This document shows, piece by piece, positions 1 through 64,000 of a DNA stretch of 64,000 nt. Under the pieces are notes generated by a model. That model made no database searches and was not told the DNA's origin. It saw nothing but the letters and a program-made list of their open reading frames with translations. Each line of letters opens with the position of its first letter. The first letter of the stretch is position 1. The DNA is from a virus: positions 1 to 64,000 of IMG/VR virus record IMGVR_UViG_3300042896_000648; one strand, given 5' to 3'. A program made the position numbers and the translations under genes.

Positions 1-2
1 AA

Positions 3-461
3 AAAAATGCTTTCGTGCTTATCTCGCCAGAGGTGTTGAACTCTTTCTCATGGCTTAATATAGCCTCATTTAGAGCTTACCTTACCGAGATTAGTCTTAC
101 ACGTTATAAAAGATACCAACATGCAAAAGTAAGGGGCTATAAGGTCTTTAACTTAAAGGATAAATCATTCGAAATAATACGAGATGGAAAAAATTCTAGA
201 TTCCATAACTTAGTGTCAATAAAATGTGCTTCCTTAGTTACTACCAAATCAACCGCAACAATATCTAGGTACAAGAAACTACAGACAGTTTCAAAGTACT
301 CGTGGAAACCAACCAATGTTTTCGACTCTTTTTATTCTAAAAATGGCGAATTTAACTTTAAACTCTTTTTGAAAGATAATAAAGGTAAATTTGATTCTAA
401 TGGTGAATGGTTTTCCCCTATTTCAACAAGGACTACTTCTTTGAAGATTAAAGTAGGTTAA
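3..461 (+). CDS. Hypothetical protein, 5' end cut by window
   Basis: The frame is open from the first bases of the window, so the true start is probably outside; a GTG at 15 would give 148 residues. The visible part is basic and rich in Lys, Ser and Phe, with no motif I recognise. It lies 41 bases before the HNH gene on the same strand. Function unknown. Confidence 0.55.
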   Translation, partial: KNAFVLISPEVLNSFSWLNIASFRAYLTEISLTRYKRYQHAKVRGYKVFNLKDKSFEIIRDGKNSRFHNLVSIKCASLVTTKSTATISRYKKLQTVSKYSWKPTNVFDSFYSKNGEFNFKLFLKDNKGKFDSNGEWFSPISTRTTSLKIKVG

Positions 462-502
462 TACTAGAATAATATATACATCAATACCATACAATTAGTA
501 AA

Positions 503-1072
503 ATGAAGATAAAAAGTAAGAATTTATCAAAACAATTTCACTCTTGGTTAAACAAAGGTTATCCATTAGTTTCTCAAAAGGATGCTATTGAAAGAAAAGC
601 ATTAGAAATAGGACTCGTTTTTAAAACAAAGAATCACAATTCCGAACTATTATCATACTTTAAACTAAATATATACGTTACAACAGAGCAAGTTGTTAAA
701 AATAAGGAAGATAATATTGCTAGAAATAAGATAAAAGAAGAAAAAGACCAATTAAGGTCAGCGGAAAGAAAAATATCTAAAATAAAGAAAAAATACCGTG
801 TATCATCTGAATCATTTTATCTATCAATCGAATGGGTGCTATTAACAAAGAAAGTAAGGAAGGTATTTCCTGGCTACTGTATGAAGTGTGGGCGTGGCGG
901 TAAAACACATATCGACCATATATTCCCAAGAAGTATTTATCCTGAACTAGAACTAGATATACATAACCTACAGATACTTTGCGAGAAGTGTAATATGGAT
1001 AAGTCTAATAAAAATACCATGGATTATAGAACTATTGAACAAAAGAAATTATTGTCCGCAAAATACATTTAG
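503..1072 (+). CDS. HNH endonuclease
   Basis: This 189-residue protein carries a C-terminal HNH nuclease domain. A Cys pair (C126, C129) and a second pair (C160, C163) form the zinc site around the H-I-D-H core at 136-139 and the Asn at 155, followed by the usual C-N-x-x-K tail. Residues 60-100 are a Lys/Glu-rich helical stretch that may bind DNA. HNH proteins cut DNA and in phages act as homing endonucleases or packaging aids. It is far from the terminase, so a free-standing homing or host-DNA nuclease is the likelier role. The ATG follows an A-rich leader. Confidence 0.85.
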   Translation: MKIKSKNLSKQFHSWLNKGYPLVSQKDAIERKALEIGLVFKTKNHNSELLSYFKLNIYVTTEQVVKNKEDNIARNKIKEEKDQLRSAERKISKIKKKYRVSSESFYLSIEWVLLTKKVRKVFPGYCMKCGRGGKTHIDHIFPRSIYPELELDIHNLQILCEKCNMDKSNKNTMDYRTIEQKKLLSAKYI

Positions 1073-1145
1073 TAAAAATAACAATAAAAACATTTTTTAA
1101 TAAAATTAAATTCGTAACTTAGTATAAACATAAACAAAAACAAAC

Positions 1146-1238
1146 ATGACAACAGAAGAAGAAGATCAAATTCCAAGACCAGGGCCTCCACCGGCAGGCG
1201 TTCCATTGCCTCCACCAAAACCAAAAACAGAAGAATAA
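1146..1238 (+). CDS. Proline-rich 30-residue peptide
   Basis: This tiny ORF starts at an ATG after an A-rich leader with a T-rich stretch upstream. The peptide has an acidic start and then a block of Pro with Gly, Val and Lys, ending Lys-Thr-Glu-Glu. The composition is too biased to be chance coding, but no function can be read. A small GC hairpin (GCGGG 1246-1250 pairing CCCGC 1258-1262) lies just behind the stop and before the next ATG, so it could act as an attenuator. Confidence 0.5.
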   Translation: MTTEEEDQIPRPGPPPAGVPLPPPKPKTEE

Positions 1239-1273
1239 TAAAATAGCGGGTGAAATTCCCGCTAACCCTTAAA

Positions 1274-1567
1274 ATGAAGAAATACTCAATACTCACAAAC
1301 TACCACCCATCTCGTTGGGCTTACTATCTAAAGCAGAAACCAAAAATTCTAGTCTTTAATAAGTTTCTTAGGGATGACGTTATTGAAATGTTTATAACAG
1401 TAGACAACCCCTCCACTTCTCCGTTAAATAGCAAAGATATGCTTCAATCAATATATCTTAACCTATATACCAAGGAGGTATCAGTACAGCCCCTCGATAT
1501 ATTCGAGGTGTACAATCCCAACTTTCTCCTAGTTAATAAATCAACGTTCATTAAGCAAGCGAAATAA
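1274..1567 (+). CDS. Hypothetical protein
   Basis: 97 residues from ATG 1274. An in-frame GTG at 1250 would add eight residues but sits inside the hairpin described for the peptide before it, so the ATG is preferred. No known motif; the middle is rich in aromatic and hydrophobic residues. It runs directly into the next gene (stop 1565-1567, next ATG 1568), so the two are probably co-translated. Confidence 0.6.
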   Translation: MKKYSILTNYHPSRWAYYLKQKPKILVFNKFLRDDVIEMFITVDNPSTSPLNSKDMLQSIYLNLYTKEVSVQPLDIFEVYNPNFLLVNKSTFIKQAK

Positions 1568-1798
1568 ATGAAAAACAAAGAACCCCATAAGCTATCTGAA
1601 ATAGCACAACAATATAAAATTACAGACGAGGAAGTAGATAAAATGAATGCCAAAATAGAATACGAAACCGACTTTCTCGTAGGATTCTACAAGTATATTA
1701 ATAAGAATTTTACACAAAATACACCAGAACAAATAAGGAAGCACGCAAAAAACTATGTCTGTATCCTATCGTTAGGAAAATCATTAACCAAGTTATGA
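1568..1798 (+). CDS. Hypothetical protein
   Basis: 76 residues, mostly charged and helical, no recognised domain. It begins immediately after the previous stop and overlaps the next gene by four bases (ATGA), which indicates translational coupling in a three-gene set. Confidence 0.6.
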   Translation: MKNKEPHKLSEIAQQYKITDEEVDKMNAKIEYETDFLVGFYKYINKNFTQNTPEQIRKHAKNYVCILSLGKSLTKL

Positions 1799-2091
1799 TA
1801 GAAGAAATAAAAAATAACAACGAAAAACTACAATATCTTGTGTCTTTTCAAGAATACCTAGAGAAGAGTGGAGTAAAAGTATACGACCACCACAATAGAG
1901 CATTAAACTTCTTGTTAGGTACAGAATACCAAAAGTCAGAAGATTCAATTGCCGATTATTCAGCATTTAAATCTGCTGTTGAAAATACTCAGGAATCTGT
2001 CGCTTATCAGTTAGGCCAGCTACCTTTCAATACCGACTATGTAGCACCAACAGAAAATGGATTTAAATTATTTAGAGAAAATTGGGAATAA
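1795..2091 (+). CDS. Hypothetical protein
   Basis: 98 residues starting in an ATGA overlap with the gene before it. N-terminal half looks helical and acidic. No domain recognised. It is the last gene before a promoter-bearing gap (2092-2206). Confidence 0.6.
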   Translation: MIEEIKNNNEKLQYLVSFQEYLEKSGVKVYDHHNRALNFLLGTEYQKSEDSIADYSAFKSAVENTQESVAYQLGQLPFNTDYVAPTENGFKLFRENWE

Positions 2092-2121
2092 AATCGAAAA
2101 GTAAATCAAACTTTATAAAAA

Positions 2122-2150
2122 ACTTGCTAGTTTTACTAAATTTGGCAAGT
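2122..2150 (+). promoter_or_regulatory. Promoter -7 element inside an inverted repeat
   Basis: TAAATTTG at 2137-2144 matches the Bacteroidota -7 consensus TAnnTTTG. It is flanked by ACTTGC (2122-2127) and GCAAGT (2145-2150), a 6-bp inverted repeat that could be an operator or a small hairpin. A second weaker element (AATATTTG) and the motif GCACAGTAAAT (2193-2203) lie between it and the ATG at 2207. Confidence 0.45.
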
Positions 2151-2206
2151 ATTAAAAAGAATAACGCTAAATTAATATTTGAAAAACAAATCGCACAGTA
2201 AATAAA

Positions 2207-2443
2207 ATGGAAGCATACCAAGCACTACAAACATCAGATAAACTAACAGCAGTACTTCACATACTAAAACGTAATCTTAAAAAGTACCAACGTGACCTAC
2301 TGCTTAATCCTGATAATCAATTCGCTCTTTCTAACCTAGAATGGATATGCGAAGAAATATTAGACCTACCAGCAAACCTAGACCTGTGGCTACCTGTTAA
2401 AACTCCTAAAGGATACTCCTACACTAGAACACAAAAAAAATAG
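2207..2443 (+). CDS. Hypothetical protein
   Basis: 78 residues, ATG right after the GCACAGTAAAT motif. Mostly helical, with two Trp and a basic tail. No domain recognised. It has its own promoter region and is followed by GC-rich spacer sequence and an AP2-type gene. Confidence 0.55.
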   Translation: MEAYQALQTSDKLTAVLHILKRNLKKYQRDLLLNPDNQFALSNLEWICEEILDLPANLDLWLPVKTPKGYSYTRTQKK

Positions 2444-2456
2444 CCTACCCCCCTTG

Positions 2457-2470
2457 TTAGTTTAAACTAA
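2457..2470. repeat. 14-bp perfect palindrome
   Basis: TTAGTTTAAACTAA is a perfect dyad in the spacer between the gene ending at 2443 and the AP2-type nuclease gene. It could be an operator or the cut site region of the adjacent nuclease; nothing in the sequence decides between them. Confidence 0.35.
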
Positions 2471-2493
2471 TCTTCACAGAGAGATACCCCCCT

Positions 2494-2940
2494 ATGAGCA
2501 AAATAAAAAAAAGAGATAAAAATCCAATGTTTCGTATATTCAAGCATATTAGACAGAGATGTTATAATAAAAATAATTCGGTTTACTACAACTATGGCGG
2601 TCGTGGAATAACTGTTTGTGATAGATGGAAAGGACTTGGCGGATTCGATAATTTCTGTAAAGATATGGGAGAAAAGCCTACGCCCAAACATTCTATTGAT
2701 AGAATAGACGTTAATGGGAATTACGAGCCATCTAATTGTAGATGGGCTAATCCACATGAACAAGCAAGTAATACTAGAACAAACAATAAAAATGTAGGAG
2801 TATGCTTTATGAAACATACTAGAAATACTTGGAGAGCTGAAATAACAGTATCTGGAATTAGGTATAGACTTCACTTTAATACAGAAGAAGATGCAATCGA
2901 AGGTAGAAAACTTTTGGAAAAACTTTATCTTAAATATTAA
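2494..2940 (+). CDS. AP2-domain HNH-like homing endonuclease
   Basis: 148 residues. The N-terminal half carries the phage pattern Y-G-G-R-G-I (about 37-42), D-R-W, and a Ser-Ile-Asp-Arg-Ile-Asp stretch followed by N-C-R-W (about 87-104), as in HNH-like mobile endonucleases. The C-terminal 45 residues resemble an AP2 DNA-binding domain (N-x-G-V-C, W-R-A-E-I, a later F-x-T-E-E-D-A). A longer paralogue is at 56865-57434 on the other strand. GC-rich hairpins follow the gene, and the flanking spacer is unlike the neighbouring AT-rich DNA, which suggests recent mobility. Confidence 0.75.
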   Translation: MSKIKKRDKNPMFRIFKHIRQRCYNKNNSVYYNYGGRGITVCDRWKGLGGFDNFCKDMGEKPTPKHSIDRIDVNGNYEPSNCRWANPHEQASNTRTNNKNVGVCFMKHTRNTWRAEITVSGIRYRLHFNTEEDAIEGRKLLEKLYLKY

Positions 2941-2954
2941 AAACCTAATTACTC

Positions 2955-3034
2955 CTTCATGGGAGGATAGACTCCCGACCACCCAAATGGAGCGACCTCC
3001 GTTAAGGTCTACCTCCCTACTAAACCGGTAGACT
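2955..3034. other. GC-rich run of three hairpins
   Basis: Behind the AP2-type gene lie GGGAG/CTCCC (2961-2976), GGAG/CTCC (2989-3000) and GTCTACC/GGTAGAC (3007-3033) in direct succession. The stretch is much richer in G+C than its surroundings and has no ORF. It may be a structured RNA, the edge of the mobile gene, or a processing/termination region. Confidence 0.35.
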
Positions 3035-3072
3035 ACTCTCTTTTATATACGTTGCAATCAATTATCATTGTA

Positions 3073-3198
3073 ATGGCAACACCAGCAACCATTAATAACC
3101 CTATTGAGACACAAAGTAAAGCAGACATTTTGTTTTCATTTATTTACCAAACCGTTTTGGTACCTGAAAAAAAAAATAAAATAATTGTAGGATATTAA
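3073..3198 (+). CDS. Small hypothetical protein (41 aa)
   Basis: ATG start; 41 residues with a hydrophobic middle (about 18-30) that could be one short membrane helix. No homologue recognised. Its 3' half overlaps one arm of a 12-bp inverted repeat. Confidence 0.35.
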   Translation: MATPATINNPIETQSKADILFSFIYQTVLVPEKKNKIIVGY

Positions 3199-3232
3199 AT
3201 TAATTGGGTATATATTTACAGTACCAAAACGG
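3152..3232. repeat. 12-bp perfect inverted repeat, operator candidate
   Basis: CCGTTTTGGTAC (3152-3163) and GTACCAAAACGG (3221-3232) are exact reverse complements 57 bases apart. The right arm lies just after a TATATTTA promoter-like element (3210-3217). A DNA-looping operator for one repressor is a reasonable guess. Confidence 0.45.
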
Positions 3233-3403
3233 ATCCACCAGCCAGCCAGCCTACCCTTAAACCTTCTTTATTTGCCCAACACAACACGAACCTATTTGAA
3301 TAAGGTAATCTATTCAACCGGCTTTTTATCGTGCCTTAAACTAAAGGTAATAAATAAACTTGCGAATATCTAAGAAAACGTATAATTATTTAAAGAACTT
3401 TTA

Positions 3404-3424
3404 AATAATATTTGCACAGTAAAT
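3404..3424 (+). promoter_or_regulatory. Promoter with AATATTTG and GCACAGTAAAT
   Basis: The -7-like element AATATTTG runs straight into GCACAGTAAAT (3414-3424), and is followed by an A/T leader with the recurrent TTAAACAATTTAAA block before the ATG at 3474. The same arrangement returns before 3660 and 6357. Confidence 0.5.
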
Positions 3425-3473
3425 TAATTTATTGTAATATTGTATCAAGTTAAACAATTTAAATATTAAGCAA

Positions 3474-3608
3474 ATGAATATTAACAAAGTTATCAATTCG
3501 AAAGTTGAATTCTCAAATAAGGGATTGAACTTTTATAAGTGGTTAAATAAAAATTCTCTTTCAGGTAATGAAAACCTAGTTTATTCTGAAAAAAGATTAT
3601 TTGCATAG
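3474..3608 (+). CDS. Small hypothetical protein (44 aa)
   Basis: 44 residues, basic, from an ATG placed after the standard promoter-leader block of this region. No domain recognised. Its 3' end carries the sequence GCATAGTAAAT, so the promoter of the next gene overlaps this gene's stop. Confidence 0.45.
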   Translation: MNINKVINSKVEFSNKGLNFYKWLNKNSLSGNENLVYSEKRLFA

Positions 3609-3659
3609 TAAATTATTTGTACTTTATAACAATTTTAAACAATTTAAACAATCATAAAA

Positions 3660-3797
3660 ATGAAAAATACAACAATCCAATTAATACTTTCAGTCATTGT
3701 ACTGGCAATTATTATCGTTTCAGCGTATAAACTTATACCAAGCGATAAAACCGGAATTCCGGTAATTAAAGAAAATTATTCAGTAACCTTTAAATAA
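3660..3797 (+). CDS. Small single-pass membrane protein (45 aa)
   Basis: One clear membrane helix at residues 6-23 (Leu/Ile/Val run) followed by a short polar tail. The leader has the AAACAATTTAAACAAT block. Typical of small phage membrane peptides that act on the host envelope; no specific role can be read. Confidence 0.5.
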   Translation: MKNTTIQLILSVIVLAIIIVSAYKLIPSDKTGIPVIKENYSVTFK

Positions 3798-3805
3798 ATA
3801 CAAAC

Positions 3806-3982
3806 ATGAAATACGAACAAAATCCCTTAACAAATGACTGGCTTTGCTGGATACCTAATACAAGTCAAGCCTATTACTGTAAGTCTAAAAAGGAGGCAGC
3901 CAAATTTTGCGAAGACGTAAATAAGGCAATAGAAAACAAAGTATATGCCATAATTAATGGTAAGTTAGTTAAATGTAATTAA
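3806..3982 (+). CDS. Small hypothetical protein (58 aa)
   Basis: 58 residues with three Trp/Tyr clusters and two Cys pairs spread along the chain. It follows the membrane peptide after eight bases, so is likely in the same transcript. No domain recognised. Confidence 0.45.
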   Translation: MKYEQNPLTNDWLCWIPNTSQAYYCKSKKEAAKFCEDVNKAIENKVYAIINGKLVKCN

Positions 3983-4012
3983 ATAGTCTTTAACATTCTA
4001 AAACTTACAAAC

Positions 4013-4189
4013 ATGAAATATTTTAATATAAAAACTTCATACGGAGTTGAAACTGTTGACCAATTAAACCAATTTGATTTTTTATCTTATAAAGAGTACA
4101 GGCAAGAGTTAAGACGGTTAATTTCGGAATATAGAATCTCAGGCATGAATGTCTACATAAGCCAAAGGGCTTGCAAAGATTGGAATTAA
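4013..4189 (+). CDS. Small hypothetical protein (58 aa)
   Basis: 58 residues, Tyr- and Arg-rich with an amphipathic central helix. Starts like its neighbour (Met-Lys-Tyr) but shows no further similarity. Last gene before a 322-base gap. Confidence 0.45.
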   Translation: MKYFNIKTSYGVETVDQLNQFDFLSYKEYRQELRRLISEYRISGMNVYISQRACKDWN

Positions 4190-4511
4190 GATAAATAATC
4201 AACAAAAGTACTAAACATTGGAATAATACAACGTTTTAGGCTATTTTCGGCAAAGTAAAAAGTGTTTTACCCGTAAATTTCAAGCCTTAATTACTTTTGT
4301 TAATTGGATTGTCTTGGAATAATCCTATAGATGTATGAGGATGGGGGTAAAAATCGGATAAATTACGACCTTAAATAATAAATCATTCATTATTTACAGT
4401 AAATTAAGACTAAAACAAAGGTTAAAACAAAGGATTAAAAATAAAGTAAAAAAGTATAGGATTACAAAATTTAAAGTATTAATTTTAACAAACAATTTAA
4501 ACAATAAGAAA
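4190..4511. promoter_or_regulatory. 322-base regulatory gap with inverted repeat
   Basis: No ORF worth reporting. AACAAAAGTA (4201-4210) and TACTTTTGTT (4292-4301) are a perfect 10-bp inverted repeat, and each arm contains a TAnnTTTG element (TACTTTTG, one per strand). TTGGAATAAT occurs twice (about 4216 and 4312). Near the 3' end are an ACAGTAAATT block (4397-4406), two copies of AAAACAAAGG, and the TTTAAACAAT leader before ATG 4512. The gap may hold promoters for both strands. Confidence 0.4.
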
Positions 4512-4853
4512 ATGAAAATATTTAAAGAGAACAATCTAAGTACAAAGGTTAAAGAATTAGGTTTTTTAAACCACTTAAACACAAATATAGGTAATAAAGT
4601 AACTGCAAATGGTATTCAGGACAGTAACCCTATAATAAAGAAGGGTGTTTATTATGGCAATAGAAATATAGAAATAACAAAAATAGGTAATTTGGATACT
4701 TATATTATATTGTCTATTACTAAATTTGAAAGACTTAAATATAAAAGAGAGTATATAACTAGCCATGAATTTATTTGTAAGTTTTATTTGAATGAATTGC
4801 CAGATAATTATAGGGGTTTTATTAATAGTAAATTCAATGAATTTTTAAAATAA
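4512..4853 (+). CDS. Hypothetical protein
   Basis: 113 residues, basic, with alternating hydrophobic strands in the second half. ATG preceded by the common leader. It ends seven bases before an inverted copy of GCACAGTAAAT (4860-4870). Function unknown. Confidence 0.6.
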   Translation: MKIFKENNLSTKVKELGFLNHLNTNIGNKVTANGIQDSNPIIKKGVYYGNRNIEITKIGNLDTYIILSITKFERLKYKREYITSHEFICKFYLNELPDNYRGFINSKFNEFLK

Positions 4854-4986
4854 TTTTTGATTTACTGTGCGCTCCATAAATTAACCGTTACCCTTAAAAG
4901 CCTTTTAAATACTGTTTATTTGGCTTTTAATGAACTTAAAATAATTAAACAACAAATTGCCTTAATAGGCTTAAATATTTACTAAA

Positions 4987-5184
4987 ATGGATAAATTACT
5001 AAAATCTTACAACTTTATAGACTTATCAGAATATTTTGATATGATTATAGAATCAGTGATTAATGGACAAATAGCACAAAGCAAAGAGCAGTTTAATGCT
5101 ATGCCAAAAGAATTTAAAAAGTCTTTTATTATTAACGGAGAGTTAACAGAGAGACAAAGGAATGCTTTTGTTATGTTAATGTAA
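4987..5184 (+). CDS. Hypothetical phage protein
   Basis: 65 residues, two amphipathic helices; the middle has a Gln-rich N-G-Q-x-x-Q-S-K-E-Q-F stretch seen in small phage proteins. The spacer before it holds a 9-bp inverted repeat (TTAAAAGCC and GGCTTTTAA, about 4896-4930). Confidence 0.55.
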   Translation: MDKLLKSYNFIDLSEYFDMIIESVINGQIAQSKEQFNAMPKEFKKSFIINGELTERQRNAFVMLM

Positions 5185-5230
5185 TTTGGTTTAATGTGGG
5201 CTTGATTTTTAATCTTAAAATTTTAACATA

Positions 5231-5500
5231 ATGAAAAAAGAAATATTATTCGAAGCAATATCAAGTGAAATTACTATTAAAAATAAAATTGAGGTAAAAA
5301 AACAACTTGGTAAAATAATACAATTAACGATTAAAAATAAAAATAAATTTTGCGTTTATGTTTGCGAATTGCCATTAATTGAAATTTCAAAATTACTATT
5401 TGATTATGAATGTAATTATATTGAATATCTTTTAACAAATAAAATAAATAACATTAATTATTTACAGTCTATAATTGATTTAGAGTATAAACGAAATTAA
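5231..5500 (+). CDS. Hypothetical protein
   Basis: 89 residues, Ile/Lys/Asn-rich. The first half alternates polar and hydrophobic residues, the second is helical. Separated by 46 bases from the gene before. No domain recognised. Confidence 0.5.
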   Translation: MKKEILFEAISSEITIKNKIEVKKQLGKIIQLTIKNKNKFCVYVCELPLIEISKLLFDYECNYIEYLLTNKINNINYLQSIIDLEYKRN

Positions 5501-5512
5501 AAAAATACACAA

Positions 5513-5674
5513 ATGGAAAATATAAATTTAGAATTGAAAATAAGAAATAAGATTACCGAACTATTAGACGATTACGAACTTTATTTAGATTGTTTTCTGA
5601 GTATAGACGACAAAAGACGAAAGAATATAATTTTACATAAAATACAGTTGCTTGAAGATATTTTAAAAGAATAG
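5513..5674 (+). CDS. Small hypothetical protein (53 aa)
   Basis: 53 residues, almost entirely amphipathic helix with Glu, Lys and Leu, probably a coiled coil. It follows the previous stop by 12 bases and precedes a strong terminator, so it closes the first rightward block. Confidence 0.5.
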   Translation: MENINLELKIRNKITELLDDYELYLDCFLSIDDKRRKNIILHKIQLLEDILKE

Positions 5675-5695
5675 GTTTAAATTGTTTATTTTGTT

Positions 5696-5730
5696 AATTC
5701 CCTTTACTTATAGTTTAGGGAATTTTTTTA
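5696..5730 (+). terminator. Intrinsic terminator
   Basis: AATTCCCT (5696-5703) pairs with AGGGAATT (5717-5724) and runs into seven T. It ends the rightward transcripts just before the stop of the leftward gene at 5732. Confidence 0.8.
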
Positions 5731-5731
5731 T

Positions 5732-6190
5732 TTACTGTGGGCTCTCAAGCTTTGCCGGTTCATTTAATTGTAAATCCAAAAGCATTAAAAGAGTTGCTTT
5801 ATCCAGGCTTTTTGCCATTTCAATTGGATCAATCATTTGTGGCAACTCAATACGTTTACTTTCGCTCTGCTCTTTTACCTTGCCAAATAATTCTGCGTTT
5901 ATACTGGTATAAAACCGTGACTTATCAGCTTGCATAAAATAAGAAATTATAGTAGCTATCTCAAAAGCCTCCGCTACCAAAAGTTCACTAGGATTATCAA
6001 AATTTTCATTGCAATATTCCTTAAAATCTTTCGAATATTTCATTAAATCAGTTAAAGGGCGTTGCATAATCTCTTTTAGAAAAGTAGACCGGCCAATTTT
6101 AAATTCAGCCCTTTTTATGGCATTCTCCTGGATTTTGGCTACTCCTTTTAACCGGTTTTCCTCCGATATTGGTATTAAGTTTTTATTCAT
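5732..6190 (-). CDS. Hypothetical protein, isolated leftward gene
   Basis: 152 residues, highly charged and mostly helical. A small terminase subunit is conceivable from the size, the basic N-terminus and its orientation with the late genes, but there is no motif to prove it and the large terminase is 28 kb away. It has its own TACTTTTG promoter element upstream and sits alone between two rightward blocks. Its stop overlaps an inverted copy of the CACAGTAAAT motif. Confidence 0.6.
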   Translation of the reverse strand: MNKNLIPISEENRLKGVAKIQENAIKRAEFKIGRSTFLKEIMQRPLTDLMKYSKDFKEYCNENFDNPSELLVAEAFEIATIISYFMQADKSRFYTSINAELFGKVKEQSESKRIELPQMIDPIEMAKSLDKATLLMLLDLQLNEPAKLESPQ

Positions 6191-6205
6191 AGATTATCAA
6201 TTTTA

Positions 6206-6213
6206 CAAAAGTA
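6206..6213 (-). promoter_or_regulatory. Leftward promoter element
   Basis: TACTTTTG on the minus strand matches TAnnTTTG, 16 bases before the ATG of the 5732-6190 gene. A minus-strand TTG lies about 22 bases upstream. Confidence 0.5.
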
Positions 6214-6290
6214 TTATTATTTATTGCGAATTTAGCAATAAAAAGCGGGTTTTATTAAAAATATTGTAAATCTTTAAAAATAGTTAATTA

Positions 6291-6303
6291 AATATTTGCA
6301 CAG
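6291..6303 (+). promoter_or_regulatory. Rightward promoter element
   Basis: AATATTTGCACAG repeats the block at 3406-3418. It starts the 6.3-kb rightward operon, with the AAACAGTTAAACAAT leader before ATG 6357. Confidence 0.5.
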
Positions 6304-6356
6304 GAATTTATTTATGATTACCTTTATAACAAGTTAAACAGTTAAACAATAAGACA

Positions 6357-6611
6357 ATGAAATCTTTTAAAAATTACAGTTGCACAGATGTTTCTAATTT
6401 GTTAAATAAATACTCAGACAAGGGCGGGAATATACACCAAATCGAAGAAGGTTGTTTAGGTCACGGCTTTATTATTTGCGAAGGCGAAAACCTTAAAACA
6501 TTGGTAGTAAATGAATATTATGTAAATGCATGGAATAGTTTACACAGTATAAAGTTGTACAATAGAGACAAAACACCAAAAAAATATTTAAATATCATTG
6601 AAAATAATTAA
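6357..6611 (+). CDS. Hypothetical protein
   Basis: 84 residues with several Gly and Cys and a Tyr-rich C-terminal half. First gene after the divergent promoter pair. No domain recognised. Confidence 0.55.
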   Translation: MKSFKNYSCTDVSNLLNKYSDKGGNIHQIEEGCLGHGFIICEGENLKTLVVNEYYVNAWNSLHSIKLYNRDKTPKKYLNIIENN

Positions 6612-6685
6612 AATAAGTGTATGATATTAAATTTATTACCCATATATTTACATAAGATTTAAAACAATTTAAACAAAACAAAAAA

Positions 6686-7234
6686 ATGAAAACTACAACA
6701 ACACCCCAGATTTTTCTTACTGATTATGCAAGTTACAATAATGGTACACAGTTCGAGTTTGGTCACTGGGTAGATTTAACCGATTTTTCAGATGCAGACG
6801 AATTAAGAGAATACATTAAAAATCACTTTGCAGAATGCGACAAAACCAGCCCTTTATATAGCCCTAGAGAAGAATATATGTACACAGATTTTGAAGGTTT
6901 TCCGGAACAACTATATAGCGAATGTGGTATGGATTTTGATAAACTTTTTGAATATTTGGAATTAGATGAAGACGACAAAATTAAAGTTGCATTCATTTTA
7001 GACCAAGGCGAAAAAATTGATTACGCATTAGATCACTTTGAAAATGTAGAATTGAATGAAGACTACACAAATTTGAAATATGATTTATTTGAAATGTATT
7101 ACCCAAATGCAGAAACAGCAGAAAGAAGTTGCCCGTATTTACATATAGATTACGACCAATTTTTGAAAGAGAATTACACGGAATTCGAATATGAAGGAAC
7201 AACTTACTTTGTAAATGATAATTGGAATAATTAA
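6686..7234 (+). CDS. ardA: Antirestriction protein ArdA
   Basis: 182 residues, very acidic. The N-terminus has the ArdA pattern: a short strand, then Asp-Tyr-Ala-x-Tyr-Asn-Asn-Gly (about 12-19) and a G-H-W-V-D-L strand (26-31), followed by long Asp/Glu-rich segments. Known ArdA proteins are dimers that mimic about 40 bp of bent B-DNA and block type I restriction-modification enzymes. The family is usually about 165 residues, so this one is full length. It is an early-type gene with its own leader. Confidence 0.85.
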   Translation: MKTTTTPQIFLTDYASYNNGTQFEFGHWVDLTDFSDADELREYIKNHFAECDKTSPLYSPREEYMYTDFEGFPEQLYSECGMDFDKLFEYLELDEDDKIKVAFILDQGEKIDYALDHFENVELNEDYTNLKYDLFEMYYPNAETAERSCPYLHIDYDQFLKENYTEFEYEGTTYFVNDNWNN

Positions 7235-7283
7235 TTCAACCGGCCGAAATACTTAGTAAAGTAGGCCTTTAAACTTTAAGAAA

Positions 7284-7445
7284 ATGACAGAAAATAAAAT
7301 GACTCAAATAGTAATTGAAAGAGTAAACGAAATGAAAAAAAACGTTGAAATACAAAAAATAATGATGGGCTTTAAAACAAATGACGAAGCTTATAATTGG
7401 ATTACAAAAGCAGCTATAGCAACATTATTCGGAATTCAAAAATAA
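7284..7445 (+). CDS. Small hypothetical protein (53 aa)
   Basis: 53 residues, helical, Met- and Lys-rich, ATG after TTTAAGAAA. No domain recognised. It begins the run of very small genes behind ardA. Confidence 0.5.
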   Translation: MTENKMTQIVIERVNEMKKNVEIQKIMMGFKTNDEAYNWITKAAIATLFGIQK

Positions 7446-7457
7446 ATTAAAAAGAAA

Positions 7458-7646
7458 ATGAAAAATAAAATAACCTTTTGCCAATATTCACAAACATTTA
7501 GAATGATGCCACAAAATCACTGGCTAGCCTCAGTAAAGAATGATAAATTAATATTTGATTCTTGGGATGGCACTACAAAAATACTTTTTAAAAAAGATAT
7601 ATTTTTAAGGTTTAAAATTTGGCTAAAATTCAAAACGCAATTATAA
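7458..7646 (+). CDS. Hypothetical protein
   Basis: 62 residues, basic, with a Trp-rich core (three Trp) and a run of Phe/Lys/Leu at the end. One base before the next ATG. Function unknown. Confidence 0.5.
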   Translation: MKNKITFCQYSQTFRMMPQNHWLASVKNDKLIFDSWDGTTKILFKKDIFLRFKIWLKFKTQL

Positions 7647-7647
7647 A

Positions 7648-7866
7648 ATGAAATTAATATTAAGAAACGAAATTTATAACTTAGACACACTAGACAATAT
7701 TTCAGCCGATTGTATCGGTATAATTCAGGACATTGAATGGTGGAACGAAGGCCCTTATTGGATTGAAATATTAGAAAACGGCTACTTTGTGCCGGATGGC
7801 TGGGAAGGATTTAAAACTAATAATTTAATAGAGGCAATTAACTTTTTAAACAGTATTAAAGAATAA
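7648..7866 (+). CDS. Hypothetical protein
   Basis: 72 residues, acidic, with paired Trp in the middle and a strand-rich pattern. Function unknown; same operon as its neighbours. Confidence 0.5.
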   Translation: MKLILRNEIYNLDTLDNISADCIGIIQDIEWWNEGPYWIEILENGYFVPDGWEGFKTNNLIEAINFLNSIKE

Positions 7867-7870
7867 TAAA

Positions 7871-8083
7871 ATGGAAAATACAATAAATTTAGAACATTTA
7901 ATAAATGTTGCAATAGGTCAAGAAGTTGCACTACTTTTAAGCCTTAAAATAAGCAAGCAAGGCAGAATTAAAACATCATGGGGAGATAAAACATTTATCG
8001 GGCTTGGTGCAGTAATTCAACGTATAGTTGAAGAAGAAAAAGAGAAATTAAATAAAGAGTTAAATATTAAAGAAAATGTATAA
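7871..8083 (+). CDS. Hypothetical protein
   Basis: 70 residues; hydrophobic strand at 15-28, charged helix at the end. Overlaps the next gene by eight bases. Function unknown. Confidence 0.5.
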   Translation: MENTINLEHLINVAIGQEVALLLSLKISKQGRIKTSWGDKTFIGLGAVIQRIVEEEKEKLNKELNIKENV

Positions 8084-8306
8084 ACCAAATGATTTTAATT
8101 TTATGACTGGCAGCCAGTTAAATAGAATGCTAATTGTAATTAATCAAGAAAATTCAATTATAGACAAGGCCGAAAAAATAAAAGATGGCGATTATGTAGA
8201 AGAAAATTGGCTAATTTATGAAACTATATATAATAGTTGTATTGAGCGGGTTAAATGGTGTTTTAATAACATTTATAAGGAGTATTTAAACAAATTGAGA
8301 AAATGA
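8076..8306 (+). CDS. Hypothetical protein
   Basis: 76 residues, helical with several Trp/Tyr. Overlaps both neighbours by a few bases, a sign of coupled translation. Function unknown. Confidence 0.5.
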   Translation: MYKPNDFNFMTGSQLNRMLIVINQENSIIDKAEKIKDGDYVEENWLIYETIYNSCIERVKWCFNNIYKEYLNKLRK

Positions 8307-8539
8307 AAGACATAAAAAGCCTAAAGTATCACGAACTTTTAATTAAAATGAATGAGAATTTACAGGCAAATGAAAAATGTTGTGAATTGGCCACAGAATT
8401 ACAAAATCTTTGGCTACCATTCCCCAGGGAAGGAGAAGAAGAAAAGATAAAAGAAGTTATCAAAATATTAATAGATAATTGTGGCCGGGAGTTCAGCGAA
8501 AATAATCAATTGTATCATAGAGTTAGACAATTAACATAA
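8303..8539 (+). CDS. Hypothetical protein
   Basis: 78 residues, Glu/Leu-rich helices, two Cys near residue 26. Starts in an ATGA overlap and ends sharing a base with the next ATG. Function unknown. Confidence 0.5.
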   Translation: MKDIKSLKYHELLIKMNENLQANEKCCELATELQNLWLPFPREGEEEKIKEVIKILIDNCGREFSENNQLYHRVRQLT

Positions 8540-8733
8540 TGAATAATAAACCGTTTTTTAGGGTTCTTTTGCCCTTAGATGAAGCAGAAATGAGGCAAGC
8601 ATATAATTATGCATTTGGCAAAGAATTTGATTGTAATACAAGAAGACAAATTCCATTACCTTTAGAACTTGCCTATAAGGTAGCAATACAAAAATTAGAA
8701 AAAAGTTATAACATTAAATATTTTTTAAAATGA
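8539..8733 (+). CDS. Hypothetical protein
   Basis: 64 residues. The first half is hydrophobic and acidic, the second basic. Start in a TAATG overlap with the gene before, end in an ATGA overlap with the gene after. Function unknown. Confidence 0.5.
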   Translation: MNNKPFFRVLLPLDEAEMRQAYNYAFGKEFDCNTRRQIPLPLELAYKVAIQKLEKSYNIKYFLK

Positions 8734-8975
8734 AAAACTTACCGAATAGAGTATTTAATAGCCCATGTATAATGTTTGTAAATTTTAATGATGGCAATTT
8801 TTGTAATTTAATCAGATTAATAAAGCCATATAAAAACGGTTTATCTTATGCACTATACGATAGCAAAGGGATTAATAGTAAATTATTTAAAAACTTTGAT
8901 AATGCAAAGAAAGGATTTGATTTAATGGTGCATGGAGACATAAGGAATCAGGGAGTTTGCGAAAATAACTTTTAA
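8730..8975 (+). CDS. Hypothetical protein
   Basis: 81 residues, Asn/Phe-rich with alternating strands, no motif. Coupled to the gene before by an ATGA overlap. Function unknown. Confidence 0.5.
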   Translation: MKNLPNRVFNSPCIMFVNFNDGNFCNLIRLIKPYKNGLSYALYDSKGINSKLFKNFDNAKKGFDLMVHGDIRNQGVCENNF

Positions 8976-8989
8976 ACGAAAATTAAATA

Positions 8990-9352
8990 ATGGGAAATAC
9001 AGAAATTAAAAAATTGGGAATAGATTTTATAGAGAATACTATGAGATACTCTTTTAATTCAAGTGAAACAAGAACATTTGCAAATAGATTATTGAGTTGC
9101 ATAGAATTTGGTACAAAAATTAAAATGCAAAATATAGATGAAAAAATACAAGATTTATTAGCTTTAAGCAATGAGTTCATATTTGCAGAATATTACTCAC
9201 ATACAAATAAAATGATGTGGAAAATATTTAATACTTTCACTCACTATAAATCTGAAAAATTTGTCCTTTGTGAAGTTGGCGAAGGAATCGAAAAAGCTTT
9301 AGATTTAGCAATTGAAATAATTACAACAGAAAAACAAAAATTTGAAAACTAA
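8990..9352 (+). CDS. Hypothetical protein
   Basis: 120 residues, almost all helical. No domain recognised. One base separates its stop from the next ATG. Confidence 0.55.
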   Translation: MGNTEIKKLGIDFIENTMRYSFNSSETRTFANRLLSCIEFGTKIKMQNIDEKIQDLLALSNEFIFAEYYSHTNKMMWKIFNTFTHYKSEKFVLCEVGEGIEKALDLAIEIITTEKQKFEN

Positions 9353-9353
9353 C

Positions 9354-9515
9354 ATGAAAACAGAAAAAAACCCAAAAGGTGCCGGCCGAAAGTCAATCGG
9401 TGCATCATTCCTAGTTAAGATGTCATTCGACCAGGAAACAATAGATTTGTTGAGTACCGTAGGTAATAGATCTTTATATATACGTAATTTAATAAAAAAA
9501 GACAATGACAAATAA
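9354..9515 (+). CDS. Possible ribbon-helix-helix DNA-binding protein
   Basis: 53 residues. A Gly/Arg/Lys-rich N-terminal arm is followed by a strand (residues 18-24) and a D-x-E-T-I-x-L-L helix, then R-S-x-Y-I-R-N-L-I, the layout of small RHH (CopG-like) repressors. The RHH call is from pattern alone. It overlaps the next gene by 11 bases. Confidence 0.5.
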   Translation: MKTEKNPKGAGRKSIGASFLVKMSFDQETIDLLSTVGNRSLYIRNLIKKDNDK

Positions 9516-9606
9516 CGAATTTTTCAGCTTTTTAATGGTGGTTGGCTTATTTGGTGGCTGCTTAGTAATGTATGTTTTAAATAAAATAGAGAGATGGAAG
9601 CAATAA
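9505..9606 (+). CDS. Small membrane peptide (33 aa)
   Basis: One membrane helix (residues 8-25) then a short basic tail. Start overlaps the RHH-like gene and the end overlaps the next gene by 13 bases, so it lies within a coupled series. Confidence 0.45.
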   Translation: MTNNEFFSFLMVVGLFGGCLVMYVLNKIERWKQ

Positions 9607-9806
9607 AATTAGTAAAAGTAGGTGAATTGCCGGACGGTACTCAAAGGTTTCAATCTCAGTTATATATAGGAAGGCAAACAGCGGACTTTATAATAGATGT
9701 AGATAATAAAATGAAGTATTACGGAAGAGGAATAAATGGTTTTGATTTTTACCCCTATAATGAACCATATCAAATAGTTTCAGAAATTAAATTTAAAAAT
9801 ATATAA
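9594..9806 (+). CDS. Hypothetical protein
   Basis: 70 residues, mostly strand, Gly/Tyr-rich; may be a small beta-barrel. Function unknown. Confidence 0.5.
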   Translation: MEAIKLVKVGELPDGTQRFQSQLYIGRQTADFIIDVDNKMKYYGRGINGFDFYPYNEPYQIVSEIKFKNI

Positions 9807-9810
9807 AACA

Positions 9811-9867
9811 ATGGCCGAAAGAATATTTTACGCAATAATTTTAATTATTTGCATCTTATTTTCCTAA
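9811..9867 (+). CDS. Possible membrane micro-peptide (18 aa)
   Basis: ATG four bases after the previous stop; 18 residues nearly all Ile, Leu, Ala and Phe, so one membrane helix. Its end overlaps a small CCTAA/TTAGG hairpin (9863-9875). Coding is uncertain because of its size. Confidence 0.25.
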   Translation: MAERIFYAIILIICILFS

Positions 9868-9894
9868 AAATTAGGAATTAATAAAATAAAAGAT

Positions 9895-9902
9895 TACATT
9901 TG
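9895..9902 (+). promoter_or_regulatory. Promoter -7 element
   Basis: TACATTTG, exact TAnnTTTG match, 24 bases before ATG 9927 in a non-coding spacer. Confidence 0.6.
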
Positions 9903-9926
9903 TTAAGGAATTAAACGAAAAAGAAA

Positions 9927-10106
9927 ATGAAATTATTAATATCAGCATCAAGTATTCATAAGGCAGAAATAATGTTGAATAATCATTTTTATTCAACTAC
10001 CTACCAGATTATTGATAATAAAGTTTTCTTTAAAAGTCCTTTACAACAGAACGAAAATTTATCATTCAAATTAAAAGGTAGTAAATATCAAGTATATTCA
10101 GTTTAA
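9927..10106 (+). CDS. Small hypothetical protein (59 aa)
   Basis: 59 residues, basic, strand-rich second half. First gene behind the 9895 promoter, with the AAGAAA leader shared by the next two genes. Function unknown. Confidence 0.5.
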   Translation: MKLLISASSIHKAEIMLNNHFYSTTYQIIDNKVFFKSPLQQNENLSFKLKGSKYQVYSV

Positions 10107-10118
10107 AACCTAAAGAAA

Positions 10119-10439
10119 ATGAAAGAATTAGAATTAAATAAGCAAAGTAAAATCGAAATTTCTGTTAAGCAGAAAAAGGAAGTTAAGCACGATTTAATCG
10201 GTAAAATTATCCCTGAAAACGGGCATTCAATTTTTAAGATTAATAAGGAAACTTTACAAATTGAATTAGCTAAATTTTCAAATATTACATATCATTTTAG
10301 CGGAGACGATAAGAAAGAAATTATTACTGAAAATGAATTTGTTTATATTTCGGCATTAAATAAAAAGAATGCACTAAAGAAATTCAAAAAAGAAGACAAT
10401 GGATCAGTTAAAATTTTAGAAAAATTATATTCACTTTAA
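10119..10439 (+). CDS. Hypothetical protein
   Basis: 106 residues, Lys/Glu/Asn-rich. The centre alternates strands, the ends are Lys-rich. No domain recognised. Confidence 0.5.
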   Translation: MKELELNKQSKIEISVKQKKEVKHDLIGKIIPENGHSIFKINKETLQIELAKFSNITYHFSGDDKKEIITENEFVYISALNKKNALKKFKKEDNGSVKILEKLYSL

Positions 10440-10450
10440 AAAGAAAGAAA

Positions 10451-10630
10451 ATGGAAAAGAACGAATTTAAAAAGACTATAAAGGTTTATAAAAGCCACAA
10501 GTTAACCGATAATTATATCAGTATCAATTACGCTGTATTACTTGGCGATAATGCAATCTCAACAGAAAGAAAAATAAGAATACAAAATACCGGAGGAGCT
10601 TTAACGTCTTTATATAATTATTTTAATTAA
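10451..10630 (+). CDS. Small hypothetical protein (59 aa)
   Basis: 59 residues with a basic N-terminus and an I-S-I-N-Y-A-V-L-L strand. Same AAGAAA leader type. Function unknown. Confidence 0.45.
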   Translation: MEKNEFKKTIKVYKSHKLTDNYISINYAVLLGDNAISTERKIRIQNTGGALTSLYNYFN

Positions 10631-10651
10631 ACAATCTAAACAATTACAAAA

Positions 10652-10987
10652 ATGAAATTTACATCAAAACTTGTTAAAAAAGCCTGGGAAATATTTAAAA
10701 AAATATGCCCTAAAAACGCCTCAGTTGAAGCAATTAAGAATTATATGAGCCATGCATATAAGGTGGCGTTTAAATGGCTTAAAAGTCTGATTAAAGGGCA
10801 AATAATCTTTTGGAAATTAAGCACAGAAGAAATCGAGACCAGAGAGGTAATGGAGGTAGACGAAGTATTCAGCCCGAAAACAGGAAGAGAAGTACCTAAG
10901 GCTATGTTTACATTCATAGATAAGGTTAAATATCTGGCCGGTGAGTTAAATCCTGTTATTTCAATTAATCAATTTCAATTGTTATGA
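10652..10987 (+). CDS. Conserved-type hypothetical protein
   Basis: 111 residues. The N-terminus (A-W-E-I-F-K-K, then S-H-A-Y-K-V-A-F-K-W-L-K at about 48-59) resembles small basic proteins common on Bacteroidota mobile elements. The second half is acidic. Leader has AAACAATCTAAACAAT. Overlaps the next gene (TTATGA). Function unknown. Confidence 0.6.
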   Translation: MKFTSKLVKKAWEIFKKICPKNASVEAIKNYMSHAYKVAFKWLKSLIKGQIIFWKLSTEEIETREVMEVDEVFSPKTGREVPKAMFTFIDKVKYLAGELNPVISINQFQLL

Positions 10988-11127
10988 TAATCACAAAAGA
11001 ACAACAAGAAGCAATATTCATAAAGTATGTTAATGAAAAGCATACAACTGATGAATGTATCGGATTTATTGATGGAATGAATAGATTAATGGAACTTATA
11101 ATTAAGATAGAAAATGGATTACAATAA
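10984..11127 (+). CDS. Small hypothetical protein (47 aa)
   Basis: 47 residues, helical. Overlaps both neighbours (4 and 14 bases). Function unknown. Confidence 0.45.
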   Translation: MIITKEQQEAIFIKYVNEKHTTDECIGFIDGMNRLMELIIKIENGLQ

Positions 11128-11299
11128 AATTACAAACATTGAGTTTGAAGGAATTGATTACAGAGATAGTCCCGATTTTTCGGATGCGCACATAATTAGT
11201 GCAGAATACGAAGGCGAAGAAATGACAGACGAACAGATTCAAGATTTGAACGAGAATAGCGATTTTGTTTACAGCGCATTAATGGACTACTTAAATTAA
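11114..11299 (+). CDS. Small acidic protein
   Basis: 61 residues with a very high Asp/Glu content, so it could be a DNA mimic like ArdA, though this is only a composition argument. Shares a base with the next ATG (TAATG). Confidence 0.5.
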   Translation: MDYNKITNIEFEGIDYRDSPDFSDAHIISAEYEGEEMTDEQIQDLNENSDFVYSALMDYLN

Positions 11300-11490
11300 T
11301 GGATAAGCGAAAGATTAAGTTAAGAAGCTTAAAAAAGAAACTCGAAGCTATTCAGGTAAAATATCCTGAAATTAATTTAAAGGATTTAGAGTTAAAGCGG
11401 GATATTATTAAGTATCACGAAATATTTAAAGAGCATTTTCACCTGGAGTTTGAGATAGAGCATTGTCCTGTTTGTTTTAAAAGATTATGA
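11299..11490 (+). CDS. Small basic protein with C-P-V-C pair
   Basis: 63 residues, Lys-rich helix followed by a C-terminal Cys-Pro-Val-Cys (56-59) and an upstream His pair, a possible half zinc site. Overlaps the NinB-like gene by four bases. Confidence 0.5.
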   Translation: MDKRKIKLRSLKKKLEAIQVKYPEINLKDLELKRDIIKYHEIFKEHFHLEFEIEHCPVCFKRL

Positions 11491-11825
11491 AATCATATAC
11501 CTTTAACTTTTCAGACAGTGAGCAAAAGGAAATATTTATTAACCTAGTTAAGAACATGGAAGGAAAATTAAACATTAAGATAGACACACCAGACCAGCTA
11601 AGGTCTTCAGCCGAAAACCGTTACTACTTCGGGGTAGTGATTAAAATGATAGCAGACGAAACAGGAAATACAGATTTCGATATTCATAATGAAATGAAGG
11701 CTATGTTCTGCCTCGATACTACGAGATTAACTATTGAATCTTTCGAGATTTACTGCGAGAAAATAAGAATTTGGGCATTAAACTTTTTAAACTTAAAAAT
11801 ACCTCTACCGAGGGAAATAATATGA
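11487..11825 (+). CDS. NinB/Orf-like recombination mediator
   Basis: 112 residues. The centre has the A-E-N-R-Y-Y-F-G-V-V pattern followed by an H-x-E-M-K-A-M-F helix and a T-x-E-S-F-E-x-Y-C-E-K-I helix, as in NinB-like phage recombination proteins. Lambda Orf/NinB binds SSB and single-stranded DNA and loads recombinase. NinG and an exonuclease are elsewhere in the window, which fits a lambda-like recombination set. The assignment is by pattern and moderate. It overlaps yopX by four bases. Confidence 0.5.
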   Translation: MKSYTFNFSDSEQKEIFINLVKNMEGKLNIKIDTPDQLRSSAENRYYFGVVIKMIADETGNTDFDIHNEMKAMFCLDTTRLTIESFEIYCEKIRIWALNFLNLKIPLPREII

Positions 11826-12235
11826 GAGAGATAAAATTTAGGGCATGGGATTATTTAAATAAACAAATGTGGAATTCAGATGAAGACGGAAAGTCATTGG
11901 GTGATAATATGAGTTTTCATTTATACTTTGAAAACGGTTTATTAAAAGCAGTGATTGATAAATGTTTTGACCATACTAATATTATTGATAGTAAAATATA
12001 TTCGTGCGAAATTATGCAATTCACCGGATTAAAAGATAAAAATGGAGTAGATATTTATGCAGGCGATATTATGAAAGATAGATTTGGTGCTATTTGTAAA
12101 ATAGTTTATGTTGAAGAATATGGGTCTTTTAAACAATTATCTGAAATGGGTTATTCTCCATTAAATCAATCTGCAATAATTAGTGATAACGATGTTGTTA
12201 TAGGAAATATTTACGAAAACAAAGAATTATTATGA
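11822..12235 (+). CDS. YopX family protein
   Basis: 137 residues from ATG 11822, chosen because the family starts Met-Arg-x-Ile-Lys-Phe-Arg-Ala-Trp. Further family marks: M-Q-F-T-G-L-K-D-K-N-G (about 62-72), then Y-A-G-D-I, and a final I-G-N-I-Y-E-N. YopX proteins are widespread in phages and prophages; their function is unknown. ATGA overlap with the NinB-like gene. Confidence 0.85.
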   Translation: MREIKFRAWDYLNKQMWNSDEDGKSLGDNMSFHLYFENGLLKAVIDKCFDHTNIIDSKIYSCEIMQFTGLKDKNGVDIYAGDIMKDRFGAICKIVYVEEYGSFKQLSEMGYSPLNQSAIISDNDVVIGNIYENKELL

Positions 12236-12477
12236 GAAATTACAGTAATGAAATAGTAAACTGTTGGAAGAAGACTCCAGAGCTCTTTAGGCAGGCAATA
12301 CAAAATCAGATAGACGAGATTAACTCGTTTGAGTTTGAGCCTTTAGAGGCTAAGTATTCGTTCAATTCAGGCTTTATGGTTATGATTGACGAGTTTAATA
12401 TCTCGTTCGAGAACAATCTGCCAGAGCGGTGTCTTTATATACTAGATAAGATTAAGGAAAATTTTAATTTAAAATAA
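12232..12477 (+). CDS. Hypothetical protein
   Basis: 81 residues, helical, acidic; coupled to yopX by an ATGA overlap. Function unknown. Confidence 0.5.
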   Translation: MRNYSNEIVNCWKKTPELFRQAIQNQIDEINSFEFEPLEAKYSFNSGFMVMIDEFNISFENNLPERCLYILDKIKENFNLK

Positions 12478-12478
12478 G

Positions 12479-12631
12479 ATGAAAATAATAATGCCCGTAA
12501 TAAACGGAATGATATTAAGTAGTATAGCTACAGCACAAGGTTATGCTATTAACGATTGGCAATTTTGGGCTTATGTTTTATTTGGTGGTTTGTATGTGAT
12601 TAGTTACGAAAAGTTAAAAAATTTAAAATAA
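12479..12631 (+). CDS. Small membrane protein (50 aa)
   Basis: Two hydrophobic stretches (about 4-18 and 28-42) that could form a helical hairpin, with a basic tail. Starts one base behind the previous stop; its stop shares a base with the next ATG. Could be a holin-like or inner-membrane peptide; undecided. Confidence 0.45.
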   Translation: MKIIMPVINGMILSSIATAQGYAINDWQFWAYVLFGGLYVISYEKLKNLK

Positions 12632-12894
12632 TGGAAATAACATTAGAATCAGCATCATTCGTATTTAGCCAGGATGGCAATTGTATTGATGGCGGACATG
12701 AGACTTTAGAAGTAAGGTATGAATCTAGTCTAGGAATAGATAGGGATTGCGGTGGGTTTTTTGTTTTAAAAACCGATCAATGGTCAGTTGATGGAGCAGA
12801 AGATTTAAAGGCCTTGTTTGATAGGATAACGAAGATTAATATTGAAGTTGAAATACCTCCTAGTAATGTTGAAGAATTTTTAAAATTAAAATAA
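12631..12894 (+). CDS. Hypothetical protein
   Basis: 87 residues, acidic, strand-rich first half with a Gly-rich loop. TAATG starts on both sides show coupling. Function unknown. Confidence 0.5.
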   Translation: MEITLESASFVFSQDGNCIDGGHETLEVRYESSLGIDRDCGGFFVLKTDQWSVDGAEDLKALFDRITKINIEVEIPPSNVEEFLKLK

Positions 12895-13073
12895 TGGAAG
12901 AAGTAATAGAAAAAATATTTGATTATGGTTGGGACAGTACTGCTCACGGAAACTACGAGATACACAAGGCCAAAGCCGTAGAATTATTTTCTGCTGAAAT
13001 TAGGGTTCTTATACTCGAATCACAGGCCAAAGAGATAGATAAAATTTTTGAACTTTTAAAGAAAATGATATGA
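12894..13073 (+). CDS. Small hypothetical protein (59 aa)
   Basis: 59 residues, helical with a leucine-rich C-terminal helix. Overlaps the HTH gene by four bases. Function unknown. Confidence 0.5.
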   Translation: MEEVIEKIFDYGWDSTAHGNYEIHKAKAVELFSAEIRVLILESQAKEIDKIFELLKKMI

Positions 13074-13222
13074 TAAACCCTGAAAATTTGTACACCCAAG
13101 CAGAATACGCCCGTAAAGTAGGTTCGAAAAGGTGTTGGATTAACCAGCAAGTCAAGGCCGGAAATGTTCCAAATTGTAGAGTTGTAAAAATAAATGGCGC
13201 TAAATTAATTGAAATAAAATGA
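13070..13222 (+). CDS. Small helix-turn-helix protein
   Basis: 50 residues. The first 30 form an excisionase/MerR-type HTH (Tyr-Thr-Gln-Ala-Glu-Tyr-Ala-Arg-Lys-Val-Gly, then a second helix with I-N-Q-Q-V-K-A-G), followed by a strand ending K-I-N-G-A-K-L-I. Such proteins bind short DNA sites as regulators or excisionases. No integrase is visible, so a regulator is likelier. Confidence 0.6.
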   Translation: MINPENLYTQAEYARKVGSKRCWINQQVKAGNVPNCRVVKINGAKLIEIK

Positions 13223-13839
13223 AAAATATACACGTAATAAAAACGGATAAACCAAGTAGTTTATCAATTATAGATAGTCAATTGATATATTCAAAAAAGT
13301 ACTTTATTAATCCTCAACATATTTATATTACTTCTAACGAAGAAATAAAAGAAGGGGTTAACCAATGGTATTTAGATAAAGTATGGAATAAACCTTGCAA
13401 TTCAGGATGTGCTCAATATTCTTCTAAACAAGATGTAATCATTCTCACCACAGACCAAGACCTAATCAAAGATGGCGTTCAGCAAATTGAAGACGATTTC
13501 CTTGAATGGTTTGTTAAGAATCCGAATTGTGAGGAAGTTGAGATAAAAGACATAACGACAATTCCCGCTTTGCAGTTAGGAAGTCCAAACGGTCATTTGA
13601 TGTACAAAATTATAATTACGCAAGAAAATAAACAAAAAACACTTGAACAAACAGTAAAAGAACTATCTCAGGGGCATAGTTTAGAAAATACTTTAATGGC
13701 TTTTGCTAATTTAGGGGCAGAATGGCAAGCAAATAAACCAATCGAAGACTTATCTTATTGGAAGTTAAATGCGGAAGAGAATTATTCTACAACGCCAATC
13801 AGTGTACTAAAATATATTTCAGAACTTGAAAAATTATGA
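13219..13839 (+). CDS. Conserved Bacteroidota phage protein
   Basis: 206 residues. The I-Y-I-T-S-N-E-E-I-K-E-G strand and the T-D-Q-D-L-I-K-D-G-V-Q-x-I stretch followed by F-L-E-W-F-V-K-N-P form a block I recognise as recurring in phages and mobile elements of this phylum, with unknown function. The C-terminal part has G-A-E-W-Q-A, similar to the small G-A-N-W-Q proteins in this window. Confidence 0.65.
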   Translation: MKNIHVIKTDKPSSLSIIDSQLIYSKKYFINPQHIYITSNEEIKEGVNQWYLDKVWNKPCNSGCAQYSSKQDVIILTTDQDLIKDGVQQIEDDFLEWFVKNPNCEEVEIKDITTIPALQLGSPNGHLMYKIIITQENKQKTLEQTVKELSQGHSLENTLMAFANLGAEWQANKPIEDLSYWKLNAEENYSTTPISVLKYISELEKL

Positions 13840-14156
13840 AAATAATAATATTATTATTAATCTGTAGTTTAAGCTACGGACAGAAAATGACTGATGACAC
13901 TAAGCATTTTATTGCCGGTGTTGGGATTACAATTACTTCTTCATACGTAATCCATAAAATTACAAAAAGACCTTTTTTAAGCTGCATTAGTGGCCTTGCA
14001 ATTGGAGTAGGTACAGGATTGGCTAAAGAGTACATTTATGACCGTGCAATGGGTAAGGGTGTATTTAATAAGCAGGATTACAAGAATACTGCAATAGGAA
14101 GCGTATTTGGCTATATGACTATTCAGTGTTTAATAACTATTAAAAAAAGAAAATGA
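13836..14156 (+). CDS. Exported membrane-associated protein
   Basis: 106 residues with an N-terminal signal (residues 1-15, ending S-Y-G-Q) and two later hydrophobic glycine-rich stretches. The A-K-E-Y-I-Y-D-R segment and N-K-Q-D-Y-K-N-T-A-I-G-S resemble YfiM-like envelope proteins. A role in host-envelope change or lysis is an inference. ATGA overlap with the lipoprotein gene behind it suggests a functional pair. Confidence 0.6.
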   Translation: MKIIILLLICSLSYGQKMTDDTKHFIAGVGITITSSYVIHKITKRPFLSCISGLAIGVGTGLAKEYIYDRAMGKGVFNKQDYKNTAIGSVFGYMTIQCLITIKKRK

Positions 14157-14347
14157 AAAAGATAATTTTAGTATTCATATTACTTACAGGAATGTCCTGT
14201 AAAGATGATTTTAAACCGTGTTTAAAATTTACGCAAATTTGCGGGAAAGATACGGTTAGTGTAATTCACTGTTTCTATACAAGAGCAGAAGCACGAGAGC
14301 AAATAAGAATTTTTAATAAACCTGGTTGTACATTAACTTTTAAATAA
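14153..14347 (+). CDS. Small lipoprotein
   Basis: 64 residues. A Lys-Lys start, hydrophobic core and Gly-Met-Ser-Cys (Cys16) make a lipoprotein signal; acidic residues right behind the Cys fit surface export in Bacteroidota. Three more Cys follow. Coupled to the exported protein before it. Confidence 0.6.
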   Translation: MKKIILVFILLTGMSCKDDFKPCLKFTQICGKDTVSVIHCFYTRAEAREQIRIFNKPGCTLTFK

Positions 14348-14348
14348 A

Positions 14349-14510
14349 ATGACAGATTTAGAAAAATTAATTAAGACGTTTGATGAAATTGGGGTTGAGT
14401 ATGATAATACTATTCATGTAGATGAAGTTATTTTAGTTCTCCGTGATAATGGATATAGGCAAGATTTTATCTTTATAGACGGAAAATTTATTCGTGTAGA
14501 AATATATTAA
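14349..14510 (+). CDS. Small hypothetical protein, tandem copy 1
   Basis: 53 residues. Its first 22 residues nearly equal those of the following gene (M-T-D-L-E-K-L, then F-D-E-I-G-V-E-Y), after which the two diverge. A recent tandem duplication. Function unknown. Confidence 0.5.
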   Translation: MTDLEKLIKTFDEIGVEYDNTIHVDEVILVLRDNGYRQDFIFIDGKFIRVEIY

Positions 14511-14512
14511 TT

Positions 14513-14677
14513 ATGACAGATTTAGAAAAATTAACAAATACATTTGATGAAATTGGGGTTGAATATAATATCCACTATGATGAATATGGCGTTATAGTAT
14601 CAATAAAAAACAATTTTGAAAGTGAAATTGTATTTTCGAAAGGAAAGTATATTGAAAAGTATATTAATCAAGAATAA
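14513..14677 (+). CDS. Small hypothetical protein, tandem copy 2
   Basis: 54 residues, paralogue of the gene ending at 14510. The strand-turn pattern of the second half is kept although residues differ. Last gene before the terminator RNA. Confidence 0.5.
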   Translation: MTDLEKLTNTFDEIGVEYNIHYDEYGVIVSIKNNFESEIVFSKGKYIEKYINQE

Positions 14678-14682
14678 TTAGC

Positions 14683-14690
14683 TATATTTG
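14683..14690 (+). promoter_or_regulatory. Promoter -7 element
   Basis: TATATTTG, exact match to TAnnTTTG, directly upstream of the structured RNA. No TTG at the expected distance. Confidence 0.5.
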
Positions 14691-14696
14691 TAATAC

Positions 14697-14812
14697 GATT
14701 TAGCGATCGAAGCATTAAAGAAAATATTTTGCCATTTTTTGGTCTGATTCTATGGGGTTTTTGATGCACCCTCGCTACATAGAAGACGACCGAAAAGTGG
14801 CTTTTTTTATTT
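14697..14812 (+). ncRNA. Candidate short RNA ending in intrinsic terminator
   Basis: A transcript from the 14683 promoter would run into a long hairpin: 14731-14744 pairs with 14788-14801 (14 bp, two G-U), then a 3x3 internal loop, then TTCTATG/CATAGAA (14748-14754 with 14778-14784), then GGGT/ACCC at the tip. The outer stem runs straight into seven T (14802-14808). This is far larger than needed for termination, and there is no ORF inside. It may be a regulatory RNA or an attenuator before the T5orf172-type gene at 14822. The RNA start is inferred from the promoter. Confidence 0.6.
14731..14812 (+). terminator. Strong intrinsic terminator
   Basis: The 14-bp outer stem plus T7 described for the RNA feature should stop most transcription coming from the 6.3-14.7 kb operon, separating it from the replication operon. 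Confidence 0.75.
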
Positions 14813-14821
14813 AAAAAAAAC

Positions 14822-15331
14822 ATGATTATAATACCAGAAATTGGATTTGACAAAGAAATAAACTTACTCTATGAAGATAGAGGTTTTATTCACCATTATT
14901 ACACAAGAGAAAAAATAAATGCATTAGTTAATTCTGTTGTAGCACTTGCTAATGAAGCATTGGAATTAATGGATAAAAATAATTTATCAGATGATTTTGT
15001 AATTAGTTATAATAAGTTAAAATCAGATAAAGAAAATTCTGGATTTTATTCTAATGGACAAAAATCAAATAAAAATACAGCTAGGATTGTAGATTTATAT
15101 TTAATACAAAATACTAATAATAAAAATTTAAAAATAGGTATATCTAAAAATGTTAACTTACGACTACTTTCTCTTCAGTCAAATAATTCAGATAAGTTAG
15201 AAATTATATCCGTTATTAAAAACAAATCTAATATTGAAAGACAATTACACAAAAAATTTAGCAATTTAAGAATATATAAAGAATGGTTTAAATATGACGA
15301 ATCTATTGTTAAACATTTTGAATCACTATGA
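14822..15331 (+). CDS. T5orf172 (GIY-YIG-like) domain protein
   Basis: 169 residues. The C-terminal part (about 88-165) has the T5orf172/MUG113 nuclease layout: Y-L-I (93-95), K-I-G-I-S (104-108) with a following Arg at 114, I-E-R-Q-L-H-K-K-F (138-146) and E-W-F (154-156). The N-terminus is a helical region of unknown role. Such proteins are suspected GIY-YIG-type endonucleases, often mobile. First gene after the terminator RNA; overlaps the replication gene by four bases. Confidence 0.7.
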   Translation: MIIIPEIGFDKEINLLYEDRGFIHHYYTREKINALVNSVVALANEALELMDKNNLSDDFVISYNKLKSDKENSGFYSNGQKSNKNTARIVDLYLIQNTNNKNLKIGISKNVNLRLLSLQSNNSDKLEIISVIKNKSNIERQLHKKFSNLRIYKEWFKYDESIVKHFESL

Positions 15332-16281
15332 ACAAAGAACAAATATATTTTCCGCATTATGTAAATACCAGAAATGATAGACGAGTTAAAAGACTTCGTA
15401 AAGATATGGGTCTTGAAGGTTATGGTGCTTTTATTTCTTTATTTGAAGTTTTAAGAGAACAAATTGATTATCGTTTTCCGCTTTCAGATATTGATTTACT
15501 ATCTGATGAATTTGGAATTTCAGAAGCAAAGCTTAAAACTATCGTAATGAACTATGATTTATTTATAGTTGATATAGATTTGAAGTTTTTTTCAGTTGAA
15601 TTAATAGAATCTATACAACCGTTTCTAAGGGCAAAAGAACAGCGAAAAAATGCCATAAAGGCACGTTGGGATAAAACTAAAGTACTTGAAATACAACAAG
15701 AAACTATACGACCGTATAACGACCATATTACGACCGAAATACAAAGTAAAGTAAATGAAAGTAAAGTAAATGAAATTAAAGAAATATTACTTGTCGATTT
15801 TCAAAAAAATGAAAATCTCGACTCTGACTTAAATTCTAAAATTCCGCAGAAAAAAGATAAAGAGAGTTTGACCGCAGAAAAAAAAGAAAGATTCGATTTG
15901 GCTTGGGCTTTATATGATAGGCACGGAAATAAAAAAACCTCATTGGCTCGCTTTTTAAAGTTGTCTGATTCAGAAATAGAAAACCTATTTGCGGATGTGC
16001 CGGTGTACAAAAAAATACCTACTGAAATTAAATATAGAAAACATTTCGAAGTTTACATTAATGGAAAGTGTTGGGAAGACAGAGAAATCGTTAAAGTTCA
16101 AGAAAAAATAGTAGAATTAATCCCACATCCTTTAGGCTTTCGATTCTTGGATTCAGAAGAAACAAATAAGTTGAGTAGTATTAGCGATAAAGCATACACC
16201 GATTATATCCTAGCCTCTAGGGAAGCACGAAATGAAGGTTATTACAAGAACGAAAACAATATAGCTGTAAAAAACAAATGA
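15328..16281 (+). CDS. Lin1244/Lin1753-type (DUF4373) replication protein
   Basis: 317 residues. The first 105 show the DUF4373 pattern: Phe-Pro-His, R-R-V-K-R-L-R-K-D-M-G-L-E-G-Y-G-A-F (about 18-35), L-F-E-V-L-R-E-Q, then an acidic D-I-D-L-L-S-x-E-F. The rest is charged and less structured, as in DnaD-like loaders. Its position right before the primase-helicase, with an ATGA overlap, suggests a role in origin recognition or helicase loading. The role is inferred from context. Confidence 0.75.
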   Translation: MNKEQIYFPHYVNTRNDRRVKRLRKDMGLEGYGAFISLFEVLREQIDYRFPLSDIDLLSDEFGISEAKLKTIVMNYDLFIVDIDLKFFSVELIESIQPFLRAKEQRKNAIKARWDKTKVLEIQQETIRPYNDHITTEIQSKVNESKVNEIKEILLVDFQKNENLDSDLNSKIPQKKDKESLTAEKKERFDLAWALYDRHGNKKTSLARFLKLSDSEIENLFADVPVYKKIPTEIKYRKHFEVYINGKCWEDREIVKVQEKIVELIPHPLGFRFLDSEETNKLSSISDKAYTDYILASREARNEGYYKNENNIAVKNK

Positions 16282-17990
16282 GAATAAAAAGCCTAGCTAC
16301 CAAAATAGTATACGATTTAGAATTTTCTAAGTCAGGAGAAAACACAAGTACCTGTCCAGACTGTATTGATGATAGAAAAAATAAGAAGGCAAAGCCTTTC
16401 TCGTTTAATGTTTCCAAAGGTCGTGGCTACTGCAATCATTGTAACGCAGCTTTTGTGGAAGAAACCTACGGAAAGGAATTTACAAAACCCGTTTTTGACG
16501 AAACATTCAAGAGCCTAAAACCGGCTTGGGTTGATAATTTCCTAGCAAAGAGAAGTATTTCAGAATCTACCCTTACTAAAATGAAGGTAAGCGAAAAGAA
16601 TGGAATGATAGCTTATCCATTTTTTAGAAAAGGAGAATTAATTAATGTCAAGTATCGTGGAGCAAATAAAGAGTTTCGTCTTGAATCAGGAGCAGAACTT
16701 TGTTGGTATAATTATGATGCAATTTTGAATTTTAAAGAAATTGTAATAGTTGAAGGAGAAACAGATTGTCTTTCATTTATCGAATCAGGAATAGAAAACT
16801 GTATTTCAGTTCCAAATGGTGCAAATGTAGGCAAGATGGAATATTTCGACAATTCTATTTCAGACCTAGATAAAATTGAGCGATTTTATATCTGTACAGA
16901 TGCCGATACTAAGGGTATGGAAATAAGAGACGAACTCATTAGAAGGCTTGGAGAAGATAAGTGTTTTACTTGCAATTTAAGGCAATATAAAGACGCAAAT
17001 GAATATCTTATAGGACAAGGCAGAGAAAGTCTCTTAGAAGTAATTAAAACAGCAAAAAACGTAAAGATAAATGGAGTAATTGAATTCAATGATTTTAAGA
17101 ACGAATTTCGTGACTTACATAAGAATGGACTTCAACCAGGGAAAACAATCGGTGCTTTTCTTGACAAGTTAATTACTTGGGAAACTGGAAGGCTTGCTAT
17201 ATTCAGCGGAGTTCCTTCGTGTGGAAAAAGTGAATTAGTTGATTTTATTAATATTAAACTTTCAATGAGGCACGGTTGGAAAGTAGCTTATTACTCGCCT
17301 GAAAGTCACCCTTCTCATTGTCATTCTGCTCGATTATCTGAAAAAATGGCAGGCTGTAAGTTTGAGAAAATAACAGATGATTCACTTGATTTATGCGAAA
17401 GATTTATTCAGGATAACTTTTTTTGGATTGATACAGATGAAAATAGCGTACTTGATGATATACTTCTTAAATTCAAGCAACTAATTAAAACAAAGGGAGT
17501 CAAAATATTGGTTATTGATCCGTGGAATTGTATCGAGAATGACGGAGGGTATTTAGACCAAGGCCGTTTACTTCAAAAAATAGTTAAATTTGCCAGAAGA
17601 AACAATGTCTTGATTATATTAGTTGCACACCCAAGGAAATTAGCAACAAATAAAGATACAAGAAAATTTGAAATGCCTACTATGTATGATATTGCCGGCA
17701 GTTCTGATTTTTGGAATATGTGCGATTATGGCGTTTTAATTCAGCGAGAGCAGGAGGATAATACGTTGAAGTTTTTAAACAATGGTAAGATTCAAATAGC
17801 TAAAGTTAAAACTAAGAATCTAGGGGAGCAAGGTGTGGCTAATTTTAAGTACGGTTATTATAGTGGTAGGTATTTTGATGAAACAGAATCTTTTGACGAT
17901 TCAAATTGGCTAAATCCCACAGAAATAATATTAACTATGCCAATACCTATGAATAACAATATTTTTAATGATATTGAAGTCCCTTTTTAA
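16278..17990 (+). CDS. Primase-helicase (T7 gp4/Twinkle type)
   Basis: 570 residues. A zinc ribbon (C26, C29, C52, C55) is followed by a TOPRIM domain (I-V-E-G-E-T-D at 157-163, D-A-D at 208-210) and a RecA-type helicase domain with Walker A G-V-P-S-C-G-K-S (311-318) and Walker B L-V-I-D (411-414). Such proteins unwind DNA and prime lagging-strand synthesis as a ring. It is the only clear core replication enzyme here; no polymerase is visible, so the phage may use the host polymerase or encode one outside. Confidence 0.92.
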   Translation: MRIKSLATKIVYDLEFSKSGENTSTCPDCIDDRKNKKAKPFSFNVSKGRGYCNHCNAAFVEETYGKEFTKPVFDETFKSLKPAWVDNFLAKRSISESTLTKMKVSEKNGMIAYPFFRKGELINVKYRGANKEFRLESGAELCWYNYDAILNFKEIVIVEGETDCLSFIESGIENCISVPNGANVGKMEYFDNSISDLDKIERFYICTDADTKGMEIRDELIRRLGEDKCFTCNLRQYKDANEYLIGQGRESLLEVIKTAKNVKINGVIEFNDFKNEFRDLHKNGLQPGKTIGAFLDKLITWETGRLAIFSGVPSCGKSELVDFINIKLSMRHGWKVAYYSPESHPSHCHSARLSEKMAGCKFEKITDDSLDLCERFIQDNFFWIDTDENSVLDDILLKFKQLIKTKGVKILVIDPWNCIENDGGYLDQGRLLQKIVKFARRNNVLIILVAHPRKLATNKDTRKFEMPTMYDIAGSSDFWNMCDYGVLIQREQEDNTLKFLNNGKIQIAKVKTKNLGEQGVANFKYGYYSGRYFDETESFDDSNWLNPTEIILTMPIPMNNNIFNDIEVPF

Positions 17991-18011
17991 ATAATTATAA
18001 AATAAAATAAA

Positions 18012-18674
18012 ATGAACGTAAAATTAGTATCAATTACAAAGTCTTTAATAAAAGAAGCAGATTTATCACCTGAAGAATTAATTGTTTATGTAGCAAGGGT
18101 TTCAAATCCTTCTAATCAATTAAATTTTGAAACATCAGATAGGCTTATTTCTTATATGGTAAAAAATAAGCATTGGTCTCCTTTTGAAATGTGTGATATG
18201 ACTATTGAAATTATAACAAGTAGAGGCATTTCAGCACAGATTTTAAGGCATAAATCATTTTTTTTCCAGGAATTTTCACAAAGGTATTCAGAAGTAACTG
18301 ATTTAGAGCCTATTCAGTTAAGAAAGTCGGGAACGACAAATAGGCAAAGTAGTTCAGAAGAATTTGACCCAACCATTTGGGATGATTTAAAAGTTAAAGC
18401 TTCATTAGCAATTAAAGAACACTTAGAAGAAAGTCAGAGATTATATGAATCTTTACTTGAAGCAGGAGTAGCAAAAGAATGCGCAAGATTTATCCTTCCT
18501 TTAACAACACAAACTAAAATATATATGAAAGGAAGTATTAGAAGTTGGATACACTATTTACAGGTTAGGTCTGATAGCCACACACAATTAGAGCATCAAC
18601 AAATCGCATTTGCTATTTTAGAGATATTTAAAATTAACTTTCCTAATATTTCAAAAGCGTTAAGTTTAAACTAA
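18012..18674 (+). CDS. thyX: Flavin-dependent thymidylate synthase ThyX
   Basis: 220 residues. The signature appears as R-H-K (79-81) plus seven residues plus Ser (89), then R-Y, so the usual Arg-His-Arg is Arg-His-Lys. The N-terminal A-R-V-S-N-P, S-P-F-E and a C-terminal H-x-Q-x-E-H-Q also fit. ThyX makes dTMP from dUMP using FAD, NADPH and methylene-tetrahydrofolate, supplying thymidine for AT-rich phage DNA. It follows the primase-helicase by 21 bases. Confidence 0.92.
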   Translation: MNVKLVSITKSLIKEADLSPEELIVYVARVSNPSNQLNFETSDRLISYMVKNKHWSPFEMCDMTIEIITSRGISAQILRHKSFFFQEFSQRYSEVTDLEPIQLRKSGTTNRQSSSEEFDPTIWDDLKVKASLAIKEHLEESQRLYESLLEAGVAKECARFILPLTTQTKIYMKGSIRSWIHYLQVRSDSHTQLEHQQIAFAILEIFKINFPNISKALSLN

Positions 18675-18678
18675 TAAT

Positions 18679-18709
18679 TTGTTTCTATAAAATATTTAAA
18701 TTACATTTG
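18679..18709 (+). promoter_or_regulatory. Promoter: TTG, 20 bases, TACATTTG
   Basis: TTG at 18679-18681 and TACATTTG at 18702-18709, 20 bases apart, match the Bacteroidota -33/-7 layout. It precedes the membrane protein gene at 18723. Confidence 0.7.
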
Positions 18710-18722
18710 TTAAAAAAATAAC

Positions 18723-18926
18723 ATGAAAGACAAAAACATATTTGCAACATTACTAAATGTATTAGGATTAATTCAAATAATATTCTTTACCATCCTTCTA
18801 ATCTTAATGGTTTGGACAGATAATCCTGGATTTATACAAAATTTACTTTTAAGTGATTTTATATCCTTTGTATCAGTAATGATAATTTATTATTTACTAT
18901 ATTATACACCCGAAAAAGATAGATAA
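18723..18926 (+). CDS. Small two-helix membrane protein
   Basis: 67 residues with two membrane helices (about 10-30 and 42-61) and short charged ends. Size and topology fit a holin or superinfection-exclusion protein, but it lies far from the endolysin. Function unknown. Confidence 0.55.
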   Translation: MKDKNIFATLLNVLGLIQIIFFTILLILMVWTDNPGFIQNLLLSDFISFVSVMIIYYLLYYTPEKDR

Positions 18927-18927
18927 A

Positions 18928-19155
18928 ATGGAAAATAAAAAGATTCTAAAATTAGCATTAGAAAAATATGGATATAAATTAGATGATTCAACAATTTTTA
19001 CTAATAGTTTAATTATACCTGTTTTAGAAGCAATGGATAATGCAAGATTAGACCAATGCAATAAAGTTGTAAAAAAAATAGAGCAAAGAACAAACAGAAT
19101 AGGAATGTTTTATGCAAATGAAGAAAAAACATATAATTTAATTAAAAAACTATGA
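18928..19155 (+). CDS. Hypothetical protein
   Basis: 75 residues, helical. One base separates it from the previous stop; ATGA overlap with the methyltransferase behind it. Function unknown. Confidence 0.5.
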   Translation: MENKKILKLALEKYGYKLDDSTIFTNSLIIPVLEAMDNARLDQCNKVVKKIEQRTNRIGMFYANEEKTYNLIKKL

Positions 19156-19760
19156 GTTCTACAAATAGAAGTAATGCAAGAGATAGTCATATTTCAGATT
19201 ATTATGTAACGCCAAGTAAGCCTATTTTAAATTTATTTCAGGCACTTAAAGAAAGTGAATGTTCTGAATTATTTACATTAGATGAAGGAAAATTATTTTG
19301 GTGGCATAAATACTTAGACCCATGTGCCGGTGGAGACGAGAAAAATGAAATGAGTTATCCAAGCGTAATTCAAGGCTTAGGAGTTCATAAAGAATATATT
19401 AAAACAATTGATTTTAGAGAAAATTCAAAAGCTGAAATTAAAGCTGATTTCTTAAAATGTAATTGGAGTGAAAGATATAAAGTAGTAATTACTAATCCAC
19501 CTTTTAATATTGCAGAGGAGATTATAAAAAAATCATTTGAATTTGCAGAAGAAGGTGGATATGTAATTATGCTTTTAAGATTAAACTTTTTTGGATCTAA
19601 AAAAAGAAAAGAATTTTGGCAAAACAATATGCCTATTTTAACTTTTGTCCATAGAGAACGAATTTCATTTACAAATGGACAAACAGATAGTATTGAATAT
19701 ATGCATTGTGTTTGGAAAAAAGGGGTACAACAAAATTTTACAAAACTTTCAATTATATAA
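19152..19760 (+). CDS. Adenine-specific DNA methyltransferase
   Basis: 202 residues. D-Y-Y-V-T-P near the start (16-21), a P-C-A-G-G motif I for AdoMet binding (58-62) and N-P-P-F (115-118), the N6-adenine catalytic motif. The protein is short and lacks a clear target-recognition domain. It probably protects phage DNA against restriction, alongside ArdA. A second, unrelated-looking methyltransferase is at 33767-34555. Confidence 0.8.
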   Translation: MSSTNRSNARDSHISDYYVTPSKPILNLFQALKESECSELFTLDEGKLFWWHKYLDPCAGGDEKNEMSYPSVIQGLGVHKEYIKTIDFRENSKAEIKADFLKCNWSERYKVVITNPPFNIAEEIIKKSFEFAEEGGYVIMLLRLNFFGSKKRKEFWQNNMPILTFVHRERISFTNGQTDSIEYMHCVWKKGVQQNFTKLSII

Positions 19761-19767
19761 TTTATTC

Positions 19768-21567
19768 TTAAACTAATTCAATAGCTTCACATTCTATATC
19801 TCCACTACTATAAGTAACTTTAGTCATAAAGGCATAAACTAGGTTTCCGCAATAGTCAAATGATACACATTTTTTTAGCTTAGAGAGCTCAGCGTTTTCT
19901 AAGCTAAATTTATATTTAAACTTACCTATTACCGCTTCAGAGCTCAACGCACCATTCTCGTCAATTACGCCTTCTATTTGGTCGTGGCTACCAAAGTTAT
20001 AATTTCCGTCCCCAGAGGCGAACTCTAGGTCAGTTAAGATAAACTTTGCCATTCTCTTTAAGTTTCTTGTTGGTGTTATTCTCAGGTTCACTGCTCTGTC
20101 GGGTTGGTATACATCCGCTCCTATATATTCGTTAGTCTCAGCAGTCATCGAGTTTTTAATCACCACTATACTAAAAGTTTGGTCTCTTGCTTGCAGTTTG
20201 TTAAGGCATTGATTTATCTCACTCGCACTAGCACTCCAATCATTAAGCATCGAAAGTTCCGTACCATTCACCTCACTCTCGTAGTTTCTTGTACCGTTGT
20301 ACTCGATAGAGCCAAAATTCGTGTTGTCAGCTTTCCAACTATTATACCCAACTTTCACGTCCGAGTATAGTAGGTCGCTGTTCACTTCTCTAGTTACGTC
20401 TATTACTTCTAGGTTATATGGGCGTTCTATCTTCACGAAGTTTTCTCTTCGGTATATATCCACCTTACTTCCAGATATGTCTATGCTAGTCGGGTATTTA
20501 TTGTTTAGTTCATCAAACAGCTTAAACAGCGACACATTTATAGTTGAAACCTTATTTTGCAATCCTTCATTACTCGTAAGGAAGATGTCGAATACCTCGC
20601 TGTCGAACAAGTATGTTCTTAAACTTATAGCTCCTTTACTTGCACGATTAATAATTGAGTTGAAGGCGCTTCTTAGCGAAATAGCTTTAACATCTCGCCA
20701 CTCAATCGCACTTAATTCGCACTTAATTATCGAAATACCGTCGCTAGCGTCATCATATACGTATTGAAAAGTCGAACTATTAGCACTCTCAATATAAAGG
20801 GTTATCTGTTCGCCAGGTTGCACCTGAAGTGTATGGTTCACCGTAATGGTGTGTTGAACCAAAACTGAGGTTAAGGGAAATGAATCTATTTCATAAATAT
20901 CAGAATCAGATTTAAGATACACGGTAAAGTCTCCTAAATCAGCGGAGCTCGCATTTACTTTAATACTGCCGGTAAGTTCAATACATTGCTCTACGTCAGA
21001 AGTGAAGAACGGAGCGGAATCGTGTGCCATTACAGACCTAGATGTCGAGTCTACGAAGTTGTCGTCCGTCTTCACTAGGGGTATGTAGTGGTTAGGGCTT
21101 GCTGTTACTATACTCGCTACGTTTTCTCCAAGTACTTTGAAGTTTACTATACTAGGTAGGTTTCTGATTGGTACTTTTATAGTCTCCGTTAACTCAACGG
21201 GGTATAGTACCTTATCCTTATTTCTTAATAGTTCTCCACCGCCACTAGGCTTAAACCCAATTTCTAAAGTACAGCAGGTAGGTTCGCCATACATCGAAAA
21301 ATCTAGGAGTAGACTGATGGTCTGTTCGTTAATTATCGTTACTCTTACTACTGCATCAAATCCATCTCTCTCAAACACCCTCTTAATGTATCCTACTATT
21401 TCCTCGTTTTCAATAGTTATCTTAGTTGAAGAAGACTCATTCGAAAATCCGTATCCATCATTATTCCAATAGCCCCAATAGGTCTCAGAGATGAATCTTT
21501 CTATCTTAATAGCATCGAAACCAACTATATCACTTTCAGGAAGTTCGAAGTTATCTATTAGTATCAT
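19768..21567 (-). CDS. Large virion-type protein, probable tail component
   Basis: 599 residues from ATG 21567; the frame continues upstream but that part covers a promoter and is not protein-like. The chain is mostly beta, without transmembrane segments or catalytic motifs, and its composition matches tail or baseplate proteins. It is a leftward island between two rightward blocks, with its own minus-strand TATTTTTG element. It ends seven bases from the converging methyltransferase gene. A tail hub or receptor-binding role is an inference. Confidence 0.6.
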   Translation of the reverse strand: MILIDNFELPESDIVGFDAIKIERFISETYWGYWNNDGYGFSNESSSTKITIENEEIVGYIKRVFERDGFDAVVRVTIINEQTISLLLDFSMYGEPTCCTLEIGFKPSGGGELLRNKDKVLYPVELTETIKVPIRNLPSIVNFKVLGENVASIVTASPNHYIPLVKTDDNFVDSTSRSVMAHDSAPFFTSDVEQCIELTGSIKVNASSADLGDFTVYLKSDSDIYEIDSFPLTSVLVQHTITVNHTLQVQPGEQITLYIESANSSTFQYVYDDASDGISIIKCELSAIEWRDVKAISLRSAFNSIINRASKGAISLRTYLFDSEVFDIFLTSNEGLQNKVSTINVSLFKLFDELNNKYPTSIDISGSKVDIYRRENFVKIERPYNLEVIDVTREVNSDLLYSDVKVGYNSWKADNTNFGSIEYNGTRNYESEVNGTELSMLNDWSASASEINQCLNKLQARDQTFSIVVIKNSMTAETNEYIGADVYQPDRAVNLRITPTRNLKRMAKFILTDLEFASGDGNYNFGSHDQIEGVIDENGALSSEAVIGKFKYKFSLENAELSKLKKCVSFDYCGNLVYAFMTKVTYSSGDIECEAIELV

Positions 21568-21578
21568 AATTTTTTTCA

Positions 21579-21637
21579 CAAAAATAAAAAATATTTTGCG
21601 GTTTACTTGTTTTCTATTTTTCGGTACATTACATTTG
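21579..21637. promoter_or_regulatory. Divergent promoter region A
   Basis: Leftward: TATTTTTG on the minus strand (21579-21586). Rightward: TTG (21607-21609), 20 bases, TACATTTG (21630-21637). The core (ATATTTTGCGGTTT, then CTTGTTTTCTATTTTT) is almost identical to the region at 42187-42246. Confidence 0.7.
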
Positions 21638-21658
21638 TAACAACAAAAAACAAATGAT

Positions 21659-22300
21659 ATGAAAAAATACAAAGAGATATTAAAAATGTTCTGCTCTAAC
21701 GATATGATTAGATATTGGATGAAAGACCCATTTATTATGGGAGATAAAGTTATTGCCACAGATGGAGTATTTTTAGTTGCAGTAGATAAAGATGGGTTAG
21801 ACTATAACCAGCTTAGTTCTGATTATGTTTCAAAGGTAAGTAAATCTTACCCAATGGATTATAATATGAATTTCCCTATTTCTGTTGAAGAATTAAAGTC
21901 TCTACTATCTGCCGTACCTTTAATAGAAGAAGAAGAAACTAAACCTTGTGACGAATGTAATGGTGTAGGAGAGGTTACTTGGGAGTATGATACTAGCGAA
22001 AGGACGTACGAAAAAGAATTAGATTGCCCTGTCTGTAATGGAGAAGGCGAGATTATTATAATCAAAAAAGGAGTAATGGTTAGAAGCCCTTTAGACCTTT
22101 GTAAGATAGGTAATTGCAGTTTTTTTATAGATAAAATAGACCAATTAATCAAGGTAGCGGAAATCCTAGAAGTTAATGAGATTATTCAAGTAAATCAAAC
22201 CTTAAATAATAAGGCCAATATGTTTAAAATTGGTGATATAGAAATCATGTTAATGCCAACAATTATAAATAAAGACGACTTTTATCACTTTGTATTATGA
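21659..22300 (+). CDS. Protein with DnaJ-type zinc knuckle
   Basis: 213 residues. Two Cys-x-x-Cys-x-Gly-x-Gly units (about 97-104 and 122-129) separated by an acidic linker form a DnaJ-like zinc site. The first 70 residues, with a T-D-G-x-F-L-V-A-V-D strand, vaguely recall a sliding-clamp-like fold seen with such knuckles in some phages, which is only an impression. It is the first gene behind promoter A, so expressed early in that block. Confidence 0.55.
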   Translation: MKKYKEILKMFCSNDMIRYWMKDPFIMGDKVIATDGVFLVAVDKDGLDYNQLSSDYVSKVSKSYPMDYNMNFPISVEELKSLLSAVPLIEEEETKPCDECNGVGEVTWEYDTSERTYEKELDCPVCNGEGEIIIIKKGVMVRSPLDLCKIGNCSFFIDKIDQLIKVAEILEVNEIIQVNQTLNNKANMFKIGDIEIMLMPTIINKDDFYHFVL

Positions 22301-22545
22301 GAAACTTAAAAGAATTGTATGAGATAGTACTAGAGAATTTTGATTATTATATTGGGAAGGGTGGAATTTGTAATATTAGCAACCAGTTATCTTTTTATGA
22401 AATAATCACAATCCAAGAATCAATTTTACTTGATGGCGACATCGAGGCGCAAACAGGAGCAGTATTCACATACGCTTGGCCTCGCACTCCCGCAGGAAAT
22501 ATAGAAAGAAAAGAATTTATTAAAAAACGAATAAACGAACTATGA
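22297..22545 (+). CDS. Hypothetical protein
   Basis: 82 residues. Helical start, then a hydrophobic T-G-A-V-F-T-Y-A-W-P turn. ATGA overlaps on both sides. Function unknown. Confidence 0.5.
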   Translation: MRNLKELYEIVLENFDYYIGKGGICNISNQLSFYEIITIQESILLDGDIEAQTGAVFTYAWPRTPAGNIERKEFIKKRINEL

Positions 22546-22874
22546 TACTAAAAATCCTACTAGGCGAGGAAGAAACTTCGCCATCAAAACCAGAAGTTGT
22601 TATCATTAACAACGTCAAGTACAATAAGCAACTCTTTGAGCGGTTTATGGAAATCTCGGAATGTACTGATTATAAGGATAAGGAATATCCCTCTCTTGAT
22701 AATGTTAAGACTACCGTAGTAGACGATAGGCCAAACTTTTCAGATTGGTACACCGAGCTGAAGACAAAGGAACTCGATTATGATTGGGATACGATTCAAG
22801 AAGATTGGATGAAAACAAATATTGGATTAATTCAATTTCTTAAACTAAACTATAACATACCTACAAAAAAATGA
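22542..22874 (+). CDS. Hypothetical protein
   Basis: 110 residues, acidic, with several Trp in the second half. ATGA overlaps on both sides. Function unknown. Confidence 0.5.
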   Translation: MILKILLGEEETSPSKPEVVIINNVKYNKQLFERFMEISECTDYKDKEYPSLDNVKTTVVDDRPNFSDWYTELKTKELDYDWDTIQEDWMKTNIGLIQFLKLNYNIPTKK

Positions 22875-22990
22875 AAATCTTAATCAGTATCATCATTACA
22901 ATCCTAGTCTTGTTTGGGCTTGCTGTCCGCCAAGCACAGAAAGATTTAAAAAACATCAAAGACATAGATAATCACGATTTATTCCAATGA
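22871..22990 (+). CDS. Small membrane peptide (39 aa)
   Basis: One membrane helix (2-19) and a charged cytoplasmic tail. Overlaps both neighbours by four bases. Confidence 0.5.
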   Translation: MKILISIIITILVLFGLAVRQAQKDLKNIKDIDNHDLFQ

Positions 22991-23199
22991 AAGAAACAAT
23001 AGAAGAGTTTGCAGATAAAACGTATCCTTATTATGGAGACACAGAATTAAGGGAGGCTGTTATAATTGGTGCAAATTGGCAATCTGAAAGAAGTTATAGT
23101 GAGGAAGATTTAAAACAAGCTTACTTAGATGGATGTGAAATACAATTAAATAATATCTATCATTTAGATAAATGGTTTAAAAAATTTAAAAAAAAATAA
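22987..23199 (+). CDS. G-A-N-W-Q family small protein, copy 1
   Basis: 70 residues. Begins Met-Lys-Glu-Thr-Ile-Glu-Glu and contains G-A-N-W-Q-S-E-R (28-35) followed by Tyr-Ser-Glu-Glu. Two paralogues are in the window (23201-23446 and 44323-44526). The family is common in phages of this phylum; function unknown. Confidence 0.6.
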   Translation: MKETIEEFADKTYPYYGDTELREAVIIGANWQSERSYSEEDLKQAYLDGCEIQLNNIYHLDKWFKKFKKK

Positions 23200-23200
23200 T

Positions 23201-23446
23201 ATGAAAGAAACAATAGAAGAAGCTACTGAAAAGTATTTAAAAACAGTTAAAGGATTAAATTATAGAAACTTATATGATTTAAGTAATCAGCAAGAATTAG
23301 CATTTAAAGATGGTGCTAATTGGCAATTAGAAAGAATGTATAGTGATATGGAGGAATATGCAACATTCTGTATAGAATGCGATAGAAATGGACTATCTCC
23401 ATTACAAGCAAAAGGATATTTCGAACAATTAAGACAATATAAATAA
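23201..23446 (+). CDS. G-A-N-W-Q family small protein, copy 2
   Basis: 81 residues. Same start and the G-A-N-W-Q-L-E-R motif (38-45) as its tandem neighbour, then an unrelated tail with two Cys. One base apart from copy 1, so a tandem duplication. Confidence 0.6.
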   Translation: MKETIEEATEKYLKTVKGLNYRNLYDLSNQQELAFKDGANWQLERMYSDMEEYATFCIECDRNGLSPLQAKGYFEQLRQYK

Positions 23447-23449
23447 AAT

Positions 23450-23920
23450 ATGAAAAACGGAGAAAGAAACCAAGAAAACCTTCCTATTGAGGCTAGCCCT
23501 TGTAAGTACATACGCAAGTTCGGCATTGCGTGGGATTATACCGAAAAGCCTAAAGACGTTTTTATTAACGCTCTTACATTTGACGATAATCGAATATACC
23601 CTTATTCTTGTCACGACATTATGTATCCCGAAAGGCATTACGCTAACTTTCGTAAGGTCAAGGAATATGCCGGTCAAATAGAGTTTACTGATGAAAAAAT
23701 TCAAGAGATTATGGCACATGACGAATCAGGAAAATCATTAGATCGTATTTACGCACTCATTAACAGAGTGAACTATAATCTAGTTTACTTTAATAAAGAG
23801 AAGGTCGACTTCATATTGAACGATAACCGCAAAAGACTGATTCACAACCTAACAAATCTGAAATCAGAAGAGAATCGTGCAGAATTATATTTAACAAACA
23901 TTTTAATGAGAATGATATGA
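23450..23920 (+). CDS. Hypothetical protein
   Basis: 156 residues. The first half has aromatic residues, the second is helical and charged. Base use is less AT-rich than in its neighbours. ATGA overlap with the next gene. Function unknown. Confidence 0.55.
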   Translation: MKNGERNQENLPIEASPCKYIRKFGIAWDYTEKPKDVFINALTFDDNRIYPYSCHDIMYPERHYANFRKVKEYAGQIEFTDEKIQEIMAHDESGKSLDRIYALINRVNYNLVYFNKEKVDFILNDNRKRLIHNLTNLKSEENRAELYLTNILMRMI

Positions 23921-24069
23921 GATACTTAATAATAACAAAGGATTACGAACCTTACTATACTAATGATATGGAAGAGTTCGATTTTGACAGTGACCTATAC
24001 GTCATTAACTTAATCACAGACGAATACTATAACGGTAAGGTTTGGAAGAAAATTCAAAAAATTATATGA
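23917..24069 (+). CDS. Small hypothetical protein (50 aa)
   Basis: 50 residues, acidic and Tyr-rich. ATGA overlaps on both sides. Function unknown. Confidence 0.45.
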   Translation: MRYLIITKDYEPYYTNDMEEFDFDSDLYVINLITDEYYNGKVWKKIQKII

Positions 24070-24293
24070 TAAAGATAATAACAAAAATTGAAGACGATGA
24101 CTTGCTAGAATATCTATTTAAGAGAGTTATGGAATTTAATAGAAAGAAAGATAGCTATGGTATGGGTTTTATGGTAGGGCAAAGCACTATAATTACAAAG
24201 CAACATAATAGGGATTTTTATGAAAGATATTCGTGTAATATCTATAAAGTTAAGTCAGGAATAATAGCAAGATTAAGTAAAATAAAAGAATAA
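24066..24293 (+). CDS. Hypothetical protein
   Basis: 75 residues from ATG 24066, chosen over an upstream TTG (24042) because the ATG sits in an ATGA overlap. Strand-rich, basic. Shares a base with the next ATG. Function unknown. Confidence 0.5.
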   Translation: MIKIITKIEDDDLLEYLFKRVMEFNRKKDSYGMGFMVGQSTIITKQHNRDFYERYSCNIYKVKSGIIARLSKIKE

Positions 24294-24694
24294 TGGAATT
24301 AGAAATAAAACACTTAGCGCCATATTTGCCGTATGGATTAACATTTTTAATAGAAAGTAAACACGATAGTAAAGAGCCTAATATTAATGAATTAAAGTCA
24401 ATAGACATTGGGTTGAAAATGGTAAATTTTGGATGGGGTAATGCAAAATATTTTACTGAAATAAGACCAATATTGAAAAATAAGATACATTTATATAATC
24501 TTCAAATTGAAATACTAAATAAGTGGGGAGATGGATTATCTGATAAAGCTAAGGGGTATTGGCTAAAAGAAATGATAGAAAATATGATTAATTCAACATA
24601 CGATTCATTAAGGTTTGATGAAGTAGAGTTTATGCTAGAAAACCATATTGATGTATTTGGCCTAATAGATAAAGGACTTGCAATAAAAATATAA
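24293..24694 (+). CDS. Conserved-type phage protein
   Basis: 133 residues. The L-A-P-Y-L-P-Y-G-L start (about 7-15) marks a small protein family I associate with phages of this phylum, function unknown. The rest is helical and acidic. Confidence 0.6.
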   Translation: MELEIKHLAPYLPYGLTFLIESKHDSKEPNINELKSIDIGLKMVNFGWGNAKYFTEIRPILKNKIHLYNLQIEILNKWGDGLSDKAKGYWLKEMIENMINSTYDSLRFDEVEFMLENHIDVFGLIDKGLAIKI

Positions 24695-24700
24695 AATAAC

Positions 24701-24731
24701 TTGCAAATATAATTATTATTCATTACCTTTG
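24701..24731 (+). promoter_or_regulatory. Promoter giving a leaderless mRNA
   Basis: TTG (24701-24703), 20 bases, TACCTTTG (24724-24731). The ATG of the HTH gene is at 24735, about where the transcript should start, so translation is probably leaderless. Confidence 0.65.
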
Positions 24732-24734
24732 TTT

Positions 24735-25073
24735 ATGGTTTTTACAGAAGAAATAGCTAAAGAGCTTCAAGGCTCTCTTAAATTACACAACATTACGGTT
24801 ACCAGGTGGCGGGAGCGAGGTTTTATCCCTAAAAAGTATTTCTATACATCAGAGATACAGATTAAGGGCATGAATTTACGGGAGGCTAGAAAGTATCTTA
24901 ATCTTAGCCAAAACGTAGTTTGCTCGCTCCTAGCCAGAGAAGGTTGTAGTATAGCCCGCAACACCTTGTTAGTTTGGGAAAAAGGCACGCACCGGCCACA
25001 ATTAAAGAATTTGAAGGCGTTGAAGAAAATCTACAACGAGTTAATAAACAAGAAACAAGAATGGAAGAAATAA
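24735..25073 (+). CDS. Double helix-turn-helix regulator
   Basis: 112 residues from ATG 24735; an upstream TTG lies inside the promoter. The first 40 residues look like a MerR/phage-type HTH (I-T-V-T-R-W-R-E-R-G at about 21-30), and a second XRE-like HTH follows (M-N-L-R-E-A-R-K-Y-L-N-L-S-Q). The tail is basic. A transcription regulator or repressor is the best reading. Confidence 0.65.
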   Translation: MVFTEEIAKELQGSLKLHNITVTRWRERGFIPKKYFYTSEIQIKGMNLREARKYLNLSQNVVCSLLAREGCSIARNTLLVWEKGTHRPQLKNLKALKKIYNELINKKQEWKK

Positions 25074-25294
25074 CACAAGTACCAATCACGGGCGATATGA
25101 GTATCCCTGTTACATTAATTAATGATTGTTCCGCTTATAATTTAAAGTCGGGCTTTATGTTTAATGCATACATATCCAAGTTTAAACTAGGTAGTGGCTA
25201 TCAGATATACTCAGCACTAGGCAATAAGGTTTTCCATAAGTCTTTTAATGATTTAGATGGTCTTTTAAAGATAGTTGAAATAAATCAAGTATAA
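25061..25294 (+). CDS. Hypothetical protein
   Basis: 77 residues from ATG 25061, which overlaps the regulator's 3' end; the frame is open upstream but covers the regulator. Strand-rich with many Tyr. Function unknown. Confidence 0.5.
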   Translation: MEEITQVPITGDMSIPVTLINDCSAYNLKSGFMFNAYISKFKLGSGYQIYSALGNKVFHKSFNDLDGLLKIVEINQV

Positions 25295-25298
25295 AAAT

Positions 25299-25526
25299 AT
25301 GGAAGAAATAACAGACAAATACCCTGGTACAAGAGTTGGTTCACAGGTATTTGGTGAAAATAAAATAAACAAAATAAGTATATTAGAGCAATACATCAAA
25401 GAGTATTATAAGCCCCGCTTAATTAGGGTTATGAAGCAAAACGGTACTTATGATTATTTTGAGAAAAGTGTTTCAAGGTCGCTTGATTTTCAGTTTTATC
25501 GGTTTTGGAAGTGGTTGTTTAAATAA
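25299..25526 (+). CDS. Hypothetical protein
   Basis: 75 residues. Starts like its neighbour (Met-Glu-Glu-Ile-Thr). C-terminus is basic and aromatic. It ends six bases before the tRNA-like element. Confidence 0.5.
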   Translation: MEEITDKYPGTRVGSQVFGENKINKISILEQYIKEYYKPRLIRVMKQNGTYDYFEKSVSRSLDFQFYRFWKWLFK

Positions 25527-25531
25527 AAAAT

Positions 25532-25636
25532 AGTAAGATGGCGGAATGGTAGACGCTACTACGTGATGTTCATGTATGCCTATATTATTTAGGTTTCGCT
25601 TACATGGCTTTACAGGTTCGATTCCTGTTCTTACTA
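25532..25636 (+). tRNA. tRNA-like element with abnormal anticodon region
   Basis: AGTAAGA (25532-25538) pairs with TCTTACT (25629-25635) as a 7-bp acceptor stem with A73. The D arm is normal (GCG 25541-25543 with CGC 25554-25556, loop GAATGGTAGA) and looks like bacterial tRNA-Leu. The T arm is normal (ACAGG/CCTGT, loop TTCGATT). Between them are 55 bases where about 32 are expected for a class II tRNA, and no 5-bp stem with a U33 loop can be formed. Instead there are TACGTGA/TCATGTA and CATGTA/TACATG pairings. The amino acid cannot be assigned; a tRNA pseudogene or mimic is as likely as a working tRNA. Confidence 0.6.
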
Positions 25637-25654
25637 CTAAAATAAATAATAAAA

Positions 25655-26674
25655 ATGAAAGAAATACAATTATTAAACGAGAAATCGCAAATATCATGGT
25701 GTGATTGGTCAAATGGTACTTACACTCCACGCATTCAGTGGAACAGGTATTCTCATAAGTCTGATAGGTTTTACTTTGCCAAACCACAAGATACAGTAGT
25801 TACAGCAATTGGAATAACTTCGGTTATAGATAAGTCTTTTGGTGAATCAAAATTTCTTCGTGAATGGAAAGATGCCAGAATCTCATGGAAGGAGGACTTA
25901 AATAAAATGTCGCTTTATGGCACTATGCTTCATGCAGCGGTTGGCGAAATGGCTAAAGGCCAAGAAATTTCAGATGTTTGGTTTCGCCTTGCAGATGAAT
26001 ATTTTGATAAGAAAATTCAGTTCAAAAAAGACATTCTTTCTATTAAGAAGTGGATTATTGATTATAATGTAGAGTTCATTTTTATTGAAGGGATACTTGC
26101 TAAACAATTTAAGCTACCAAATGGTTACTCTTATATTTGCTCAGCAATAGACTTTTTCTGCGAAATAGACCTAGTTACTAAGGTGAAATCAGAAGAGCCT
26201 GATGGAGAATATGTAAGGGGTGATAAGAAAGGTCAAGTTAAAACTAAGACTGTCACTACTGAAACAAAGTCAAGAGTTAAGGCAATTATTGACCTTAAAA
26301 GTAATTTTGACCAAAAGGAATCTAAATCATTCTTTGATTCACATAAATACCAATTAATCTTTGGTCGTGATTTAATAGCACATGAATTTAACTTACCTAA
26401 AGAGGATATTAGAATGTTTAATATTTCCCCTCTCGGTTGGAATAAAGAGCCAAAGTTTACGTTATTCGAGCACGTTATAGGCATTAATCGTCAAGGTTTT
26501 TCAGACGAATGGATACTTAACAACAGAATAAATACAGCAATAGCCGAAGGTCAGGTAACGCCAAATGGTCTTACATATACTATTAGCGATAAGCTAAGTT
26601 TAGGCAGTGTAGATGATATTATTATCCAAAGCTACGAAGAGAAAGCAGAAGAACTTTTAAGAAATAGGAATTAA
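25655..26674 (+). CDS. PD-(D/E)XK exonuclease (RecB/Cas4-like)
   Basis: 339 residues. G-T-M-L-H-A-A (89-95) supplies the His motif, S-A-I-D (162-165) the acidic residue, I-D-L-K (212-215) the (D/E)XK core, and H-K-Y-Q-L (230-234) the Gln motif of RecB-family nucleases. Phage members degrade DNA ends for recombination or break down host DNA. SSB lies 2 kb downstream in the same orientation, fitting a recombination/replication set. Confidence 0.8.
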   Translation: MKEIQLLNEKSQISWCDWSNGTYTPRIQWNRYSHKSDRFYFAKPQDTVVTAIGITSVIDKSFGESKFLREWKDARISWKEDLNKMSLYGTMLHAAVGEMAKGQEISDVWFRLADEYFDKKIQFKKDILSIKKWIIDYNVEFIFIEGILAKQFKLPNGYSYICSAIDFFCEIDLVTKVKSEEPDGEYVRGDKKGQVKTKTVTTETKSRVKAIIDLKSNFDQKESKSFFDSHKYQLIFGRDLIAHEFNLPKEDIRMFNISPLGWNKEPKFTLFEHVIGINRQGFSDEWILNNRINTAIAEGQVTPNGLTYTISDKLSLGSVDDIIIQSYEEKAEELLRNRN

Positions 26675-26838
26675 TAACATACGCCCTTGTACCGTTGCCT
26701 ATTTCGCATACGCTCAATTTTGCGGTTGGTTTAGACATAGTGTTTCTGTATTTGCTTTATTAATTCCGAGTTCATTAGCAAAAAGATTCACATGGGGGTT
26801 GGCTACTTACCAGAAAGTAGTTAAAACTTAAAAAAAAT

Positions 26839-27018
26839 ATGGAAGAATTAAATGATTTAATCGGTAACTACAAATTAAAAATTGAATTACTAAAAGAGTT
26901 ATCTAAAGCTATGAATATAAGTAATTCATACAGATTAGAAGTTAAACTTGGTTGCTATAGGAGTTTTTTACAAGATTTAGAATTATTGGCAAAAGATATT
27001 GAAGAAAATAAATTATGA
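26839..27018 (+). CDS. Small coiled-coil protein
   Basis: 59 residues, helical. The V-K-L-G-C-Y-R-S-F-L-x-D-L stretch (35-47) is shared with the C-terminal part of the next gene. ATGA overlap. The 164 bases before it hold no gene or clear motif. Confidence 0.5.
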   Translation: MEELNDLIGNYKLKIELLKELSKAMNISNSYRLEVKLGCYRSFLQDLELLAKDIEENKL

Positions 27019-27329
27019 ATAATTTTTTAGAAGAACTTAAATGTTATTTTGCAACAACTCCAAAAGAAAAAATAATGGAGGATTGGAATAAAAGTGTAGA
27101 ATTCAATAAGGTTGGAATTACTATTGACGAGTTTTTGAAAAATTCAAACTTAAAACACAAAAAAATGGAACAAATAGAATACCTTATTGGGACATACGAG
27201 AATAGAGTTAAAGTACTAAAAGATTTAATTGAAAAAGACGATTCAGAAAGACTAAAAGTTAAGCTTGGTTGTTATCGTTCATTTTTAAATGATTTAAAAA
27301 ACGCAAGAAAATCTGCATCAATGTTTTAA
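27015..27329 (+). CDS. Hypothetical protein, paralogue of 26839-27018
   Basis: 104 residues. The last 50 repeat the fold of the gene before it (K-V-K-L-G-C-Y-R-S-F-L-N-D-L at 79-92), with a new N-terminal half. A duplication followed by fusion. Function unknown. Confidence 0.5.
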   Translation: MNNFLEELKCYFATTPKEKIMEDWNKSVEFNKVGITIDEFLKNSNLKHKKMEQIEYLIGTYENRVKVLKDLIEKDDSERLKVKLGCYRSFLNDLKNARKSASMF

Positions 27330-27331
27330 TT

Positions 27332-27616
27332 ATGAAAATAAGAGAATATATAACAAATAAAAATACAACAACTGATAGCGATACATTGCTTGAATTATAT
27401 GAGCAATTAAAAGAATATAAGTCTGTACCTGATTTAACTAATTTAAATAGTATAGATAAAGACTTGGATGAATTATTCTTTAAAGTTAATGATAAAGCTA
27501 ATATTTTAAATAGATTAATTAATCGTTCTATTAGTCTAGTATTAGAAGATATTGACGAAATAGATTGCGGATTCTTAAATAGAAAAATACCACCTCATAT
27601 TAAGAGTAAATTATGA
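27332..27616 (+). CDS. Hypothetical protein
   Basis: 94 residues, acidic helices. ATGA overlap with the next gene. Function unknown. Confidence 0.5.
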   Translation: MKIREYITNKNTTTDSDTLLELYEQLKEYKSVPDLTNLNSIDKDLDELFFKVNDKANILNRLINRSISLVLEDIDEIDCGFLNRKIPPHIKSKL

Positions 27617-27846
27617 AAACTAAAGAAAAGGCAAATGAGTTAGTATTAAAATATTTAAAACTTCAAGAAGAAGGTAGTTTAAATTGGTTTCATAAAATAT
27701 TGGCTAAACAATGCGCAATTATTGCAGTTAATGAAATTGTTGAATTTATGAGAATGGATGATGAATTTCACGATGATTGCCACATGGCTAATACGCATTG
27801 GGTTATGTATTGGGATGAAGTTAAAAAAGAAATAGAAAAATTATGA
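27613..27846 (+). CDS. Small paralogous protein, copy 1
   Basis: 77 residues. K-x-x-A-N-E-L-V near the start and A-K-Q-C-A-I-I-A-V-N-E-I (31-42) are shared with the next gene. Trp/Asp-rich C-terminus. Function unknown. Confidence 0.5.
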   Translation: MKTKEKANELVLKYLKLQEEGSLNWFHKILAKQCAIIAVNEIVEFMRMDDEFHDDCHMANTHWVMYWDEVKKEIEKL

Positions 27847-28046
27847 CAGCAAAAGACAAATCACAAGAACTAGTTGGTAAAATGTTACTAAAACACGAAA
27901 TACCTTATTATTTAGCTAAGGAATGTGCATTAATAGCGGTTGATGAAATATTAAATTTAATGATAAAAACTTTTAAATGGGATGTTAAATATAATGGAAA
28001 TGTCGAATATTGGCAAAAAGTTAAAGAAGAAATAAATAAATTATGA
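27843..28046 (+). CDS. Small paralogous protein, copy 2
   Basis: 67 residues, tandem paralogue of the gene before it (A-K-E-C-A-L-I-A-V-D-E-I). ATGA overlaps on both sides. Function unknown. Confidence 0.5.
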   Translation: MTAKDKSQELVGKMLLKHEIPYYLAKECALIAVDEILNLMIKTFKWDVKYNGNVEYWQKVKEEINKL

Positions 28047-28312
28047 AATACTTACTTATATTCCTTCTTGGCTGTTCTAATCCAGAGGTTATTTGTTATC
28101 AAAAATCAACTTTTTGGGGTTTAGATAAGTATTCAGGGCACGATGGTTTTCCGCAATACGACATTAAGGAAACAGTCTGTAACCCAAGCAACACTCTTGA
28201 TACTATTTCATGGGAAGATTTCGTTATCTTTCAGTACGATACCGCTACCAACCGGTTAAAACTTGGCAATACAGTTAAACGAAAATTAATTACTACTTAT
28301 ACAAGATTATGA
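28043..28312 (+). CDS. Small lipoprotein, paralogue of 45063-45350
   Basis: 89 residues. A lipoprotein signal ends L-L-G-C (Cys11). The body has a D-x-Y-S-x-x-x-G-x-P-x-Y stretch and the ending V-K-R-K-L-I-T-T-Y-x-R-L, both shared with the lipoprotein at 45063. Probably exported to the envelope; role unknown. Confidence 0.6.
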   Translation: MKYLLIFLLGCSNPEVICYQKSTFWGLDKYSGHDGFPQYDIKETVCNPSNTLDTISWEDFVIFQYDTATNRLKLGNTVKRKLITTYTRL

Positions 28313-28566
28313 AAGTTATAGAAGAGCAAATTATTATAGAGGAAAAAGAAATAAAATTCAATCAAAAATTTATTGATTTGCTTCAAGCTTACTTAAATGA
28401 TGGATATAGCGAAATATCTTGTAGTGAAATATATCTTTATAAATATAGGTCAGAGACAGACAAAGAATGGCAAGATAGACTATTTAGAATTTCAGAGGCT
28501 AATAAGCTAGTAGGTAAGGTAGAATATCAACAATATCTTAAACTAAAAGAAAAATACGAAAAATAA
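28309..28566 (+). CDS. Hypothetical protein
   Basis: 85 residues, charged, helical, ATGA overlap with the lipoprotein. Function unknown. Confidence 0.5.
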   Translation: MKVIEEQIIIEEKEIKFNQKFIDLLQAYLNDGYSEISCSEIYLYKYRSETDKEWQDRLFRISEANKLVGKVEYQQYLKLKEKYEK

Positions 28567-28603
28567 TTTCAATAAATCAATTTCAAATAATCAATTTCAA
28601 CAA

Positions 28604-29278
28604 ATGGCTGCACAGCAAAACAACACAACCAACGGTAGTACTAATTACTACAACATTTCTTACGGTAAGTTAAATTCTAAGGTAAAGGAAATACCTAATA
28701 ATACTACCGAAATCACAGAATCGGAGTTAAAGGAAAAAACTTTAGCTGTAGAAAATGTGGATTTACGCAACAAGTACTTAAATAAAGGGAAAGGTGAAAG
28801 ACCTTATGTTCAATTTTTTGATTCTATTACAGGATCTATTCAGTCGGTTGAAAAACAAGAATCAGACAATGGCACTTCACTCGCCATTACATTAAGAGAC
28901 ACTGACTTAGATAGTTCTATTGTACAGGTAAAGTTTTACTCAAAGTACTCAGAGAATCTGCTTAATAGGCTAATGAACTGTAAGCTTTCTGGCGATGTAT
29001 ATTTTCAGCCTTATGCTATTCCAAATGAATCTGTAATAGATGGTAGGAAAATTAAATTTTATACGCAAGGTGTTCTTGTTAAAGAAAACGGAATTAAGGT
29101 AGAGCCTTTCTATAAGGCAGATTCAACTGTAATGCCAGCCACACAACAAGTTAAAGTTGGAGGCAAGGCATCTACATCAAGGGATGCAAGATTAGACTTC
29201 CTATTCGATAAGTTCATGGAGAAGTTCGAAAGTACAGGTAAGTCTGAAGAAGACGATTCAAGTTCACTTCCTTTTTAA
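28604..29278 (+). CDS. ssb: Single-stranded DNA-binding protein
   Basis: 224 residues. The decisive mark is the C-terminus: an acidic run ending Ser-Ser-Leu-Pro-Phe, the SSB tip that binds partner proteins. A Ser-rich linker (about 185-210) precedes it, and the strand-rich body (50-175) fits an OB fold. The fold itself is not proven by reading. A terminator follows, so it ends its operon. The leader has repeated CAATTTCAA units. Confidence 0.7.
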   Translation: MAAQQNNTTNGSTNYYNISYGKLNSKVKEIPNNTTEITESELKEKTLAVENVDLRNKYLNKGKGERPYVQFFDSITGSIQSVEKQESDNGTSLAITLRDTDLDSSIVQVKFYSKYSENLLNRLMNCKLSGDVYFQPYAIPNESVIDGRKIKFYTQGVLVKENGIKVEPFYKADSTVMPATQQVKVGGKASTSRDARLDFLFDKFMEKFESTGKSEEDDSSSLPF

Positions 29279-29303
29279 AAATACAACTAAACGGATATTG
29301 CTT

Positions 29304-29337
29304 AATCCTACTTATTTTATAGGTAGGATTTTTTTTA
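29304..29337 (+). terminator. Intrinsic terminator after ssb
   Basis: AATCCTAC (29304-29311) pairs perfectly with GTAGGATT (29323-29330), followed by a run of eight T. Confidence 0.85.
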
Positions 29338-29352
29338 TTCGCTCTAGTTTAG

Positions 29353-29360
29353 TATATTTG
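29353..29360 (+). promoter_or_regulatory. Promoter -7 element
   Basis: TATATTTG, 18 bases before the ATG at 29379 and just behind the ssb terminator. Confidence 0.65.
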
Positions 29361-29378
29361 TAAAAAAAATATACACAA

Positions 29379-29573
29379 ATGGAAGAAGCAAAATTAGCAA
29401 CACAAGAAGAAGTTCAAGAACAAGTAACAAAGGCACTAGACCTAGTTAAACAAGGGATAGATAACATTAATCAGGCATCGGCTGTGCTTTCTAGTAATTC
29501 TATCTTTATCAATTTTGATGTAAAAGAAGGTAAGTTAGAGGCATCAATAAATCAAGTAATCGCAAAGCTATAA
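29379..29573 (+). CDS. Small hypothetical protein
   Basis: 64 residues, an acidic helix then a strand pair. It starts a short transcript behind the ssb terminator. Function unknown. Confidence 0.55.
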   Translation: MEEAKLATQEEVQEQVTKALDLVKQGIDNINQASAVLSSNSIFINFDVKEGKLEASINQVIAKL

Positions 29574-29593
29574 AAATTATAGATAATCTTATT

Positions 29594-29668
29594 ATGATAC
29601 TATTAAAAAATTGGTTTTTAGCTTTCTTAATCTTTGTGGCCGCTGTTATCGTAGAATACTTTAATTAA
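29594..29668 (+). CDS. Membrane micro-peptide (24 aa)
   Basis: 24 residues, nearly all one membrane helix. Followed by short A/T repeats (TTTAATTAA). Coding is plausible but unproven. Confidence 0.35.
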   Translation: MILLKNWFLAFLIFVAAVIVEYFN

Positions 29669-29703
29669 ATAATTTAATTAATATACTTTAATTAATATTA
29701 ATT

Positions 29704-30753
29704 TTGAACCCAATCAAGTTTAAGCAAGTCGGGCTTAGCACCGATTATAACGACCCTCTTACGCTCTCCACAATCGAATACAGGTTGGGAGAGCAATGGT
29801 ATACTACAGTTCCGAAATCGGCAGTTCCAAACTGTAAGCTAAACTTAGGTCTTATTCGCAATTCAGATGATTGCGTTTGTGATGCCAACATTCTAGAGTC
29901 CACGTCTTGCCTCGTTTCCCTGCCGAATGATAATAAGTCTTATCTTTCGGTAATTATCCCTGATTTTGAGAATATAGAACCTTTCGTCATCTACAGGAAT
30001 GTGCCTATTGATGGATATTATGAACCGGTTGAATTATTCTTGTTTGATGGCGGAACGTTTGATGAACTCGTTATTTACGCACAGTCTTACAAGGTCGGGG
30101 TTGAGGTTCTTTCGTACGGTCTTAAATTATTCTTTAACATAGATTACGCTACCCAGGCTTGCTTTATCGAAACGTCAGGCGAGGCCTACTTGCTTACAGA
30201 AGCCCTCTTAATCAATAGGTCGAACTATTACGGAATTACGTTTAATATCACTACGGTGGGGTGTTATAGACTAGCTTTAATTAATACGAGTGATGAAGTT
30301 CTAGCTATTTCTAATAAGATTAATGTAGTCGCACATAAGAATAAGTTTTCTAATATCATTGAATATAATGATAATGGATTTTATCATCGTTTCCGTACAT
30401 ATCTTTATTGCACTTACAACCTGGTTGTTGAAGAAGACGAAAAAAAGCTTTCTTCAGGCAACGTATCTATCTCAAACGTAATCACTCGCCAGCAAGCATC
30501 TGTTAACACGGGGTGGTACTCAATTAAGGAGCATCGTGATATTATACGTATCTTAAAATCAGGAGTTAAATTAGGTGGCGAAAAGTGTTTTCTTAGGGGT
30601 GAGTACTCTTTATCAGAAGAGAACCATCTCCGCCAATCTACAGGTTCAGGTACTCTTTATTTCCCAGAGGATTCTACTACTTGTTATTCAGGCCAGTCTT
30701 CAGAGTTTCAACTAGAGTTTATTGAGGAGGAGAAGATTCAGAATGTTATTTAG
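29704..30753 (+). CDS. Virion-type protein, TTG start
   Basis: 349 residues. No ATG or GTG is in place, so TTG 29704 is the likely start. The chain is beta-rich with about eight Cys and no membrane segment, like the tail-associated proteins at 19768 and 51325. It is rightward although most structural genes are leftward, and its stop overlaps the stop of the converging gene. A tail or baseplate role is an inference. Confidence 0.55.
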   Translation: MNPIKFKQVGLSTDYNDPLTLSTIEYRLGEQWYTTVPKSAVPNCKLNLGLIRNSDDCVCDANILESTSCLVSLPNDNKSYLSVIIPDFENIEPFVIYRNVPIDGYYEPVELFLFDGGTFDELVIYAQSYKVGVEVLSYGLKLFFNIDYATQACFIETSGEAYLLTEALLINRSNYYGITFNITTVGCYRLALINTSDEVLAISNKINVVAHKNKFSNIIEYNDNGFYHRFRTYLYCTYNLVVEEDEKKLSSGNVSISNVITRQQASVNTGWYSIKEHRDIIRILKSGVKLGGEKCFLRGEYSLSEENHLRQSTGSGTLYFPEDSTTCYSGQSSEFQLEFIEEEKIQNVI

Positions 30754-30998
30754 TCATATCTAAGTAATTCTTCTTTTATTTTATTTATTTTTCCATATAT
30801 TTCAACTCTTGTTTTTTTGCTTCTTTCATAGTCTTTTTCTGTAGCCCAAACCATAGTTCTTTCATTTAGTACAGAAAAGTAATTGAGCAACGCCACCAGT
30901 TCACTTGGTGGTAATCCTTCTATTCTTCTTTTTGTTTCAAAGGCCTCCTTTATCTCTCCACCACACATAATTACTTCGTATGCTATTTGATTTTCCAT
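30750..30998 (-). CDS. Hypothetical protein
   Basis: 82 residues, helical, charged. Its stop overlaps that of the converging virion-type gene. Starts immediately behind the next gene's stop. Function unknown. Confidence 0.5.
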   Translation of the reverse strand: MENQIAYEVIMCGGEIKEAFETKRRIEGLPPSELVALLNYFSVLNERTMVWATEKDYERSKKTRVEIYGKINKIKEELLRYD

Positions 30999-31274
30999 TT
31001 ATATATTCCCTTCAATTGATATAAGTCCTTTTCTATTCAATTCAGATGCTAATGACATAAATAATGCCATTGTAGCTTCAGTACTTAAATTTACAACAGT
31101 TGTTACACTTTTTCTTTCTACAATGTGACCTGCCCTTACACTATAATCTTCATCTGTAACTAATGATTTGAATTTAATACTATAATCGCCATTATCTTTA
31201 CTTAATGTCATTATCCTTCTATTCTTGATTTTGCAAACTGTCGCATTTCCAAATACTGTTCTTTCTATTTCCAT
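30999..31274 (-). CDS. Hypothetical protein
   Basis: 91 residues, strand-rich. Directly abuts its downstream neighbour. Function unknown. Confidence 0.5.
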   Translation of the reverse strand: MEIERTVFGNATVCKIKNRRIMTLSKDNGDYSIKFKSLVTDEDYSVRAGHIVERKSVTTVVNLSTEATMALFMSLASELNRKGLISIEGNI

Positions 31275-31279
31275 GTTAT

Positions 31280-31585
31280 TTAATCATTATTTATGATTTC
31301 GATTATTTTTCTTAAACTTGTTAAACTTAAGCTCATATTACCATACTGCGTAATTTTACTTCTTATTTCACTCTGTAATTTATAAATTTCTTTTTCATCT
31401 AAAATACATTGCTTATTTACATAAAGTTGTGTTTTATTTGAATACTCAGTATCGTATTTTAATGTTTCTTTAGAAAATCTACCTCTGTGATTTTTACATT
31501 CAAAATATTTATTTCCAATTTTAATTACCTCGTATTCATTCAAGTCTTTGCTGTATAATACTTGTCCTATTTTCAATATTTCCAT
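31280..31585 (-). CDS. Hypothetical protein
   Basis: 101 residues. A small beta-barrel-like N-terminus (I-G-Q-V-L-Y-S-K, Y-E-V-I-K-I) then a helical end. Five bases from its neighbours on both sides. Function unknown. Confidence 0.5.
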   Translation of the reverse strand: MEILKIGQVLYSKDLNEYEVIKIGNKYFECKNHRGRFSKETLKYDTEYSNKTQLYVNKQCILDEKEIYKLQSEIRSKITQYGNMSLSLTSLRKIIEIINND

Positions 31586-31590
31586 TTTAT

Positions 31591-32184
31591 TTATTTATAA
31601 ATTCCTATTTCTTTATTATATTGTTCACGCAATTCTTGTTGTTCACGTTTCGTATACACACTCCCTTGTCTTTGAAGTTCCTTTAGTATCTTATACGCTT
31701 TAGTGTGTGCTATTTTTAGCTCTTCTTTGTCATGTTTAAGGTCTTTATATACTTGTCTTAGGCTTTCTATATACTCGGTGTATTCAGCTCCGTATCTGGC
31801 AGTTAATCCTAATCTATACTCGATTAAGTTTGCGCTTAAATGCATATTACAATGTACGCATTGGCCATGTATGTTATGTAGGTTAAAGGTTATGTTCTTA
31901 TTGTTACCACTAGGGTAGTAATGCCCTCCTTGTTCTACTTTTCCTACACAGCTTATGCAACTCTGCTCTCGGTCTATTAGTCTAGCTATGTGGTTTATAG
32001 TTTTCTGAAGTTTAATCATACAGTCTTTTACTGTTTCTGTTTTTTCTTCAAGTACCTTTTTCCTTTTTTTCCAACCATCGCTGTCTAGTTTTTCACGCCC
32101 TATTTTTATAGCACATTCTATACAGAATTTCTGCGTTGTTTTGTATTGAAAAAACTCCTCGCCACATTCTTTACATTTTTTCAT
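31591..32184 (-). CDS. ninG: NinG/Rap recombination protein
   Basis: 197 residues. An N-terminal zinc ribbon (C4, C7, C21, C24) precedes the NinG core: C-I-S-C, G-G-H-Y (about 76-91), then N-I-H-G-Q-C-x-x-C-N and N-L-I-E-Y-R. Lambda Rap/NinG is a Holliday-junction endonuclease related to HNH enzymes. With the NinB-like protein, SSB and exonuclease it forms a lambda-like recombination set. A Lys/Glu-rich helical tail follows. Confidence 0.88.
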   Translation of the reverse strand: MKKCKECGEEFFQYKTTQKFCIECAIKIGREKLDSDGWKKRKKVLEEKTETVKDCMIKLQKTINHIARLIDREQSCISCVGKVEQGGHYYPSGNNKNITFNLHNIHGQCVHCNMHLSANLIEYRLGLTARYGAEYTEYIESLRQVYKDLKHDKEELKIAHTKAYKILKELQRQGSVYTKREQQELREQYNKEIGIYK

Positions 32185-32351
32185 TTACTTCGAATGTTAA
32201 TAGTTATATTTTCGACAACTTGTGATTTAAGATATTGAAAGTTAGTTTGTTATGATATATTAATACATATAGTAGTTCTAATCAAGCCTTTGCCTCGGCT
32301 CTTTCGGTGTTGGTTGGCACTCAATTTTTAATATTTTTTGCCAACGCTCTT

Positions 32352-32522
32352 TTAAAAGTATGTAACTAATATATAATCATCAGCAGGTACATAAACACCG
32401 TTGTTATATTTGACTTTTCCAAATGCTTTATTTCTAGCATCTAACTCATTTTCTGCATGAACTAATATATATTCAGGTGATGCATATTGCCATGTTTTTA
32501 CTTTAAATAAAAAAGCTTTCAT
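32352..32522 (-). CDS. Small hypothetical protein (56 aa)
   Basis: 56 residues; Lys/Phe/Tyr-rich with an A-E-N-E-L-D-A-R-N-K-A-F-G helix, resembling short phage proteins with one strand-helix-strand unit. It lies inside the inverted repeat. Function unknown. Confidence 0.5.
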   Translation of the reverse strand: MKAFLFKVKTWQYASPEYILVHAENELDARNKAFGKVKYNNGVYVPADDYILVTYF

Positions 32523-32526
32523 ATAA

Positions 32527-32838
32527 TTAGTTTTTTAATTTTTCAATTGCGTTAATAGCTGCTTCATTAGCCTCATTTTCTGTTTTAAAAGAGCCTATTC
32601 GAATATTAACAATGAACCTTTCTTTTGATTTATCATAAAAGCAGTATTTTTTATTTTTATTGGTAGATAATTCAGAAAGATTTTTTTCAACATCTAGTCC
32701 AGCTCTAATTACGGCTTTAGCCATCTTATAAGCACGAATTGCATCTATTTCATTGTCAAATATTCCAAGCAAGTAACTTTCTTTTTTATATCTAATTTGC
32801 CCGTGATACTTATCTTTTCTTTTAAAATATCCATTCAT
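32527..32838 (-). CDS. AP2-like DNA-binding protein, two repeats
   Basis: 103 residues made of two AP2-like units (about 8-45 and 62-100), each with basic strands followed by F-D/F-K, then a helix with N/E-x-x-A-x-x-A. No nuclease motif is visible, so it may be a DNA-binding remnant of an AP2-HNH mobile gene like those at 2494 and 56865. Confidence 0.55.
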   Translation of the reverse strand: MNGYFKRKDKYHGQIRYKKESYLLGIFDNEIDAIRAYKMAKAVIRAGLDVEKNLSELSTNKNKKYCFYDKSKERFIVNIRIGSFKTENEANEAAINAIEKLKN

Positions 32839-32935
32839 AATTCCTGCGAGCTATCGCCCGTTTGCTATTCTAAAAAATATTAAAAATTAAATATTGACTA
32901 TTTACTGGTTAAAAGGCACTAAGCGGCCAGCTTAG

Positions 32936-33014
32936 AACATGGTATTGTGGCAATAAAAAGCCCACACACTAGCCATAAACGCACATTTTTTACTGACCAC
33001 AACACCCCGCCGTT
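32936..33014. repeat. attC-like hairpin element B
   Basis: AAC (32936-32938), two bases, GGTATTGTGG (32941-32950), 46-base loop, CCACAACACC (32997-33006), five bases, GTT (33012-33014). The arms pair over 10 positions with one A-C mismatch. AAC/GTT ends, a mismatched inner stem and unequal spacers are the layout of integron attC sites. It lies 11 bases behind the stop of the short gene 33025-33165. Confidence 0.35.
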
Positions 33015-33024
33015 ATAGGGCATT

Positions 33025-33165
33025 TCAATTACCTATATTAAACCTTGTCCAATTTCCAGAACCGTATTCTTTATTTATTTCAAACTCCCATTTATGTCTA
33101 GGTTCATTGGTGTAAAATGAACCAATAAAAATATTTCCATTATATACTTCTAATTTTGTCCACAT
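33025..33165 (-). CDS. Short cassette-like gene (46 aa)
   Basis: 46 residues, Trp-rich and strand-like (three Trp), ATG at 33165. It is enclosed by GTTATAGGGC (33012-33021) and GCCCTATAAC (33176-33185), a perfect 10-bp inverted repeat, and by the attC-like elements B and C. Function unknown. Confidence 0.45.
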   Translation of the reverse strand: MWTKLEVYNGNIFIGSFYTNEPRHKWEFEINKEYGSGNWTRFNIGN

Positions 33166-33182
33166 AACTAAAAACGCCCTAT

Positions 33183-33268
33183 AACATGGCATACACAAAA
33201 GCGGGGCGGAACGCTTATCATGTATGTTCGGGTTAAAGAAGCCCCGCCTTCGTGTATGCTTTGACGTT
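33183..33268. repeat. attC-like hairpin element C
   Basis: AAC (33183-33185), then GCATACAC (33189-33196) pairing GTGTATGC (33252-33259), a 4x4 internal loop, GCGGGGC (33201-33207) pairing GCCCCGC (33241-33247), 33-base loop, then TTTGAC and GTT (33266-33268). The 8-bp plus 7-bp stem with internal loop and AAC/GTT ends again fits attC. The minus-strand stop codon of the gene 33267-33416 lies inside the GTTA end. Confidence 0.4.
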
Positions 33269-33416
33269 ACCTTTTACAATACCACTCACAAATAGTTTCA
33301 CCATCCTTCTTCTTGAAGTCAAACTCACAGTACGCTTGCCAATAGCTAGGCGTTGCCGTCTTTCTATAGCAGTCTTTAAGTTCACACTTTTTGTTGGTAC
33401 ACATTGTTATATCCAT
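33267..33416 (-). CDS. Small Cys-rich protein (49 aa)
   Basis: 49 residues with six Cys: C-x4-C-x4-C near the start, one at 30 and a C-x3-C near the end, so probably a zinc-bound mini-domain. Such Cys-rich small proteins (with a Y-W-Q-A-Y core) occur in phages. Its stop overlaps the end of element C. Confidence 0.5.
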   Translation of the reverse strand: MDITMCTNKKCELKDCYRKTATPSYWQAYCEFDFKKKDGETICEWYCKR

Positions 33417-33437
33417 AATTAAAAATATTTTAATGTT

Positions 33438-33770
33438 TTAGTCTTCCATTAAAAAATCGTAAAGGTCTCCGCTTGTAGCTAGGCATATACCCGTCCCATT
33501 GCTTCTGTTCGCTACATCTTTCTTCCACTTCATTCCGTACTCTAGTTCATACATAAAATACATTATCCAATCGCCATCGTCTTGCATAGCATTAATCAGT
33601 AGTTCCATTAAGGCTTGGTAAGTCTTATTATTGTAGCACATTACTGTGGAATCAGGAAACATCTTTTCAAATGATTTTGCAAATTCTTTTTCCGCTCGTT
33701 CTTGTAGTCGTATCTGCTCTATTGTGTAGCAGAATAGGTCTTTTGTGATTTTTAGTTTTCCTTTTTTCAT
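33438..33770 (-). CDS. Hypothetical protein
   Basis: 110 residues. A charged helical start, then M-Q-D-D-G-D-W-I-M-Y-F-M-Y-E-L (62-76). ATGA overlap with the methyltransferase before it. Function unknown. Confidence 0.55.
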   Translation of the reverse strand: MKKGKLKITKDLFCYTIEQIRLQERAEKEFAKSFEKMFPDSTVMCYNNKTYQALMELLINAMQDDGDWIMYFMYELEYGMKWKKDVANRSNGTGICLATSGDLYDFLMED

Positions 33771-34555
33771 TTTATTTCAGGTATTTGTTCTTTTAAATAT
33801 TTATAAATTTTCCATGTCTGAATTTTAGGTGAAGAAATAAATGGATATAAGTTTTTCCAATCTGTATTTTTCATCACTTCTAAAATCTTTTCTCTATATA
33901 TTTCATTTTTAATAATAATATAGTTTTCTTGGCAAAATGTTCCTATTTCTTTCACTTCCTTACCAATACTTGCACCATATGTATTCATTGCAAAATGAAA
34001 TATTTCAGGTTTTTTATATGTACCACCTCTTCTATATTCACCGACAAATACATCGTTTAGTTTGTAATCTACTGCTTTTGTATTTACGCCATTTTCAGGT
34101 CTTTTATATATATTAAAGCAACATAATAATTTAATGCCACTATATTCAATCAATGGTAATACCTCTGAACAAATCAAATCAAACTCATACATTTGTTGGT
34201 TATTTTGGTATTGGCTTACAGGTAGAATAAAAGAAATATAATCTCCAATTTTACAACATTTTTTATAAAAAGCAACACTTAAAGTATTTCGTGTTCCAAA
34301 AGGCGGATTACCAATGAATAACCTTCCTTTTTTGTAAGGCAATTCAAGTTTTAGAAAATCTTTCTTAATAATACTTTCATGTTCAGGTTCTAAGTCATAA
34401 GCAATACAATTTGGTATTTGTAAACTAAAGCTTCCATTACCTGCACTCGGCTCAATAGTTTCAGTTATTTCTAATCCTAATCCATTTACCAGCTCAATAC
34501 AATATTTCGAAAGTTCTTTTGATGTATAATATTTATCTAAATTTATTTTTGCCAT
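33767..34555 (-). CDS. Adenine-specific DNA methyltransferase
   Basis: 262 residues from ATG 34555 (a GTG three bases upstream is less likely). Motif I E-P-S-A-G-N-G-S-F (about 35-43) binds AdoMet and G-N-P-P-F-G (about 83-88) is the N6-adenine catalytic motif. The C-terminal half may recognise the target. Start is in a TGATG overlap with an upstream open frame. Likely role: protecting phage DNA from restriction. Confidence 0.8.
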   Translation of the reverse strand: MAKINLDKYYTSKELSKYCIELVNGLGLEITETIEPSAGNGSFSLQIPNCIAYDLEPEHESIIKKDFLKLELPYKKGRLFIGNPPFGTRNTLSVAFYKKCCKIGDYISFILPVSQYQNNQQMYEFDLICSEVLPLIEYSGIKLLCCFNIYKRPENGVNTKAVDYKLNDVFVGEYRRGGTYKKPEIFHFAMNTYGASIGKEVKEIGTFCQENYIIIKNEIYREKILEVMKNTDWKNLYPFISSPKIQTWKIYKYLKEQIPEIK

Positions 34556-34776
34556 CACTTATTTTTCTTCATCTTTATTTTTAAATTTAGGGGCAAGGTC
34601 TTTAATCTCACCCCTATTAAACGGTCACACCAGTAGTCCGGGTGCTCACAAATGTAATTATAAGATTTTACATTTCCAAATATTTTGTTAAATTTATTCC
34701 AAATCTTCTCCCCTATCTCTATCTGCTTGTCGTAGTGCCATTCCTGAGTAGTATGGGTTCTTTTTAATAAACGTTT
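34555..34776 (-). other. Open +1 frame after the terminase, no normal start
   Basis: A frame open over 73 codons runs from inside the terminase 3' end (+1 relative to it) to a TGA that overlaps the methyltransferase ATG as TGATG. Its protein (W-H-Y-D-K-Q, later I-C-E-H-P-D-Y-W-C-D-R-L-I-G) looks coding, with a Cys/His cluster. No ATG, and no GTG or TTG before the last 20 codons, is in frame. It may be read by a +1 shift from the terminase, from a rare start, or be a remnant. Confidence 0.35.
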
Positions 34777-36079
34777 TCAATCCATGGTATATATCTAGGT
34801 ATCTATTTGCATCACCGAAGTGACTTATATCGCTCGCCATTGCATCTATCTTATCCATCTTACCAAATATATCTACTTTTACACTCCTTATGTCGTTTAG
34901 CAGTCCTGGGCAATTCGTTTCACACACTAGGTAGTTTGTTAGCGATGCTCTGAATAAGTAGTTACTCACTGCTCTGCTACTTTCTTGAAGTAACTTAATT
35001 CTTGGCGGGAATTTTACGTTATAGCATCCTTTATCTTCGAATAGTCTAGCTAGTTCTGCATATCTCTCTGCTGTGCTTCCACCGCCTCCTGCTATATCAC
35101 CTACTATTTCGTATTGCGTATCTGTTCCGAATCTGTTCACTATGTTTTGTACTATTACTTCTAGGTTACTTTGTGCTCCACCTATTCGTTGTTCTCCTAG
35201 TCTCGTGTATGCGTGCTTATCTTCGTTAAAGTAGTCGCTTAAACTGATGTCGCTCTGTATGTCATAGTCGTGGAATCTTTGCCCATACACACAAGTTTCT
35301 GATTGCCCAAAGTCAAAACTTATGGCGAGTGGATAATCACTGAAGAACGGGATAGGTTCTTTCGCTAGGTTATAAAGGAATGAGAATCCGTCTAGGAAAG
35401 GTTTGGTTACTATCACATTGCCCCATTCTCCGTACCGGCATACTCGCCAAGTAGTCTCGTCTATGTCTTTTAGTGCGTCTAGGTTCATATAATCAAACTT
35501 AGTCGCAAATTTATTATCCTCGATAGTGTAGTGAAATCTTTTTGATAGTTCGTGGTATAAACTACCTTCTTCAAAAAACGTATTGTATAGCCAGTGTTTC
35601 TTACTTACAGGGTTAAACATAAACACAAATCGTATGCTGTCATCACCTCGGTATGAGGTTATAATCATCATAAAGTCTTCTAGGCTTAATTGATCTATCT
35701 CGTCAATGATTATGAGTTGGATATTCGCTACTCCTTTTGCTTTATCTTCACTACAAAAGTCAAACAGTAGTCGGTTTCCATTTGGGTAGGTTATGCATTT
35801 CGATAGGTGGTGAAACACACAGTTAATGTACTCGCCTAGTCCTAGCTTTTCTATCATTACCTTAAATGGGCTAAAGGCTTTTTCTTTTAAGTCGGCCTGG
35901 GTTTTTCTGTACCATATTGCATTCATACCGGGGTTATTCCATAGTAGGAAGTTTACAATTTGCATTACAGAATAACTTTTAGAGGAGTTTCTTCCTCCAA
36001 ATCCTATAGTTATAAAGTTGTCTTTTATCGAGTCGCTTAGTTCGTAATAGGCTCTGTTTAGTTGGTTTAATTGATACAT
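34694..36079 (-). CDS. terL: Terminase large subunit
   Basis: 461 residues. ATPase part: G-F-G-G-R-N-S-S-K-S (26-35) is the Walker A of phage terminases and L-I-I-I-D-E (122-127) the Walker B, with F-M-F-N-P (153-157) after it. Nuclease part: I-S-F-D-F-G (253-258) gives the first catalytic Asp, with later acidic residues around 340 and 410-420. It pumps and cuts DNA during packaging. It lies downstream of the tape measure gene, not at the head of the capsid genes as is common. A pair of palindromic repeats precedes its ATG. Confidence 0.92.
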   Translation of the reverse strand: MYQLNQLNRAYYELSDSIKDNFITIGFGGRNSSKSYSVMQIVNFLLWNNPGMNAIWYRKTQADLKEKAFSPFKVMIEKLGLGEYINCVFHHLSKCITYPNGNRLLFDFCSEDKAKGVANIQLIIIDEIDQLSLEDFMMIITSYRGDDSIRFVFMFNPVSKKHWLYNTFFEEGSLYHELSKRFHYTIEDNKFATKFDYMNLDALKDIDETTWRVCRYGEWGNVIVTKPFLDGFSFLYNLAKEPIPFFSDYPLAISFDFGQSETCVYGQRFHDYDIQSDISLSDYFNEDKHAYTRLGEQRIGGAQSNLEVIVQNIVNRFGTDTQYEIVGDIAGGGGSTAERYAELARLFEDKGCYNVKFPPRIKLLQESSRAVSNYLFRASLTNYLVCETNCPGLLNDIRSVKVDIFGKMDKIDAMASDISHFGDANRYLDIYHGLKTFIKKNPYYSGMALRQADRDRGEDLE

Positions 36080-36084
36080 ATTTT

Positions 36085-36145
36085 TATACCCATTAGGGTA
36101 TCAGTTTGTTAGTTTTAATATATTTTATACCCGTTAAGGTATCAG
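36085..36145. repeat. Two tandem imperfect palindromes before terL
   Basis: ATACCCATTAGGGTAT (36086-36101) and ATACCCGTTAAGGTAT (36127-36142), each followed by CAG, lie 41 bases apart between the tape measure stop and the terL ATG. The first is a perfect 6-bp dyad. Candidates: operator, hairpin pair, or packaging recognition site. Confidence 0.5.
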
Positions 36146-36187
36146 GTTGGTTTATTATAATTATAGTTATAACTTTACTATTAAATT

Positions 36188-39100
36188 CTACAAGGTTTGT
36201 TTATACTTATTTTGCAATACGTTTATCTTTTTACTCCTAGTCTGTAGGTAGGTATTAAATCCGCTCTTGTCTACTTGGTTTACTATTTTAGCTTGCCCTT
36301 GTAGTGCTAGTAGGTCTTTTCTTAGTCCTTTTATCTCTTTCTCTAGTTTTGAGTTATCGTTCTGTATTCTATTCACTATATTTGGTGTAATGCCCTTCAA
36401 GTTCACGGTGTCGTAGTTCATAATCTTATTCATTACGTCATTACGGGTCATTCTTACGCCTCCATTACTTCTTGTCATAGTATCCACTTGTTCCTTGCTG
36501 AATATCTGTTCATCAGGGTGCAATATTGCTTGAAATCCTCCCTTGTTGTCTACTCGTCTTCTTGGTGCATTCTCGCTAGTATTGTCAGTTCCTTTATAGA
36601 ATGGTTTTATAGGTTCGGCAGGAAGTTCTTGTTTTGGAGGGTCAGGAATAGCTCTTAATAAAGCATATATAGTTACAGCAGAAGCGGCAGCTATAACCAA
36701 TCCAACTACAAGTGATGTAGCAGCTAGTTTAGCTGTCATTATCGCCACTTGAATACCTATCTCTACTGCCGCTAGTGCTTGCGATACCTTAAGTTCCTGT
36801 ACCTTTAGTTTATATTCAGCATCTATTCTCGATACCTCTAGTTGCCACAGCTTATAATTCTTTTCGTATTCCAATTCTGCATTAGCTTTATCTGTAGCTT
36901 CTTTTTGCGCTAATAAAGCGGCATCTTTAGCTATTTTTGCATCTATTTCTACTTGGTCAAAAGTTGTACGAGAGTTAAATAGGTCTGCTTTTTCTTTTTG
37001 GTCTATCTTTACTATTGCATCAGACGCTTCTTTTACTATTGAATTTACAGTATCCGTTCTTGCAATTACAATTTCTTTTGTTTCGTCTTTTTCAACAAGA
37101 AGTGTATCTACTTTTTGCTTAGTAGTAGCTTTAAGGTCTGCTAAATCAGATGCTTGGCTTGCTTTTGCTTTGTCGCTAATAGCTTTATCTGTCGATGCTA
37201 TGTCATTTGCATAAAGTTTTCTTATTCTAATATCTTCTGCTAATGCATCTATTTTTATTCTATTTATTTCATTTTGTATATCTTGTGTAGCCGCTTGGTT
37301 TATTACAAGGTCTTTAAGTTCTTCTACTTGTGCTTCACGTATTTTTTGTACACCTTCATTTACTATTTTCTCAGCTTCATCACGCCTCCTTACATCTTTT
37401 GCATTTAAGCTTTCATTATACAGTTCTCTAAGTGCAAGTTCTTCATCCCCAGCTTTTTTATTTATCCTCTGTGCCTCTTCATTATTTACGGCGAGTGTTG
37501 TTAATGCTTGCGATGCTCTTGCTAATACCTTATTCCTTTCTGCTGCCGCAGCGGCTTCTATACTAGCATCCTTTTTAAACTGTGCATCTGCTCTTATCTT
37601 TTCTTCCTTGTCAAATCCATCTTGAAGTAGTGCTAGTGCATCATCTTGTGCTTTTTTCTGTACTGCTATTTTTTGGTCATACCCAGTCTTTGTATTCTCA
37701 ATCTGCCTGTTTATTCCATCTAGTTCTAATGCGGTTTGCCTTATAATAGCACTACCTATAACATTAATGGCAAGTTTAGCGTACTCTCCGTATTTTTGTG
37801 CAGATATTGCTATGTGCTCCTCTTTTAGTTTTTTACTAGCTTTATTATACTCCTTTTCAATTTCTTCCAATTCCTTTGAGCCTTTTTTTGCATTCTTTCT
37901 CGCCTCGGCATAAGTTTCCTCTAGCTTTTTTACTGCATCCCTATTTAGCTTTAGATTTTCCCTAGCAGCTTTAACGCTATTTATTACACTTCCAACAGAA
38001 TCTATTAAATTATTAACAAATGCTGCATTTACCTTAGCTGATGCCGTTCCAAAGTTCCCGTAAGCAGTTGCTACACTTTTTAATGCTGTTTGCGTTCCTT
38101 TTAGGAAGTTTTCAATAGTTTTTAATCTAGCTATCTTATTATTTACTTCTATTCTTTCTACCGCATCAAGAAACGCCTTAGTATCTTTCTTTATCCTATC
38201 ATTATTCTTAGTCGTGTTTTCTAGTTTCTTTACTTGGTATTTACCATCTAATTCTACGAGTTTTCCGTAGTGCTTTTGTGTATCTAGTTCTATCTTTAAT
38301 ATCGCACTTTCATTCTCTTTATCTATCGCTTCATTGCTTATTTTTATCGCATCTTCCCTGTCTTTACCTTCTTTTAGTATTAGCTTTATGTTGTCGGCGG
38401 CCTTTTGTTTTTTAAACTCAACAGAGTATTGTAGTGATGTTATTTCATCGCTATTGTTTTGTATTTCAGCAAGAAGTCGTTTTCTTTTTAGGTCATATTC
38501 TAGTTTGTCGTATTTTACGCTTATCTGATACTTTTCTTCTTCGCTTTCAGCTTTAGCTAGTTCACTAGCTTTCATTAGGTCTAGGTTAGCTTCTTCTGCA
38601 TCTTCTACAATGGCTTTCTTAGCTACCTCTAGTTCTTTAAGCAGTTTTATGCGCTCCTTATCAGCTTGCTCAATTGTTTTTAGGTTTTCTTTACTTGCTT
38701 CTTCTACAAGCTTATTTTCCTTTATGGCATATTTTTCTAAAAGCTTAGTTGTTTTTAAAAATACCTCTGCTTTCTTGCCGTATCTTTCATTGGCCTCTAG
38801 TATTTCAGCCTCTCGCTCTTTTTCTAATAGGTCTAGCTTATCTCTTAATCCTTCTTGTCCAAGCTCTTTTAGCAGTTCTATTTCTTTCCTTCTGTTCTCT
38901 AGTTCTTTACTTGGCTTAAATTCCTTCGCACCTTTTCCTGCTCCACCTCCTGCACCAGCCTTTATGTTATCACCCGCAGTACCTTGTATTCCTTTTATAT
39001 ATTCAGTATATTCTTTTTCTATTCTCATTTTGTCTTTTAACCCTTTTGCATTTTCCAGGTTTATATTCTTCTGTATTAATGCATTATCTAGCAAAGACTT

Positions 39101-41314
39101 TGTTTGCTTGTCATTTGTTTCCTGCGTCATTTGAGCATATCTTTGCAAGTTTATTGCACTTATACTTAGGTTTTTTTGGCTTGCTAGTAAGTCTGCTTCA
39201 GCACTTGTTATTTTTTCACCGGTTGTACTTGCTACTTTCCTTCTAGCTTCAAGTACTCTTTGCTGTAGTGAAAGATTCTTGCCGTTCTCTTCATTTACTC
39301 TTTTTAATGCTTCGGCTTCATCATCTAAATATCCACCTCTTCTTTTTAATTGCAAATCCGACTTATAGGCAATATCGCTTAATTCTATTCTTAAATCAAA
39401 TGCTTTGTTTACACTTTTTAATATCCTTTCTAATTGCTCATTCTTGGTGTTTTCAATATCTATTAACCCAAAGTATTCAGGGTACTTGTTCTTTAGTATC
39501 TCCAATTGCACATTCCTAGCTTTCGTGTTATAGGCGAGGTCTTTAATCAATCCTACTTGTGCTGTTATTTGAGCTCTCGATTCCTCTAGTTGTCTACCTT
39601 CTTCACTATGTAGTTTTATAGCTTCTTTTTGCTCTGCATTAAAGTATTGGTATGCTACAAAAGCGGCTGTGATAGCTATTCCTATTACACCCATCGCCAG
39701 GTTTAAGGTTCTGAATGATGTTGCGGCTGCTTGGTTAGCTACTGTTAATGCTACTGTATCTGCCGTTAATCCTACTTTTGTTTTTGCATCTGCCGCAGTT
39801 ATTATAGCTGCATCTATTTCTATTGCATTGCCTTTTAGCATAGCTACACCAAGTGCATTTTGTGCTAGTATTAATTCAGCTTCAGCTGCTACAAGTGCTT
39901 CTTTCGCTGCTACATTAGCTAACATAACTGCACCCATCTGTGCCATTCCTGTAGTTTCTTTAGTATCTAATAATACCTTTCTGCCTTGTATCAGCATGCC
40001 TACAGTGTACGTTCCGTTATATAGGTTTCTTATTATAGTTCCTGTGGCTACTACACTGTTCACTATCGCTTGTTTTGCCGCTATTATTCCTTGTATTATA
40101 GCCGCTGCATTCATAATAGTTTTCCACGCTAACAGTCCTTGTACAAGGCCTGAAAATACTGCTACTGTTCTATTTACTGCATTCTCTGTTCCAAATAGTG
40201 CTGTTACTATATTATTAGTGGCATCAACTATGCTTTTAGCCATGGCACTAAAATTGTCTCCAATGGCCGCTTTAGCAAAGAATATATTATCCTTCAATAT
40301 ATCCATCTTACCTTTTACGGTAGTGGCTAGTATTGTCATTGAGTCCGCAAATACTCCTCCTGCATTTCCTGCATCTAGTATTGCTTTTTTAAACTCCGAA
40401 AATCCTACTTGTCCATTGTGTATTCTTTCTTGTAGTTCCGATACCTTTATTCCTAGGTTGTCGGCAAGTATCGCCATTAAAGGAAATCCCGTTTCAGCTA
40501 TTTGCCTTACCTCTGTACCCATTAGCCTTCCTGCGGCTTGTACTTGGGTAAAAGCGTACGTAAGTCGCTCTAGCTTATCACCGCCTCCCAATGCACTAGC
40601 CGAGTTTCCAAGGCTTCTTAGTGTTGGTATTACGTCTCTTGATATTACTTGTGACGAAAGCCCCACTGCTTTCATTGAGCCTACAAGTTGGTTTACACCT
40701 TTTATAGTTTCTTCAAACGTAAATGGGGTTTCTGTAGTAAATTGTTGGAATTGTGCAAAAAGTGATTTTCCACTTACATTTCCTAGTAAGTTTCCTAGTG
40801 TAAGTTTTAGTGCCTCTACTTTACTTTGCGCATCAAATATTGACCTTGCAAAATCTGTAACACCAGTAACTCCAAGTGCCACTCCAAATGTTGTTAGAAT
40901 ACCACTAACTTTATTTAGCGATATTCCAAAATCTTGTGTACTTTTAGTCTTCGCTACATTGTCTTTTATTACTTGGTCTTTAGCGAGCTTACTAGCCGTT
41001 ATTTGTGCTAGTGAGGCTTGTTTAGCGGCAGACTCTTCAGCTATTGCGGTTGCTCTAGCGGTGGCTATTTCCGCTTTTGAATTGGCTTCTTTATTTCTCC
41101 TTCTATTGTCAGACCGAATTATTGACCTATTTAAAGCAGTGTCTTCCAAGTTAGCTAGGTTAGCTATCGAGGTTTTCTGTTGCTCATACAAGTCTTTATA
41201 TGACTTAGCTACAACCTTTAGGTCGGCAGTCATAGCCTTTAAAGTACCTGTTACTTTTAATAAATCATCTAGGTTCTTTACTTGTATTTCAAAGTAAACG
41301 GTTTCATTAGCCAT
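36188..41314 (-). CDS. Tail tape measure protein
   Basis: 1708 residues from ATG 41314 (an upstream TTG would add two residues). The tape_meas_nterm pattern occurs at about 220-310 (L-R-S-L-G-N-S, T-E-V-R-Q-I-A-E-T-G-F-P). Long Lys/Glu/Ala coiled coils fill residues 600-1500, and hydrophobic segments occur around 540 and 1560. The C-terminus has a Lys-Gly-Thr-Asp and a H-P-D-E-Q turn. Its length sets the tail length, roughly 0.15 nm per residue in the family, so a long flexible tail. The tail assembly chaperone gene is directly upstream. Confidence 0.93.
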   Translation of the reverse strand: MANETVYFEIQVKNLDDLLKVTGTLKAMTADLKVVAKSYKDLYEQQKTSIANLANLEDTALNRSIIRSDNRRRNKEANSKAEIATARATAIAEESAAKQASLAQITASKLAKDQVIKDNVAKTKSTQDFGISLNKVSGILTTFGVALGVTGVTDFARSIFDAQSKVEALKLTLGNLLGNVSGKSLFAQFQQFTTETPFTFEETIKGVNQLVGSMKAVGLSSQVISRDVIPTLRSLGNSASALGGGDKLERLTYAFTQVQAAGRLMGTEVRQIAETGFPLMAILADNLGIKVSELQERIHNGQVGFSEFKKAILDAGNAGGVFADSMTILATTVKGKMDILKDNIFFAKAAIGDNFSAMAKSIVDATNNIVTALFGTENAVNRTVAVFSGLVQGLLAWKTIMNAAAIIQGIIAAKQAIVNSVVATGTIIRNLYNGTYTVGMLIQGRKVLLDTKETTGMAQMGAVMLANVAAKEALVAAEAELILAQNALGVAMLKGNAIEIDAAIITAADAKTKVGLTADTVALTVANQAAATSFRTLNLAMGVIGIAITAAFVAYQYFNAEQKEAIKLHSEEGRQLEESRAQITAQVGLIKDLAYNTKARNVQLEILKNKYPEYFGLIDIENTKNEQLERILKSVNKAFDLRIELSDIAYKSDLQLKRRGGYLDDEAEALKRVNEENGKNLSLQQRVLEARRKVASTTGEKITSAEADLLASQKNLSISAINLQRYAQMTQETNDKQTKSLLDNALIQKNINLENAKGLKDKMRIEKEYTEYIKGIQGTAGDNIKAGAGGGAGKGAKEFKPSKELENRRKEIELLKELGQEGLRDKLDLLEKEREAEILEANERYGKKAEVFLKTTKLLEKYAIKENKLVEEASKENLKTIEQADKERIKLLKELEVAKKAIVEDAEEANLDLMKASELAKAESEEEKYQISVKYDKLEYDLKRKRLLAEIQNNSDEITSLQYSVEFKKQKAADNIKLILKEGKDREDAIKISNEAIDKENESAILKIELDTQKHYGKLVELDGKYQVKKLENTTKNNDRIKKDTKAFLDAVERIEVNNKIARLKTIENFLKGTQTALKSVATAYGNFGTASAKVNAAFVNNLIDSVGSVINSVKAARENLKLNRDAVKKLEETYAEARKNAKKGSKELEEIEKEYNKASKKLKEEHIAISAQKYGEYAKLAINVIGSAIIRQTALELDGINRQIENTKTGYDQKIAVQKKAQDDALALLQDGFDKEEKIRADAQFKKDASIEAAAAAERNKVLARASQALTTLAVNNEEAQRINKKAGDEELALRELYNESLNAKDVRRRDEAEKIVNEGVQKIREAQVEELKDLVINQAATQDIQNEINRIKIDALAEDIRIRKLYANDIASTDKAISDKAKASQASDLADLKATTKQKVDTLLVEKDETKEIVIARTDTVNSIVKEASDAIVKIDQKEKADLFNSRTTFDQVEIDAKIAKDAALLAQKEATDKANAELEYEKNYKLWQLEVSRIDAEYKLKVQELKVSQALAAVEIGIQVAIMTAKLAATSLVVGLVIAAASAVTIYALLRAIPDPPKQELPAEPIKPFYKGTDNTSENAPRRRVDNKGGFQAILHPDEQIFSKEQVDTMTRSNGGVRMTRNDVMNKIMNYDTVNLKGITPNIVNRIQNDNSKLEKEIKGLRKDLLALQGQAKIVNQVDKSGFNTYLQTRSKKINVLQNKYKQTL

Positions 41315-41334
41315 ATTCAATAGACCTATTGGCC

Positions 41335-41706
41335 TTATTTATTTTTGCGGTTCTGTTTTTCAATCTCCTCGTTCTCTTTCTCTATACTCTTATTCAGTTG
41401 GCTATTATAGCCTATATAGTCTAGTATTCCTAGCTTTTCAGCATCAAATTGGCTACACCTAAGGTAGCCCGATAGCCTCGTACAGCTTTCCTTAAAGGCG
41501 ACAATTGTGTTGAACCTTGCAAGCCCTCTTGTAATCTCGCTATATCTAATATTAGTGAATTTCTCATTAGGTTCGCTTCCGCTATCTGTGATTCGCTTTT
41601 CACTTGGGTTGAAAGCATATTGAATTGACTGAATAGTTTCGTTAAGCCTGCTGATTGCAAGTTCAGACTTTTTGAGAAAAAAGGGAGTAGTCTGCCTTGC
41701 TCCCCC
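41335..41706 (-). CDS. Tail assembly chaperone, -1 frame extension
   Basis: This frame is open from a TGA at 41707-41709 to a TAA at 41335-41337 and has no good start of its own. From the slippery site onward its reading is clearly protein-like (charged, balanced composition, long helices, a Lys/Glu-rich end) and it finishes 20 bases before the tape measure ATG, exactly where a lambda gpGT-type extension belongs. Read through a -1 shift it adds 113 residues to the first 166 of the 0-frame protein. Confidence 0.65.
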   Translation of the reverse strand, partial: GGARQTTPFFLKKSELAISRLNETIQSIQYAFNPSEKRITDSGSEPNEKFTNIRYSEITRGLARFNTIVAFKESCTRLSGYLRCSQFDAEKLGILDYIGYNSQLNKSIEKENEEIEKQNRKNK

Positions 41707-42173
41707 TCAGCAGCGATAGCATTTGCCCATAGTGTTATCTTTTCAGCGTTGGTGTTAAAGTCTACCTTATAGGGGTCTTCTTTCTTCATTATATACACTA
41801 GGCTTGCTAGTTCTAATAACAGTCCAGTTTGATCCAATTCTTTTTGGTGGCTCTTAAACACCTTCAGCGTGATTAAAAGTGAGTTTAATTTATCCTTAAT
41901 ATCGTGGTCATCTACATTCACGTTTAGTAGTTGTTCTATAGCGTCTTCTACATAATCCTTAGCTACTTCGTATGTCATTCCAAACTTTTCAAATGAGTTT
42001 ACCGAACTTTGTATCTGTAGATACCGGAGGGTTGGCATTGTATCGTAGTCGCCTGTAAATGAATAGAACTCAATTCCATTTAAATCGAAATCGGGTTCTA
42101 AGTTTACTATTCCTAATTTTTGGCATTCTTCAAATTGCCCACAAGCTGTATTTTCTTTCAAATCTTTTATCAT
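41430..42173 (-). CDS. Tail assembly chaperone, 0 frame
   Basis: 247 residues from ATG 42173 (upstream in-frame codons overlap divergent promoter B). Residues 1-166 look like a normal acidic helical chaperone. After the slippery site the 0-frame reading turns Leu/Ser/Arg-rich and unlike a folded protein until a TAG at 41430. Position before the tape measure gene fits the gpG/gpGT chaperone pair that coats the tape measure protein. Either the 0-frame tail is a real short-lived form or one base is missing or extra in the T run. Confidence 0.65.
   Translation of the reverse strand: MIKDLKENTACGQFEECQKLGIVNLEPDFDLNGIEFYSFTGDYDTMPTLRYLQIQSSVNSFEKFGMTYEVAKDYVEDAIEQLLNVNVDDHDIKDKLNSLLITLKVFKSHQKELDQTGLLLELASLVYIMKKEDPYKVDFNTNAEKITLWANAIAAEGEQGRLLPFFSKSLNLQSAGLTKLFSQFNMLSTQVKSESQIAEANLMRNSLILDIARLQEGLQGSTQLSPLRKAVRGYRATLGVANLMLKS
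41676..41682 (-). promoter_or_regulatory. Candidate -1 ribosomal slippery site
   Basis: On the minus strand TTTTTTC is read T-TTT-TTC in the 0 frame, a classic X-XXY-YYZ heptamer. A -1 slip here enters the frame that continues to 41335. Confidence 0.65.
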
Positions 42174-42186
42174 ATAATTTTTTAAA

Positions 42187-42246
42187 CAAAAATAATTAAT
42201 ATTTTGCGGTTTTCCTTGTTTTCTATTTTTTAGTCTATTATATTTG
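42187..42246. promoter_or_regulatory. Divergent promoter region B
   Basis: Leftward: TATTTTTG on the minus strand (42187-42194), 13 bases before the chaperone ATG. Rightward: TTG (42216-42218), 20 bases, TATATTTG (42239-42246). Sequence and spacing nearly copy region A at 21579-21637. Confidence 0.7.
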
Positions 42247-42271
42247 TCCATAATTTAAATGAAAAGGAAAA

Positions 42272-42520
42272 ATGGAAATTACAATTAAAAAAACAATCGA
42301 AGAAAAAGTTCAAATTAGCCTACCAGCCTACTATAAAACTTCGGCACATCAATTCAAGATTTATAGTGATACGCATTGTATATCTGTAACTGAAGCAGGA
42401 ATCCATCAACTACACGCTGATTTACCATTTGCAATAGATGCGAAAGAAAGTACTGAATTAGAGTTTATGGAATTCTACAAAAAAGTAAATAACCAATTGC
42501 ATGAAATAGTAAATTTATAA
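42272..42520 (+). CDS. Hypothetical protein
   Basis: 82 residues. Strand-rich start, a His-rich middle and an acidic helix at the end. First gene behind promoter B. Function unknown. Confidence 0.55.
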   Translation: MEITIKKTIEEKVQISLPAYYKTSAHQFKIYSDTHCISVTEAGIHQLHADLPFAIDAKESTELEFMEFYKKVNNQLHEIVNL

Positions 42521-42529
42521 AATAAAAAA

Positions 42530-42838
42530 ATGAAAATAGAAACTTATTTATCAGAAAAAGGATTTGATGTATACGGGTATCACGAAAAGTATACACAAGA
42601 TTGGTCGAAGCTATCCACAGAAGAATGTCTTTGGGCATTAGAGCAGGAAGAGAATGTAAATACATTTTTTATTCACGATGGTAAAACGCTTGTTTTTAGT
42701 AGGTTCGATATAATCTTGTCTATACAATTAGATGCTGTCGATAAAGCCATTCTCATTCAAGTACGCAACGTTTATAGAGCTAGTGCCAACAAAAAACAAG
42801 AACAGTTTCAAGCTAAATTAAGAGAGATTAATGGATAA
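42530..42838 (+). CDS. Hypothetical protein
   Basis: 102 residues. Trp/Tyr in the first third, then helices. Overlaps the next gene by eight bases. Function unknown. Confidence 0.55.
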   Translation: MKIETYLSEKGFDVYGYHEKYTQDWSKLSTEECLWALEQEENVNTFFIHDGKTLVFSRFDIILSIQLDAVDKAILIQVRNVYRASANKKQEQFQAKLREING

Positions 42839-43166
42839 GAAAAGAGAAACAGTACTACTACTTATTGGTACACTTCAGGCATCACTTGGCTATATCGACT
42901 ACTCGCTTGATACTAAGATATTCTCAAACGACCTTAAATTCACCGCTAAGAACTTCTTAGTTAGGTTAGAAAGGTGGTTTAGTGCTTATTATAAGTTGAA
43001 TAAAGATGAAACAGAGGAGGTTGCCAGTCAAATAGAACTCCTAATCACCTTATACGAAAACTCTGCTAAAATAGCTTTTCAATTAAACGAAAAAGGCGAG
43101 GTAGTGCAGGATAATTTTATGAATGAATTTAATGAGTTAGTTAAACGTTATAAGATAGAGATATGA
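42831..43166 (+). CDS. Hypothetical protein
   Basis: 111 residues, nearly all helical, acidic. ATGA overlap with the RlpA-like gene. Function unknown. Confidence 0.55.
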   Translation: MDKKRETVLLLIGTLQASLGYIDYSLDTKIFSNDLKFTAKNFLVRLERWFSAYYKLNKDETEEVASQIELLITLYENSAKIAFQLNEKGEVVQDNFMNEFNELVKRYKIEI

Positions 43167-43438
43167 AAATACTAATAATATGTACATTTTATGCCATGTC
43201 GTTTCAGGGCAAGCTTACGTCTTCAGGCACTAGGTTTAGTCAGTCCGAGTATACTTGTGCTACACGCCTTTATCCTCTTGGTTCGGTGCTTCGTGTATCA
43301 AGCAAGGGTCGTAGTGTAGTAGTTAAAGTATCCGATAGGTGTCGTAGTTATAAAACTATTGATTTAAGCAGGATAGCTTTTTCAAAAATAGGTGATTTAA
43401 AACAAGGTAAATTAAACGTTAAAATAGAAAGAATATGA
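43163..43438 (+). CDS. RlpA-like double-psi beta-barrel protein
   Basis: 91 residues. A short signal (1-14) precedes the RlpA pattern: G-T-R-F-S (22-26), L-Y-P-L-G-S-V-L-R-V (36-45), V-V-V-K-V-S-D-R-C (52-60), T-I-D-L-S (65-69) and a final K-L-N-V-K-I strand. RlpA enzymes cleave denuded peptidoglycan glycan strands. The catalytic His normally just before L-x-L-G is not present (Thr-Arg-Leu-Tyr here), while the Asp remains, so activity is doubtful. Three Cys are unusual. An exported envelope role is likely. Confidence 0.7.
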   Translation: MKILIICTFYAMSFQGKLTSSGTRFSQSEYTCATRLYPLGSVLRVSSKGRSVVVKVSDRCRSYKTIDLSRIAFSKIGDLKQGKLNVKIERI

Positions 43439-43851
43439 ATAAATTAGGTATTAAAGTCGGGGATGTGGTTGCATGGGGTTCTAAAAGAAATGCTTGCGAA
43501 GTTAAGGAAGTTTATAGTACTTTTTTTTATGTAAATAGTTCAAGCTCCACTATTTCATTTACTGAGCCAAATCTTGAAATAGTCAAAAAAGGAACTAAAT
43601 CACTCGAAGCCAAATACGGAATCATTTTGATAAATAAGGAAATGTGGTGTTGGGATGACAATATAGAAAACGCATCACTACTTTTTGTTATTACAAAAAA
43701 TTCAAATGGTTTTTTTGTTTCATGCGATGGGAATATATGGAGAAATGCATCACTAGAAAAGCCGAACAAGACATACAAGCCAAACTTGGTGTTTTTGGAT
43801 GACGATTACACGAAGGAGGAAATGATAAACATTATAAATGACCTTAAATAA
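43435..43851 (+). CDS. Hypothetical protein
   Basis: 138 residues. The start V-G-D-V-V-A-W-G-S and strand pattern recall small SH3-like barrels; several Trp. ATGA overlap with the RlpA-like gene. Function unknown. Confidence 0.5.
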   Translation: MNKLGIKVGDVVAWGSKRNACEVKEVYSTFFYVNSSSSTISFTEPNLEIVKKGTKSLEAKYGIILINKEMWCWDDNIENASLLFVITKNSNGFFVSCDGNIWRNASLEKPNKTYKPNLVFLDDDYTKEEMINIINDLK

Positions 43852-43856
43852 ATAAT

Positions 43857-44120
43857 ATGTCAGCACGAGAAGATTTTGGTTACAATGATAACCCATCAAT
43901 TAAAAAAACAGAAGTATTTATAAATAAAATTTTAAATAAACCTGAAAATGAAAATACAGAAAAAGAAAAATTTGCAATTGATTTTGCTAATTGGGTTGAT
44001 GAATTATCATATACTTCCAAATGTTCTGTTTGGTCAAAAGATGGACAGCATAGCGGTCTTTTTAAAATGGATAATGAGCAATTGATGGATAAATATAAAA
44101 ATTTATTAAAAAAAAGATAA
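43857..44120 (+). CDS. Hypothetical protein
   Basis: 87 residues, Lys/Glu/Asn-rich, helical. Shares a base with the next ATG (TAATG). Function unknown. Confidence 0.5.
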   Translation: MSAREDFGYNDNPSIKKTEVFINKILNKPENENTEKEKFAIDFANWVDELSYTSKCSVWSKDGQHSGLFKMDNEQLMDKYKNLLKKR

Positions 44121-44326
44121 TGTTTAATTGGAAATTTTTAAATGTTTGGATGTCAAATGATGTTGTAGAAAGACACTATAAATGTCAAAATACAGGTGCT
44201 TATAGATGTAAGGAATATAAGTTGGGTAAAAGTTACAAAACAGTTACTTATTGCTTGCCTGATTCAGAAAATTATAATATTAAAACAGAACAAGAATTAT
44301 TGGACATTATAAACGAATTAAAATGA
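44120..44326 (+). CDS. Small hypothetical protein
   Basis: 68 residues. Trp-rich start, three Cys in the middle, helical end. Coupled to both neighbours by overlaps. Function unknown. Confidence 0.5.
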   Translation: MFNWKFLNVWMSNDVVERHYKCQNTGAYRCKEYKLGKSYKTVTYCLPDSENYNIKTEQELLDIINELK

Positions 44327-44526
44327 AAAACGAAACGATTGAAGAAGCTGCTAATAGAGAATGGGGCAATATTCATAAAACAGGCGTATTGGGTTTTATA
44401 GAAGGTGCAAATTGGCAAGCTGAAAGAACTATTGACTTTTTGAATGTATTATTACAAAAAGACGTGTGTTCGGTTTATGGAATTGAAATTATTGAAAAAT
44501 ACATATCAGAACTAAAACAAAAATAA
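44323..44526 (+). CDS. G-A-N-W-Q family small protein, copy 3
   Basis: 67 residues. E-T-I-E-E-A-A near the start and E-G-A-N-W-Q-A-E-R (27-35) match the pair at 22987-23446. Its presence in a second operon shows spread of the family within the genome. Function unknown. Confidence 0.6.
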   Translation: MKNETIEEAANREWGNIHKTGVLGFIEGANWQAERTIDFLNVLLQKDVCSVYGIEIIEKYISELKQK

Positions 44527-44527
44527 A

Positions 44528-44824
44528 ATGAAAAACGTAATCAATAATGTAATTGAGTGGGCAGAAAATAAAGACCTACTTAAAAAAGAAAATTCATATC
44601 CGCAATTCGCAAAGGTAGTGGAGGAGGTTGCCGAAATTGGAACGGCATTAGGGAGTGGAAATGAAGCTGAATTGATTGATGCTATTGGGGATACGATGGT
44701 AACTTTGATTATATTAGCAAAGCAAAACGGATTAGACATTGAAGTGTGTCTTGAAACAGCTTACAATGTGATTAAGAACAGGACAGGAAAGACTATAAAT
44801 GGAACATTTAAAAAAGATAAATAA
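44528..44824 (+). CDS. MazG-like nucleotide pyrophosphohydrolase
   Basis: 98 residues. V-E-E-V-A-E-I (31-37) and D-A-I-G-D (51-55) are the two acidic MazG helices that hold Mg ions; residues E32, E33, E36, D51 and D55 are in place. Such enzymes hydrolyse nucleoside triphosphates and in phages may clean the nucleotide pool or lower ppGpp. Single-domain size fits. It pairs logically with ThyX in nucleotide control. Confidence 0.8.
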   Translation: MKNVINNVIEWAENKDLLKKENSYPQFAKVVEEVAEIGTALGSGNEAELIDAIGDTMVTLIILAKQNGLDIEVCLETAYNVIKNRTGKTINGTFKKDK

Positions 44825-45063
44825 TGGCAACACAAATAAACATTAATCCAAAAACAGACTTCAATCCGTATGTTTCGCAAAGTCATAATTATAAACCATT
44901 ATCAGATGAATCCGAAATACGAAAGTTGATTTATATTGATAATATGAAAAAGATGCGACTTTCACAGCTAGATGCTGAAATAGAGAGAATTTACGACAAT
45001 AATTTAAAGCTTGAAAAAATAAGAACACAATTAAAAAAATGGTATAAAGAAATAAAAAACTAA
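44824..45063 (+). CDS. Hypothetical protein
   Basis: 79 residues; disordered start, long coiled-coil end. Shares a base with both neighbours. Function unknown. Confidence 0.5.
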   Translation: MATQININPKTDFNPYVSQSHNYKPLSDESEIRKLIYIDNMKKMRLSQLDAEIERIYDNNLKLEKIRTQLKKWYKEIKN

Positions 45064-45350
45064 TGAAAAAAATACTCTTATTACTCTTAATGTCTTGCAA
45101 GCAAGAATCCATTGAGCCTTCTCGTCTTTTCTATGTTCGAAAAGATTGGGATTTAGACCGATATTCTAACGTTACAGGCTATCCTGAATATCCGCAAGTA
45201 CAAGAGCTTTCTGTGCCACTTTCTAAGGCTGTAAATGACACTTCTATAGTGTGGTTTACAGCCACTAAACTAGATTATACAGGCAAAGCATCTTATGACG
45301 ATTACAAGGTTAAGAGGAAGTTAATTACTACTTATCGCAGGCTACAATGA
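45063..45350 (+). CDS. Small lipoprotein, paralogue of 28043-28312
   Basis: 95 residues. Signal ends L-M-S-C (Cys12). D-L-D-R-Y-S-x-x-x-G-Y-P-E-Y and the ending V-K-R-K-L-I-T-T-Y-R-R-L match the other lipoprotein. Both follow small genes in coupled operons, so they may do the same job at different times. Confidence 0.6.
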   Translation: MKKILLLLLMSCKQESIEPSRLFYVRKDWDLDRYSNVTGYPEYPQVQELSVPLSKAVNDTSIVWFTATKLDYTGKASYDDYKVKRKLITTYRRLQ

Positions 45351-45526
45351 TGTATATTAATATTCATACAGGCCAGATATATGACGTGTACAAAAAAGAC
45401 GTAGTTACAGTTAAGGAAAAAAAACGCACTACCGAAAAGAACGTTCTGTTTATGAAGGGTTCTTCAGATGAATTTCGTGCTGTAGATGATTGGAATAAAT
45501 TTGATACCTTTATAGAATATAAATAA
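45347..45526 (+). CDS. Small hypothetical protein (59 aa)
   Basis: 59 residues, two possible ATGs in a row (45347, 45350). Strand-rich with basic middle. The last codons form the left arm of the terminator hairpin, so coding and termination overlap. Confidence 0.5.
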   Translation: MMYINIHTGQIYDVYKKDVVTVKEKKRTTEKNVLFMKGSSDEFRAVDDWNKFDTFIEYK

Positions 45527-45545
45527 TATTCTATAAAGGTATTTT
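45504..45545. terminator. Bidirectional terminator, 17-bp stem
   Basis: 45504-45520 pairs perfectly with 45526-45542 around a 5-base loop, followed by T-rich sequence on the plus strand. It separates the converging genes ending at 45526 and 45548. Confidence 0.85.
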
Positions 45546-45547
45546 TA

Positions 45548-47482
45548 TTATAAGTCTAATGTATAAGGAACTAAAATACTTGCTAATTGTAGACCTTCAT
45601 TCATTTGTATTAAATCAGCTTCTATACCAGTAATATCAGTATTTTCAAGAGCATCTACTTTAGTCTTAATTTCTTGCGAAGTTGATTCAAGAGCTATTCC
45701 AGTAAGGTCAGTATTTACTAAAGTGTCAGTTTTATCCTTTATACTCTGCGAAGTGCTTTCTAAAGCTACTAAGCTCAAATCAGTATTTTCTAAAGCATCT
45801 ACTTTAGTTTTAATTTCTTGCGAAGTTGATTCTAGGGCTACTAGACTAAGGTCAGTATTTACTAGCATATCAGTTTTTGTTTTAATACTCTGTGATGTAG
45901 ATTCTAAGGACACCAGACTAAGGTCAGTATTTACTAAAGAATCAGTTTTTGTTTTAATACTCTGTGATGTAGACTCTAGTGCAACTAGACTTAAATCTGT
46001 ATTCACCAAAATATCCGTTTTGGCTTTTATTGCTGTTATATCGCTGTTATTTGGTGCTGTATAGCCTGAAGTTGCTAATCTTGAACTTACCGTTACATCC
46101 AACTTTGTTGAATTACTATCTATCTCTGCTCTAATTGACGAAGCTGTTGGCGGTGCTGTATAACTTGAACTTGCCAACCTTGAACCTACTGTTGCATCCA
46201 ATTTTGTAGAATTGGTGTCAATTTCGCTCCTTATCGCAATTGCTGTAGGTGGTGTTGTATATCCACTTGTTGCAAGTCTGCTTGAAACCGTTGCATCAAC
46301 ATTATCTTTCAATAATTTTCCAAAACTTCCAACCGTATTAAAATCAGTTCCTGAAAGTAATTTTGTTAATATTTCAGTTGCAATTAATGCCGGTGTAGTT
46401 GAATATGTACCTACTGTATTATCGGTCGCCACGTCCTTAACTACGTTACTTGGTGAAGGCACTATCAAAGTTCCTGTTTGTGTTCCGTTATTGTAAGTTA
46501 TTCCGCTTCTTACATTGGCAATTGCCGGAACTAAGTTTGATACGTTCAATGGGTCCGATAATGCAACTGTTGTTCCGTTCTGTTTTAAAACATTGGCTGT
46601 ATTATCAGTTCCATTTTCAAATCTAATATAGCCTGAAATTGGTGTTTGCCCTGCCGAACCGAAAATAATATTTTTTACTCGTGTAATGCCGCCCAATACT
46701 GCACCATTTACCCCAGCTGCTAGTATATTGGTTGATGAACTTGCGGTTGCTGTAGTTACTGTCAAAGTTCCTGTACTTGCATTATTTGCCCCTGACGCTC
46801 CGGACACTATTCCTCCCGTGGAGTTTCCTATTATGGTAATTATGCCTATGCTCGTGTTCTGTGTGCCAAAATTACTTGTTGCACTACCACCATTGCAATT
46901 ACCTGTTATATTTACTGTTCCTGAACTATTATTTCTAGCACCATGAGCATCTACCCCACTACCACCATTGCAATTACCTGTTATATTTACTGTTCCTGAA
47001 CTATTATTTCTAGCACCATCACTTCTACCGGTTCCACTACCGCCATTGCAATTACCTGTTATGTTTACTGTTCCTGAACTATTATTATTGACGCCATAAG
47101 TATCTAACGAACTACCGCCATTGCAATTACCTGTTATAGTAAATGTTCCTGAACTATTATTATTAATGCCATACGATGCAGATGCACTACCACCATTGCA
47201 ATTACCTATCCAATTGCAACCATTAGCTGTATAAGTTAAGCAAGCTGTTGTTCCTGCATAAATATCAGCTGTGCCATTATAGGCGGTTGATAACGTAAAA
47301 CCACCTCCGGCATTAATACCCGTATTGGATTGGGTACGAATACTTAATACATTTATTACCTGATTGACGGTAACAGTGAAGCCATTGGCATAAACATCAT
47401 CTGAACTTGTTGGTAACGCTCCCGTATTCCAAACGGTAATATCACTCCAATTGCCTGTTTTGGTCGCATATACATTAGCCAT
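45548..47482 (-). CDS. Repeat-rich tail fibre protein
   Basis: 644 residues. Residues about 90-230 hold five to six copies of a 25-residue unit with core N-N-S-S-G-T-V-N-I-T-G-N-C-N-G-G-S and a variable 4-6 residue insert. Residues about 405-500 hold three copies of a roughly 31-residue unit (S-R-L-A-T-S-G-Y-T). Residues about 500-620 hold five to six copies of a 24-residue unit (T-S-Q-S-I-K-T-K-T-D). This is a parallel beta plus coiled-coil fibre, likely receptor binding. It is the distal end of the late block. Confidence 0.75.
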   Translation of the reverse strand: MANVYATKTGNWSDITVWNTGALPTSSDDVYANGFTVTVNQVINVLSIRTQSNTGINAGGGFTLSTAYNGTADIYAGTTACLTYTANGCNWIGNCNGGSASASYGINNNSSGTFTITGNCNGGSSLDTYGVNNNSSGTVNITGNCNGGSGTGRSDGARNNSSGTVNITGNCNGGSGVDAHGARNNSSGTVNITGNCNGGSATSNFGTQNTSIGIITIIGNSTGGIVSGASGANNASTGTLTVTTATASSSTNILAAGVNGAVLGGITRVKNIIFGSAGQTPISGYIRFENGTDNTANVLKQNGTTVALSDPLNVSNLVPAIANVRSGITYNNGTQTGTLIVPSPSNVVKDVATDNTVGTYSTTPALIATEILTKLLSGTDFNTVGSFGKLLKDNVDATVSSRLATSGYTTPPTAIAIRSEIDTNSTKLDATVGSRLASSSYTAPPTASSIRAEIDSNSTKLDVTVSSRLATSGYTAPNNSDITAIKAKTDILVNTDLSLVALESTSQSIKTKTDSLVNTDLSLVSLESTSQSIKTKTDMLVNTDLSLVALESTSQEIKTKVDALENTDLSLVALESTSQSIKDKTDTLVNTDLTGIALESTSQEIKTKVDALENTDITGIEADLIQMNEGLQLASILVPYTLDL

Positions 47483-47485
47483 GTC

Positions 47486-47764
47486 TTATATTGCTTTACT
47501 TGTTAAATATTCCTGAATAGCTGATTTAACCTTACCAACCGCCAACAAAATATGACTATCTGAACTTGCCATAATATTAGGAAAGATAATCGGTTTTGGC
47601 ATAAATTCAGGGTCTGTTAAAAATTCATTTATCCCGTTTTCGGTTCTCATTGGTGTTAAAGTCAACACCGTTGCAACTCCGTTTTCATTTTCGTTAATGA
47701 CCAAACTAATTCCGTATTGATCCCAAATCTTACCGCCTGCTTCAAATGGTTGTGTAATTATCAT
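47486..47764 (-). CDS. Hypothetical late protein
   Basis: 92 residues, strand-rich, three bases before the fibre gene. Probably a small tail or fibre partner. No domain recognised. Confidence 0.55.
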   Translation of the reverse strand: MIITQPFEAGGKIWDQYGISLVINENENGVATVLTLTPMRTENGINEFLTDPEFMPKPIIFPNIMASSDSHILLAVGKVKSAIQEYLTSKAI

Positions 47765-47775
47765 ATTATTGTTTA

Positions 47776-48654
47776 TTAAAAATATCGTTCTATAATTAAG
47801 TTACTCAAAACACCACCGCTAAAAGTTGAATAAAAACTGTCAATCCCTGTGGCAACGTATCTGTAACGGTTAATTGAACCTGAATATAGATAAGTGTAAA
47901 CCGTTCCCCCCGTTATTAGTGTGGTTGTAGTCATTGTTCCTGCTGTTACCAAATCAATCCAACTAAACTTGTTCTTCCAAAGTCCCGAGCTTGAATCATA
48001 AAATAATCCCTGCCTATTAAGTTGTGATGCAATAGTTACATCTTGTATATCATCTAAACTTATTGCAGAACTAGAACTTGCAATCCACTCTACATTATAA
48101 TCAGTTCCATCAATCTTAGCTAATACATCTCCTTCTTCTCCGCCTGGCGGTATTCCTATTACACTTGTAGTACAGTCTTCACTTTTTCTTTCTCTACAGC
48201 TATAGTTGTATTCAGTAGTACAAGATAGTGAAAAGTCATCTCCTATTATTACTTTATACTCTCCTGCATAGTTTTGGAATGGCCTATTTTCATCTTCTAC
48301 AAAGTATTTATCATATATTCCTTGCGAATCTAGGGTTACGTCTACGCTATTAAACTCACTCGATAGTAACCCTAATACTTCTTTATAGTCATCATAATCA
48401 TCTGAAAGTATAGTTATAGTAAGTGGTACTTTTGAATAGCCTGATTGGTCTACTGTAAATGGGTCTACTGTATAAAACACGAGCACTCCTCTATCATACG
48501 TCACGGGTGTAAAGTTACTTGTTTGCCCTACTTTTCTTAATACGTCTACCATTTCGGTATCTATCCTAGATTTCGTCATTTCTACTAACCCTGCGTATTT
48601 TGCACGGTCATCGAATACGCTTTCTAAAATATCTTGTACGTCTTGTAGTGTCAT
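47776..48654 (-). CDS. Tail-associated virion protein
   Basis: 292 residues. Residues 1-135 look like a small tail-terminator-type alpha/beta domain (V-F-Y-T-V-D, I-T-I-L-S-D-D-Y). A Cys-rich stretch (C at about 144, 152, 160) follows, then G-I-P-P-G-G and a fibre-like C-terminal domain with D-I-Q-D-V. A fusion of a tail-completion domain and a fibre domain is the best reading. Confidence 0.55.
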   Translation of the reverse strand: MTLQDVQDILESVFDDRAKYAGLVEMTKSRIDTEMVDVLRKVGQTSNFTPVTYDRGVLVFYTVDPFTVDQSGYSKVPLTITILSDDYDDYKEVLGLLSSEFNSVDVTLDSQGIYDKYFVEDENRPFQNYAGEYKVIIGDDFSLSCTTEYNYSCRERKSEDCTTSVIGIPPGGEEGDVLAKIDGTDYNVEWIASSSSAISLDDIQDVTIASQLNRQGLFYDSSSGLWKNKFSWIDLVTAGTMTTTTLITGGTVYTYLYSGSINRYRYVATGIDSFYSTFSGGVLSNLIIERYF

Positions 48655-48669
48655 AACTTCGTTATATAT

Positions 48670-49155
48670 CTATAATTGTTTTTTCCAGAGTTTACCTATT
48701 TTATTTAGTTCTCCTTTTGTTGGTTTAAATATATCTCCCTGTATTTCTTCGTGGTAGGCTGCTAATACTCCGTAACTTATGTTCCTGCCTGGTACTCTTC
48801 CGTTCTTTACATAAAACTGAAGTATAAACTTAAAGTTCTGTGCCTTCTTATAGTTCTTTCTGTAGGTGAAGTTATTGTAAAGCCCACCAGAGTACTTTAA
48901 TGTCATTCTACTAGTAGTTAGTCCTGCATCTGCCCTGTCTTCGCCTTGCCACCTAGAGTATATGTCTCCCTCATATTTGTCGGTTGATTTTGTTCTCATT
49001 TGTTTTCCGCTAGAGTTCTTACCTTCTTCTATTCGCTTTAGTATAAGCTTTCTAGCTTCTATCGCTACATCATTGGTTACTTCAATAACCTTTCCATAGT
49101 ATAGCTCTACTTTCTTAATCACATCGTCAAAGCCACGGGTGTTCATTAATATCAT
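48670..49155 (-). CDS. Head-tail completion protein (HK97 gp10-like)
   Basis: 161 residues (ATG 49146 would give 158). Charged N-terminal helix, G-K-N-S-S-G-K-Q-M, Y-S-R-W-Q-G-E-D, and a C-terminal I-F-K-P-T-K-G-E-L-N-K-I ending recall virion morphogenesis/gp10-like proteins that join head and tail. ATGA-type overlap with the gene before it. Confidence 0.55.
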   Translation of the reverse strand: MILMNTRGFDDVIKKVELYYGKVIEVTNDVAIEARKLILKRIEEGKNSSGKQMRTKSTDKYEGDIYSRWQGEDRADAGLTTSRMTLKYSGGLYNNFTYRKNYKKAQNFKFILQFYVKNGRVPGRNISYGVLAAYHEEIQGDIFKPTKGELNKIGKLWKKQL

Positions 49156-50651
49156 TGCTCACAATTATAACGCCACTGCTGAGTGCTTTGATACTTTCCA
49201 TTTATAAAAGGAATCACTATATTTTCGTCTCCGTTTTCCACTAATTCACCGTTCTTCTTTTGCATGATAGATCCAAAGTCTTCTTTCATTTCATATCCTG
49301 CATTGTTTGTCATTTTAAAATTAGAGAATTTAACTCCATTCGTTCCGTAGTTTACAAGTTGAAATACAGATTGAGTTAAGTCCACGTGTTCTTCGGCTAC
49401 ATCAATCCCGTTCTTAGATATTACTTCAAACTCGTCAGAGTTAGGATAGAATGCAATCTCAATGAATTTAGAGTGGTCTTTTTCCATCACGTATCTAAGT
49501 TTACTAATTTCAGTGGCTGAAACAGCTCTAAAGTAATCAAATGTCTGATACTGATTATTTCCAAAGTCAACTTGAAATCTTTCTAAGCTAATTTTTCCAT
49601 CTACTATAAAATTAATAAATACTCCACGATGTAGGTTCTCACCTTGTTGTTTTACTACTCCTACAGTATCGTGTAGTGTAAGGTTGGCAGTAATGCTTTC
49701 TCCTTTGTTTAATTGCTTGTAGAATAATGTTTCAGGCTTTTTTAGGCCACACGGATAGTACACGAAGTAAGCAGCGTCTTTAGCGTCTATCAAGGTTAGT
49801 ACAATTGGGTAATCTATATTACTGTTGTTTTGATACTCTACTTTATAAGTTCCTTCAGGTAGGATTAATCTAGTGCTTGTTGGGTGGTTGTTCTTTAAGT
49901 CGTCAGGGTGCGAGCCTAGATTAAATGCATTATTCATTTCTTTAGGAAATTCATTATCACTTGCTTCTAAGTTATAAATAACTCGCCCATCTCTGCTTAA
50001 TTGAAACTTCATTCCAGAGTTACCATATTCACTTCTACCGGCACTCCAAGCACTTGTTTGAAACTGAATCTTTTTAGATAACTTAATTCTTTGGTTTAAA
50101 GGTGCAATGTTTAATTGCGGTATTTTAAGTGCGAATGAATTAGTGGTCTGTATTTCTATAGGTTTAGATGTGACTACTGTTGATGTATTTGTTACAGTAG
50201 TTACTTCACTTACTACTGTAGTTCCACCTATCTTATAGCTACCTGGTGCTCCGCAAGCTCCCGAGTTTACTTCTACATCTACATAGTTTCCTGTTCCTAT
50301 TTCTCTTATCTTTAGCTTCCAAGTAGTGCTTGATGGCATCCAAAGTGAGTTACCTCCTACGTAAGTTCCCAACAGCACCTCTGAAGGTACATTGGTAGTC
50401 CAGCTTATATTCTTTTGCTTACCTCCATCTACATCACAAGCTACTGAAATCTTAAAGTTCGATACTTGAAGTGATGAAATTGATGGTATAACTGATGGAG
50501 TAACTAATGGCGTTTCTGATGGATTTGGTGTTTGAATTACCTCTACCTTACTAGCTATCTTAGCATCAAATATTGCTCTTACAGCTCTTATTTGTTCGCC
50601 TGTAAGGTTGTTTAAAAGCACGAAAGGCTCGTTTGTTTCTATGATTTTCAT
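49152..50651 (-). CDS. Structural protein with Ser/Thr-rich spacer
   Basis: 499 residues. A short helical start, a Ser/Thr/Pro/Val-rich segment (about 40-65 and 145-170), then long beta-rich parts typical of virion surface or tail proteins. Few Cys. No enzyme motif. Overlaps both neighbours by four bases. Confidence 0.6.
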   Translation of the reverse strand: MKIIETNEPFVLLNNLTGEQIRAVRAIFDAKIASKVEVIQTPNPSETPLVTPSVIPSISSLQVSNFKISVACDVDGGKQKNISWTTNVPSEVLLGTYVGGNSLWMPSSTTWKLKIREIGTGNYVDVEVNSGACGAPGSYKIGGTTVVSEVTTVTNTSTVVTSKPIEIQTTNSFALKIPQLNIAPLNQRIKLSKKIQFQTSAWSAGRSEYGNSGMKFQLSRDGRVIYNLEASDNEFPKEMNNAFNLGSHPDDLKNNHPTSTRLILPEGTYKVEYQNNSNIDYPIVLTLIDAKDAAYFVYYPCGLKKPETLFYKQLNKGESITANLTLHDTVGVVKQQGENLHRGVFINFIVDGKISLERFQVDFGNNQYQTFDYFRAVSATEISKLRYVMEKDHSKFIEIAFYPNSDEFEVISKNGIDVAEEHVDLTQSVFQLVNYGTNGVKFSNFKMTNNAGYEMKEDFGSIMQKKNGELVENGDENIVIPFINGKYQSTQQWRYNCEQ

Positions 50652-50905
50652 AATATTGGGTATCTCCTTATTTTTATTTTGTCTGCTACTCCTGTTTTAA
50701 ATGTTATGCAACCTGTCTTACCACTGTCTACGAATACTGTTCTGCATAGTACGTCGTTAATAAATAGTTCGCATGATATATCTGTTAATCCTGCATTAAT
50801 ATAAAGGCTGTATCTTGATTTATCACTTAGTTTCCATATCTCTCCTACTACCTCGTAATGTGAGTCAAATATTATATCTCCGTTGCTTTTTACTAATTTA
50901 AACAT
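50648..50905 (-). CDS. Small virion-type protein
   Basis: 85 residues, all strands, with two Cys pairs. Likely a minor structural component. Coupled by ATGA overlap to the gene behind it. Confidence 0.5.
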   Translation of the reverse strand: MFKLVKSNGDIIFDSHYEVVGEIWKLSDKSRYSLYINAGLTDISCELFINDVLCRTVFVDSGKTGCITFKTGVADKIKIRRYPIL

Positions 50906-50908
50906 ATT

Positions 50909-51322
50909 CTAAAGTTCTAGTCCGGTATTTCCTTGGTATATGTTTTGTAGGTCATGCATATACCTCAATGTTCTAATACCCATTATTGATATGTCTTCTT
51001 TATCTAGGCTAGGTATACTGTATTCAATAATCCATGAATTATCAATATTTGAGCTAATGTGTATTTTATACCAATATGTTTTCTTATACTTTTCGTCAAA
51101 TATACTTACATTTTTTTCTCCTCCTAAATTAAAGTCGCCTGTTCCTATATATCTATAAGTTTTATATCCAAACCTTTCAAGTTCTTCTATACTTATAGGC
51201 ATTCCATCAATGTGATTATATTCGTATTTATAATTAAGTAATTCACTTATTGATTCAACTATAACCCTTTCGCCATTTAATGAAACTATATTACCTATTC
51301 TTAACTCTTCTTTTTTTATCAT
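50909..51322 (-). CDS. Conserved Bacteroidota phage protein
   Basis: 137 residues. Start E-L-R-I-G-N-I-V and the middle G-M-P-I-S-I-E-E-L-E-R-F-G-Y, ending L-Q-N-I-Y-Q, make a block I recognise as widespread in mobile elements of this phylum. Function unknown. It is more AT-rich than its late neighbours, so may be an insertion into the structural block. Confidence 0.65.
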   Translation of the reverse strand: MIKKEELRIGNIVSLNGERVIVESISELLNYKYEYNHIDGMPISIEELERFGYKTYRYIGTGDFNLGGEKNVSIFDEKYKKTYWYKIHISSNIDNSWIIEYSIPSLDKEDISIMGIRTLRYMHDLQNIYQGNTGLEL

Positions 51323-51324
51323 TT

Positions 51325-52269
51325 TTATACGTAGCTTGTTAGCATTGGTTTATTTGCCAGTCTTGAATTGCACGACCAACATATCGAATCATCCGTTATC
51401 TTATACAGGTTGGTTAAAGCCAAATCCATTAAGGTATTGAATTTCTTCTTTAATATCGGTATGGTGAACTCTAGTACAGTCTTATTATTAGCATCTGAAT
51501 ACCAACCTCTTTCGTACGAGTTCACTTTGTGGTCTAGTATACTTAAAGCGAGGAAGTAATTCATTGCATTAATAAAAAACTCAGGGTAGTTACATATCAT
51601 AGTTTCAAAGTTGCACCTTATTTGGGCATCCACGCAAAAGTACTTAATATCGGTCTGCGTGAATACGTTTCCTTCTAGTGTTCCATAGTCGGTTTCTTCT
51701 CCACAGCCACACTTAGGTTCACCGCATAACACAGAGGTTAAGGTAGTGGAGTTTTTTATTCCTACAAAAAGATTCTTTTCGGGGTCTGTTACTGTGTAGT
51801 CAACCTTAATCTTGTTTCGGCCTTTTACTAGAGTCTCAGTATTGTTGTAAAGCAAGTTTCCGTCCACTAGGTTAATGATTACTACGTCTACCGTTCCTGC
51901 TGTATGTACATTAAAGTTTAGGTGGTTCAATCTATACTCTACAAATTCATGGGTTGGTATCTCTACTTTATATCCTACTAAATCACTAGGGTTAATAGAT
52001 ATGTAATGTGCTGGGTCACTTGTGAATGTGTTAGTTTCGCTAATAATATGGTTAAATGATTTTTCACCGCTAAATTTAAGTTCTGCTTCTATTAAAAATT
52101 GTTTATACGCACTAGCCTTTAGGTTATTAAACCATTCTGTTAGTGTTCTCTTTTGTTCGTCTTTTATGCTCGATACTAAGTTTACGGGTATCCCAGGTAT
52201 GTCATCTACATAATACTCACTTGTGTTTCCACATAGTCGTAGTCCAATTTTATCGGTTAGGCAATTCAT
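51325..52269 (-). CDS. Cys-rich virion protein
   Basis: 314 residues, with about ten Cys including C-G-C-G at 197-200 and W-S-C at the end. Beta-rich centre, helical C-terminal third. Probably a connector or tail component. Two bases from the next gene. Confidence 0.6.
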   Translation of the reverse strand: MNCLTDKIGLRLCGNTSEYYVDDIPGIPVNLVSSIKDEQKRTLTEWFNNLKASAYKQFLIEAELKFSGEKSFNHIISETNTFTSDPAHYISINPSDLVGYKVEIPTHEFVEYRLNHLNFNVHTAGTVDVVIINLVDGNLLYNNTETLVKGRNKIKVDYTVTDPEKNLFVGIKNSTTLTSVLCGEPKCGCGEETDYGTLEGNVFTQTDIKYFCVDAQIRCNFETMICNYPEFFINAMNYFLALSILDHKVNSYERGWYSDANNKTVLEFTIPILKKKFNTLMDLALTNLYKITDDSICWSCNSRLANKPMLTSYV

Positions 52270-52278
52270 TGTATATTT

Positions 52279-52638
52279 TTAAAATTTATCTAATGGGCAA
52301 GGTGAGTCAGAAAATAATTTGGCTTCTTCTATGCATCCACATCCCGTTACTCCGTTTACTTCTTTCTTAGTTGAGCATACAGGTATTCCTAGCATCCTTC
52401 CTCGTAGTGGGCATTCTTTACAAATGGCTTTCTTCCTCTTGTATTCGTCTACGTATTCATCACTTATATTATTAAGCACTCTGTATCTGAACAGGTTGGA
52501 GTAGCCTACTATTATAGCTTCTGCTGTACCTCTTACTCTGTACCACCACTGCTTCAAGTCAGCTATTATGTATTTACTTTTTACCACAGATACTACAAGG
52601 TTTTGGTTTTGATTTATAAGGCGTGCTTTTACTCGCAC
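52279..52638 (-). CDS. Cys-rich late protein, probable zinc site
   Basis: Up to 119 residues from GTG 52638; an internal GTG after about 18 codons would avoid most of the overlap with the small ORF before it. The C-terminal half has C-K-E-C-P, then V-C, G-C-G-C and C-P, a likely zinc-binding knot. Function unknown. Confidence 0.55.
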   Translation of the reverse strand: MRVKARLINQNQNLVVSVVKSKYIIADLKQWWYRVRGTAEAIIVGYSNLFRYRVLNNISDEYVDEYKRKKAICKECPLRGRMLGIPVCSTKKEVNGVTGCGCIEEAKLFSDSPCPLDKF

Positions 52639-52675
52639 TCTTTATGCTATTGGTTGTTTTTCCTAGTATTTTCAT
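52574..52675 (-). CDS. Small basic protein with C-x2-C (33 aa)
   Basis: 33 residues from ATG 52675, Lys/Ser/Thr-rich, ending C-S-I-C-G-K-K. It overlaps the start of the Cys-rich gene in another frame. The ATG follows the gene upstream closely. Coding is likely but unproven. Confidence 0.35.
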   Translation of the reverse strand: MKILGKTTNSIKSASKSTPYKSKPKPCSICGKK

Positions 52676-52678
52676 AAC

Positions 52679-52990
52679 TTATCGTTCAAAAAGTTGTAAT
52701 GTTATTGTATTTCCTAATTGATTTTTTAGTACTGTTATTCCTCGCTTCTTTAGGTAGCTTTTTAGGCTTTCGGATCCGTAGGCGTATTCAAAGAATAACT
52801 TTAGTTCTTCTACTTTTTCGTTTATCGCTAAGTATCCGCTACCTGGTTTATACTCTACTCTTATTGCATTCAATCCGTTTAGCTTTAGGTTTGTTCCGCA
52901 ACAAATATCTTGTATGCTACCTACCTTTACGGTGTCGTAAACGTCTAGTTGGTATTTCCCATTTGGTAATTCTACTCTTCTGTATTCCAT
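52679..52990 (-). CDS. Hypothetical late protein
   Basis: 103 residues, strand-rich first half with one C-C pair, helical second half. One base from its upstream neighbour. Function unknown. Confidence 0.55.
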   Translation of the reverse strand: MEYRRVELPNGKYQLDVYDTVKVGSIQDICCGTNLKLNGLNAIRVEYKPGSGYLAINEKVEELKLFFEYAYGSESLKSYLKKRGITVLKNQLGNTITLQLFER

Positions 52991-52991
52991 T

Positions 52992-53642
52992 TTACACGCA
53001 ACTCTTAGCTACTTCGTCTCCATTTTCGTCAATAAATTCTACATCCTGCATACCTATATAGGTTACTACTACATTCGTGCCTACTATTGAGGCTACAAAT
53101 GCTCCAGCTTCAATTGCGTCTAATTCGTCTTCAAATAATGGATTCACAGCTAGTATGCTGTTTACCATTGGTGGGTTCTGAATAGTTGTTGTGGCTGTGC
53201 CGTATCTTATTTGTGTTATCATGTTTAATGTCCAAGTACAGTTATATGTTATGTTAGTCCAAGTACAATCGTAGTATGGAAAATCCCATGTGCAAGTGGT
53301 TTCTATCCCTCCGTTTAGTCTGAGGTAGCCAGTTTCACAATTGTCTGATATGTTTAGTTCAAGCCCACAAACAGTACTTGCATTATAAGGTATTGCAATA
53401 TCTATTCCTTGTAGGTCTTTAATATTTATTTGAATCTTATTAAAGTGGAAGTAATCGCTAGGCTTAAAATCTACCTTAACTATCTGTCCTACTCCTATTT
53501 GTAGTGTTTTACAAAGTGTACCACCGCCATAAAGCTTGATATAAACCTGTACAAATGAACCTACAGGCTTATCCAAGTATAGGATAAAGCCATCGTTGCA
53601 CTTATTCAAATAAGGTGTTTCACTGCAAAAGTCTGTACACAT
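52992..53642 (-). CDS. Cys- and Trp-rich virion-type protein
   Basis: 216 residues from ATG 53642; a TTG at 53657 is inside the promoter. The middle has three C-T-W units (about 113-137), an unusual repeat, and Cys are spread throughout. Beta-rich. The promoter element lies about 12 bases upstream, so the leader is very short. Confidence 0.55.
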   Translation of the reverse strand: MCTDFCSETPYLNKCNDGFILYLDKPVGSFVQVYIKLYGGGTLCKTLQIGVGQIVKVDFKPSDYFHFNKIQINIKDLQGIDIAIPYNASTVCGLELNISDNCETGYLRLNGGIETTCTWDFPYYDCTWTNITYNCTWTLNMITQIRYGTATTTIQNPPMVNSILAVNPLFEDELDAIEAGAFVASIVGTNVVVTYIGMQDVEFIDENGDEVAKSCV

Positions 53643-53654
53643 ATTTTTTTTTAT

Positions 53655-53662
53655 CAAATATA
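53655..53662 (-). promoter_or_regulatory. Late leftward promoter element
   Basis: TATATTTG on the minus strand, directly upstream of ATG 53642. Confidence 0.6.
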
Positions 53663-53678
53663 CAAAATAATTTCGGTT

Positions 53679-54527
53679 TTAAATTAATTCAAATTGATTT
53701 CTTTTTAAATGACAAACCCCTCCATCTACATCTACAATATAATCATCTTCATAAGTCCCAATTATATTACCTTCATCTCCTATCATAAAACCTATACCAT
53801 CGTTGTTGGTTACTCTTACCTTATCGCCTACTTTTGGTTCTCGTTCTATTAATTCAAATTGATCTCTTGTTAAATTATAGTTATCATTATCGCTAAAACA
53901 AAGGAATATATGATTGTATATACCTTTAATCTCAACTTTATCTCCAATCATAAATCTATTATCAAGTTCACTATTAATTATTATTGCCTTATCACCTACT
54001 TTTGGTTCTCTTTTTGGTAGTGGTGTATTAATTACTTTTTCAATATTATTCTTCAGAGCCTTTGCGGAATCAAAATATGTTTCAGTGCCATCTTTTGTTT
54101 TACAACTTTCTTTTATAGCGTCAAAAAATTCCTTATTTGCATTATAGCCATCTTCGATATTTAATTCAGATGTTGGCTCATATTTCCTTTGCTTTACTTT
54201 TTGTCCAGAATTCTCTAAATCACTTCCATCCTTCTCATTCCTTATCATATCTAGTAATATATTGTAGTTACAAAGGTCTTTTAAGTTATCCTGTACGCTT
54301 TCGTTATTAGGTTTTTTTTCTTGTTTAAGTAGATTACCTAGCCTCACTGTTTTAGTGGCTATAAACACCATTAAAACCTGCTCTACAGGTACGCTAGTTA
54401 TTTCTGATACAAGCTTGAAGAGGGATAGTACGTCTTCGCCTGTATAGTCTTGCCCTTTCGATAGCATAGTGTCGCCCATTTCTTTTACAAATGAGTTAAA
54501 TAGTTTTTCTTGTGTTTCTCTTTTCAT
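53679..54527 (-). CDS. DUF1599-like protein fused to two SH3/KOW-like repeats
   Basis: 282 residues. Residues 10-100 match the nucleotide-modification-associated DUF1599 layout (K-G-Q-D-Y, K-T-V-R-L-G-N-L, E-S-V-Q-D-N-L-K-D-L-C-N-Y). Residues about 170-230 and 232-282 are two repeats of E-P-K-V-G-D-K, M-I-G-D, and x-x-x-Q-F-E-L-I, SH3/KOW-like barrels. The combination is unusual. The role may be base-modification or nucleotide hydrolysis, but this is inference. Confidence 0.65.
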   Translation of the reverse strand: MKRETQEKLFNSFVKEMGDTMLSKGQDYTGEDVLSLFKLVSEITSVPVEQVLMVFIATKTVRLGNLLKQEKKPNNESVQDNLKDLCNYNILLDMIRNEKDGSDLENSGQKVKQRKYEPTSELNIEDGYNANKEFFDAIKESCKTKDGTETYFDSAKALKNNIEKVINTPLPKREPKVGDKAIIINSELDNRFMIGDKVEIKGIYNHIFLCFSDNDNYNLTRDQFELIEREPKVGDKVRVTNNDGIGFMIGDEGNIIGTYEDDYIVDVDGGVCHLKRNQFELI

Positions 54528-54541
54528 TTTGTTTTTTTTAA

Positions 54542-54549
54542 CAAATATA
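54542..54549 (-). promoter_or_regulatory. Leftward promoter element
   Basis: TATATTTG on the minus strand with TTG 19 bases upstream (54569-54571), 15 bases before ATG 54527. Confidence 0.7.
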
Positions 54550-54567
54550 ACACTTTAATTTTTATAA

Positions 54568-54600
54568 ACAAAAAATCCTAAATAAATATATCTAGGATTT
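54568..54600 (-). terminator. Leftward intrinsic terminator
   Basis: On the minus strand AAATCCTA pairs TAGGATTT (54573-54580 with 54593-54600) and runs into T's. It ends the endolysin operon just before the next promoter. Confidence 0.75.
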
Positions 54601-54668
54601 CTGAATCGGGTTAAAAATGAAAAAAAATGTTTCTTAAAATGCTATTTGAACACGTTCCTTGCAGTCAC

Positions 54669-54959
54669 TTACTTAAAAGACTTTATGATACTCTTTATAG
54701 TTATCTTTCCGTCTTGTCTCATGTGGTTCAAAAAGTTCTCTGCCTGTATTTTGTCAAAGCCATGCCCTATTATCATTTCAATAAGGAAGTTTATTTCTTC
54801 TTCGTCTAGGTCTTTTATCTCAGCACCTACTTGCTTAAACTTTACTTTAAGTAGTGGTACTAGCTTTATCAAGATTAGGAGAAATCTCTCTCTGCCTACA
54901 ATACTCTTTACTAATACTAGTATTGTTTCTACTATTTTTTGTATGTTTTCTATGTTCAT
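54669..54959 (-). CDS. Hypothetical protein
   Basis: 96 residues. An amphipathic, hydrophobic N-terminal half (Ile/Leu/Val) and a basic end; it may lie on a membrane. Upstream is a 15-base direct repeat (54966-54980 and 54983-54997). Location near the endolysin makes a lysis role conceivable. Confidence 0.5.
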   Translation of the reverse strand: MNIENIQKIVETILVLVKSIVGRERFLLILIKLVPLLKVKFKQVGAEIKDLDEEEINFLIEMIIGHGFDKIQAENFLNHMRQDGKITIKSIIKSFK

Positions 54960-54995
54960 ATTCGCTTTAAAATTGGTTCTTATTTAAAATTGGTT

Positions 54996-55415
54996 CTATA
55001 TGTTTCTTTTTGGTTTTTTTGGAATTATTACTTTGTCTACTGCACTGTCAGAATCCTTTAATTCATCCTTTAATCTCGCTATCTTTATTTTTAAATTATT
55101 TTTAAAAAAAGAATATATCTGTTTGTCTGTTTTTATTTTACTTATATATATCTTATAATAAGGCTTATAAGCAGTATAGTCTGGCTTATAAGCACTATTT
55201 GGATTATCTATATGATAATGGTCACAGTTTAAGTATCTTGCTACTTTTTGTATCTCTAGTATATTTGGCTCTTTTTCTGTTTCTATTGTCGCTATGGTAG
55301 TTGTGTATGGGTCTGATAAGCAACCGTATTCGGTTTTATCCAAAACTACTTTTCCATCTACCACATTTACTATATCAATATTAGGAAATATTTCCTTTGC
55401 TTTATCTATATTCAT
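54996..55415 (-). CDS. Hypothetical protein
   Basis: 139 residues. Mixed alpha/beta start, a Tyr-rich middle (Y-K-P repeated at about 86-98) and a Lys-rich tail. Function unknown. Confidence 0.5.
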   Translation of the reverse strand: MNIDKAKEIFPNIDIVNVVDGKVVLDKTEYGCLSDPYTTTIATIETEKEPNILEIQKVARYLNCDHYHIDNPNSAYKPDYTAYKPYYKIYISKIKTDKQIYSFFKNNLKIKIARLKDELKDSDSAVDKVIIPKKPKRNI

Positions 55416-55437
55416 TTTTTATTTATTTTACTTAGCT

Positions 55438-55513
55438 ACGTTATTCGTTTCACTCACGCCTCGTTATTCGCTTTACTCATATTCAACTACGCCTCGTTAT
55501 TCGCTTTGTTCAT
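55438..55513 (-). repeat. Tandem 33-base repeat encoding octapeptides
   Basis: On the minus strand two complete 33-base units each contain ATG to stop: M-N-K-A-N-N-E-A and M-S-K-A-N-N-E-A. A third degenerate unit follows. The endolysin itself ends S-T-N-E-A, so its 3' end seems to be the source. The spacer between units is T-G-A-A-T-like. Confidence 0.6.
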
Positions 55514-55518
55514 GTTCT

Positions 55519-56052
55519 TTAAGCTTCGTTAGTTGATATTTTTCCTGTTGTTGTTACAAATCTTTTTACTGCACTAGCGGGTCGCACCTTATATTCGTTT
55601 CGTGCTCCTAGTAGCCTGCTTTTGCTTATTGGCATTATATTCACCATGTCATTCTGATTACCGCCTATTACATGAAAGTTCTTACTGTCTTCCCCTACAT
55701 ACATTGCTACGTGTCCGCCACCTCCTACTCTACTAAATACTAATATGTCGCCTACTGCTTCTTCGCCTTTCTTTACTTCATTGCCAAACTTTAGCCAATT
55801 TCTTGCCCACAGATAATTATCAGGTACTACTTTCCCTGCTCTATGAGCGCATATTGCCATTGCTAATCCACACCAAGCTATTTCATCTTTTGTGTACATT
55901 AGGCTTTCTTGCCCTCCTATTTCTTTTGCCCATCCTATTATTTCTTTGTTGTTCTCAAAGCCTGCTCTCTCTTCTGTTCCATAAAGTTTTAGTGCTTCGG
56001 CCACCATTTTAGGCGGGTTTTCTAATAAATAATTATATTGTTTTGGTATCAT
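55519..56052 (-). CDS. Endolysin, TIGR02594/CHAP-like amidase
   Basis: 177 residues. P-K-M-V-A-E-A-L-K-L-Y-G-T (14-26), D-E-I-A-W-C-G (56-62) with catalytic Cys61, G-G-G-G-H-V (109-115) with His114 and G-G-N-Q (130-133) match the TIGR02594 family of cell-wall peptidases/amidases. No signal peptide, so a holin is needed. It should cut peptidoglycan at lysis. Confidence 0.88.
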   Translation of the reverse strand: MIPKQYNYLLENPPKMVAEALKLYGTEERAGFENNKEIIGWAKEIGGQESLMYTKDEIAWCGLAMAICAHRAGKVVPDNYLWARNWLKFGNEVKKGEEAVGDILVFSRVGGGGHVAMYVGEDSKNFHVIGGNQNDMVNIMPISKSRLLGARNEYKVRPASAVKRFVTTTGKISTNEA

Positions 56053-56055
56053 ATT

Positions 56056-56286
56056 TTAAAGTTCTACCATTTTCACGGCAAGTTTAATCACTAATTCTTC
56101 TAATTTTTTTCTATTCTCTTTGCTTAATGCGTATTCGTATTCTAGTGAGCCATTTTTTTCAAATGCTACGCCCCAAGTTATTGCGGTACTTATACTCGCT
56201 ATTCTGTCTTGATAGCCCTTTATGTTAGTTTCTTTTATTACAGACTTTACTTCAGCGGCACTAGGTATGTAGGTCTCTTCTATCAT
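56056..56286 (-). CDS. Hypothetical protein
   Basis: 76 residues, helical, acidic, three bases from the endolysin. ATGA overlap with the next gene. Function unknown. Confidence 0.5.
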   Translation of the reverse strand: MIEETYIPSAAEVKSVIKETNIKGYQDRIASISTAITWGVAFEKNGSLEYEYALSKENRKKLEELVIKLAVKMVEL

Positions 56287-56522
56287 GTCAGTTCGTCTAT
56301 GTTTATATTGTGAGTATCAAGTATTTCATAAATTCTTTTATAAACGAGTTCAAGTGCTTCGTATTTATCCAGTTCATTTGCATCTAATTGCCACTCTATC
56401 TGTTTTCTTGTGTTGTGGGTTATATCCCACAAAGCTAAGTACAGGTCAGATGATTTTACTGCTCTTAAATGTCCTATTCTGTCTTCGGGTTCATCAAGAT
56501 TAAATTTTAGTATTGCTTTCAT
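56283..56522 (-). CDS. Conserved-type phage protein
   Basis: 79 residues. F-N-L-D-E-P-E-D then H-L-R-A-V-K-S-S-D-L-Y-L-A-L-W-D-I (18-34) is a block common to small phage proteins of unknown function. Confidence 0.65.
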   Translation of the reverse strand: MKAILKFNLDEPEDRIGHLRAVKSSDLYLALWDITHNTRKQIEWQLDANELDKYEALELVYKRIYEILDTHNINIDELT

Positions 56523-56535
56523 AAATCTTAATAGA

Positions 56536-56629
56536 CCTCCTCCAATTTCTGATTAACATTTCGTCGATTATCGTTTTGCTATTCAGCCTGTCAATCTGCA
56601 ACTGAAGGAGGTTTACTTTCTCAAATATA
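56536..56629 (-). promoter_or_regulatory. Promoter and structured leader
   Basis: TATATTTG on the minus strand (56622-56629) with TTG 20 bases upstream (56650-56652). The following 100-base leader has ACCTCC/GGAGGT arms at its ends (about 56536 and 56606), so it may fold. The upstream frame is open without a normal start, hinting at a lost or rare-start small gene. Confidence 0.5.
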
Positions 56630-56664
56630 ATATCTTTTTCTTTATTTTGCAAGTTTTAGAATAA

Positions 56665-56823
56665 TTAATCTTTTGCGTAGTCTTTCCAATCACTAAAAAA
56701 TCCATTAGGAAATAACCTTAAATCAAATTTTGTTTTAATTGAATCTAAATGTTCTTTCGATTTAAATTCCTCTAGCATTTTTTTCATTTCTTTTCTTAAA
56801 GATTCTTCTTTATTTGCTTCCAT
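56665..56823 (-). CDS. Small helical protein (52 aa)
   Basis: 52 residues, Lys/Glu-rich helix then an aromatic end (F-F-S-D-W). ATG 56823. Function unknown. Confidence 0.5.
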   Translation of the reverse strand: MEANKEESLRKEMKKMLEEFKSKEHLDSIKTKFDLRLFPNGFFSDWKDYAKD

Positions 56824-56864
56824 ACATCTTAAAATATGTGTGTGATTAAGTTTTTGCTTTGTGA

Positions 56865-57434
56865 TTATAGGTAAGTTTCCTCTAAGTATCTTCTATAATA
56901 AATAGCTTCCAATTCTGTTTCAAATGATTTTTCATATATAATCTTATTCACAGAAAGATATGCGTGCCAATTATTCCATATCTTATTATAAGAAACTCCT
57001 ATATTTTTATTATTACATCTTCTGTTCCAACACTGTTCGTGAGGAGTAGCCCATCTGCAATTTTCTTTACAATAGTTACCATTTACATCTATTCTATCTA
57101 TAGAATGTATTTTGGATGGTTTATCTCCCATGTCTCTAAGAAATATATTAAAATCATTAAGCCATTCATCACTCATCTTTATACCCCTTCCTCCATAATA
57201 CTTATATGAATGATTGCTTTTATTATAACATCTTGCTTTTATTCTACTCCATGTATTGTATAATGGGTTATTGTGCCTATCCTCTCCACACACCTTACTT
57301 ACATAATCTATATCACCATATCTAATATATCTAGTATAGTGCTTACTGCAATAACCTCTCATTAAATATTCTTTACCATTCACGATTCTTAGCTTTGATG
57401 TACATCCATCAACTTTACATTTTTTATCTGTCAT
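56865..57434 (-). CDS. AP2-domain HNH-like homing endonuclease
   Basis: 189 residues. An N-terminal zinc region (C6, C11, C29 with H32) precedes the same Y-Y-G-G-R-G-I, S-I-D-R-I-D and N-C-R-W-A-T-P-H-E-Q core as the gene at 2494, and an AP2-like C-terminal domain (N-I-G-V-S, W-H-A-Y-L). It is inserted between late genes, which fits a homing endonuclease. Its AT content is higher than its neighbours. Confidence 0.75.
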   Translation of the reverse strand: MTDKKCKVDGCTSKLRIVNGKEYLMRGYCSKHYTRYIRYGDIDYVSKVCGEDRHNNPLYNTWSRIKARCYNKSNHSYKYYGGRGIKMSDEWLNDFNIFLRDMGDKPSKIHSIDRIDVNGNYCKENCRWATPHEQCWNRRCNNKNIGVSYNKIWNNWHAYLSVNKIIYEKSFETELEAIYYRRYLEETYL

Positions 57435-57441
57435 TTTTTTA

Positions 57442-58641
57442 TTATTTAAACCAATAAGGATAATGATTTTTGATATTCTCTTTCTTATTTATATTAAAGA
57501 ATCTAAATCCGGACTTAGTATTAGAAAAATTACTTTTTACCCAATTGCTAGGTGGCGAGAATGAAGGGTAGTTATAATATTGGAAATCTGTACTTGTACT
57601 ATCATCAAATAATGAAAGGTGTGAATCTCCTTTAGAAAACTCTATGAAATTTCCATCATATAATCTATTCTCCTTGCAGAAGTGATCTATTTTCTTAGCT
57701 TGCTTATCATCTAAATGTGGTTTAAAACCAAATTTTAATGCTTCTGAATCTTTACCATGAGATGTTATAAATGTATGATTTCCTACCTTATAAAAGTCTA
57801 TAAATTTCTTTTGGCTATTTACCTGTACGTTGGTGTATTTTTGTTCTAATATTCCTTTTATTGCTTGGCTCACAAAGTACCCAAATACTCCACTATGATT
57901 ATCCTCTACAATATTGTTGCATATTATCTTATCGTACCTAGTTATTAATGAATCTACCAACTTTACTCCAAACCAAACGCCTAAATCAAATGATTCTTTG
58001 TCATTCATATTTTGCGGTAATTCATGCCCTCTCCTAGTAGTTTCTCCACCTAGTCCATCCATATAATCACCTAAGTTATCTATAATCAATAAGTCTGATT
58101 TCTTATTAGTTATAGTATGATTTATCATTATACTTAATCTACTAAGAACTTCTTCTTTATCCCATTTTCCGTCATATAAAGGGTCTCCATTACCTCTTAC
58201 ATCCATTCCTATATGAGTGTCTGTATAAACAAGCCTATCAAACCATTCATTGTCTTTTTCCTCTTTATTTATATAAAAAACAGGCTTAATATGCTTGCTG
58301 ATTACTTCCTCGAAATAGTTTGGTATGTTTAATAGTTTATCGTCCTCTGTGGTGTAAAAAACTATATTATAGAATGGTATTGCGGTGTGGCTTATAAGTT
58401 TGTAGCTTCTTATTTTACTGTGGTCTAACTTATAATAATCACAGTACTCTTGAATGTTCATTAATAGTCCATCTAGTCCTATTGCTGTAAATCCTTTTAT
58501 TTTGTAGTCGTTACTCTTTGTTGTGCTTTCTTGTGGTTCTGTCTCTACTCTTTTTCCATTCTTTGCTACTTCTACTCCTTCATTTTTACGAAAAGCTTCT
58601 ATTAAGTTGGCTTCCTCGTCACTGAGTCTTAGTCTTGGCAT
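57442..58641 (-). CDS. Calcineurin-like metallophosphoesterase
   Basis: 399 residues. D-T-H (141-143), G-D-Y-M-D-G (191-196), E-D-N-H (246-249) and S-H-G (294-296) are the metal-binding motifs of the calcineurin-like phosphoesterase superfamily, as in DNA-repair nucleases and phage phosphatases. The N-terminal 130 residues include a DNA-binding-like start and a helical domain. Its place among late genes suggests a nucleic-acid end-processing or packaging role, unproven. Confidence 0.82.
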   Translation of the reverse strand: MPRLRLSDEEANLIEAFRKNEGVEVAKNGKRVETEPQESTTKSNDYKIKGFTAIGLDGLLMNIQEYCDYYKLDHSKIRSYKLISHTAIPFYNIVFYTTEDDKLLNIPNYFEEVISKHIKPVFYINKEEKDNEWFDRLVYTDTHIGMDVRGNGDPLYDGKWDKEEVLSRLSIMINHTITNKKSDLLIIDNLGDYMDGLGGETTRRGHELPQNMNDKESFDLGVWFGVKLVDSLITRYDKIICNNIVEDNHSGVFGYFVSQAIKGILEQKYTNVQVNSQKKFIDFYKVGNHTFITSHGKDSEALKFGFKPHLDDKQAKKIDHFCKENRLYDGNFIEFSKGDSHLSLFDDSTSTDFQYYNYPSFSPPSNWVKSNFSNTKSGFRFFNINKKENIKNHYPYWFK

Positions 58642-58645
58642 TTTT

Positions 58646-58921
58646 TCATTTTTTTAGTTGTATACTATCTTCTTTTATTTTTCTCTTCAATAAATTAAAT
58701 TTACGTTCTAAATTCCTATGATGCTTCAATAGCTGTTGCTCTCTTAATTTTTCTTTAAATATTGTACTCTCTAGTCTTTCTTGGCTCAATTCTGCTTGGC
58801 GATATAGTTTTTTAATCGAATCGTCCGTTACCGTAATATTTATCTTTGAATGTCCTTCTTTTTTTGGCCATACAATCAATGTAGCCATTGTTAATATAAG
58901 TGCAACGTCTATGTATTTCAT
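58646..58921 (-). CDS. Membrane-anchored coiled-coil protein
   Basis: 91 residues. One N-terminal membrane helix (4-18), then a coiled coil to the end. This is the shape of an inner-membrane spanin. Overlaps the gene before it by four bases. No outer-membrane partner is certain. Confidence 0.55.
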   Translation of the reverse strand: MKYIDVALILTMATLIVWPKKEGHSKINITVTDDSIKKLYRQAELSQERLESTIFKEKLREQQLLKHHRNLERKFNLLKRKIKEDSIQLKK

Positions 58922-59166
58922 CTCTTAATTAGGCTATCCAACTTATTGTTGGCATCAATTCTAGTCTTTAATATCAGATAGGTATTCTCCTTCTCTTCTA
59001 GTTTTTCAATGAATAAGTCCTTCTTATCCATTTCAAGCTTTAGGTATTCTTGGCTTTTATAAATAAACCCCATTAATGAGGTAAATAATATTGAAATAGC
59101 CAATACTAATTGCCAGTTCCATTGGCCTACATTAATTATACCTTTGTTGGTATTTGTATCGTTCAT
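58918..59166 (-). CDS. Single-pass membrane protein, holin candidate
   Basis: 82 residues. A short N-terminus, one membrane helix (18-37) and a charged coiled coil. It overlaps the spanin-like gene and has its own promoter. Holin, holin partner or spanin are all possible. Confidence 0.5.
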   Translation of the reverse strand: MNDTNTNKGIINVGQWNWQLVLAISILFTSLMGFIYKSQEYLKLEMDKKDLFIEKLEEKENTYLILKTRIDANNKLDSLIKR

Positions 59167-59188
59167 TATTATTCGTGGTTCAGTTATG

Positions 59189-59229
59189 CAAATATACTTA
59201 CTAATAATAACAAATCTTACTCAAATATA
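59189..59229 (-). promoter_or_regulatory. Two tandem leftward promoter elements
   Basis: TATATTTG on the minus strand at 59189-59196 and again at 59222-59229, before the membrane protein gene at 59166. Confidence 0.6.
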
Positions 59230-59292
59230 AGAAATTTTCCGTATATTATACTAATTTAATTTTTATTTATATTAACTAGGTTATTCGGTATA

Positions 59293-61152
59293 TTAAGTCA
59301 GCCATGAACTGCCGTTAAAAAAAACTTGACAAGTTACTGCCCCTCCTCCTACTGCTATTCCTAAATATGTTGGTGTTAAGGCATCGGTTACGTAGGCTAT
59401 CGAGCCGGTTATTCCTACAGGAAGTGTTGCTACGGTATATCCCCTTAGCGTTACTTGGCCTCTTAATATTGTTTGAGTTACATTCGCATCGCCTATTACT
59501 ACTTGGTTACTTGCGGTAGTATAAGTATTTGCTCCTATTGCTATAGAGTTACTTACCCCTGTTGATTGAGATACATGATACCCTGCATATTTTCCTACAA
59601 ATACATTGTCCGCTCCTGCTAATATATTATATCCCGAAAAACTACCAATAGCAGTATTATTAGACGCTGTGGTTAACCCCAATGAATTAAAACCTACAGA
59701 AGTACTATTATTTCCTGAAACAGCAGTTTGATAAGCTAATGAGCCTATTGCTGTGTTTTGAAATCCTGTACTTAAAGTTCCTGCTCTATCCCCTAATCCT
59801 GTATTATTTGATTGTGTAGTTACACTTGTAAATGATTTATACCCAATTGTTGTAGTAGATGCAGCTGTAGTTATATTTTTAGCTGCCTCTAATCCAATTG
59901 CTATATTTTGTAAACCTGTAGTATTTAAACTTAATGCACTATTACCTATTGCTATATTACTTGCTCCAGTAACCATAGCAAGTGCTGTGCCTGTTCCGCT
60001 TCCTGCACCTGATGCAACGAAGTATGTTCCTATAGTATTATTGGCTGAACCGATTAGAGTAAAGTTAGTAGTTCCTGCACTTATTATCCGATAGGTTGTT
60101 CCTACTACGAAACTTCCTGCGTTAGTGTTAGTTATGTTACCTAGTGCTAAATATCCAACTCCTAAGTTATTTGAAGCTAAATTATTATATAGCGAGTAGT
60201 TTCCTGTCGATGTATTATAATTACCTGATATATTTAAGAGAAAAGAGTTTGCTCCATTGGCAGTATTATTAGTTCCTGTCATTGAAGTATTTCCTGAATT
60301 TATACCAGCAAAAAAGTTATTAGTACCATAGTTATGAAGGAATAAAACCCCACCCTTAGTAATATTACCACTTGTACTTGTACTTGCATCTAACTCTATA
60401 TTTCCTACTACCTTTAGCTTTGCGTTAGCGTCACTCCAAGTTCCACTTAAACTACCTAGTAAGGTTTGTCCGCTCCGTCTTATGGCATCACTTTCTAATG
60501 ATACTGTGGCGTTAGTTATTTGCGTTCCACCACTTGTTGCAAACATTTGTGCGTTATTCGCTGTCGCTGCTTGCGTTACAAGTCCGCCACCTGAATCAAA
60601 TCCTAAAGTATTAGCTATTGTTCCACTAGAAGGCGTTATGGTACTTGATACTCCGTTAATACTAGAGGTTAAAGCACTTGAACTAGCCGTTAAGCTATTC
60701 GAGTTTACTATAGGTGCGGTATCGCTTACTCCGTTCACCACACTTGTCATAGTATTTACACTACTCGATATGTCATTAGTTGTTCCACTACCACCTGATT
60801 CTTTTACTAAACTTCCGCCCGCATCAAAACCTAATGAGTAGGCTATTGTTCCCGAACTTGGTGTTAAAGTACTAGACACTCCGTTTACGCTTGATACAAG
60901 AGCGCTAGAACTAGCCGTAAGTGAGTTTGAGTTAATAATAGTCGCTGTATCACTCAAAGCATCTACTGTGCTAGTCATAGTGTTTCCACTGCTATCTAGT
61001 ACGTTTGATTCTACATTACCTCCAGGGAAGTTTACACTAAAATCAGGTCTATGACCCTTTGAGCCACCTGGTGTAATAGTTATACTTCCATCTTCTGATG
61101 TAGCTGAAAATATTTCAGGGTTATTTAGGGTTGAGTAGTCTTCGCAGATCAT
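59293..61152 (-). CDS. Tail fibre with YadA-like head repeats
   Basis: 619 residues. Residues about 58-120 and 130-195 are two copies of a 65-residue unit (N-S-N-S-L-T-A-S-S-S-A-L, then P-S-S-G-T-I-A, G-F-D-x-G-G). Residues 300-560 carry many N-T-A-I-G / N-I-A-I-G turns with A-L or S-L, the left-handed repeat of YadA-type adhesin heads. Such trimeric fibres bind host surfaces. Confidence 0.8.
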   Translation of the reverse strand: MICEDYSTLNNPEIFSATSEDGSITITPGGSKGHRPDFSVNFPGGNVESNVLDSSGNTMTSTVDALSDTATIINSNSLTASSSALVSSVNGVSSTLTPSSGTIAYSLGFDAGGSLVKESGGSGTTNDISSSVNTMTSVVNGVSDTAPIVNSNSLTASSSALTSSINGVSSTITPSSGTIANTLGFDSGGGLVTQAATANNAQMFATSGGTQITNATVSLESDAIRRSGQTLLGSLSGTWSDANAKLKVVGNIELDASTSTSGNITKGGVLFLHNYGTNNFFAGINSGNTSMTGTNNTANGANSFLLNISGNYNTSTGNYSLYNNLASNNLGVGYLALGNITNTNAGSFVVGTTYRIISAGTTNFTLIGSANNTIGTYFVASGAGSGTGTALAMVTGASNIAIGNSALSLNTTGLQNIAIGLEAAKNITTAASTTTIGYKSFTSVTTQSNNTGLGDRAGTLSTGFQNTAIGSLAYQTAVSGNNSTSVGFNSLGLTTASNNTAIGSFSGYNILAGADNVFVGKYAGYHVSQSTGVSNSIAIGANTYTTASNQVVIGDANVTQTILRGQVTLRGYTVATLPVGITGSIAYVTDALTPTYLGIAVGGGAVTCQVFFNGSSWLT

Positions 61153-61216
61153 AATATCTTAAACAAGCAATAAATTATAATTTAATTTAGGTGTGTAAAT
61201 CTCTATTCCTACCATG

Positions 61217-62260
61217 TTAAAACTGTAAATTCAAGCTATCCAAATAAGATGTAATTGTATTGGCAATACCTGTATGGCTTATCAATGTGCCGGGGTGTAA
61301 ACAATCTGTATTCGTTGCAGGAACGTCTGAAGTAGCCCAAATTGTAGAAGGTGTCGCTGTTCTATCAAAAGAAGTTGCCAAATTTAAAAACTTAACATTT
61401 GGGTCTGCTGCTGCTGTTACACTCGCAGCCATTGCCGTACGGTAGGCATCTAAATTTGTATTTCTTAACGTCTGCTGTGTTGGTGTTGAACCTAAAAATA
61501 CCATTATAGCATTTGGCCAAAAAGCTTTTTTGTAAGCTATCATATTATCAATATTTGACCGATATAAAGTAGTTCCAATAGATTGACTGCTATCATTTAC
61601 CCCTAATTGATAAAATATTAATGTCGGTTCATCTACATACAATGAGCCGTAAGTCAATAAATTATTGAAACTTGTTGAAGTTTTACCGCCCCATGCTTTT
61701 TGAGTTAATCTGAATCCTTGAGCATATTTTTTTGCACACCAATCACGAACTTGAAATTGATAATAATTCCTATTTCCAATTGCATTAGCTGTAAATGCTG
61801 TGATAGAATCGCCCATCCAGTATATTTTACGAGGTGCATTAAAATTGAAGTCATTTAACATTCGAATTGCACTGAATGTGCTTCCAATTTTAACCGCAGT
61901 TCCTGCTTGGGTACTATCGGCATACAAACTCCAATTTGAGCCTAAAGGATGTATATAATTGTCGAATGAAAAACTTACTTGACAATTTTTGGGAACAAAC
62001 GCACCACTAAGAACACTTGCAACTTCACCTGTTGCATCTCCATTCATTGAGCTATATAAGGAAACTGATTCGGTAGCTGAAAGTGTTATTTTTGGATTAA
62101 TAAATAAATATGGTCCTGAATCATTTGGTGCTAATGAAAATATATTTGCTTGATTCGATGATGTAATAGTACCCGACCACGCTCCGCCTGCATTAATATT
62201 ATATCCTTCCTGCAATAATATTGTTTCTAATTTCGATTTATCGTTTACTGGAAATGCCAT
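61217..62260 (-). CDS. Tail spike/fibre with SGNH hydrolase domain
   Basis: 347 residues. A beta-rich N-terminal part (1-140) is followed by an SGNH/GDSL esterase: G-D-S-I (150-153), G-G-K-T (191-194), L-G-V-N-D (219-223) and D-x-x-H-P (319-323), giving Ser151 and the Asp/His pair. Phage enzymes of this type deacetylate host capsule or exopolysaccharide during adsorption. It sits between two fibre genes. Confidence 0.88.
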   Translation of the reverse strand: MAFPVNDKSKLETILLQEGYNINAGGAWSGTITSSNQANIFSLAPNDSGPYLFINPKITLSATESVSLYSSMNGDATGEVASVLSGAFVPKNCQVSFSFDNYIHPLGSNWSLYADSTQAGTAVKIGSTFSAIRMLNDFNFNAPRKIYWMGDSITAFTANAIGNRNYYQFQVRDWCAKKYAQGFRLTQKAWGGKTSTSFNNLLTYGSLYVDEPTLIFYQLGVNDSSQSIGTTLYRSNIDNMIAYKKAFWPNAIMVFLGSTPTQQTLRNTNLDAYRTAMAASVTAAADPNVKFLNLATSFDRTATPSTIWATSDVPATNTDCLHPGTLISHTGIANTITSYLDSLNLQF

Positions 62261-62281
62261 ATTTTATTTTAAATTTTAAAT

Positions 62282-63190
62282 TTATATTTTTACTGAAGCT
62301 TGCCACATGAGGTAGCCGTTTGGATAAAGTTTATATTCACTTGGTTGCCCTCCGTTGTTTACCGTGTCGGTCAAAACTAGAATGTTTTTAGGTATTTCTC
62401 CAACAAGTATTGAAGCTATATCACTGTAATTACTTACAGTAAGATAATAGTCTAATAGGTTATTTAATCCACCACCTGCACTTGGTAGTTCTAGTCTTGA
62501 TTCGGTAGTGTCATCAAACAACAAGTCTATAGTAGCCGTACCCGTAGTCATTACACCGTATATTACTATTACTATCTTATCTGTAACAAGGACAGGTATA
62601 GTATCAGGGTTTAATGCTACTGTATTATTTTGTACTATTGCATTTGATGATACTATAGTAGTGTCGTCAAATGTTAGTAATAGTGTTTCTGTTCCACCGC
62701 CATTTCTCTTATATAGTTCTGCATAAGAATAATAGTGGTTACTTCCTACTGCTTTCTCTGTTTCGTAGTGTAGGTGTAGTGTACCTATTGGGATATTTAA
62801 TGACCCTAATTCGCCTGCTTCAATTAGGAATTTCCCTAGTATTGTAGGTGTGGTACTTACTCCTACTGTTGTAGTTACTGTAGGTAAGGCAGATTGTACG
62901 TAGTCTTGAATGTTTACAGCCTTATAATATGGTGCGCCTACTGTCGAAAGCGTTTCAGTAAACATATAGATACTAGCATTACCCGTTTCAGGATATTTCC
63001 ATGCTACTCCTAAGTCTGCTGTCGAATCTGCGGTAAGTACTTGTCCATCAAGTCCTACTGCTAGTCTATTGGCCGCACCCGTTTCGTCACCTACTATCAA
63101 ATCCCCTAGTTCTTCTAGCGGATTCGTTAGTGGCGTAGTACAGCAATCGTCTATTATTACCGGTTGGTTATTGTTTGGTCTGTATCCCAT
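62282..63190 (-). CDS. Tail fibre/appendage protein
   Basis: 302 residues. D-L-I-V-G-D-E-T-G-A-A-N-R-L (about 28-41) and L-D-G-Q-V-L-T-A-D is a fibre-attachment style motif. The rest is a beta-rich receptor-binding-like body. The end (E-Y-K-L-Y-P-N-G-Y-L-M-W-Q) is echoed by the next gene upstream. Confidence 0.7.
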   Translation of the reverse strand: MGYRPNNNQPVIIDDCCTTPLTNPLEELGDLIVGDETGAANRLAVGLDGQVLTADSTADLGVAWKYPETGNASIYMFTETLSTVGAPYYKAVNIQDYVQSALPTVTTTVGVSTTPTILGKFLIEAGELGSLNIPIGTLHLHYETEKAVGSNHYYSYAELYKRNGGGTETLLLTFDDTTIVSSNAIVQNNTVALNPDTIPVLVTDKIVIVIYGVMTTGTATIDLLFDDTTESRLELPSAGGGLNNLLDYYLTVSNYSDIASILVGEIPKNILVLTDTVNNGGQPSEYKLYPNGYLMWQASVKI

Positions 63191-63199
63191 TATCTTTTA

Positions 63200-63451
63200 T
63201 TATACTACTACTGTTGAGTTTTGTAAGAATAGTGTGCCGTCAGGCCACAATCTGTATTCTGTCATAGCATCAGCTTCTTCCTCGTCTTCTTCTACTAATA
63301 TAGTTAAAGGATAAGCCTTTGGCTCTACTAATAATAAGGCCACGTGTGTTGGTACTATTTCAAAAAAAAGGTCAAATACTACTTCTTCTGTAGCTGGGTC
63401 TGAATTTTTCAGTCCTAATAAGGTTACGTCTTTATCTCCTGGGGTTTGCAT
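63200..63451 (-). CDS. Small fibre-associated protein
   Basis: 83 residues. Its end E-Y-R-L-W-P-D-G-T-L-F-L-Q matches the C-terminus of the fibre gene behind it, with an acidic linker (E-E-D-E-E-E) before. Probably an adaptor or short fibre. Confidence 0.6.
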   Translation of the reverse strand: MQTPGDKDVTLLGLKNSDPATEEVVFDLFFEIVPTHVALLLVEPKAYPLTILVEEDEEEADAMTEYRLWPDGTLFLQNSTVVV

Positions 63452-63570
63452 AATTATAGATTATTAGATTTGCGTAGTAAATTAGATTGTGTGGTTCTTT
63501 AAGGTTATGTAAAAATACTAAATATTTCTTGGTTATTTTTCAATTTTTAACTCGAATGTATTTTTAAAAT

Positions 63571-63604
63571 AAATTAAGCCAAGAAATTAATCTTGGCTTA
63601 ATTT
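63571..63604. terminator. Terminator behind the capsid gene
   Basis: A perfect 13-bp inverted repeat (AAATTAAGCCAAG with CTTGGCTTAATTT) lies seven bases behind the stop of the leftward capsid-type gene. The T-run is short, so strength is uncertain. Confidence 0.65.
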
Positions 63605-63612
63605 ATCAGCTA

Positions 63613-64000
63613 TTAAGCACAAACATCAGTCAAAAGTCCTGCATAGATCCCCGTCTGAGGATTATCACAGCCAACAGCAGGTCTTGTAAACAAATCCCAA
63701 CGAGCTCTGTATTGGAAGTCATAAACAGTTTCAGACAAACAAGATGCTGTACGAGCTGAAATAAATGTGTCAAACAAGAAGTTTGCAGCATCACCTCTAC
63801 AGTTACGGAAAGTCTGTGTCATTAATCCCATTGAGCGGTGGTATCCGTTTTGTCCATTAAGTGTAGACAAACGTCTGTTCCTATCCTCGTGTAAAGCAAG
63901 CCAGAACAAGGCTAGAGAGTTATCTTCTACGATAAAGAATGTACCAGGGGCAAAAACGTCATCAATAGTAGTATCTAGGTAGAAATTACCTCTTAAACCA
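63613..64000 (-). CDS. Probable major capsid protein, 5' end cut by window
   Basis: The visible 128 residues run off the window. They include F-Y-L-D-T-T, a long helical D-A-A-N-F-L-F-D region and Y-R-A-R-W-D-L-F-T-R-P near the end, which fit the C-terminal part of major capsid proteins of Bacteroidota siphophages. It is followed by its own terminator, fitting very high expression. Portal and protease genes should lie to the right of the window. Confidence 0.5.
   Translation of the reverse strand, partial: GLRGNFYLDTTIDDVFAPGTFFIVEDNSLALFWLALHEDRNRRLSTLNGQNGYHRSMGLMTQTFRNCRGDAANFLFDTFISARTASCLSETVYDFQYRARWDLFTRPAVGCDNPQTGIYAGLLTDVCA

Follow-up and report, generated by a model that had tools for sequence, protein, structure and literature searches.

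A viral tail assembly chaperone gene with a predicted −1 frameshift and two proposed alternative C-terminal ends in one overlapping stretch

Frameshifting in the tail assembly chaperone gene is textbook recoding, and the unshifted product is usually treated as the bare part common to both proteins. The slippery site of phage lambda G/GT (PMC5009743) lies close to the 3′ end of the G gene. This frameshift is described as conserved among tail chaperones despite low sequence similarity (PMC5009743), so a Pfam or PHROG match does not define genes of the G/GT kind. TP901-1 likewise makes both gpG and gpGT from one gene; their ratio matters for functional tails, and the slip site is described as matching the 3′ end of gpG (PMC4493119). 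The gene described here resembles lambda G/GT in being a single gene adjoining the tape measure gene, with a heptamer for a −1 slip, a common N-terminus, and an extra domain in the −1 frame, and like that of TP901-1, it is proposed to yield an unshifted and a shifted chaperone. The detailed layout is not that of lambda. Whereas the lambda slip falls near the end of G, the unshifted product here continues for 81–96 selected codons (the range in the family), with 243–288 nt between the slip and the 0-frame stop in the analyzed sequence, its relatives, and a distant locus (L043). Most of the −1 tail therefore lies inside the 0-frame stretch, whereas a lambda-type −1 domain lies mostly beyond the 0-frame stop; the long double-coding overlap also sets the gene apart from TP901-1 gpG/gpGT. 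Phages commonly shift frame in this gene, but a twice-coding stretch this long is unusual. A search for dual coding in tail assembly chaperones found none in the library covered, and an earlier description may exist.

The gene lies on the minus strand of a 64,000-nt window (the whole stretch of DNA analyzed) contained in a virus record of 78,548 bases (IMG/VR IMGVR_UViG_3300042896_000648). The 0-frame ORF (41430–42173, −) encodes a G-like product of 247 aa and ends in TAG at 41432–41430. A second in-frame ATG is present at 42251, 5′ of 42173; the latter is most likely the start, because the relatives begin at the equivalent position. The first 166 codons (41676–42173, −) are common to both products and lead into the slip site CCCTTTTTTC, which reads CCC-TTT-TTT-C and comprises two overlapping X_XXY_YYZ heptamers: T_TTT_TTC in the 0-frame register (41676–41682, −) and C_CCT_TTT (41679–41685, −), also in register and giving the same protein product. 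Beyond the slip, the 0-frame tail (41433–41675, −) runs for 81 codons in a stretch that also codes in the −1 frame. That second frame opens after a TGA at 41709–41707, 24 bases 5′ of the heptamer, and its T-like tail of 113 codons (41335–41676, −) ends in TAA at 41337–41335. The part of this tail beyond the 0-frame stop (41335–41429, −) codes in a single frame, and substitutions among relatives fall there on −1 third positions. A preliminary description of this DNA had given the frame boundaries (TAG 41430, TGA 41707–41709), the T-TTT-TTC heptamer at the switch, a −1 frame ending 20 bases before the tape-measure ATG, and a 0-frame tail of about 80 residues, long compared with that of lambda. 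On recomputation the boundaries matched to the base, the heptamer was in X_XXY_YYZ register, the 20-base distance was exact, and the tail counted 81 codons. The lambda-like gene order and tail-chaperone identity that it proposed were also supported. The chaperone gene lies directly 5′ of a tape measure gene (36188–41314, −; ATG at 41314) recognized by Pfam (TMP_3, 5e-21) and PHROG (tape measure, 9e-25). This 1710-codon ORF is directly 3′ of the chaperone, the large terminase (Pfam Terminase_3, 2e-26) is also on the 3′ side, and the chaperone’s neighbors in the relatives’ loci are syntenic with the window.

Relatives were reached solely through a tape-measure alignment. Direct searches with the chaperone in viral contigs, phages, and genome contigs gave no matches, and in the phage collection neither the chaperone nor the sequence surrounding the slip site was matched. 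When the terminase and the tape measure were each used as a single query, no relatives emerged; all matches to them in the phage collection were distant. Aligning five distant tape-measure N-termini led to 80 IMG/VR loci, 7 of them 47–50% identical in the tape measure; L117, L118, and L121 were later additions to the relatives, with the same layout as the others. After near-identical records were merged, three lineages resulted: the window, clade A (L041, L117, L118, and L121), and clade B (L036, L040, and L042). A scan of genome contigs with a closer tape-measure alignment found nothing that would name a host; Bacteroidota would be a guess drawn from the distant phage relatives.

With tblastn, six loci matched the common chaperone part (E 4e-9 to 4e-32; L037 is truncated), and seven matched the −1 tail (E 4e-7 to 6e-11). 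The common N-terminal part is 34–40% identical in the relatives (E 1e-27 to 4e-32 for the full-length ones), and the −1 tail is matched by profile at E 4e-13. In all six loci that cover both parts, the −1 tail is offset by −1 from the 0 frame. Every relative covering the slip site carries T_TTT_TTT at the homologous codon with the same −1 transition, which is the conserved slippery heptamer that the preliminary description had proposed looking for in related phages. In 15 clear ORFs of the window, 30 of 6504 codons (0.46%) carry a slippery heptamer of some kind in register and none carries T_TTT_TTC in register, which puts the probability of a chance in-register heptamer within the 8 codons preceding the switch at ∼4%; because the site is conserved in the relatives, a chance origin was dismissed. 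With both parts conserved and always in the −1 relation, the −1 frameshift of the tail assembly chaperone first read from the window is supported, and comparison across loci strongly supports a programmed −1 frameshift of the lambda G/GT-like kind.

The 0-frame tail had been taken for non-protein-like sequence, and this part of the earlier reading does not stand. The 0 frame is open for 81–96 codons after the slip in every relative, the very distant one included, and for 94–96 codons in the relatives that reach the 0-frame end. We permuted the synonymous codons of the −1 protein and recorded the share of trials in which the 0 frame stayed open: openness by chance, given the −1 protein, was 0.0035 in the window and 0.0008–0.0076 in close relatives. 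Substitutions were counted in three close and independent pairs (L041/L117, L121/L118, and L036/L040). At 0-frame codon positions 1, 2, and 3, there were 27, 15, and 155 changes before the slip (420 sites each), 12, 17, and 30 in the overlap (284 sites each), and 4, 15, and 4 in the −1-only stretch that follows the 0-frame stop. At 0-frame third positions, the changed share was thus 155/420 ahead of the slip and 30/284 within the overlap (p 6e-16), the drop expected if the −1 frame constrains the overlap. At −1 third positions, it was 15/49 past the 0-frame stop, in a short control region of 49 sites, and 17/284 within the overlap (p 4e-6), a drop that points to a constraint from the 0 frame. 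Suppression of both third-position classes is present in each third of the overlap, and a second set of close pairs agrees (p 3e-9 and 2e-7). The window’s own 0-frame tail, compared with −1-synonymous permutations, gave p ≤ 0.0003 for L041, L117, L118, and L121 and 0.005 for L036; these comparisons and the substitution comparisons share common ancestry and are not independent tests. Judged by the permutations, the window’s tail is similar to those of its relatives beyond what −1 homology explains. As patterns of sequence change, these results show both frames of the 243–288-nt overlap to be under selection.

At the distant locus L043, whose tape measure is 31–35% identical, the same arrangement recurs. 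The first part of a 245-codon ORF matches the chaperone profile (score 36.9 against a shuffle maximum of 12.1) and is followed by a T9-G slip run and an 81-codon 0-frame tail. The −1 ORF has 106 codons; from its end to the first ATG in the tape-measure frame there are ∼190 bases, and the 0 frame was open in 2.2% of −1-synonymous permutations. Neither L043 tail could be aligned by profile to the tails of the other loci, so they share the layout only.

We surveyed ∼78 loci with recognizable tape measures. As in the window, most have a −1 ORF that ends near the tape-measure start and overlaps the ORF 5′ of it, and a slippery heptamer in register is usually present; there is thus nothing unusual in the basic two-ORF −1 arrangement. 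Most of the overlaps fall short of the 81–96 codons that follow the slip in the window’s family, which stands at the long extreme among the loci surveyed. In 13 of the longer cases, with 0-frame tails of 28–69 codons, the openness test saw no constraint (P 0.1–1.0). Moderately long open tails of this unconstrained sort in other chaperone families would be in keeping with a programmed frameshift that is real and a 0-frame tail that is functionless read-on, open by accident, as would the weak profile similarity of the window’s tail to those of the relatives (score 10.6; shuffle mean 3.2, maximum 11.1). We regard a functionless tail as unlikely, given that −1 third-position changes are suppressed over the whole overlap in the relatives, that the 0 frame is open in every lineage, that the permutation test, window included, goes the other way, and that comparing clade A with clade B shows higher identity in the 0-frame tails (62–65%) than in the overlapped −1 tails (52–55%).

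We consider it very probable, from these comparisons, that the gene encodes a G/GT-like chaperone with a −1 frameshift and two alternative C-termini in one dual-coding stretch. Most ribosomes would stay in the 0 frame and make the 247-residue G-like protein, and a minority would slip back one base on CCC-TTT-TTT-C to make a GT-like protein of 279 residues, its first 166 identical to those of the G-like protein and its last 113 its own. By analogy with lambda and TP901-1, the unshifted chaperone would be abundant and the shifted one rarer. Both would form a coat on the tape-measure protein; following the lambda analogy, the −1 tail would recruit tail-tube subunits. From these systems we infer that the slip is ribosomal and occurs at a useful rate, and that the two products act as chaperones. 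The unshifted protein would end in 81 selected residues of its own (94–96 in close relatives), and the 243–288 bases after the slip would for this reason encode two protein ends. We lean toward the further view that each chaperone has its own functional C-terminal domain from these same bases, a domain swap and not an extension. A conserved overlap of ∼80–96 codons under two-frame selection suggests an unshifted protein with its own end domain in the window’s family, and makes the role of the majority chaperone directly testable through stops that are silent in one frame. For annotators, a 0-frame tail after a slip site should not be written off as junk.

The frames could also be joined by slippage of RNA polymerase on the T run instead of the ribosome. 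The relatives’ runs are nine consecutive T, long enough for polymerase stuttering, but the window has a run of only six, with CCC before it and C after it; this is short for polymerase slippage and is a classic tandem ribosomal slip motif. Ribosomal slippage is the more likely of the two in the window, and we rate polymerase slippage as quite improbable, although the T9 run of the relatives may permit it there. The prospect that the −1 ORF is a separate gene overlapping the chaperone, with a start of its own, is slighter: TTG codons do stand in the relatives’ −1 frame just 3′ of the slip, but TTG is not conserved where the slip run is, and a scan of the window’s −1 ORF found no ATG, GTG, or TTG. 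The remaining alternative, raised in the preliminary description because of the long 0-frame tail, was that the frame is continuous and its T run, a homopolymer at the switch, was missequenced or misassembled; it is excluded because independently assembled relatives repeat the −1 transition at the homologous place, both parts are conserved, and both frames are under selection 3′ of the slip.

A conserved stimulatory RNA structure was sought at the slip site in the window and relatives and was not found. In the window, L041, L036, and L043, downstream folds did not outperform shuffles; in L117 and L118, they were mildly better (z −1.4 and −1.6), and a GGGAG/CTCCC hairpin just 5′ of the slip was hardly above shuffles (z −0.6). 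Rfam gave no match, and the chaperone and its tails gave no match of substance in Pfam or PHROG. AlphaFold models were of low confidence (mean pLDDT 44.8 and 56.4), and Foldseek with the low-confidence −1 tail model returned no match at E ≤ 0.001.

Several other features of the window were recorded. A plus-strand cassette of small genes (42272–45526, +), including a DPBB/RlpA-like protein (43163–43438) and a MazG-like protein (44528–44824), interrupts the minus-strand tail region and separates the chaperone from the gene at 47776–48654, whose homolog immediately precedes the chaperone in the relatives. Also between these two genes (45548–47764, −) lie a repeat-rich protein of 644 codons and a small ORF, and no homolog of either was found among the relatives’ loci. 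Antisense to the tape measure runs an open frame of 542 codons (39669–41297, +) that matches relatives by tblastn and is probably a by-product of tape-measure codon use. A phosphoesterase-like protein (57442–58641, −; PHROG 22398) has relatives 53–71% identical in 27 virus records, in which neither the window’s tape measure nor its chaperone was found; these records are therefore uninformative for the slip site, and their distribution suggests horizontal exchange of the phosphoesterase-like gene. Finally, two small proteins encoded far apart on opposite strands (2494–2940, +, and 56865–57434, −) share wording such as SIDRIDVNGNY and NCRWA and are possibly products of mobile homing-type genes.
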